Below, one piece after another: positions 1-25,834 of a stretch of DNA of 25,834 nt (position 1 is the first letter of the stretch; each line of letters begins with the position of its first letter). The translations under genes and the position numbers were made by a program. This stretch comes from a virus. The stretch spans positions 1-25,834 of IMG/VR virus record IMGVR_UViG_3300010354_000564; one strand, given 5' to 3'. Under the pieces are notes generated by a model. The model saw nothing but the letters and a program-made list of their open reading frames with translations, had not been told where the DNA came from and did no database searches.

Positions 1-1
1 A

Positions 2-3000
2 ACAGGTGACGTCTTCACCAAAGCGTCGTTCACGAACCGGCAAAGCATCTACCGTGACGCGTTCGTCGAGCTAGGTTACGACCCGACCGAGGCCGAGCTG
101 CTGCCGCCTGAGCGGCAATTCACGATCCTTTCCGAAGGCCTGAAGAACACCTACGGGCTGTCGCTGGTCCAGAAATCTGACCGCGCCAACCTTCGCAGCG
201 CCATCGATCAGTTGCTGGACGCCTATCGTGGCTTGCAGCTCATGGCCCATGTGCTTGACCTGCCAACGTCGGCCATTGGTCTGAACGGCGAGCTCGCGCT
301 GGGTCTCACGAGTCAGGGCCGGTATCTGGGCGCGCACTACCCGCTGGGCACCGGCAGCGGCAAGAGTGCCGACGGCCTGAAACTGCCCGGGCAGGCTGTC
401 GTCATGCCTGGCCGCTCGAACTCGTTTGCCCACGAGTGGGGCCATGCGCTGGACTTCTACCTTGCAGCCAAGCACGGCGACGCGCTGGCCAATCTGTCGG
501 ACTACCTGCGCGATGGCGAGTCGTTGTCGGACAAATTCCCCGAGACGACCGGCGAGGCCTTCCGTCATCTGATGAACTCTCTGTTCTTTGACCGCGCAGA
601 GCAGTCGGCGAAGATCATGGATCTGGAGCGCCGCATCGAGCGCGCAGAGCAGCGTGGCGTGGACGCCAAAGCGCTGAAGGCAGAGCTCGCGCAACTTCAA
701 TCGGGGGCGAGCCAGGCGCGCGGAGGACGCAGCCAGTTTTACAAAGACGCCGGCGACTTCGCGGCAGCCACCGGCAGCGACCCGGCGTACTGGCGCAAGC
801 CGACCGAGATGCTGGCCAGATCCTTCGAGGCCTACATCGCGCACAAGGTCGAGGCCGCCGGCGGCACGACCGAGTTCATCGGCAAGGGCGACGCCGCTTA
901 CCAGAGCGATGCGCACATCCGGCTGGAAAAGACGTTCCCGAAAAACTCGGACCGCTTCAACATTTTCCGCGCCTACGATCTGCTGTTCGACGCCATCCGG
1001 GCCGACGCTCTGCTGAACCCGGAAGGCAAGGCAGCGGCAGCATTCCCCGCCGGCGTGCGTCTTTCTGACCCCGCTGTCTACTTTGCCGACCAGATTCGGT
1101 CGGCACAGTCGCCAGCCTTGAAGCGCATGTGGGAGGAAGAGCTGCGCGCTTGGCGAGTGCGTGCGCGCGAGCTGGAGAAGCTCGATGCGCGGCCAGGAGA
1201 TCCGCGTCCGATCACAAAACGTCTGGTAGATGCAGCGCGGGCCGCCGTCATGACCAATCGCGGCGTGCTGCTGTCAATGGAGCGCCATTACGCGAAGGCC
1301 GGCAACCAGGCAGCGGCCAGCGCCATCCGTGATCTGACTGAGCGTCTGGCCACCGACCCGGGCAGCGGCCGCAAGACGTTTGAGGGCGGCACCTACGCCG
1401 AAGCTGTGACTCGCGAGACGCGACGGTTCCTGACGCGCCTGGGCAACATCGGCAAAACCGGCGACGCCGATTTGCTCAATCACGGCGAGCTCGCGGACCT
1501 GACCACACTACTCACCCAGCACGATGACTTTGCCACCGGCAAGGCCGTCGTTCCTGCCGACGCGAGTGCCAAGGTCAAGCGCATGGCCGCGTCATTGCGC
1601 GAGCTCCTGACCGACCTGTACTACTACAACACCAATGCCGGACTGGACATTGGCTATGTGCGCGATCAAGGATACCTGCCACGTCTGATCGACGAACCTC
1701 TGGTCACACAGAATGCCGACGAGTTCATCAAGGACGCCACCGAGGTCTATCGCATCGTCTTTGAGCGGGACACCGAGCGGCCAACGGGTGAAGGCGTCGA
1801 CATCACCGAGGCGTTGGCTGCACTGGATGCGCGCGCACGACAGGCAGGCATCGATGCCAAAAACGACGGCAAGCTCTCTGACTATCGCGACGCAAAGAAA
1901 AAGCTGTCCAAGCTTTTGCGCGCACTGAACGACATCAGCAAAGAAGATGACGACTATCAGGACAAGCTCGATCGCGCGCAGGCCGATCTGACGCAGTTCC
2001 TGGAAGACAGCGCGGAGATCTTCGACGAGGCCTACGACTACATCCGTGACGTCTGGGCAGGCAACGCGGCGGCCGAGTACCAGACGCGCATCAGCTACGG
2101 CTCGCCCACTGACTTCAGCTCGCATTCGCCATCAGGCAGCTACCTGAAGGAGCGCACGCTGCCGCCGGACGCCGACCGGATTCTGGCCAGGTATTACATC
2201 CAGGACCCGCTGGAGCGGGTTGCTGCCTACATTCAGATGTCGGCACGCAAGTCCGAATACAACCGGCGCTTTGGTCGCGACGCCAGAAACAGCGGCGAGA
2301 AAAACACCAAGCTGCACAGGATTCTGGAACGCATGATCGATGCCGGCGTGCGCCAGGAAGACCGCAGCATGGCCAGCAGCATCGTTGGCCAGGTAACAGG
2401 CACGGACCGCAGCAGCATGCCTGCGGAATTCCAGCGCGCGCTGGGCAACGTGCATGCCATCGGCCAGATGACATTGCTGGGCCGTGTGGTGCTCACCTCG
2501 CTGGCCGAGCCGATTACCGCTGCCATCCAGACGGGCCGTCCGATCGATGCGCTGAAGTCGATCGCGCTGACCATTCAGGAGATCGGCAACGGCAAGGACG
2601 TGCAGGAACGTCGTGCGATGGCCCGCGTTTTGGGCATCGTCGCCGGCGACTACGCCGATGAAGTGATTGCAAACCGTCTTGGCGGCACGTTTGCCGAGTC
2701 GCCAAACATGGCCAAGGTGTCGGCCAACTTCTTCCGGCGCGTCGGCCTGACCGGGTTGACCAACGCGCAGCAGCGCGCAGCCATGAAGCTGGCGGGCCGC
2801 TACGTGCTGGACATGGCGCTGGAGCAGGCCGACGCCAGCGTCGACCCTGCGCGTCGCGGCTACGCCCGGGACGAGCTGATTGACTCGGGCATGCAGCAGG
2901 AACAGTTAAACGAGTTCGCCAATTGGGCCAGAGAGTTTTCTGACCGCATGCCGCGCCACGACGAGCTGATCGACGTCGACGGCCAGCTGACCGACATGGG

Positions 3001-3748
3001 CAAGATCTATGCGGTCATGGTCGGCCGCCTGGTCAACCAGTCGGTGCAGTCGCCGACGGCCGTCGACCGCCCGTGGGCAGCCAACACACCGATCGGTCGC
3101 CTGACCTATGGTCTGCTGTCGTTCTCGATGGCGTTTTTCAGGAACGCCGTCATCAAGTCGGCCAAGAAAATCGAGCGCGAGTACAAAGAGCGCGGCACAA
3201 CGCAGGCTGCCAAGGTCGCAGCGTTTCAGGTTGCCGTGCCGCTGGCCAGTCTCTATGCCGGTCACTTCGTCGTCACGATGGCCCGCGAGCTCTTGCTGAA
3301 CCCGGAGAAGTGGGACGAGGAAGAGAAAAAGGAAGGTGGCTTCCCGATCAAGTGGCTAGCCGGCCTTGCCTTCTCCCGTGCCGGCTTCACCGGTCTGGCT
3401 GACCCGATCTACAACGCGTACACGGGCGTGAAGTACCAGCGCGACCTGTCGAATCTCTTCGTCGGCGCAACTGGCGCCTACGTGCTGCAAGCGCTGGAGC
3501 GCTTCGTCAAGTTCTTCGCGATGAACAGCGACCAGACCGTCAACGCCGAACGCGGCGCGGCCCGCGCAGCTTTCGAGCTGACCTTGCAGCCGGCAATGGG
3601 CTACGCCACCGGTGCGCTGCCAGCCGGTCCGCTTGTCGGTTATGGCCTGGGCGCGAGCTACATGTACATGACGTCGCCGGCATTCAAGTCGCAATGGCAG
3701 GACTGGATAGCAGGAGAGAAGGAAAGCAAAAAGAAGAAGGATGACTAA
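2..3748 (+). CDS. Large virion/ejection (polyvalent-type) protein with HExxH zincin motif, 5' partial
   Basis: The reading frame is open from the first bases of the window, so the gene starts upstream; a TTG at 212 is not needed as a start. At least 1,248 residues are present. Residues 144-148 are HEWGH followed by ALDFY, the HExxH zinc-metallopeptidase signature seen in the zincin-like domains of phage polyvalent proteins. Long alpha-helical stretches follow. Near the C-terminus, NTPIGRLTYGLLSFSMAFF resembles the LPD38-type segment of large phage proteins (recalled similarity), followed by hydrophobic patches (VAVPLASLYAGHFVV; TGALPAGPLVGYGLGASYMY) and a Lys-rich end. The stop lies 12 bp before the holin-like gene. 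By analogy it is a virion-internal protein ejected with the DNA, with peptidase activity possible. The family is likely; the exact role is inferred. Confidence 0.75.
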   Translation, partial: TGDVFTKASFTNRQSIYRDAFVELGYDPTEAELLPPERQFTILSEGLKNTYGLSLVQKSDRANLRSAIDQLLDAYRGLQLMAHVLDLPTSAIGLNGELALGLTSQGRYLGAHYPLGTGSGKSADGLKLPGQAVVMPGRSNSFAHEWGHALDFYLAAKHGDALANLSDYLRDGESLSDKFPETTGEAFRHLMNSLFFDRAEQSAKIMDLERRIERAEQRGVDAKALKAELAQLQSGASQARGGRSQFYKDAGDFAAATGSDPAYWRKPTEMLARSFEAYIAHKVEAAGGTTEFIGKGDAAYQSDAHIRLEKTFPKNSDRFNIFRAYDLLFDAIRADALLNPEGKAAAAFPAGVRLSDPAVYFADQIRSAQSPALKRMWEEELRAWRVRARELEKLDARPGDPRPITKRLVDAARAAVMTNRGVLLSMERHYAKAGNQAAASAIRDLTERLATDPGSGRKTFEGGTYAEAVTRETRRFLTRLGNIGKTGDADLLNHGELADLTTLLTQHDDFATGKAVVPADASAKVKRMAASLRELLTDLYYYNTNAGLDIGYVRDQGYLPRLIDEPLVTQNADEFIKDATEVYRIVFERDTERPTGEGVDITEALAALDARARQAGIDAKNDGKLSDYRDAKKKLSKLLRALNDISKEDDDYQDKLDRAQADLTQFLEDSAEIFDEAYDYIRDVWAGNAAAEYQTRISYGSPTDFSSHSPSGSYLKERTLPPDADRILARYYIQDPLERVAAYIQMSARKSEYNRRFGRDARNSGEKNTKLHRILERMIDAGVRQEDRSMASSIVGQVTGTDRSSMPAEFQRALGNVHAIGQMTLLGRVVLTSLAEPITAAIQTGRPIDALKSIALTIQEIGNGKDVQERRAMARVLGIVAGDYADEVIANRLGGTFAESPNMAKVSANFFRRVGLTGLTNAQQRAAMKLAGRYVLDMALEQADASVDPARRGYARDELIDSGMQQEQLNEFANWAREFSDRMPRHDELIDVDGQLTDMGKIYAVMVGRLVNQSVQSPTAVDRPWAANTPIGRLTYGLLSFSMAFFRNAVIKSAKKIEREYKERGTTQAAKVAAFQVAVPLASLYAGHFVVTMARELLLNPEKWDEEEKKEGGFPIKWLAGLAFSRAGFTGLADPIYNAYTGVKYQRDLSNLFVGATGAYVLQALERFVKFFAMNSDQTVNAERGAARAAFELTLQPAMGYATGALPAGPLVGYGLGASYMYMTSPAFKSQWQDWIAGEKESKKKKDD

Positions 3749-3760
3749 AGGGAGAGTGAG

Positions 3761-4255
3761 ATGGTTCCAGTAATCGCATCAATCGTCAGCGGCTTGATCG
3801 CCAATGGCATGCCAAAAGTGGCCGACGCTGTCATCGAGAAGGGCGTCGACTATGTGCAGGAAAAGATGGGCGTGGAGTTAAAGCCAGAGCACGAGCTCAC
3901 GCCAGAGGACGTCTCGAAGATGCAGGAGGCGGCCATGAAGCACGCTGAATTCATGGCCGAGCTGGACGAGAAAAGCACGCAGCGCGCAACCGACATGTAC
4001 ATGGCAGATCCCATGACCAGAAAATTCAGCCAAGCCTACGCGTGGTTCATCACTGTCGTTTCGTTCCTGTACTTCTTTCTCGTCTCGTTCATGCCTATCG
4101 AGAACAGGAACCGCGATTTCATCAACATCATCTTGGGCTTCCTGATCGGCACGGCTGTCAACTCGCTGATCCGCTTCTACTACGGCTCATCCAACAAGTC
4201 GCAGGAGGACACGAACAAGCAGATGAAGGAGATGAAAAATGACGCCGCGACTTGA
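3761..4255 (+). CDS. Holin-like membrane protein
   Basis: This 164-residue protein has an N-terminal hydrophobic stretch (VIASIVSGLIANGM), a charged helical middle, and two clear membrane segments (AWFITVVSFLYFFLVSFM and FINIILGFLIGTAVNSLI) ending in FYYGSSNKS. That arrangement, with an FYxGSS ending, matches holins of the three-TM type (GTA_holin_3TM-like, recalled). AGGGAGAG lies just upstream of the ATG. The 3' end overlaps the endolysin start by 17 bp, which fits a holin-endolysin cassette. It would form the inner-membrane lesion that times lysis. No separate Rz/spanin gene was seen next to it. Confidence 0.8.
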   Translation: MVPVIASIVSGLIANGMPKVADAVIEKGVDYVQEKMGVELKPEHELTPEDVSKMQEAAMKHAEFMAELDEKSTQRATDMYMADPMTRKFSQAYAWFITVVSFLYFFLVSFMPIENRNRDFINIILGFLIGTAVNSLIRFYYGSSNKSQEDTNKQMKEMKNDAAT

Positions 4256-4919
4256 GCACCTGATCGCGGCCGGAGTCTCGCGAGCGGTGGCCGAAGAGTG
4301 GCTGCCGTTCGTGCAGGCGGCCTGCGCCGAGTTCTCGATCAACACGAAAAAGCGGGTAGCGGCATTCCTTGCCCAGACGGCGCATGAATCGGGCGGCTAT
4401 ACGCGGCTGACCGAAGGCCTTAGCTACTCGGCCGACGGCCTGGCCGGGACGTGGCCAAACCGCTTTGCCGAGCAGATCCCCGATCCTGACAGGAAGGGAA
4501 AGACAAAGGCCAAAAAGGACGCCAAGGGAAAAAACATCCCCAACAAGTTCGCCCTGTCCCTGCACAGGAAGCCCGAGATGATCGCCAACGTCGTCTATTC
4601 GAACCGCATGGGCAACGGCACGATCGAGTCAGGCGAGGGGCACCTGTACCGGGGAAGAGGCGCCAAGCAGCTTACCGGCAAGGACAACTACACCCGATGC
4701 GGCAAAGCGCTGGGTGTCGATCTTGTCAGCAATCCCGATCTGCTACTCCAGCCAGAGTTCGCCATGCGAAGCGCCGGCTGGTTCTGGGCCATCAACAAGT
4801 GCGCCGACTTCATCGACAAGGACGACTTCGTCGGCCTGACCAAGAAGATCAACGGCGGCACGATCGGGTTGCAAGATCGTGAAAAGCGCTACAAGGCGGT
4901 GCTGGCAGTCGCTGAATAG
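4239..4919 (+). CDS. GH19-family endolysin (chitinase-like lysozyme)
   Basis: The 226-residue protein has the glycoside hydrolase 19 hallmarks: AHESGGY with the putative catalytic acid Glu50, Glu59 in TRLTEG as the second acidic residue, TWPNRF, SNRMGNG, and the substrate-cleft motif GRGAKQLTG at 139-147, then the FAMRSAGWFW and TKKINGG motifs. It would cleave the peptidoglycan glycan backbone during lysis. No signal peptide is evident, so release through the holin is expected. The start has AAGGAG at 4226-4231, 7 nt before the ATG, inside the end of the holin gene. Odd feature: a very basic insert at residues about 84-103, rich in Lys and Gly, between the TWPNRF and FALSL segments. Confidence 0.9.
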   Translation: MTPRLEHLIAAGVSRAVAEEWLPFVQAACAEFSINTKKRVAAFLAQTAHESGGYTRLTEGLSYSADGLAGTWPNRFAEQIPDPDRKGKTKAKKDAKGKNIPNKFALSLHRKPEMIANVVYSNRMGNGTIESGEGHLYRGRGAKQLTGKDNYTRCGKALGVDLVSNPDLLLQPEFAMRSAGWFWAINKCADFIDKDDFVGLTKKINGGTIGLQDREKRYKAVLAVAE

Positions 4920-4976
4920 AGCGCAACGAACAGCGCAACTGATTTTTTGTATGACCGCCTAAGTTCTTGTTTTTAT

Positions 4977-5027
<51 letters not shown>

Positions 5028-5118
5028 TTGTATGATGCCCAACACGCTGACTACACAGGGAATCATAGGCTTAATGTGCTTTTGTCTGGTGTTTGTCGGT
5101 CGGCCAACGCTGCATTTT

Positions 5119-5157
5119 GCGCTCTATCCGGGGGATAAAGCGCAGCTTGCGCTTTAT
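5119..5157. terminator. Alternative hairpins at the integrase 3' end
   Basis: Three related arms can form two exclusive stems. Arm 1 is GCGCT-C-TATCC (5119-5129), arm 2 is GGATA-A-AGCGC (5133-5143), and they pair with one mismatch. Arm 2 extended (ATAAAGCGCA, 5135-5144) also pairs perfectly over 10 bp with TGCGCTTTAT (5148-5157), loop GCT, and that stem includes the integrase stop codon. No strong T-tract follows on either strand, so termination is possible but unproven; mRNA protection or recombination-related structure are alternatives. Confidence 0.45.
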
Positions 5158-6203
5158 GCGGCCTTCAATTTTGCCAGTGCTGCGCGCAGGTATTGCGGCG
5201 ACAGGTGCAGGTAGTTTTTCTCCACCGTCACCATTGAATCCCCGAGCATCGCCGCGATGTCGCGCATGTCCACGCCGGCCTGCGCCATCCTGGTCGCCAG
5301 CGTGTGCCGGAAGGTGTGCGCCGTCACGCCGACAATCTCATGGCGCACGCAGAAACGCTCGACCGACTTCCTGATCTGGCCGCCGTGATCCAGCACCCAC
5401 GGCCCGGTGCGCTCAGCGAAGGCGCGCTCCAGCACCGGCGCCAGGTCGTCCGAGATCGGGATGATTGGCCGGCGCTTGGTGGTCTGGTTGCGGCCCCACG
5501 GGTTTAACCTGATCAATCGCGCTTGCAGATCAACCTGTTCCCATTTGAGCGTGCGCAAAGCTTCTGACCGCGCGCCTGTTTCCATCAGCAGCCACAGATA
5601 ACGGCTGATTCGGTCCATGCGCAAACCTTCAGGCGCCTCGCAGGCAGCGCGAATGCGCTCCAGCTCCCCCGCTGCCAGCACGCGGTCGCGCGCCGGCGGC
5701 CGGGGTGGGAGGGGCACATACGACAGATCGATCGGGTTGACCCGGAATTCCTTGGGCTCGACTTTCTTGACCATGAAGTTGAAGACAGCGCGCAGGATGG
5801 CCAGCTCTTTCCTGACGGTGCCGGGCGACACCGGACGCCAGCCGTTGGCGCCCTTGACGCGCGCCTCGCCGAAGGCCTCGATGTCCTTGCGTGAAATATC
5901 CGTCAGAAGTTTGTCGCCAAACCATACAAGCAGCTTTTTTGAAACATGGTCGAGCGTCTCGGGGCTGGCCACCGTCGGGCCGTGCTGCTCGATGTACATG
6001 CGAAAAGCGCTGGCCAGCGTCTGCGGCGTCCTGGCCAGACGGTCTTCGTCCCTGCCCTTTAGCCAACCCTGGAAACGCTGCTGCGCGACCTGTAGATCTT
6101 CCGTCCGTAGGCTATCTCTTTGTGAACGTCCGCCATCTGAGAAGACGACGTACCAGACCGACCCGAACTGTTTGAGCCTTGGCGGCTTTGCTTTTCTTGG
6201 CAT
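5154..6203 (-). CDS. int: Tyrosine-recombinase phage integrase
   Basis: The start at 6203 is chosen because AAGGAGGG lies 4 nt upstream of that ATG; an upstream ATG at 6281 has no such support. The 349-residue protein has an N-terminal arm-binding-like part (FGSVWYVVFSDG), a SAM-like core-binding domain at about 60-150, and a catalytic domain with Arg212 (ETGARSEAL), Lys243 (TTKRRP), His296 and Arg299 (HTFRH) and the nucleophile Tyr331. The position usually held by His in LGH is Asp322 (MLGDS), a known variation among integrases but worth noting. It would recombine attP at 4977-5027 with the 3' end of a host tRNA-Pro gene. Its first 145 bp overlap the excisionase-like gene. Confidence 0.95.
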   Translation of the reverse strand: MPRKAKPPRLKQFGSVWYVVFSDGGRSQRDSLRTEDLQVAQQRFQGWLKGRDEDRLARTPQTLASAFRMYIEQHGPTVASPETLDHVSKKLLVWFGDKLLTDISRKDIEAFGEARVKGANGWRPVSPGTVRKELAILRAVFNFMVKKVEPKEFRVNPIDLSYVPLPPRPPARDRVLAAGELERIRAACEAPEGLRMDRISRYLWLLMETGARSEALRTLKWEQVDLQARLIRLNPWGRNQTTKRRPIIPISDDLAPVLERAFAERTGPWVLDHGGQIRKSVERFCVRHEIVGVTAHTFRHTLATRMAQAGVDMRDIAAMLGDSMVTVEKNYLHLSPQYLRAALAKLKAA

Positions 6204-6373
6204 TGAACCCTCCTTTGAATGTACTCCTCGACCGACTTGCGCGTGATGACGACCGGAGATCGGCCAGCGCCGGGCAGCCATTGCAGTTCGCCCGACTGGC
6301 GCAGGCTTCGCACAAAGCGCCGGCCGCGCTTCAGCATCGCAGCAACCTCTGACTCCAGTAGCAGCTCACTCAT
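6059..6373 (-). CDS. Excisionase-like HTH (HTH_17/MerR-type) protein
   Basis: The 104-residue protein begins MSELLLESEVAAMLKRG and continues with a winged-helix-like excisionase pattern (helix, RRFVRSLRQSGELQWLP, hairpin, VVITRKSVEEYI). The start overlaps the repressor stop as ATGA (6373-6370), suggesting translational coupling. After about residue 56 the sequence becomes basic and Ser-rich where it shares DNA with the integrase 5' end, so the folded domain is probably the N-terminal half. By family it would bend att DNA and favour excision. Being downstream of the repressor in the same transcript is unusual for an excisionase, so a role as an accessory regulator or integration factor is also possible. 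Confidence 0.7.
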   Translation of the reverse strand: MSELLLESEVAAMLKRGRRFVRSLRQSGELQWLPGAGRSPVVITRKSVEEYIQRRVQCQEKQSRQGSNSSGRSGTSSSQMADVHKEIAYGRKIYRSRSSVSRVG

Positions 6374-6795
6374 TTCACGTTCTGCGTCAGCAGCAGTATT
6401 TCCATTGCGACCTTTTTCGGCAGCCGCATGTTCAGCCTGATCCACATGTACCCCTCTTCGTTGGGTACGTCTCGCAGCTCGAACGTCGGCTCCTGCGTGC
6501 TGTGCGCCGCCTCGTAATAGTTCGGCAGCAGATCTTCGGGTCGCACCGACAGAACGCTGGCCATCTTCTCCAGCGCCTGCGGACTCGGGATCGACCGGCC
6601 TCGCACGTAGGTACTGATCGCGTCTCTTGCCAGATCGCAATAGCGGGCGAACTCGGACTGCGTCCAACCTCGTTCCATGATCTTGCTGTACAGACGCTTC
6701 GCAAACTCGGCTTTGACGACGTGCCGATTACTCATGGCTTCGGGTGCCTGCGTGTTTTTTGGCGCAGGTTTTGGCTGCGTCACGTACCTGGGCAT
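6370..6795 (-). CDS. XRE-family HTH repressor (CI-like) without peptidase domain
   Basis: The 141-residue protein has a Pro/Gln-rich N-terminal tail (1-25) and an XRE helix-turn-helix at about 42-82 (GWTQSEFARYCDLARDAIST, then GRSIPSPQALEKMASVL). The C-terminal 60 residues show no S24/LexA-like Ser-Lys peptidase motif, so it may not be cleaved in the SOS response. The start at 6795 is preceded by AGGAGGGTAACGAG; the internal ATG at 6735 is less supported. It is transcribed divergently from the cro-like gene and is followed by the excisionase-like and integrase genes. It probably binds the TTGTATG-type operators between 6819 and 6910. Repressor identity is inferred from position and domain. 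Confidence 0.82.
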   Translation of the reverse strand: MPRYVTQPKPAPKNTQAPEAMSNRHVVKAEFAKRLYSKIMERGWTQSEFARYCDLARDAISTYVRGRSIPSPQALEKMASVLSVRPEDLLPNYYEAAHSTQEPTFELRDVPNEEGYMWIRLNMRLPKKVAMEILLLTQNVK

Positions 6796-6818
6796 CTCGT
6801 TACCCTCCTGTTAAACGG

Positions 6819-6833
6819 CATACAAGTTGTATG
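6819..6833. promoter_or_regulatory. Perfect palindromic operator CATACAA-G-TTGTATG
   Basis: A 15-bp palindrome with 7-bp arms and a single central base lies in the leader of the repressor gene, just downstream of its predicted start site. A second copy matching 11 of 15 positions is at 6896-6910 (overlapping the rightward -35 box), and a 6/7 half-site GTGTATG is at 6847-6853 (overlapping the leftward -10 box). Three sites between divergent promoters form a lambda-OR-like arrangement. Binding by the repressor or Cro-like protein is inferred. Confidence 0.75.
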
Positions 6834-6845
6834 TCGATCGTGTCT

Positions 6846-6874
6846 AGTGTATGACCATTTGACCGCTGCCGCAA
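6846..6874 (-). promoter_or_regulatory. Leftward promoter for repressor-xis-int
   Basis: On the minus strand, TTGCGG (6874-6869) and TACACT (6851-6846) are separated by exactly 17 nt. The -10 box overlaps the operator half-site at 6847-6853. The predicted transcript start near 6839 gives a leader of about 43 nt with a good Shine-Dalgarno sequence before the ATG at 6795. The perfect operator lies inside this leader, which suggests autoregulation. Confidence 0.6.
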
Positions 6875-6895
6875 TGGCAAAACGTGTGATGATTG

Positions 6896-6924
6896 TTGAC
6901 AAGTTGTATGCCTGGCGCAAGAAT
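6896..6924 (+). promoter_or_regulatory. Early rightward promoter, probably leaderless
   Basis: A consensus -35 TTGACA (6896-6901) is separated by 17 nt from AAGAAT (6919-6924). The cro-like ATG at 6932 begins 7 nt after the -10 box, where transcription should start, and there is no Shine-Dalgarno sequence, so the transcript is probably leaderless. The operator at 6896-6910 covers the -35 box and part of the spacer, so a bound repressor would block polymerase. Confidence 0.75.
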
Positions 6925-6931
6925 AGCCTAC

Positions 6932-7171
6932 ATGAACAACAAGACAACGGTGATCGACGTCAGGGGATTCATCCGGTTTTTTGGTGGTCCGGCGGCAATG
7001 CGAACCCTGTGGGAAAAACAGGGGCTTCACCTCACAAAAGGAGCGCAAGAGAAATGGGTAATGCGCGGAATGGTGCCAACGTCACGAGTAATGGAAGCCG
7101 TGATAGTGGCGCGCAAAAAGCGTATGCCCTTTGACTTCAACGCTTTCGTGAAAATGAGGATTAAGCAATGA
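6932..7171 (+). CDS. Cro-like small regulator
   Basis: A 79-residue basic protein is the first gene of the rightward early operon, divergent from the repressor. The segment GAQEKWVMRGMVPTSRVMEAV has the spacing of a Cro/YdaS-type helix-turn-helix in which a Trp/Arg-rich recognition helix follows the turn. The ATG at 6932 is preferred because an upstream TTG (6893) lies before the promoter -10 box; no Shine-Dalgarno sequence precedes 6932. The likely role is lytic-switch repressor competing for the TTGTATG operators. The stop overlaps the next start as ATGA. Confidence 0.7.
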   Translation: MNNKTTVIDVRGFIRFFGGPAAMRTLWEKQGLHLTKGAQEKWVMRGMVPTSRVMEAVIVARKKRMPFDFNAFVKMRIKQ

Positions 7172-7359
7172 ACGAAAAAGAGAGGGAACAGCGCGCCGAT
7201 CTTGTCTGGGCCAACGACGTTTTGTCTGGTCGTGGGCTGTCTGTCGATCACGAGTCTGTTGCCATCAACATGCTGAGGATGCTCGTCGAGTATGGCGCAA
7301 CCGAGAAGATCCGCCGCGACGCTGATGCTGCGCTGGCACGAGCACAGGCGGTGGCATGA
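7168..7359 (+). CDS. Small hypothetical early protein
   Basis: This is a 63-residue, charged, probably all-helical protein (NEKEREQRADLVWANDVL at the N-terminus, then EKIRRDADAALARAQAVA). I do not recognise a family. It overlaps both neighbours by 4 bp (ATGA at 7168 and 7356), so it is translationally coupled between the Cro-like and RuvC-like genes. A GAGGA element precedes the start. Role unknown. Confidence 0.75.
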   Translation: MNEKEREQRADLVWANDVLSGRGLSVDHESVAINMLRMLVEYGATEKIRRDADAALARAQAVA

Positions 7360-7835
7360 AGATCGCCGGCATTGACCCCGGCTTGTCTGGTGCTGTCTGC
7401 ATTTTTGATGTGACTGCGGGAACCCTGACAATTCTCGACATGCCGACCGTCGAGGTCAAGTCTGGCAAGACCGTCAAGCGCCGACTGTCCGAGCCGATGC
7501 TGGCCGAATTGCTGCGACCGCACGAGATTGATCACGCTGCACTCGAACAGGTTGGCGCCATGCCCAAGCAGGGCGTGTCGTCTACCTTCAACTTCGGGCA
7601 GACGTATGGCGCCATCCGTGGCGTGTTGGCCGGCCTGCGCATCCCCATCACGATGGTGGCGCCGGCCAAGTGGACGCGAGACTTGAAAGTGACTGGCGGC
7701 AAGGACGCCAATCGTCAGCGCGCAGCGCAGCTCTTTCCGGCCTACGCTGCGTCGTTCTCGCGAGTAAAAGACGACGGCCGCGCGGATTCCGCTCTCCTGG
7801 CCTTTTGGCTGCTAACTTTTTCGAAGGATGTCTGA
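7356..7835 (+). CDS. RuvC-like Holliday-junction resolvase
   Basis: The 159-residue protein begins KIAGIDPGLSGAV, the first RNase H-fold motif with catalytic Asp7. Glu64 in ALEQVGAM is the second acidic residue, and DDGRADSALLA near the C-terminus supplies Asp140/Asp144. The order and spacing match phage RuvC-like resolvases, which cut four-way junctions formed in recombination or replication and debranch DNA before packaging. Length is near that of cellular RuvC (about 170). It sits immediately before a YqaJ-type exonuclease, giving a recombination module. The start is an ATGA overlap with the previous gene. Confidence 0.88.
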   Translation: MKIAGIDPGLSGAVCIFDVTAGTLTILDMPTVEVKSGKTVKRRLSEPMLAELLRPHEIDHAALEQVGAMPKQGVSSTFNFGQTYGAIRGVLAGLRIPITMVAPAKWTRDLKVTGGKDANRQRAAQLFPAYAASFSRVKDDGRADSALLAFWLLTFSKDV

Positions 7836-7836
7836 T

Positions 7837-8493
7837 ATGCCGACCGACATTGACCGCCCTTTCATTGTCGTTACCGCACCGCAGCGCAGCGAGGAATGGT
7901 TTAACGCCCGCCTGGCGCGCGTGACTGGCAGCAATGCAAAAGCTGTCTGGGCCAAGACTGCCAAAGGCGCGCGCACGGCCAAGTGGGGCGACTACCAGGA
8001 TCAGCTTGTGGCTGAGGCGCTGACCGGCATCAGTGCTGACGACGTGTATGTCACGTTCGAGATGCAGCGCGGCATCGATCTGGAACCTGTCGCGCGCCAC
8101 GCGTTGGCCCGACAGCTGGGCGCCAAGATCCGCGAGACGGGATTCGTTCAGCACAAGACGCTGCGCATTGGCTCATCACTCGATGGCGACATCGATGACT
8201 TCAAAACGGTCATCGAGATGAAGTGCCCCAAGACGACGACGCACCTTGGTTACATCGAGGCCAAGACACTGCCCGAGGACTACGAGGGCCAGTGCATGCA
8301 CAACCTGTACAATACCGGCGCCGAGCGACTGATCTTTGCATCGTTCGACGACCGCCTGCCGCCGCACCTTCAGCTGTTTGTCTATGAGGTCGAGGCCAAG
8401 CATCTGCCGCTTGAAGAGTACGAGCGCGACCTGCACGAATTCTTGAAGCAGCTTGACGGCCGCATCTCGGCGCTGGCCACGCCTCGCAACTAG
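7837..8493 (+). CDS. YqaJ-family (lambda-exonuclease-like) recombination nuclease
   Basis: An ATG at 7828 overlaps the previous stop but touches the GAAGGA Shine-Dalgarno sequence; the ATG at 7837 has proper spacing of about 8 nt and is preferred, giving 218 residues. Motifs: QRSEEWFNARLARVTGS (the N-terminal R..EW..R...TGS of YqaJ enzymes), Glu83 in GIDLEPVAR, and the PD-(D/E)XK core with Asp116/Asp118 (SLDGDID) and Glu127-x-Lys129 (IEMKCPK). It would resect 5' ends of double-stranded DNA for single-strand annealing. No Bet/RecT/Erf annealase is recognisable next to it; the SSB-like protein at 10216 may be a partner. Confidence 0.9.
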   Translation: MPTDIDRPFIVVTAPQRSEEWFNARLARVTGSNAKAVWAKTAKGARTAKWGDYQDQLVAEALTGISADDVYVTFEMQRGIDLEPVARHALARQLGAKIRETGFVQHKTLRIGSSLDGDIDDFKTVIEMKCPKTTTHLGYIEAKTLPEDYEGQCMHNLYNTGAERLIFASFDDRLPPHLQLFVYEVEAKHLPLEEYERDLHEFLKQLDGRISALATPRN

Positions 8494-8503
8494 GGAGAAC
8501 GAC

Positions 8504-8716
8504 ATGTACGAAGCAGAACAAAAGCTGGCGGCCCACCGCAACCACGCGGTTCTTGGGGGCGCAATTGATACGAACCCAACGGTCGAGGAAAACATCGACC
8601 GTCGCATCGCGCATCTGAAAGCAGAAGTCGATCGGCTGGAGCAATCCAAAGTCGAATTGGCGCCGCTGTTGAAGATGCGTATCCGTGACGTCCGCAACGC
8701 AATGGAGCTGTACTAA
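8504..8716 (+). CDS. Small coiled-coil hypothetical protein
   Basis: A 70-residue protein. Residues about 27-58 (VEENIDRRIAHLKAEVDRLE and following) have heptad spacing typical of a coiled coil. GGGAGAA lies upstream of the ATG, and the stop overlaps the next start (TAATG). It lies directly after the recombination nuclease. No function recognised. Confidence 0.75.
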   Translation: MYEAEQKLAAHRNHAVLGGAIDTNPTVEENIDRRIAHLKAEVDRLEQSKVELAPLLKMRIRDVRNAMELY

Positions 8717-8937
8717 TGAACGCACGCATCTACGCAGTAAGCAACAAAGCCGACGGCAGCAAGCGTCTTGTGAAAGCCGGCACGCCGGCGCAGGCCATGC
8801 GTCATGTGGCCAACGCGCTGTTTGATGTGAAGACCGTGACTGCGCTGCAAGTCGCCGAGCTATTGAGCGGCGGCGTGAAGCTGGAGAACGCAGCGCAGGA
8901 ACCCGAACCCACTGACCAGAAGGAGGAAGTCGAATGA
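8716..8937 (+). CDS. Hypothetical phage protein
   Basis: A 73-residue protein: residues 1-35 (MNARIYAVSNKADGSKRLVK and following) look like a beta-hairpin plus helix, and the C-terminus is acidic (EPEPTDQKEEVE). It starts at the TAATG overlap with the previous gene and has no Shine-Dalgarno sequence of its own, so translation probably depends on re-initiation. The RLVKAGTPAQAMRHVANALF stretch is of a kind met in small phage proteins, but I cannot assign a function. Confidence 0.72.
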   Translation: MNARIYAVSNKADGSKRLVKAGTPAQAMRHVANALFDVKTVTALQVAELLSGGVKLENAAQEPEPTDQKEEVE

Positions 8938-9269
8938 GCGCAAGACCATTCAACCAAGTCATCACGTCGTTTCGATTCGGGACGCTCAATGACGACCTGA
9001 CCAAAGCGCTGCAAGAGCTGACGAACAAGTGCGCCGACACCGGCCGCGCTGGCTCGCTCACGCTTTCGCTGACGTTGAAGCCCGGCAAAGGCGGCCAGAT
9101 CGAGATCATTGACGACATCAAGATGAAGCTGCCGAAGGAAGAGCGCGGCACGACGCTGATGTTTGCGACGCCCGAAGGCAACCTGCAACGCGACGATCCG
9201 CGTCAACTGAAGCTCGATGGCCTGCGCTCTGTTGACCAGGAGACGGGCGAACTGAAGAAGGTGAGCTGA
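8934..9269 (+). CDS. Hypothetical protein upstream of the DUF2303 gene
   Basis: A 111-residue protein with a predicted alpha then beta layout: helix LNDDLTKALQELTNKCADT, then strands (SLTLSLTLKPGKGGQIEIID) and an acidic/polar end (RSVDQETGELKKVS). Coupled to both neighbours (ATGA at 8934; TGATG at 9269). Small proteins of this type often precede DUF2303 genes in phages (recalled), suggesting the two work together, but the role is unknown. Confidence 0.75.
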   Translation: MSARPFNQVITSFRFGTLNDDLTKALQELTNKCADTGRAGSLTLSLTLKPGKGGQIEIIDDIKMKLPKEERGTTLMFATPEGNLQRDDPRQLKLDGLRSVDQETGELKKVS

Positions 9270-10069
9270 TGGAAGACATCGTCAAGAAAAGCGATACGGC
9301 CGACGCGATCAGCGCCGGTCTAATGCTGTCCGAGATCCGCGCCATCGATGGCACGCCGATCGCGGTTTTGCCAGAAGGCGCGCAGGTCCACGAGCTGGAA
9401 AGAATGCTGGTCAACCCGACGCGCAAGCGCGGGGCGACGCACCTGACCGACGCGGCCAGCTTCATTGCTTTCGTCAAAGCAGAGAAGACCGCCGAGACGC
9501 GCGTGTACCTGAACACGGCACAGCAGACGTTCGTTGCCATCTTCAACGATCACGGCGTAAGCGCTGGCTGGCGTGACCATCGCGCTGTCTACGCCTGCCC
9601 GCTGTCGATCGAGTGGAAGATATGGATTAACCAAAACGGCAAGCAGGTCGACCAGGTTGCATTTGCGCAGTTCATTGAAAGCAACCTGCCTGACATTGCA
9701 GACCCGCCAGCGGCCGACATGCTGGAGATCAGCCGCAGCCTGGAAGCCAAGAAGAAGGTTAATTTTTCGTCCGGCATTCGCCTGTCCAACGGACAGAACG
9801 AGCTGACCTACGAGGAAGAGATCAGCGGCACGGCGGCCAAAGGCAAGTTGCAGGTGCCGGAGATCTTCACGATCGGAATCCCTGTGCTCGAAGGCGGCCA
9901 ACGCTATGCCGTGCAGGCGCGACTGCGTTACCGCATCCGTGACGGTGGCCAGCTGACGATCTGGTACGAGCTGATCCGTCCGCACAAGGTGATCGAGGAC
10001 GCCATGAACGAGCTGCGCGCAAGCGTTGGCAAAGAGCTGGAGCTGACCGTATTGGCCGGCTCTGCATGA
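9269..10069 (+). CDS. DUF2303 (YfdQ-like) family protein
   Basis: The 266-residue protein carries the DUF2303 pattern: an N-terminal helix with LMLSEIRAIDGTPIAVLPEG, then FVAIFNDHG, GWRDHRAVYACPLSIEWKIW, VAFAQFIESNLPDI, and a C-terminal segment with VRLRYRIRDG-like beta strands (ARLRYRIRDGGQLTIWYELI). E. coli YfdQ is the reference member. The family is common in phage early regions next to recombination and single-strand binding genes; its molecular function is not established. The start has AAGGTGAG upstream and overlaps the previous stop (TGATG). Confidence 0.82.
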   Translation: MEDIVKKSDTADAISAGLMLSEIRAIDGTPIAVLPEGAQVHELERMLVNPTRKRGATHLTDAASFIAFVKAEKTAETRVYLNTAQQTFVAIFNDHGVSAGWRDHRAVYACPLSIEWKIWINQNGKQVDQVAFAQFIESNLPDIADPPAADMLEISRSLEAKKKVNFSSGIRLSNGQNELTYEEEISGTAAKGKLQVPEIFTIGIPVLEGGQRYAVQARLRYRIRDGGQLTIWYELIRPHKVIEDAMNELRASVGKELELTVLAGSA

Positions 10070-10203
10070 TCAACGGGGAAAAGCGGATTGCTGCGGGGAC
10101 AACCATATCCCATCCGGACGCAGACGCAGCGAGTACCCCACCCATAACGCTGGCCCTTCCTGCCAGCACCGCCCGCCGACGGACTCGGCGCAAAACCGCT
10201 TGA
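10066..10203 (+). CDS. Small ORF, 45 residues, coupled to the DUF2303 gene
   Basis: The ATG at 10066 overlaps the DUF2303 stop as ATGA, like most junctions in this operon, and the frame runs 45 codons to TGA at 10201, 12 nt before the next gene. The product begins MINGEKRIAAGTTISHPDAD and ends in a basic run (ARRRTRRKTA). It fills what would otherwise be the only gap of about 145 bp between genes 7168 and 10812. Its overlap and placement support it; the low-complexity composition is a caution. Confidence 0.5.
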   Translation: MINGEKRIAAGTTISHPDADAASTPPITLALPASTARRRTRRKTA

Positions 10204-10215
10204 AAGGAAAGCACC

Positions 10216-10812
10216 ATGCCCTTAGCAATACCCGGTGGCGGCGACGCCACACCCTACATCCGATTCCAGGCCAGCGTGAACGCGTGGCAAATGTCGGGTG
10301 ACGACGGCAAGCCCGTCGAATTTGCATTCGACCAGCCTGCGGTCTTTGACATCCAGAACGTGCAGCTTGGTTGGCTGCTGCTGGAAACCGGCAACCGTGA
10401 TTGGAAGCCGTGGCCGAACAACGCGCAGCAACCCAAGCCCGCCGAAGGCGACTACAAGGCCGGCTTTGAAGTGCAGGTCTTCAGCAAGACGATGTTCCAT
10501 GAAGACGCCGTCAGGAGCTTTTCCAGCAACTCGACCGGCAGCGTCATGTTCATTCAGAACCTCTACAACGAATGCGAAGCGCATGGCGAGTTTGCGCAAG
10601 GCCTCTCCCCTGTCGTAAAGATTACCGGCAGCACGCCAATCAAGGTCGGCAAGGGCAACACGCGCGTGCCGACGTTCGAGATCGTCAAGTGGATTGCCCG
10701 CCCCGACGTCTTCGGCGCCAACGTCAACCCGCGCCCAGCGCCGGCACCCGCACCCAAGGCCGCTGCTGCCCCTGCGAAGGCAGCGCCAGCGACGGCCGAC
10801 GACGAGTTCTAA
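10216..10812 (+). CDS. Probable phage single-stranded-DNA-binding protein
   Basis: This 198-residue protein has a beta-rich body (ATPYIRFQASVNAWQMSG, FEVQVFSKTMF, PVVKITGSTPIKVGKGNTRV), then a Pro/Ala linker (about 168-192) and the acidic terminus DDEF. A folded domain followed by a flexible linker and acidic tip ending in Phe is the layout of SSB proteins such as T7 gp2.5 and E. coli SSB. It lies after the exonuclease and DUF2303 genes, where phages often encode SSB. GAAAGGAAAG precedes the ATG. I did not recognise a specific family; the SSB call rests on layout and context. Confidence 0.5.
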   Translation: MPLAIPGGGDATPYIRFQASVNAWQMSGDDGKPVEFAFDQPAVFDIQNVQLGWLLLETGNRDWKPWPNNAQQPKPAEGDYKAGFEVQVFSKTMFHEDAVRSFSSNSTGSVMFIQNLYNECEAHGEFAQGLSPVVKITGSTPIKVGKGNTRVPTFEIVKWIARPDVFGANVNPRPAPAPAPKAAAAPAKAAPATADDEF

Positions 10813-10829
10813 GGAGTCTCGCAGCGACG

Positions 10830-10853
10830 CCCGCCATCCCTCCGGCGGGTTTT
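10830..10853 (+). terminator. Rho-independent terminator 1
   Basis: CCCGCC (10830-10835) pairs with GGCGGG (10844-10849) around an 8-nt loop and is followed at once by TTTT. It begins 18 bp after the stop of the SSB-like gene. Confidence 0.75.
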
Positions 10854-10854
10854 G

Positions 10855-10889
10855 GCCGTCACCAGGTGATCTTGGTGGCGGCTTTTTTT
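10855..10889 (+). terminator. Rho-independent terminator 2 (strong)
   Basis: GCCGTCACCA (10855-10864) pairs with TGGTGGCGGC (10873-10882) with one T-G wobble and is followed by seven T residues (10883-10889). The T-tract ends 13 nt before the ATG of the next gene, so the terminator occupies the space where that gene's promoter or Shine-Dalgarno sequence would be expected. Confidence 0.88.
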
Positions 10890-10902
10890 ACCCCTTGAAA
10901 CC

Positions 10903-11649
10903 ATGAAGGAGTTCCTAGCCAGAGTTGAAGAGTGGGAGCGCATCGATAGCCCTTGGCTATTCGAGAAGGCCAAGCCCACGCCCAGGCAACCGATCTTCGG
11001 CAAGGGAGGCAAGTTCACCGGCAAGTTCAAGCCGACTGGCCAAGAGGCCATGAAGCAGATGGAGATACAGATGGGAAGATCATTATCACCGGAGCCCGGC
11101 AAGTTGCCGGATTGCGCCGACAAGAATCAGGAGCTCTTGCGCAAGCAGCAGGCCGCCGCAGACGCCGTTCTGGGGCCGCTCAAACGCGTTGTTCAGGAGA
11201 TGGAAAGGAAGTGGGGCGTTGGCCGATTAAAGACGCTCGTGCCCGAAGAGTGGGCGCTGAAGTTTCACTCTGCTGGCGAGAAGCTGGTCAAGGCCATCGA
11301 TGACGCCGACATGGTCGCCATACGCGAGCGCGCAGAGATCATGCGACGCGGCTGGATCAAGCTGGACGAGCTGGCCAGCGCAGCGGGCGCAGAGCCCTGG
11401 CAGTCGCCAGACGTGTGGGAAGTGCGCTCAGGGGAAAAGGTCTATGCGATCGCGCGCACGGACTTTGATCAATGGAGCGCCGAGCAAAAGGACGGCGTCG
11501 TCATGTACACGCTGGCCGAAGTCGCTGTGATCTTGGAAGCATGGGACAAGCAGTTGGCCGCATCAGAACTGAAGAAGGCCTTCCCGGACGCGCGGCTGGA
11601 GAAAGCGAAGATGGCGCCGCCAATAGAGGACGACGATATTCCGTTCTGA
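10903..11649 (+). CDS. Unknown early protein with an SSB-type C-terminal tip (DDDIPF)
   Basis: The 248-residue protein is mostly helical: a basic N-terminal region with GKGGKFTGKF (about 33-42), a middle helix (LGPLKRVVQEMERKWGVGRL), and a C-terminal half with the WEVRSGEKVYAIARTDFDQW and VVMYTLAEVAVILEAWD segments. It ends PPIEDDDIPF; DDDIPF is identical to the end of E. coli SSB, the docking tail for SSB-partner proteins. I recognise no fold for the rest. The tip suggests it recruits host SSB partners or mimics SSB. Translation is odd: no Shine-Dalgarno sequence, and a terminator T-tract ends 13 nt upstream. Confidence 0.8.
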   Translation: MKEFLARVEEWERIDSPWLFEKAKPTPRQPIFGKGGKFTGKFKPTGQEAMKQMEIQMGRSLSPEPGKLPDCADKNQELLRKQQAAADAVLGPLKRVVQEMERKWGVGRLKTLVPEEWALKFHSAGEKLVKAIDDADMVAIRERAEIMRRGWIKLDELASAAGAEPWQSPDVWEVRSGEKVYAIARTDFDQWSAEQKDGVVMYTLAEVAVILEAWDKQLAASELKKAFPDARLEKAKMAPPIEDDDIPF

Positions 11650-11671
11650 TTCGATAGCCAGAATCAATTAG

Positions 11672-11711
11672 CGTTACCGGACTGTATGATAATCTCGCAT
11701 TTCCGGTAACG
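11672..11711. promoter_or_regulatory. Inverted-repeat operator and promoter-like region before 11740
   Basis: CGTTACCGGA (11672-11681) and TCCGGTAACG (11702-11711) are perfect 10-bp inverted repeats 20 nt apart. Between them is a -10-like TATGATAAT (11685-11693); no good -35 is seen, so activation or an extended -10 may be needed. CATACAA follows at 11715-11721. The next gene has GGAGG 5 nt or so before its ATG. This is the only clear noncoding gap (90 bp) in this part of the operon and probably holds a secondary early promoter. Confidence 0.6.
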
Positions 11712-11739
11712 TTTCATACAACAACAAGACGGAGGCAGG

Positions 11740-12156
11740 ATGATAACCCCTCAGAAACCCAAGCCCGGCGAATGGGTCGAGATCGACCCCACTGGCCGCG
11801 ATCCGCACGCGCCAGGCGCCAAGCTGGATGCTGGCAAGCCGATGGCGTGGCTGTGTCTTTCGGGCTTCTCTAACGCGCTGTATGCCGTCGCTGACGTCAC
11901 GACCAAGGGCGCGCTTAAGTACACCAAGAACGGCTGGGTTGACGTGCCTGACGGCCAGCAGCGCTACATGGAGGCCTTTGCTCGTCACATGCTGGAGCTG
12001 GGCGCTGGCCACCAGATCGACGAGGACACTGGCTGCCATCACAAGGCGCAGATGATCTGGAATCTCTTGGCGTCCTTGGAGCTGGAGATCCGGGCAGCCG
12101 TGCGCAATCAGACAACGCTGGGAGCCGAGCATGGCATTCGTCAGAAGAAAGCGTAA
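11740..12156 (+). CDS. DUF5664-like dATP/dGTP diphosphohydrolase-type protein
   Basis: This 138-residue protein shows the DUF5664 pattern: GAKLDAGKPMAWL, a helix ending GALKYTKNGW, then QRYMEAFARHMLELGAGHQI, DEDTGCHHKAQMIWNLL. The family (recalled as the N-terminal domain of dATP/dGTP diphosphohydrolases) is an all-helical MazG-like fold that hydrolyses nucleotides using acidic/His residues. In phages such enzymes tune the dNTP pool. Some members serve 2-aminoadenine genomes, but no purZ-like gene is visible here. The start has a GGAGG element; the 3' end overlaps the next gene by 26 bp. Confidence 0.72.
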   Translation: MITPQKPKPGEWVEIDPTGRDPHAPGAKLDAGKPMAWLCLSGFSNALYAVADVTTKGALKYTKNGWVDVPDGQQRYMEAFARHMLELGAGHQIDEDTGCHHKAQMIWNLLASLELEIRAAVRNQTTLGAEHGIRQKKA

Positions 12157-12619
12157 GTACCAGCCGCGACCGGTGCTGATCAATCCCATGCAATTCGTCA
12201 AGGAAGGGCTGGCCGTGACGCCGGATGAAGATCTGAACAAGCTGCGCATGCTTGAGCTCGCGTCACTCGAAGCGTTTCGCACAGGCGCTGCAACGCTTGA
12301 AGACTGGCATCGCGTCAAGGCAATGCTGAATGTCGCCGAGACGATGGCCAGAGCCGGCATTGGCGAGGAAGTGTTGTCGGTGTGCATGCAGGCGCAGGAC
12401 CATTTGATCGAGTCAGCCGAGCGTCACAAACGCATTGGCCGCATGGGTGCATCGGGGCCAGCGCTGGCGTGCTGGCGGGATCTGTTCGAGTACCACGACC
12501 TGCAACGCACGTCGGTCACTCGCATCGAATACGAAAAGCTGATTCAGAAAACCTACGACCGCGAGCGCAGCAAAGCGCCAGAGGTCATCGACATCAAGGG
12601 AGGAAGCAATGATCAATGA
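12131..12619 (+). CDS. Hypothetical early protein
   Basis: A 162-residue protein starting with a basic stretch (MAFVRRKRKYQPRPVLINPM), then amphipathic helices (LNKLRMLELASLEAFRTG, DWHRVKAMLNVAETMARAGI, a helix with LSVCMQAQDHLIESAERHKR) and a C-terminal helix region (TRIEYEKLIQKTYDRERSK). I know this type as a recurrent hypothetical in betaproteobacterial phages and have no function for it. It overlaps both neighbours (26 bp and 11 bp). Confidence 0.78.
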   Translation: MAFVRRKRKYQPRPVLINPMQFVKEGLAVTPDEDLNKLRMLELASLEAFRTGAATLEDWHRVKAMLNVAETMARAGIGEEVLSVCMQAQDHLIESAERHKRIGRMGASGPALACWRDLFEYHDLQRTSVTRIEYEKLIQKTYDRERSKAPEVIDIKGGSNDQ

Positions 12620-12791
12620 TGATGAAGTCAATGTGCGTCGTCACCCGCGCACCATGAACGAGGCATTCCCGGGCAGCCCCGAGTACGCGTGCTCGATCGA
12701 GGTCTGCAACAGCAACAAGTGGGAGTTGATCGTTTTCCGCTGCTTAATTGGCATTGGCGTGGTGTCGTTTCTGGTGGCGGTGTTTCGATGA
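12609..12791 (+). CDS. Small single-pass membrane protein
   Basis: The 60-residue protein has a polar N-terminal 37 residues with two Cys (YACSIEVCNS) and one hydrophobic segment at the end (LIVFRCLIGIGVVSFLVAVF). GGAGGAAG lies just before the ATG and the stop overlaps the next start as ATGA. First of several tiny membrane proteins in a row. No function recognised. Confidence 0.72.
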   Translation: MINDDEVNVRRHPRTMNEAFPGSPEYACSIEVCNSNKWELIVFRCLIGIGVVSFLVAVFR

Positions 12792-12994
12792 AGGGCGACA
12801 AGCATCCGTTGGAGCGCGAGCGCCGCAAGGTCAAGCCCTATCCGAACGTGGCCGCCGCTGACACTGTGGCCACGACCGCAACGCAGCTTCGTCGCATAGG
12901 CTGGATGAAGCACTTGAAGACGCTGGCCATTGCGTATCTGGTTTTGTTCGGAGCGCTGCTGCTCGTGGCATTTGTGTCCGTGGTGCTGCGATGA
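12788..12994 (+). CDS. Small membrane protein
   Basis: This 68-residue protein starts at the ATGA overlap (an earlier in-frame start at 12689 lies deep inside the previous gene and is not favoured). The N-terminus is basic (MKGDKHPLERERRKVKPYP), and residues about 44-67 form a membrane helix (LAIAYLVLFGALLLVAFVSV). With the basic part expected in the cytoplasm it is probably N-in, single pass. Unknown function. Confidence 0.72.
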   Translation: MKGDKHPLERERRKVKPYPNVAAADTVATTATQLRRIGWMKHLKTLAIAYLVLFGALLLVAFVSVVLR

Positions 12995-13191
12995 CGCACC
13001 GCTACTGCACATCCTGCCAATGCGACCGGCAGACCGAGGGCGGCGAGTACCGCAAGCTGAACAAGACAGCGCGCTGGCTGTGTCGCCTGTGCGTGCAGAG
13101 GAAATCGGTCAGCTTGTACAAGTCGCAGCGCCCGTCGACGCTGGCCGAGGTCAACCGGCTGCTGGATCAGATCAGCCATCGCCGGCTATGA
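12991..13191 (+). CDS. Small zinc-finger-like protein
   Basis: A 66-residue protein with two Cys pairs: CTSCQC at 6-11 and CRLC at 31-34, spaced like a zinc ribbon, and many basic residues. The C-terminal helix (STLAEVNRLLDQISHRR) could be an interaction surface. Coupled to both neighbours by 4-bp ATGA overlaps. Possibly a transcription or DNA-binding accessory; no family recognised. Confidence 0.7.
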   Translation: MTHRYCTSCQCDRQTEGGEYRKLNKTARWLCRLCVQRKSVSLYKSQRPSTLAEVNRLLDQISHRRL

Positions 13192-13385
13192 AGTCAGCCA
13201 CCGAGCTCGCCGACTACCTGGCAGACAACGCGCGCCGGGACGAAGACATTAAAGCAGCCCAGCTACTGCGCCGGCTGGGGCGACTGCATGACGTTGCGCA
13301 GGAGATGGTCAAGGCAAAGCCAGGCCCGGCAAAGAACGCGGCCTACGCTGAGCTGGTCGACCTATTACATGGGAGGGAAAGATGA
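13188..13385 (+). CDS. Small helical hypothetical protein
   Basis: 65 residues, nearly all helix: ATELADYLADNARRDEDIKA, AQLLRRLGRLHDVAQEM, AELVDLLHGRER. Begins with ATGA on the zinc-finger gene stop and ends with ATGA on the next start. A longer frame from 12930 lies over upstream genes and is rejected. No function recognised. Confidence 0.68.
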   Translation: MKSATELADYLADNARRDEDIKAAQLLRRLGRLHDVAQEMVKAKPGPAKNAAYAELVDLLHGRER

Positions 13386-13576
13386 AAACACCAAGAGAAC
13401 TAGACGTCCTGCGCCGCGCTGTGTGGTTCGAGGACACGCCGCAGATCGTCGACCGCTTGGAGAGCGACGGCGAGAAGGAAATCGCGCGGCACGTTCACAA
13501 GATGCACATTTACCAGAAGAGCCTGATCGCCGAAATCAGGAAGCTGCGACGCGAGATGAAAAAGGTGAAGGCATGA
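13382..13576 (+). CDS. Small charged helical protein
   Basis: 64 residues: VWFEDTPQIVDRLESDGEK, then a long basic helix (KSLIAEIRKLRREMKKVK) that could be a short coiled coil. GGGAGGGAAAG precedes the ATG, so it has its own ribosome-binding site as well as an ATGA overlap. No function recognised. Confidence 0.7.
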   Translation: MKTPRELDVLRRAVWFEDTPQIVDRLESDGEKEIARHVHKMHIYQKSLIAEIRKLRREMKKVKA

Positions 13577-13638
13577 GCGCCTTGGAACTTCTGGCCATCA
13601 TGTTCGTGGCCCTGCTAATCGCCATTGTCATTCAATGA
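13573..13638 (+). CDS. Mini membrane peptide (21 residues)
   Basis: The peptide begins MSALELLAIMFV and continues as one hydrophobic helix to a terminal Gln. It begins as ATGA on the previous stop, with AAGGTGAAGG upstream, and ends as ATGA on the next start. The length equals a single membrane span. Overlaps on both sides support translation. It may regulate a membrane partner; function unknown. Confidence 0.6.
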   Translation: MSALELLAIMFVALLIAIVIQ

Positions 13639-13736
13639 TCGCCATACCTATCGTTGGCGCCGCGATGATCGGCGTGGGAGTGATCGTCGGTGTCGCCGGC
13701 ATGATCGTCTATTTTTGGTTGGAGGGAGAGATATGA
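13635..13736 (+). CDS. Mini membrane peptide (33 residues)
   Basis: The 33-codon frame encodes MIAIPIVGAAMIGVGVIVGV followed by a few more hydrophobic residues and FWLEGEI: one Gly/Val/Ile-rich membrane helix with GxxxG-like spacing and a short acidic tail. It starts inside the ATGA of the previous mini gene and its stop overlaps the next ATG (13733). No Shine-Dalgarno sequence of its own, so it probably depends on coupling. Confidence 0.58.
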   Translation: MIAIPIVGAAMIGVGVIVGVAGMIVYFWLEGEI

Positions 13737-14005
13737 CTGAGCTGACTTACGAAGAGTTTTGCACAACGAAACTCATGTATACGCTAGGAGTTTCTGGTGA
13801 TTGGGGCGCGCATCGCAAGTATCGCAATGAAAGACTGGGCATTCAAAAAGAAACGATGACGAAGCGCGTGCGGAGCGGCGACATTTATTCTGGCTGGAGA
13901 AAGCCAAAGATCGTTTATTACCTCGATCGTGACCCGCGCGAGTTTGCCAACGTCGCAGAGCTGTACGTTGCGTACATGGAGAAGGTTTGCGGGGTGAAGT
14001 CATGA
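13733..14005 (+). CDS. Hypothetical early protein
   Basis: 90 residues with a basic centre: MTELTYEEFCTTKLMYTLGV, AHRKYRNERLGIQKETMTKR, then FANVAELYVAYMEKVCG. GGAGGGAGAG precedes the ATG, which overlaps the previous stop. The basic helical centre could bind nucleic acid. No family recognised. Confidence 0.72.
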   Translation: MTELTYEEFCTTKLMYTLGVSGDWGAHRKYRNERLGIQKETMTKRVRSGDIYSGWRKPKIVYYLDRDPREFANVAELYVAYMEKVCGVKS

Positions 14006-14304
14006 CAGACGACACCTACCTACCCGTCGCCTGGCTGTGCAAGAACGCCATCGGCCATCGCTTCCTGCGATTCAAGAAGCCCGACGAGACGTACAGTCCT
14101 GAGCCGCTGGTGTTGATGGAGTCGTATCGGGACATTGGCGACCTGTACACGCATCGGCTGGCCGTGATGCTGGAATGCGCGCTGCTGGACCCGACGGGCA
14201 CATGGAATGACGCTCACGCGTTGCTTGAAGAGTATCGGCAGGCAATGCGGCAGCGGGATCTTGCGCTCGGTGTGAAGCACATCAGCGCGCTGGGGAGGGA
14301 TTGA
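14002..14304 (+). CDS. Hypothetical early protein
   Basis: 100 residues: an N-terminal beta-like part (YLPVAWLCKNAIGHRFLRF), then helices rich in Leu (LAVMLECALLDPTGTW and ALLEEYRQAMRQRDLALG). The start at 14002 is the ATGA overlap with GGGGTGAAG upstream; a TTG at 13987 is less likely. PVAWL-type N-termini recur among small phage proteins. No function. Confidence 0.72.
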   Translation: MTDDTYLPVAWLCKNAIGHRFLRFKKPDETYSPEPLVLMESYRDIGDLYTHRLAVMLECALLDPTGTWNDAHALLEEYRQAMRQRDLALGVKHISALGRD

Positions 14305-14305
14305 G

Positions 14306-14680
14306 ATGACTGATCGCGATTTGATGCGACAAGCGCTCGATGCGCTGGAGGAGTGCATGGGCTGGACGCATAGCGACTTAACCGTCATGGCAGCAGAAAC
14401 CCTCCGCGCCAGACTTGCGCAGCCTGAGCCGGAGCCGCACGGCTATTTATGGTTTACGCGGTACATGGAGCAGAGGTTTACACATCGTAAGCCGGAGGAG
14501 CGTGAGCGGATAGGTGATGTGAAGCCAGTGTTCGCCGCCCCACAAAAGCGCGAATGGCAGGGGCTGACGCAACGAGAACAAGCAGAGTGTTGGTACGGCA
14601 AACACTGCATGGAACAATCCGCACCTTACGAGGATTTTGCCCGCGCCATCGAAGCCAAGCTGCGGGAGAAGAACACATGA
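14306..14680 (+). CDS. Hypothetical protein of a common phage type
   Basis: 124 residues: LMRQALDALEECMGW near the N-terminus, a Pro/Glu linker (AQPEPEPHGYLWFTRYM), KPVFAAPQKREWQGLTQREQ, and a C-terminal EDFARAIEAKLREKN. The ALDALE, PVFAAP and EWQGLT blocks recur in hypothetical proteins of many tailed phages of Gram-negative hosts (recalled); function unknown. It starts 1 nt after the previous stop with GGGAGGG upstream. Confidence 0.8.
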   Translation: MTDRDLMRQALDALEECMGWTHSDLTVMAAETLRARLAQPEPEPHGYLWFTRYMEQRFTHRKPEERERIGDVKPVFAAPQKREWQGLTQREQAECWYGKHCMEQSAPYEDFARAIEAKLREKNT

Positions 14681-14859
14681 TCGCGCATTTTGAAGACGGT
14701 ACCACACGAAATATTGCTCCCGGATCCGCAACGATGGGCCTGCGCGTTGTCCGTTGGGAGTTTGACTTTGACGACATGTGCGAGCTGCTGGCAAGCCCCG
14801 AACTGCTCGCAACACTGGCCACTCGTATGCCACCGATAAGCGAGGACAACAATGAGTAA
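14677..14859 (+). CDS. Small hypothetical protein
   Basis: 60 residues: MIAHFEDGTTRNIAPGSATM, a short WEFDFDDMCELLASPELLAT segment and an acidic end (SEDNNE). Overlaps the previous stop (ATGA) and the following gene by 8 bp. GGGAGAA precedes the start. No family recognised. Confidence 0.68.
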   Translation: MIAHFEDGTTRNIAPGSATMGLRVVRWEFDFDDMCELLASPELLATLATRMPPISEDNNE

Positions 14860-14986
14860 TCTTTGGATTAACTGGCGCTTCGGCGCGCGACACTTACAAA
14901 TCGGACCCGATCGTCCGTTCATCACTTTCCGCGTCAATCCGTATTGGCTTGAGCACAAGCCCGCTAAATGGTTTCAGGTGCATTGA
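14852..14986 (+). CDS. Small hypothetical protein, 44 residues
   Basis: The ATG at 14852 has GAGG upstream and overlaps the previous gene by 8 bp; the frame ends with TGA at 14984, overlapping the next ATG (TGATG). The product begins MSNLWINWRFGARHLQIGPD and ends PYWLEHKPAKWFQVH, aromatic-rich and basic. Tight placement supports it; no known family. Confidence 0.6.
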   Translation: MSNLWINWRFGARHLQIGPDRPFITFRVNPYWLEHKPAKWFQVH

Positions 14987-15177
14987 TGCGACGCGCCCTG
15001 ATCACCCTCGCATCGGCCATTGCGGTCAACGTCGTCGTGCTCGGCTTTCTGTATCTGTTGCTTGCGCACGAAGCAGAAATTCGCTGGCGCGACCGGTGCG
15101 AGCAGGCCATGTACACGACGGCAAAGATGCCCGACCTGGTTTTGCGCCAGTGCATTTATATCTGGAGCCGCAATTGA
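14986..15177 (+). CDS. Small membrane-anchored protein
   Basis: 63 residues: basic N-terminus (MRRA), a membrane helix (LITLASAIAVNVVVLGFLYL), then a polar part with two Cys (RDRCEQAM; LRQCIYIW). This is signal-anchor topology with the C-terminal 38 residues likely periplasmic. A start at 14968 would sit before the coupling site; the TGATG overlap at 14986 is preferred. Could be an inner-membrane modulator; unknown. Confidence 0.7.
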   Translation: MRRALITLASAIAVNVVVLGFLYLLLAHEAEIRWRDRCEQAMYTTAKMPDLVLRQCIYIWSRN

Positions 15178-15368
15178 GGAAGCGCGAGATCCAGTCACAC
15201 CAGGAAGAGCCGAGCTACACGACCAAGCTGGCGTTTGCTGTCTTAGCCTTGACCGCTGAACTCACGGAAGTAAGGCAGCAAGCAAGGGAATGGAAAATGG
15301 CGTGGGCAAACGAGCAAGCGCGCCGCAGGGAACTCGAACAACAACTACACAAACAGAATGAAGACTGA
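15174..15368 (+). CDS. Small coiled-coil protein, TTG start
   Basis: The start is taken as TTG at 15174, overlapping the previous stop (TTGA), with GGAG about 8 nt upstream; the frame extends further upstream only over another gene. The 64-residue product has LAFAVLALTAELTEVRQQAR and a charged heptad-like tail (ANEQARRRELEQQLHKQ). The 3' end overlaps the HTH gene by 11 bp. Function unknown. Confidence 0.55.
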   Translation: MRKREIQSHQEEPSYTTKLAFAVLALTAELTEVRQQAREWKMAWANEQARRRELEQQLHKQNED

Positions 15369-15705
15369 TCAGCTTGCCATCGTCATGCGATTGCTGGCCA
15401 GGACATCGACGGTTGCCAGCATTGTCGAGGCAACGGGTGTCACCCGCCAGACGATCTACAAGACGCTCCGCGCGCTCGAAACCCAACGGGTAGCGCGCAT
15501 CTGCCGGTGGAACTGCGACCACACTGGCCGCGCCGTTGAACCTGTATGGGGGCTTGGCAGCGATCCTTCGGATGTGCGCCGGCGACTGACGCCGGCCGAG
15601 AAGATGCTGCGGCACCGGCACAAGAAAAAGCGCAGCGACTTGGTCATGCAGGCCATCGTCGTCACGGCGGCAGCCACACCCAAGCCGACGCCGAGGCGCA
15701 AATGA
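15358..15705 (+). CDS. HTH DNA-binding protein preceding the primase-helicase
   Basis: The 115-residue protein has a helix-turn-helix at about 18-45 (TVASIVEATGVTRQTIYKTL) as in winged-helix regulators, a middle with two Cys (RICRWNCDHTG), and a basic C-terminal region with RHRHKKKRS and PTPRRK. It overlaps the primase-helicase start as ATGA, pointing to coupled synthesis. It could be an origin-binding or replication-initiation protein, or a regulator of early genes. The start has no evident Shine-Dalgarno sequence, consistent with dependence on the upstream gene. Confidence 0.72.
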   Translation: MKTDQLAIVMRLLARTSTVASIVEATGVTRQTIYKTLRALETQRVARICRWNCDHTGRAVEPVWGLGSDPSDVRRRLTPAEKMLRHRHKKKRSDLVMQAIVVTAAATPKPTPRRK

Positions 15706-17945
15706 CGGCGCCGTTTAACGACAAGGTGCTGACGGTCGCCGGCACCTACGAAAGCCATCGCGGCACCGACCAGGATTACGAGACGATCAGCGTTCAAGAG
15801 CTGATGACGATAGAGCGCACCGGCGTGCCTAAAGATCAAGCTCGCTGGGTTTTGTGCTCGACGTACAACGGCCCGGACGGGCGCAGCCACAAGGCGCAGG
15901 AGCAATTCGGCGAGTTCGTCATGCTCGCCGTCGATCTGGACACCGGCAATGTGCAAGGCAAGGCACTGGTCGCCGCTGTCCAATCCTTCACCGGCCACGT
16001 CCAGATGCGCGTCTACTCGTCGTCATCAGCAACGAAAGACGATCGCAAGTGGCGCGTGCTGATACCGCTGGCCAACGCTCTGCACTTTGCCGACTGGCTG
16101 GCAGCCACCACAGCGCTGAACGTGCACATTGAAGCCGAGCTCGGGCACAGGCCCGACAGGGCGCTTGAGCGCGCAGGCCAGCCGATTTATCTCCCCAACA
16201 CCGCACCGAGGGACGACGGCATCGAGCCGCTAATTGCTGACCAGCTGATCGACGGTGCGCTTCTGGATGTCACGGACTGCCCGGGCACCGAGCGCATTGA
16301 GGCGACAGCGCGAGACGAGGTTGAACGCATGGCCGAGCACGAGAGACGCTCGGCAGAGGCGCGACGGCGCATGGCGCAGCTGCGGGCGAAACCAAACTCG
16401 GACAAGTCGGTCATCAACGAATTCAACGCGGCCACGGATCTTGAGCACATGCTCGCCGCCTGCGGGTACGTGCAGGGACCACGCGAGGGCTGGAAGAGCC
16501 CGCGCCAGACGACGAACTCATACGCCACCAAGGTTTTCGACGAGCCAAGCGGCCAGTATTGGGTCAGCCTGTCTTTGTCTGATTTGGAGGCCGGCGTCGG
16601 GAGCCAAACCAGCGACGGCCGCTGCTGCTTCGGGGATGCGTTCGATGTCTGGTGCTTCACGTTCCACGGCAACGACAGAACAGCGGCAATCAAGGCAGCG
16701 GCCAGTGAATTGGGCATCGAGAAGCCACCGACTGGTATCGATATGCTCGCCGAGCGCATCCGGTCGAATCAGTTGCAGCAGCAGGCCAGCGCAGCAACGA
16801 TCACCCAGGAAACGCAACCAGAAGCATTGGCCCAGCAGGCCGAAACTGAAACGCAACCAGCCAAAGCCGAAACAAAACCCGCCGAAACTGAAACACAAGC
16901 CAGCGAGCTGGATCGCACCCTGCCCTACGTTCAGGCCAGCGACTTGCCGGAATGGGACGCGCCGCAGGAGTTGGTCGAGGGCATGCTGATGCAAGGCGGC
17001 ATGACGGTGATCTATGGCGACAGCAACACGGGCAAGTCGTTCTTAACGCTCGACATGGTTGCGCACATCAGCCAAGGCCGGCAATGGATGGGCAGGCAGG
17101 TCAAGCAGGCCGCTGTCGTCTACCTGGCAGCGGAATCCCCCAGGTCGATCGTCGACCGCGCCAGGGCGCTGGAAAAGCACCTGAACGAGCCGCTTACCCA
17201 GCTGTTCATCGTCAACTGCCCGATCGACCTGTACGACGCCAAAGGCGACACGCTGGCTGTGGTCAACACCATCATCCAGATCGAGGCCAAGCACCAGGTG
17301 ACGGTTGGCTGCGTGGTCGCAGACACGCTGGCCCGCGTCATCGGGGCGGGAGATGAGAACAAAGCGCAGGACATGGGCATCGTGATCAAGCACATCGACT
17401 TGATCAGAGCGGCCACCAAGGCGCAATTCATCCTGGTGCACCACACCGGCAAGGACAAGACCAACGGGGCGCGAGGATCTTCAGCCCTACGCGCGGCCAC
17501 CGACACCGAGATCGAAGTCACCGACAACCAGGACGGGACGCCCAAAGCGGCCACTGTGACCAAGCAGCGGGATCTACCCGGCAAGAACACATCGATCGGT
17601 TTTGATCTGGCCGTTGTCGAGCTCGGCAAAGGCATCTTTGGCAACGTGTTCACGACCTGCGTGGTCGAGCAAAGAGCTGTCGAAGGTGACAGCCGGGAGC
17701 GCGACCTGACACCCCTACAGCGCGACATTTTGGAATTCATCCGGACTCAGCCGGGCTCGCCGCGCCGATTGGCCATTGCCGAATATGTACGAGATGCGCG
17801 ACCAAATGTTAATGATTCGACCATCACTCGGGCGCTCGACAAGCTGGTCAAGCAGCGACTTGTTACCAAAATGCTAGGTATGTACTCGGCCACCGGTACG
17901 AATGCCATCGGCGTTGCTCACTCGGCAAGTAAAAATGAGTTTTAG
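15702..17945 (+). CDS. Primase-helicase replication protein (AEP-like primase plus RepA/AAA-type helicase)
   Basis: The ATG at 15702 overlaps the HTH gene stop (ATGA); the frame extends upstream but over that gene. The 747-residue protein has an N-terminal region with a DxD pair at Asp78/Asp80 (VMLAVDLDTG) and YSSSSATKDDRKWRVLIPLA, as in archaeo-eukaryotic primases; a second globular part (about 230-355); a Glu/Thr/Gln-rich linker (about 367-402, TETQPAKAETKPAETETQ); then a RecA-type ATPase with Walker A GDSNTGKS (439-446), Walker B ending VVADT (Asp541) and ILVHHTGKD as in RepA/RSF1010-type helicases. A C-terminal winged helix (about 667-725, LTPLQRDILEFI) may bind the origin. It would unwind and prime phage DNA. 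Confidence 0.85.
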   Translation: MTAPFNDKVLTVAGTYESHRGTDQDYETISVQELMTIERTGVPKDQARWVLCSTYNGPDGRSHKAQEQFGEFVMLAVDLDTGNVQGKALVAAVQSFTGHVQMRVYSSSSATKDDRKWRVLIPLANALHFADWLAATTALNVHIEAELGHRPDRALERAGQPIYLPNTAPRDDGIEPLIADQLIDGALLDVTDCPGTERIEATARDEVERMAEHERRSAEARRRMAQLRAKPNSDKSVINEFNAATDLEHMLAACGYVQGPREGWKSPRQTTNSYATKVFDEPSGQYWVSLSLSDLEAGVGSQTSDGRCCFGDAFDVWCFTFHGNDRTAAIKAAASELGIEKPPTGIDMLAERIRSNQLQQQASAATITQETQPEALAQQAETETQPAKAETKPAETETQASELDRTLPYVQASDLPEWDAPQELVEGMLMQGGMTVIYGDSNTGKSFLTLDMVAHISQGRQWMGRQVKQAAVVYLAAESPRSIVDRARALEKHLNEPLTQLFIVNCPIDLYDAKGDTLAVVNTIIQIEAKHQVTVGCVVADTLARVIGAGDENKAQDMGIVIKHIDLIRAATKAQFILVHHTGKDKTNGARGSSALRAATDTEIEVTDNQDGTPKAATVTKQRDLPGKNTSIGFDLAVVELGKGIFGNVFTTCVVEQRAVEGDSRERDLTPLQRDILEFIRTQPGSPRRLAIAEYVRDARPNVNDSTITRALDKLVKQRLVTKMLGMYSATGTNAIGVAHSASKNEF

Positions 17946-17968
17946 TAATGGAATCAATGAGTTGGAAT

Positions 17969-18072
17969 ATGTGCGCACATGTGCGTGCATATGTGCGCAT
18001 ATGATTTATAAAACATGTGCGTCATGTGCGTCGTCCTATAGGGACGCACATGCGCACATATAGCCATGTGCG
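17969..18072. repeat. ATGTGCG/CGCACAT repeat array, candidate replication origin
   Basis: ATGTGCG occurs at 17969, 17979, 17991, 18015, 18024 and 18066, and CGCACAT at 17974, 18045 and 18053: nine copies in 104 bp. They build a perfect palindrome ATGTGCGCACAT (17969-17980), a hairpin CATGTGCGTC (18023-18032) with GACGCACATG (18043-18052), and a 12-bp inverted pair (17989-18000 with 18050-18061). A short AT-rich patch lies at 18001-18014. The array starts 23 bp after the primase-helicase stop, where phage origins with iterons are often found. A convergent-terminator or regulator-binding role is the alternative. Confidence 0.7.
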
Positions 18073-18087
18073 CATCATGGGTATGGG

Positions 18088-18120
18088 TGAAAAGAAAACC
18101 CCGACACGCTGGCCGGGGTT
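18088..18120 (-). terminator. Terminator of the leftward operon
   Basis: On the minus strand AACCCCG (18120-18114) pairs with CGGGGTT (18103-18097) around a 10-nt loop, followed by a T-rich run (TTTTCTTTTC). It ends transcription of the 18151-19705 genes before it enters the repeat array. Confidence 0.85.
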
Positions 18121-18150
18121 GGTGGGGAGTGGGGGCTGATTGCGGTTTTG

Positions 18151-18336
18151 CTATCGGGTGAGCTCGATGGCTTTCAGCGCTTCGTCGAGACGCTTGGCTT
18201 GTTGAATGAGCAATGCGTTTGGTGGCGTGCTGGAATGGGACAGCAGCAGGACGTAGGCCTTCAACGCACGCGCCTGATCCAACGCGTCGGCAACTGTCCC
18301 GGCCTGGCGGCGGGTCATCATGAGGACGTCGGTCAT
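18151..18336 (-). CDS. Small helical hypothetical protein
   Basis: The start at 18336 is the ATGA overlap with the previous gene (an earlier start at 18408 would overlap it much more). The 61-residue product is helical: MTRRQAGTVADALDQARALK, VLLLSHSS, LIQQAKRLDEALKAIELTR. Last gene of the leftward operon, 31 bp before its terminator. No function recognised. Confidence 0.7.
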   Translation of the reverse strand: MTDVLMMTRRQAGTVADALDQARALKAYVLLLSHSSTPPNALLIQQAKRLDEALKAIELTR

Positions 18337-18545
18337 GGCGCCTCCGATGCCGTGTCGTCGAACAGGGAAGGCGCAGCAGGTGACGACTGCCGGGCGCGTG
18401 GAGCGCAACGGGCGGCCAGCTGGGCAACCTGGTCAGCCGGGATGCCGAACAGGTCAGGCTGGCCGGTGCCAATAGGCGGCTGGCCGGGTTGGGGCGTGAG
18501 GATGAAAGCGGCAGCCTCGTCGGCTTGGTAGGGGTCAGGCTTCAT
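18333..18545 (-). CDS. Proline-rich hypothetical protein
   Basis: 70 residues, low complexity and Pro/Ala/Gln-rich: DEAAAFILTPQPGQPPIGTG, PDLFGIPADQVAQL, then a basic ARCAPRARQ and PSLFDDTASEAP. The DLFG and LFDD blocks look like short peptide-binding motifs in a mostly disordered chain. Overlaps the previous gene by 11 bp and the next by 4. Unknown role. Confidence 0.65.
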   Translation of the reverse strand: MKPDPYQADEAAAFILTPQPGQPPIGTGQPDLFGIPADQVAQLAARCAPRARQSSPAAPSLFDDTASEAP

Positions 18546-18906
18546 GCGTCACCTCGTCAACGGAAATGATGACGGACGACAGCGCCTCGCGCACCAGCTC
18601 AAGGCCAGCAAAGATCGCGCGTCCATTTTCGGTGCCGTCATGGTCGAGATACGACGCCTCCAGTAACGGCAACGCTGTGCGCAGCGCTCGCATGAGCAGC
18701 GGCGCGCGGGCGATCAATGCCGCGTTCGCTAACGGCTCGTCAAGGTGCGGCGCGTGGGCTGCTACGTTGACGGTGGCAATGGTCAGCGGGCCTTGCGGGT
18801 GGTCCAGGGATGCCGGGTCAATGATGCGCAGGACGCCGGCCGATGAATCGAGGTCGTCAAGCTCGTAATCGATCAGCCAAGGGCCGGGTGTGTGTTTGGT
18901 GGTCAT
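18535..18906 (-). CDS. TPGPW-motif phage hypothetical protein
   Basis: The 123-residue protein begins MTTKHTPGPWLIDYEL; the HTPGPW opening is a hallmark of a widespread family of small phage proteins of unknown function. It continues with VLRIIDPASL, TIATVNVAAHAPHL, then NAALIARAPLLMRALRTALP and a C-terminal helix (ELVREALSSVII). The NAxLIAxAPxLL block is also typical of the family. The start at 18906 has AAGG upstream and overlaps the 30-residue gene (ATGA). Confidence 0.82.
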   Translation of the reverse strand: MTTKHTPGPWLIDYELDDLDSSAGVLRIIDPASLDHPQGPLTIATVNVAAHAPHLDEPLANAALIARAPLLMRALRTALPLLEASYLDHDGTENGRAIFAGLELVREALSSVIISVDEVTHEA

Positions 18907-18995
18907 TTCAAAACCTTTCGAATAAGCCAGATCAGCGCTGGCAGGGACAAGAAAAGGCCGCACAGGGCGGCCTCTAGGCGGTGGCGTGGGGTCAT
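18903..18995 (-). CDS. Mini membrane protein, 30 residues
   Basis: This 31-codon frame starts as ATGA on the stop of the 18992-19168 gene and ends as ATGA on the start of the TPGPW gene, filling the gap exactly. It begins MTPRHRLEAALCGLFLSLPA and ends IWLIRKVLK: a basic end, one hydrophobic segment of about 16 residues, and a basic tail. A terminator-like hairpin (18949-18972) lies inside the coding sequence. Overlaps at both ends make translation likely. Confidence 0.6.
   Translation of the reverse strand: MTPRHRLEAALCGLFLSLPALIWLIRKVLK
18949..18972 (-). terminator. Intra-operon terminator inside the 30-residue gene
   Basis: On the minus strand GGCCGC (18972-18967) pairs with GCGGCC (18961-18956) with a 5-nt loop, followed by TTTTCTT. 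If active it would reduce expression of the three downstream genes unless translation of the mini gene or an antiterminator suppresses it. Confidence 0.65.
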
Positions 18996-19168
18996 TCGTA
19001 TGCGTAGTCCTCGGCGTAGTCTTCCAGGGCCGTGATCAGCGCGTCGAAGTCCTCAGACGGTCCGAGCATGTCGGCGATGGCGTATACGACGTGTCGTGGG
19101 TACTCGTCGCACAGCGATTCGAGATAGGCCTTGCGGTTGGCGTAGCCGTTGGCTTGGTAGTCGGTCAT
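18992..19168 (-). CDS. Small acidic hypothetical protein
   Basis: 58 residues: MTDYQANGYANRKAYLESLC, DEYPRHVVYAIADMLGPSED, then a very acidic C-terminus (LEDYAEDYAYE). AAAGGAGAAC precedes the ATG at 19168. Small proteins of the NRxAYLxSLCDEY type are frequent near anti-restriction or plasmid-like genes (recalled, low certainty). Function unknown. Confidence 0.72.
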   Translation of the reverse strand: MTDYQANGYANRKAYLESLCDEYPRHVVYAIADMLGPSEDFDALITALEDYAEDYAYE

Positions 19169-19191
19169 GGCGTTCTCCTTTGGGCGTGAAA

Positions 19192-19596
19192 TCAGACAAG
19201 GGATGCCGGGCTGGCTGCGAAATAGATCTGGTCCGAGATTGCTTGCTGCTTCTCGGCGTCGTATTCCTCGGGACCGCGCTTGTGCAGGCGACGAGCGATG
19301 GCAAGGTCGGACCAGAGCACATAGGTGCCGTTGTCCCAATTGTCGGTGTCGGCCTCGCCGTACTTCTCGCGGTAGACCGTCATTCCGACTTCGCAGTCGA
19401 AAAAGTGCTTTGCGAGCAGTGCAGCGAATTCGTCCATGAATTGCGTCTGCGTCTCGCGGGTGTCGCCCGGCGTCATGCCCAGGCGCTTGGCTGCGTCCAG
19501 AAAACCCTGAACGCTGGCGCGTCCGCCGTTCCAGTGCAGATAGATGCAAGGTGCGTCGTCGAGTACCTCGAATGTGATGACAGCGCGATTTCCCAT
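19192..19596 (-). CDS. GNRAVITF/YLHWNGG-type hypothetical protein
   Basis: The start at 19596 (AAGGAGAACGAC upstream) is preferred to 19626. The 134-residue protein begins MGNRAVITFEVLDD and continues CIYLHWNGGRASVQGFLDAA, a pattern I recognise from a broad family of phage and plasmid accessory proteins with no known activity. The middle has VGMTVYREKYGEADTDNWDN and a C-terminal helix. Second gene of the leftward operon. Possibly a counter-defence or host-takeover protein by context only. Confidence 0.78.
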   Translation of the reverse strand: MGNRAVITFEVLDDAPCIYLHWNGGRASVQGFLDAAKRLGMTPGDTRETQTQFMDEFAALLAKHFFDCEVGMTVYREKYGEADTDNWDNGTYVLWSDLAIARRLHKRGPEEYDAEKQQAISDQIYFAASPASLV

Positions 19597-19606
19597 GTCG
19601 TTCTCC

Positions 19607-19705
19607 TTATTTGGTGAGTTGTTCAATGACTTCGCCGATGATCCAAGCCCATAAGGCGATGACGATGATCAGCTGGCCAATGTCTAGCGCGGTTTCCAGT
19701 CTCAT
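19607..19705 (-). CDS. Small membrane protein, first gene of the leftward operon
   Basis: The ATG at 19705 has AGGAGG 8-9 nt upstream; a longer frame to 19840 would run through the promoter and is rejected. The 32-residue product is MRLETALDIGQLIIVIALWA plus IIGEVIEQLTK: one membrane helix. Its leader shares 14 identical bases (19709-19722) with the repressor leader, at the same distance from the ATG. Confidence 0.7.
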   Translation of the reverse strand: MRLETALDIGQLIIVIALWAWIIGEVIEQLTK

Positions 19706-19727
19706 GCTGTTACCCTCCTGTTTAGAA

Positions 19728-19778
19728 TTACCGCATGCGCGGTAACAGGCATTGTAGTATGACATCCGACATTTACAA
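19728..19778 (-). promoter_or_regulatory. Leftward promoter with inverted-repeat operator
   Basis: On the minus strand TTGTAA (19778-19773) and TACAAT (19756-19751) are 16 nt apart. At the predicted start site lies an inverted repeat, TTACCGC (19728-19734) and GCGGTAA (19739-19745). The half-site CGGTAAC/GTTACCG is the same as in the 11672-11711 repeat, pointing to a shared regulator. Confidence 0.65.
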
Positions 19779-19797
19779 GACATTCCGTCATTGATTT

Positions 19798-19827
19798 TTC
19801 GTATCGATAACGTGTTTGCCATAGAAT
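19798..19827 (+). promoter_or_regulatory. Promoter for terminase small subunit, probably leaderless
   Basis: TAGAAT (19822-19827) is a good -10 box; the -35 is weak (TTCGTA near 19798). The ATG at 19835 begins 7 nt after the -10 box, the same distance as for the cro-like gene, and no Shine-Dalgarno sequence precedes it. A late activator may replace the missing -35. Confidence 0.5.
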
Positions 19828-19834
19828 CGCGCGC

Positions 19835-20362
19835 ATGCAAAAAGCAGCCGTTAGGACGGTTCAGAAAAGCCGCCCAACCTACGAACGAGGCGTTGACCTA
19901 ACGCCGAAACAGCGTCACTTCGTGTCCGAATTGGTGAGGACTGGCTGTACGCCCACGCAAGCCGCGCGGACAGCCGGTTACAGCGATGCCGGCACGTCGG
20001 CCTATGACCTAAGCCGATTACCGCACGTCGCAGCCGCCATCCGCCTCGAACGCGAGCGTTATATCTCCGGCGAGCTGGCCAACGTGGCCACCGGCACCCT
20101 GCACCAGATCTTGGTCGATAAGGGCGCACCGGCAGCAGCCCGCGTCCAAGCCGCCAGGACGGTTCTGGAGATGTCAGGCGAGATCGGACGGCACAAGCGG
20201 AGCGCAGAGGACGAGCGGCCACTGTCCGAGATGACAGCCGAAGAACTGGCCGGGTTGATCGACAAGTGGCAAGCCGAAAAGGCAGCGCTGGCCAAGCCGA
20301 TCGACGCCGAGGACGTCGAAATCATCGATAAAGCGCAGGATAGAGCGCAACTGCCCGGCTAA
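19835..20362 (+). CDS. terS: Terminase small subunit
   Basis: The 175-residue protein has the small-terminase HTH signature LTPKQRHFVSELVRTGCTPTQAARTAGYSD (given here as LTPKQRHFV and TQAARTAGYSD) at about 22-52, then ALPHVAAAI-type helix (RLPHVAAAIRLERERY), a central oligomerisation helix region with VQAARTVLEMSGEIGRHK, and a C-terminal helix ending acidic (EDVEIIDKAQDRAQ). It would recognise pac/cos DNA and load the large terminase. It is preceded by a probable leaderless promoter. The large subunit does not follow; a 335-bp noncoding stretch and tail-fibre genes come next, an unusual order. Confidence 0.85.
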   Translation: MQKAAVRTVQKSRPTYERGVDLTPKQRHFVSELVRTGCTPTQAARTAGYSDAGTSAYDLSRLPHVAAAIRLERERYISGELANVATGTLHQILVDKGAPAAARVQAARTVLEMSGEIGRHKRSAEDERPLSEMTAEELAGLIDKWQAEKAALAKPIDAEDVEIIDKAQDRAQLPG

Positions 20363-20697
20363 ACCCGCACCAGGCCTTGCCTGACCGCTGCGTGGTTAGG
20401 GCAGGCACCCTGCAATTTCCCCCTGCAACATGCCAGCTGGCAGCCCGACCAGGCTGCCGGCCGGCCATCGATGCGCGTGCTGTCGTCATGCCGCGTGGCC
20501 GGCGCCGGCGTCGACCCGCCCCCCGGCGTAGCGCCGACGAGCCGCTCCGCAACTGGTACCCGCCCCCACCAGAAATTTTTCAAATTGTCCGACTTCACCC
20601 CACCGCGTGCCGACCCGCCACACTCCACAAACCACCATACAATCAGCCACTTTTCAGACAATCCGCCATACAATTGCGGCATCTAAGAGAGGCGGCA
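20363..20697. other. 335-bp noncoding, palindrome-rich region (candidate pac/cos or RNA)
   Basis: No convincing gene. It holds a series of structures: GCAGG/CCTGC (20401-20413), perfect palindrome TGCCAGCTGGCA (20431-20442), GGCAGCC/GGCTGCC (20439-20445 with 20452-20458), palindrome GCCGGCGCCGGC (20498-20509) and CGGCG/CGCCG (20524-20528 with 20532-20536), then an AT patch near 20573-20588 and repeats before the fibre gene. Being next to terS, it may contain the packaging site; a structured RNA or terminator is also possible. Confidence 0.5.
20635..20674 (+). promoter_or_regulatory. Two CCATACAAT repeats upstream of the tail-fibre gene
   Basis: CCATACAAT occurs at 20635-20643 and 20666-20674, 31 bp (three helical turns) apart. 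Each includes TACAAT, a good -10 box, but no -35 is visible for either. They contain CATACAA, the operator half-site of the immunity region. The tail-fibre ATG is 23 nt after the second copy. Confidence 0.5.
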
Positions 20698-22569
20698 ATG
20701 GCACAACCCACTCCCTACACACGGCTGTACAACTTTACCGACTATCAGACGGTCAATCCCACCACGCCGCTGCCAGCGAACCAACTCGACAATGAGCTGA
20801 ACGCGATCGCATTAACGGCTGGCCAGATCAGAAGCAACCTTGCACTGATCCAGCGCGACGACGGCGCGTTGGCCAATCAGACGGTCACGCCAGACAGCTT
20901 GTCTGCGGGCACGCTGGCCTTGATCACGCAGGGCGAATACAACCCCCGAGGCGCATGGGTCGCATCCACGGCGTATGCAGTCGGCGATGTTGTCACCTTC
21001 AATGCAGCGACTTATCTCGCGTTGACCGCCCACACGTCAGGTGCGACTTTCGCGACCGACTTGGCGGCAGGTAAATGGTTGCTGATTGCAAACGGCGCAT
21101 TGTCGGGCGGTGCGACGGCCGTGGATCTGTACGAGGGCACGGGCTCCCAGACGACATTCACGCTGTCCTACACGTACAACGGCAGCAACTCTGCGACCGT
21201 GTTTGTGGGCGGTGTTGCGCAGATACCGACGCAAGACTTCACGATCTCGGGCACGACGATTACGTTTGTGACCGCACCTCCCGCGCCGGCGGTGGCTGGC
21301 CGCAAAAACGTGATGGTGCGTGGCACTGGCGTGGAAGCGCAGCTTGCCGGCAACGCTGCAACGACGTCGGCCGCCAACGCGGCCAATAGCGCAAGCGCAG
21401 CGGCCACGTCGGCAACAGCCGCAGCGGCTTCTGCGACGGCTGCCGCAGGATCAGCGACAACCGCATCAACGCAAGCGACGAACGCGTCAGCATCAGCAAC
21501 GACAGCAACCACCAAGGCATCAGAGGCCGCAACATCAGCGACAAATGCCGCTGCGTCAGCCACAACGGCGAGCACGCAGGCATCCAACGCTGCGACATCG
21601 GCCACCGCTGCTGCTGCGTCGGCGACAACGGCATCAGGTCACGCCACGACAGCAACGACGCAGGCCGGCAATGCGTCGTCCTCAGCAAGCGCAGCATCCA
21701 CGTCAGCCAGCAATGCAGCAGCGTCGGCAGCGACTGCGACGACCAAAGCGTCCGACGCGACAGCTGCCGCATCCCAAGCGCAGACGTCGGCCACGAATGC
21801 TGCGACGTCGGCGTCGTCAGCGTCCACATCAGCCACCAATGCCCAGACGTCAGCCACAGCTGCGGCAGGATCTGCGACGTCGGCATCCAATTCCGCGTCG
21901 ACCGCTTCTACGGCGGCGACCAGCGCAACGGCTTCAGCGACGGCTGCGGCGTCGTCTGCAACGTCAGCGGCGGGTTCTGCCACTGCTGCTGGGGCGTCGG
22001 CCACCACGGCGTCCACCGCTGCGACAACAGCCACCACGGCCTCTACTGCGGCAGTCGCTGCCCAGACGGCGGCTGAAGCTGCGTATGACTCGTTTGACGA
22101 CCGGTATCTGGGCGCGAAGGCGTCGAATCCGACGGTGGACAACGATGGCAATGCGCTGCTTGTTGGCGCCCTGCACTGGAACACGACGGCCGGCGAGATG
22201 CGTGTCTGGAACGGCACGGCATGGGTAGCTGCCACTGTGTCGCCTGATACGGTGCAAGAGGTTGAATTCACCGCGACGGCCGGTCAGACGGCGTATGCGT
22301 TTGCTGGCGGCTACCGCGTTGGCTTCACGTATGTGTGGGTCAATGGTGTTCTGTTGGATGACGCCGACATCACGGCCACCGACGGCACCAACATCACGTT
22401 TGCTTCAGCGCTTGCGTTGAACGACAAGGTGCGCGTGATGACGTTCAAGGCATTGGCGTCGGTGACGATTGCCGACATCACCGGGTTGCAGGCGCAGCTC
22501 GACACGATTAACTCAACCATTCTGGCCATCCCGAATCCCGTGGCGATGGCACTCGTTTTCGGGAGCTAA
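20698..22569 (+). CDS. Tail fibre with Ala/Ser/Thr-rich shaft
   Basis: The ATG at 20698 (AGAGAGGCGG upstream) is chosen over an in-frame start at 20377. The 623-residue protein begins with a tail-fibre N-terminal domain (YNFTDYQTVNPTTPLPANQL, then ALIQRDDGALANQTV), typical of virion-attachment ends. Residues about 79-121 form a carbohydrate-binding-like module (RGAWVASTAYAVGDVVTFNA). A beta module follows (SQTTFTLSYTYNGSNSATV). Residues about 219-463 are a long repeat of Ala/Ser/Thr heptads (SATAAAASATTAS type), a trimeric shaft. The C-terminal part has WNTTAGEMRVWNGTAWV and a second beta module, and no receptor tip is obvious. Confidence 0.85.
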   Translation: MAQPTPYTRLYNFTDYQTVNPTTPLPANQLDNELNAIALTAGQIRSNLALIQRDDGALANQTVTPDSLSAGTLALITQGEYNPRGAWVASTAYAVGDVVTFNAATYLALTAHTSGATFATDLAAGKWLLIANGALSGGATAVDLYEGTGSQTTFTLSYTYNGSNSATVFVGGVAQIPTQDFTISGTTITFVTAPPAPAVAGRKNVMVRGTGVEAQLAGNAATTSAANAANSASAAATSATAAAASATAAAGSATTASTQATNASASATTATTKASEAATSATNAAASATTASTQASNAATSATAAAASATTASGHATTATTQAGNASSSASAASTSASNAAASAATATTKASDATAAASQAQTSATNAATSASSASTSATNAQTSATAAAGSATSASNSASTASTAATSATASATAAASSATSAAGSATAAGASATTASTAATTATTASTAAVAAQTAAEAAYDSFDDRYLGAKASNPTVDNDGNALLVGALHWNTTAGEMRVWNGTAWVAATVSPDTVQEVEFTATAGQTAYAFAGGYRVGFTYVWVNGVLLDDADITATDGTNITFASALALNDKVRVMTFKALASVTIADITGLQAQLDTINSTILAIPNPVAMALVFGS

Positions 22570-22572
22570 GTC

Positions 22573-23535
22573 ATGGCATTGAAGGGGCAAGCAGTCGCCG
22601 TCGGCACGTCCGACACCACTTTGTACACCTGCCCAGCGACGATTGAATCGTCCGTTCATGGTCTGGTGTTCTCCAATCCGACGGCCGGCGCTTTGACCGT
22701 CACGTTGAAGCTCTACAAGCAGTCATTGGGGACGACCGTGACCGTTGGCCCTGCAAAGTCGATTGCGGCCAATGATGTCTACACCTGGCCAAAACCGATC
22801 AACCTGAACGCTGGCGACTATATCGTCGCTGTCGGCTCCGGCGCTGGCATCGTGGCGCTGTACTCGTCGTATGAGGGATCAGCAACGCCTGTGTCCGTTG
22901 GTTTTACCGGTCGAGGCGCCTGGTCTAGCGGTGCGACGTATGCTGTGAACGATGTTGTAACCCGCAACAGCAATTCGTACTTGGCGATACAAGCCGGCAC
23001 GAATCAGGACCCGGCGTCAGCGACGGCTTACTGGATGCTCCTGGCAGCTCAGGGTCCTGCTGGTGCGGGAGATGTGACGACCGACACCGATCAGACCATC
23101 ACCGGCAAAAAGACATTCAATGGCTCTGCTGTGCTATCAGCCAAGTTCGACAATACGCTTGAGAACAACACGATCTCTGCGACTGCTGCGACCGGCACGA
23201 TTGCCTACGACATTCTGACGCAGTCCCTCTTGTACTACACGTCGAATGCGTCGGCAGACTTCACGCTAAATTTCCGGGGCGATGCGTCGAATTCTCTGAA
23301 CTCGCTGATGGCAATTGGCGAGACGATCACCGTGTCGTTCTGGAACACCAACGGCGCGACGGCTTACAAGAACAGCGCAGTGCAGATCGATGGCTCGGCT
23401 GTGACGCCCAAGTGGCAAGGTGGTTCTGCGCCGTCAGCGGGCAACGCGTCGTCGATTGATGTGTACACCTATGCGATCACCAAGACTGCGAACGCGACGT
23501 TCACTGTGCTGGCATCGCAGTCCAAATTCGCGTGA
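22573..23535 (+). CDS. Tail fibre/adhesin subunit with carbohydrate-binding-like module
   Basis: 320 residues, starting 3 bp after the fibre gene (GGGAG upstream). Residues 1-105 are beta-rich (LYTCPATIESSVHGLVFSNP, LTVTLKLYKQSL). Residues about 110-160 repeat the module of the preceding gene (GRGAWSSGATYAVNDVVTRN and following, ending YWMLLAAQGPAGAG, with a collagen-like triplet). The C-terminal part (TGKKTFNGSAVLSAKFDNTL, then ADFTLNFRGDASNSLN and TVSFWNTNGATAY) matches phage distal fibre domains. It probably attaches to or extends the fibre. Confidence 0.78.
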   Translation: MALKGQAVAVGTSDTTLYTCPATIESSVHGLVFSNPTAGALTVTLKLYKQSLGTTVTVGPAKSIAANDVYTWPKPINLNAGDYIVAVGSGAGIVALYSSYEGSATPVSVGFTGRGAWSSGATYAVNDVVTRNSNSYLAIQAGTNQDPASATAYWMLLAAQGPAGAGDVTTDTDQTITGKKTFNGSAVLSAKFDNTLENNTISATAATGTIAYDILTQSLLYYTSNASADFTLNFRGDASNSLNSLMAIGETITVSFWNTNGATAYKNSAVQIDGSAVTPKWQGGSAPSAGNASSIDVYTYAITKTANATFTVLASQSKFA

Positions 23536-23544
23536 GGTTAGCCA

Positions 23545-25143
23545 ATGCCTAGACTTGGAATGACAGGGGCATCCAGCGCAAGGGCTTTCGGGTTCCTGAA
23601 GCTGCTGTCTGCCGGTGGCTATACCGTCGTTCAGACCTTCACCGCTTCCGGCACATGGACTGCGCCTGCTGGCGTGACGAGTGTTGATTACCTTGTCGTC
23701 GCCGGGGGAGGTTCTGGCGGTGGCGGTAATGACCGAGGCGGTGGTGGTGGTGCTGGAGGTTTTAGGACTGGCACTGGCCTAAGTGTTACTGCAGGAACTG
23801 ACTACACAATTACAGTCGGTGCCGGTGGAGCTCAACCTGCCGGTGGAGCATCGAATAACGGCAACAAAGGTAACGATTCTGTTTTCTCAACCATTACGTC
23901 TACTGGCGGCGGTTATGGAGGAAAAGTAGATACTGCTGGAGGACCCGGTGGTTCAGGTGGTGGCGGAGGTGGTGGTGCTACAGCCGCTGGTTCTGGAGGC
24001 GCAGGCAACACTCCATCTACTTCTCCTTCGCAAGGGAACAATGGCGGTAATGCTGCTCAAGCGCCCGGCTATCCCGGTGGTGGCGGTGGTGGCGCAAGTG
24101 CGGTCGGAGCAAATGCCACTACAACTGTCGGCGGCAATGGCGGTGCTGGAACAGCCTCAACTATTTCAGGATCGTCTGTCACCTATTCAGGTGGTGGTGG
24201 CGGCGGTGCAGCTTCTGGATATACCGCTGGCTCAGGTGGATCTGGTGGTGGCGGCGCAGGGAGTAATAGCGCCACTGTAGCGACAAGCGGAACTGCAAAC
24301 ACTGGAGGTGGTGGCGGAGGTGCTGGTACTGGAAACAGTGGTGCTGGCGGCTCAGGCATCGTCATTCTGTCCTACACCGTAGCATCGCAGACCGTATTTA
24401 CGTTCAAGTCATCGACTAAGTGGGTTGCTCCAACTGGTGTTACCAGCGTGGATTATCTGGTGGTTGCTGGTGGTGGAGGTGGTGGCGGTGGCCGCGCTGG
24501 TGGCGGTGGCGCTGGTGGATTTAGAACTGGCACTTCTTTTTCAGTAACAGCGGGAACTGAATATACGATTACTGTTGGGGCTGGCGGTTCTAATGGCGGT
24601 GTTAATGCCAATGGAACTGCAGGAGGCAATTCTACTTTTAGCACAATCACTTCGAACGGTGGAGGTTATGGCTCTGGTGCAAACGTAGGCAATGGAGGAA
24701 ATGGCGGTTCCGGTGGTGGCGCGGCTTCTGGCGATGCTGTCAATTACACAGGCGGCACAGGAAATACTCCAAGCACTTCACCGTCACAAGGAAGCAACGG
24801 TGGTAGTTCCGCAGGTGCTGGCTCAACTTATTCCGCTGGTGGTGGCGGCGGGGCTTCTGCTGCTGGTGCAACTGGTGGAACAACTGGCGGTGCAGGTGGC
24901 GCAGGAACAGCATCAAGCATTTCTGGAAGTTCAGTGACCTACGCCGGTGGTGGTGGCGGTGGACGTAACGCTGGAAATGGTGGAGCAGGTGGTTCTGGTG
25001 GTGGAGGCGCTGGTGGTAATGATGGCGTTAACGGTACTGCTGGCACTGCAAACACTGGAGGCGGTGGTGGTGGTGGTGGTGGAGGTTCTACTACTGGCGC
25101 AGCAGGAGGTTCAGGCATCGTCATCATTAAACTAAATCAATAG
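23545..25143 (+). CDS. Glycine-rich tail adhesin with duplicated domain
   Basis: The 532-residue protein starts at 23545 with GAGG upstream. After a 31-residue lead (FGFLKLLSAGG) come two tandem Gly-rich domains, each opening with a W.AP.GVTSVDYLVVAGGG block, followed by GGFRTGT, TDYTITVGAGG or TEYTITVGAGG, NTPSTSPSQG, ISGSSVTY and ending GGSGIVI. Long poly-Gly runs suggest polyglycine-II sheets as in S16 gp38-type adhesins. Codons become AT-richer after the first 150 bp than in upstream genes. It probably forms the receptor-binding tip. Confidence 0.82.
   Translation: MPRLGMTGASSARAFGFLKLLSAGGYTVVQTFTASGTWTAPAGVTSVDYLVVAGGGSGGGGNDRGGGGGAGGFRTGTGLSVTAGTDYTITVGAGGAQPAGGASNNGNKGNDSVFSTITSTGGGYGGKVDTAGGPGGSGGGGGGGATAAGSGGAGNTPSTSPSQGNNGGNAAQAPGYPGGGGGGASAVGANATTTVGGNGGAGTASTISGSSVTYSGGGGGGAASGYTAGSGGSGGGGAGSNSATVATSGTANTGGGGGGAGTGNSGAGGSGIVILSYTVASQTVFTFKSSTKWVAPTGVTSVDYLVVAGGGGGGGGRAGGGGAGGFRTGTSFSVTAGTEYTITVGAGGSNGGVNANGTAGGNSTFSTITSNGGGYGSGANVGNGGNGGSGGGAASGDAVNYTGGTGNTPSTSPSQGSNGGSSAGAGSTYSAGGGGGASAAGATGGTTGGAGGAGTASSISGSSVTYAGGGGGGRNAGNGGAGGSGGGGAGGNDGVNGTAGTANTGGGGGGGGGGSTTGAAGGSGIVIIKLNQ
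23638..25140 (+). repeat. Tandem duplication inside the Gly-rich adhesin
   Basis: Unit 1 spans about 23638-24378 and unit 2 about 24403-25140, nearly equal in length (about 740 bp). Blocks in the same order in both: VTSVDYLVVAGGG, GGFRTGT, YTITVGAGG, FSTITS, GGGYG, NTPSTSPSQG, GTAS, ISGSSVTY, GTANTGGGGGG, GGSGIVI. The DNA has diverged in the Gly-rich loops, so it is an old or diversified duplication. Confidence 0.85.
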
Positions 25144-25152
25144 GGGATATTG

Positions 25153-25407
25153 ATGGAATCTAAGATTTACAGATTGTATGGAATAAACGTAGCGATGGAA
25201 TGTTTACGTCCCGGCGCTAAATGGGAAATTTCTAACGGTGTGTTTACTCGTTGGGAAGACCCAAGACCTTGCCCATCTATTGAAGAAGTTTATTGGATGA
25301 TGGATGAGCTTAAAGCATTTGAAGACAGAATACCGACTATTTGGCTTCCTGAGCAGCAAGCAGAGATTCAGGGACGTATTGAAGAATTTGAACAAGCTGT
25401 AGCGTAA
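25153..25407 (+). CDS. AT-rich small hypothetical protein after the fibre genes
   Basis: 84 residues, ATG at 25153 preceded by GGGGATATTG (a TTG at 25150 is adjacent but less likely). It begins MESKIYRLYGINVAMECLRP, continues WEISNGVFTRWEDPRPCPSI and ends in a helix pair (LPEQQAEIQGRIEEFEQAV). By hand count 105 of 255 bases are G or C (41%), well below the upstream genes. Could be a fibre-assembly chaperone by position; not recognised. Confidence 0.72.
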   Translation: MESKIYRLYGINVAMECLRPGAKWEISNGVFTRWEDPRPCPSIEEVYWMMDELKAFEDRIPTIWLPEQQAEIQGRIEEFEQAVA

Positions 25408-25416
25408 GGAGAAAAC

Positions 25417-25776
25417 ATGGCTCACTTTGCCGAGATTGATAGCAATAATGTTATTCTTCGAGTAATAGTTGTGGATAACAAAGATACTAGCGATGCTGCT
25501 GGTATTGAGAAAGAGCACATTGGCGCTGCTTTCTGTGAGCGACTGTTTGGCGGCACATGGAAGCAGACCAGCTACAACGGCAACTTCCGCAAGCATTACG
25601 CTGGTATTGGCTACACATACAACGCTGTGCGTGATGCCTTCATCCCGCCGCAACCTTACTCAAGCTGGACGCTGGACTCTGACGCGAACTGGCAGCCGCC
25701 TGTTGCGATGCCGACCGACGGTGGCATGTACAGCTGGAATGAATCGACGCAAGCCTGGGAGCAGGCCGCAGTGTAA
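25417..25776 (+). CDS. Phage protein of the IVVDNKDTSDA/ERLFGGTWKQTSYNG family
   Basis: 119 residues; AAGGAG lies upstream of the ATG. The MAHFAEIDSNNVILRVIVVD start, EHIGAAFCERLFGGTWKQTS and YAGIGYTYNAVRDAFIPPQP blocks are recognisable from a widespread family of short proteins in tailed phages, notably cyanophages and other environmental phages (recalled). The C-terminus (NWQPPVAMPTDGGMYSWNES) is an Asn/Trp/Pro-rich tail. Function unknown, presumably virion- or fibre-associated. Confidence 0.78.
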   Translation: MAHFAEIDSNNVILRVIVVDNKDTSDAAGIEKEHIGAAFCERLFGGTWKQTSYNGNFRKHYAGIGYTYNAVRDAFIPPQPYSSWTLDSDANWQPPVAMPTDGGMYSWNESTQAWEQAAV

Positions 25777-25784
25777 GTACAAAT

Positions 25785-25803
25785 ACCAATAGATTCTATT
25801 GGT
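25785..25803. repeat. 19-bp interrupted palindrome between late genes
   Basis: ACCAATAGA (25785-25793) and TCTATTGGT (25795-25803) are perfect inverted repeats with one central T. It lies 9 bp after the previous stop and 18 bp before the next ATG. It could be a protein-binding site or a weak hairpin; there is no T-tract. Confidence 0.55.
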
Positions 25804-25821
25804 TATAAATTGGAGTGAAAA

Positions 25822-25834
25822 ATGGAAAGCGGTT
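25822..25834 (+). CDS. Start of next gene, 3' truncated by the window end
   Basis: ATG at 25822 preceded by TTGGAG with 7-8 nt spacing; the first residues are MESG. Too short to identify. Confidence 0.5.

Follow-up and report, generated by a model that had tools for sequence, protein, structure and literature searches.

An initiator helicase that recognises iterons 3' of its own gene is already known in principle. The C-terminal domain of SaPI Rep acts on iterons directly 3' of its gene, and the isolated C-terminal domain of Cch2 of SCCmec binds its downstream repeats (PMC7581432). The alpha protein of phage P4 binds the ori repeats by a winged helix (PMC4234260), and in RSF1010 three proteins share the work, RepC reading the iterons, RepA unwinding and RepB' priming at ssi stem-loops (PMC4234260, PMC4538821). 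Fusions of a primase, a RepA-type helicase and a winged helix have also been published; the arrangements of the PrimQH and All3500 primase families include all three, the C-terminal winged helix being proposed for origin recognition (PMC5862659). Here we describe a repeat array that, with a probability of roughly 0.86, is the replication origin of a temperate tailed phage, or the initiator-binding core of that origin, read by a predicted winged helix of the helicase encoded upstream.

The whole stretch of DNA analysed (the window) comprises 25,834 bases and is a virus record of IMG/VR. Its family matches include an integrase of the tyrosine type, an endolysin, a RuvC-like resolvase, a RecE-like exonuclease, a terminase small subunit and a tail fibre, and its source is a temperate tailed phage. 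We also noticed that at 19835-22569 the gene directly after a terminase-small-subunit-like gene does not encode a large terminase but is tail-fibre-like and carries a carbohydrate-binding module (CBM_5_12).

The first-pass annotation had reported nine copies of ATGTGCG/CGCACAT, a perfect palindrome, a nested 10-bp hairpin and a density not explained by coding, and all these observations held. Nine exact copies lie within 17969-18072, precisely where they had been placed, and a tenth (CGCATAT, 17996-18002, minus strand) has one mismatch. The palindrome is present as two overlapping perfect 12-mers (ATGTGCGCACAT, 17969-17980, and CGCACATGTGCG, 17974-17985) and the hairpin as the CATGTGCGTC/GACGCACATG stem. 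The array is intergenic, starting 23 bp past the stop of the plus-strand primase-helicase gene (17945), with minus-strand ORFs on the other side (low end about 18151) and only short, unsupported ORFs crossing it. Among 60 dinucleotide-shuffled versions of the window, the highest count reached by a 7-mer was four per 104 bp. Over the whole window the word was observed 15 times against 7.4 expected, the six copies outside the array being singletons. Folded as single-stranded DNA, the entire array reached a z of -5.8 versus shuffles, and an Rfam scan of 17500-18600 gave no match. A cluster of short repeats adjoining the putative initiator gene is thus found in the window and, as described below, is kept in relatives.

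Table 1. Features of the primase-helicase gene and of the adjacent repeat array (window coordinates).
Feature	Position	Strand	Description
Primase-helicase gene	15546..17945	+	799-aa ORF; N-terminal primase-like part, RSF1010-RepA-type RecA-fold helicase (AAA_25), predicted C-terminal winged helix
C-terminal winged-helix domain (predicted)	17691..17891 (residues ~716-782)	+	Proposed iteron reader
Exact iteron copies	17969(+), 17974(-), 17979(+), 17991(+), 18015(+), 18024(+), 18045(-), 18053(-), 18066(+)		ATGTGCG/CGCACAT
Left iteron block	17969..18002		ATGTGCG at 17969(+), 17974(-), 17979(+), 17991(+), one-mismatch copy at 17996(-); overlapping palindromes
Short AT-rich stretch	18000..18014		TATGATTTATAAAAC, between the two iteron blocks; candidate melting segment
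Central module	18015..18059		ATGTGCG(+) at 18015 and 18024; CCTATAGG dyad 18035-18042; CGCACAT(-) at 18045 and 18053
10-bp stem	18023..18052		Arms CATGTGCGTC (18023-18032) and GACGCACATG (18043-18052), loop GTCCTATAGG
Rightmost iteron	18066..18072	+	Exact copy
Terminator-like hairpin with T tail	18097..18120	-	Ends the leftward operon before the array

The ORF upstream of the array matched Pfam AAA_25 (1.6e-37) and a PHROG DNA polymerase/primase family (1.6e-50). With the family alignment used as a profile, RSF1010 RepA was the sole PDB match (1g8y, E 3.4e-11), and the structure search matched the RepA entries 1nlf and 1g8y. By sequence kinship, the window helicase belongs to the RSF1010 RepA-type RecA-fold helicases. 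The protein does not have the DUF927 or D5-type helicase of the SaPI Rep family proper, its matches being AAA_25 and RSF1010 RepA. The AlphaFold2 model had a mean pLDDT of 80, and Foldseek on the full model returned mostly RecA folds. As homology starts only near residue 60 and residues 1-54 were modelled at low confidence, translation may in fact begin at the in-frame ATG at 15702. The C-terminal domain was modelled as three helices and a beta-hairpin (pLDDT about 90) resembling MecI/BlaI/Fur-type winged helices at Z 10-11; its structure search listed many generic winged helices, and by sequence alone winged-helix matches in the C-terminus were sub-threshold. The model therefore predicts a DNA-binding winged helix in the putative initiator, separate from the helicase core. 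No Pfam primase domain was matched in the N-terminal part. Across the family this primase part is variable (L076:82-900, L097:3035-5017) while the helicase type and the 3' array are constant; relative L076 has a Prim-Pol match (2.7e-24), and Alteromonas phage XX1924 has a TOPRIM-annotated protein.

We then looked at the array in relatives. The family profile search collected 80 viral loci, giving 52 representatives under 90% identity, and an array was scored when a single 7-mer occurred six or more times, with both orientations represented, between -200 and +450 of the helicase stop. Results showed that 31 of the 52 distinct relatives carry an array at the 3' end of the gene, compared with one of 538 control tiles, and at most loci no other repeat cluster is as dense. 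Words vary from lineage to lineage (GGTCACA, GTATAAA, CTACAAA and TCCTAAA, among others). The closest relative (L005, 55% identical) has eight copies of GGTCACA/TGTGACC in the same place, the Roseobacter phages CRP-831 and CRP-821 (34-35% identical) have ten of GTATAAA, and the Roseobacter phage CRP-811 has eleven of CTACAAA. Since relatives share the position and carry different words, the place of the array is kept and the word is not. Arrays were also found in the annotated phages 1N2-2, HK578, XX1924, Javan311 and eiAU-183, and smaller clusters in phages Diane and Sortsne. No clear array was seen in relatives L078, L081, L089 and L025, in Vibrio 19E33.1, Caulobacter KcrB and mycobacteriophages Vivaldi and Ariel, or in Jerseyvirus NBSal006, PSKM and X1. 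It had been proposed that absence of the array from relatives with the same replication gene would speak against origin iterons; most such relatives have it, in the same place and with different words, which supports the earlier leading proposal of iterons tied to the primase-helicase.

A few loci had distinct arrangements. L047 and L049 carry a second cluster about 2.1-2.4 kb past the helicase stop (AAAAGTT, nine copies, both orientations), which is the sole control tile passing the test at six or more copies. In L030, a CTACATA array (nine copies, both orientations) lies 778-1015 bp past the stop, farther than in relatives, as if a segment had been inserted between gene and array. L080 has, about 170-480 bp past the stop, 18-19 copies of CCGGAGC/GACCGGA in a single orientation, as opposed to the mixed-orientation arrays. 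At a greater distance, a DNA search among phages returned only a 92-base helicase match, and a search of genome contigs gave no relative with the single protein and four weaker ones with the alignment. GC skew, another suggested check, was uninformative: neither of the complete genomes of CRP-811 and CRP-831 showed a signal at the array, the extreme values being reached instead near 9 kb, at the switch in gene direction, and at 20-25 kb.

Not only the place but also the geometry of the array is shared. In the window the words are centred at -20.5, -11.5, +9.5 and +17.5 relative to the CCTATAGG dyad, and all four positions (about -20, -11, +9 and +17) are occupied by exact words in eight representatives with six different words (L006, L008, L035, L039, L057, L062, L067 and the window); others have exact words at three of the four. 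Of 39 arrays, 23 have a CCT-N-TAGG-type core, where shuffles would give 0.8; among 380-bp tiles elsewhere the rate is 1.5%, and in several relatives the strict core is absent or degenerate. The single-strand folding energy of 18010-18064 is -19.8 kcal/mol (z -8.3), and the 10-bp stem is a possible hairpin or cruciform and a candidate site for priming or loading. The arms beside the core (positions 5-8) pair above the column-shuffle rate across relatives, a signal inflated by the kinship of the sequences; this pairing is compatible with a hairpin or with a site for a dimeric protein.

An array of this kind might act as an operator, the words being bound by a phage repressor, or by the helicase itself, to control transcription of the flanking operons. 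Winged helices of the matched fold are mostly transcription repressors, and short inverted-word arrays can serve as operators. On the other hand, a search of 17600-19000 found no promoter-like site, and the array sits at the 3' end of a gene whose neighbours are co-directional or convergent depending on the phage. Moreover, there are no operators elsewhere, because the exact word copies are all in the array in CRP-811 and all but one in CRP-831. We therefore regard an operator as improbable, although autoregulation on top of an origin function is possible.

The word was also compared with the protein. By partial Mantel test over 39 representatives, the word follows the C-terminal domain once the helicase core is controlled for (r=0.24, p=0.0005); with the C-terminus controlled for, it does not follow the core (r=-0.04, p=0.78). 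The effect is moderate: within the Roseobacter-type group alone word and C-terminal domain correlate at r=0.38 (p=0.001), and when similarity of the downstream flank is also controlled the value falls to r=0.11 (p=0.015). CRP-831 and CRP-811 provide a natural swap. The two agree at 99% over the aligned helicase core versus 68% over the C-terminus, and their arrays have one common layout, ++ ---- ++ [CCCTTTAGGG] --, in which every site is GTATAAA in CRP-831 and CTACAAA in CRP-811. As the layout is the same and each site has its lineage's own word, the array sites change in concert, which is as expected if one shared reader served them all. This co-variation suggests that the repeat word is specific to its initiator; with each lineage having its own pair of word and predicted winged helix, the system would therefore be self-specific.

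Alternatively, the array and the C-terminal coding end could simply recombine together, the words having no reader in the helicase protein. Because domain and array are adjacent, recombination may have passed them on together and so produced part of the co-variation, and the decrease of the Mantel effect under flank control agrees with this. However, physical linkage, which could explain part of the correlation, does not readily explain the preserved layout: the geometry is kept while the words change, and all sites of the common layout carry the same changed word between CRP-831 and CRP-811. Co-inheritance as the only explanation is very unlikely. We give equally little credit to an insulator of convergent transcription or a bidirectional terminator. 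The genes are convergent in the window and the array contains a strong hairpin, but Roseobacter phages retain the array beside a co-directional gene, the leftward operon is closed by a terminator-like hairpin of its own (18120-18097) before the array, and the hairpins inside the array are without a good T tail, so that the insulator proposed by the first-pass annotation did not find support. The partition-like site proposed with it fared no better and is extremely unlikely: ParB sites can take the form of clustered short repeats of both orientations, but no ParA/ParB family match was found among the scanned ORFs of this incomplete contig, the phage carries a tyrosine integrase, and the word tracks the C-terminus of the helicase.

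Considering the array as an origin, we propose the following mechanism; origin activity itself and each of the steps (binding, loading, melting, and priming at the palindrome) are inferred by analogy with described systems. The C-terminal winged helix of the upstream primase-helicase would bind the ATGTGCG iterons in both orientations, and helicase subunits would thereby be gathered left and right of the central CCTATAGG palindrome. The strands would open at this palindrome, possibly aided by the AT-rich stretch, and the primase part would begin synthesis there. One protein would thus do three jobs, iteron reading, unwinding and priming, as SaPI Rep/Cch2, P4 alpha and RSF1010 suggest.

To our knowledge, most tailed phages have no mapped origin. 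If the origin reading is true, sequence would be enough to locate the origin in a large set of phages, since it would lie where the RepA-type primase-helicase gene ends. CRP-831 and CRP-811, for example, with the same core and a different C-terminus and word, would be a natural swap for learning how a winged helix chooses its DNA word, and such pairs would also suit asking how a helicase of the RecA fold is loaded when it has no separate loader. More tentatively, we may be looking at a widespread class of phage origin, in which a RecA-fold primase-helicase self-loads via a fused winged helix on two-plus-two iterons around a CCT(A/T)TAGG priming hairpin, the winged-helix/word pair diversifying rapidly between otherwise near-identical phages and so giving a readable code from winged helix to DNA word, and origin incompatibility groups among phages. 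Among the papers that our literature search covered, we found none describing the array in RepA-type phages, such absence being weak evidence, and no description of a RepA-type phage origin, of the CCTATAGG module or of word/winged-helix co-variation.

The comparison with described systems shows which parts are shared. By analogy, SaPI Rep/ori and Cch2 are like the proposed window system in having an initiator helicase with a C-terminal domain for downstream iterons; their helicases are of the DUF927 or D5 type, whereas that of the window is RecA-fold and RSF1010-RepA-type, and, unlike them, the window array has a conserved central CCTATAGG palindrome and a fixed word geometry. In the PrimQH/All3500 work, as far as the available part goes, no connection is drawn between the winged helix and either a 3' array of iterons or co-variation of the word (PMC5862659). 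The pRN1 ORF904 protein also combines primase, helicase and winged helix, with its origin just 3' of the gene (PMC4234260), but its helicase is of the SF3 type and its large stem-loop has no iterons. The alpha protein of satellite phage P4 is, again by analogy, like the proposed window protein, one polypeptide that primes, unwinds and binds the origin repeats (PMC4234260); its primase is a TOPRIM, whereas Pfam identified none in the window protein. RSF1010, with RepA, RepB', RepC and an oriV bearing ssiA and ssiB, has a helicase homologous to that of the window and would share with it the roles of iteron reader, helicase and primase. There, three separate proteins work with two paired ssi hairpins; in the window, one fused protein would work with short iterons in both orientations around a single conserved central palindrome with covarying arms.
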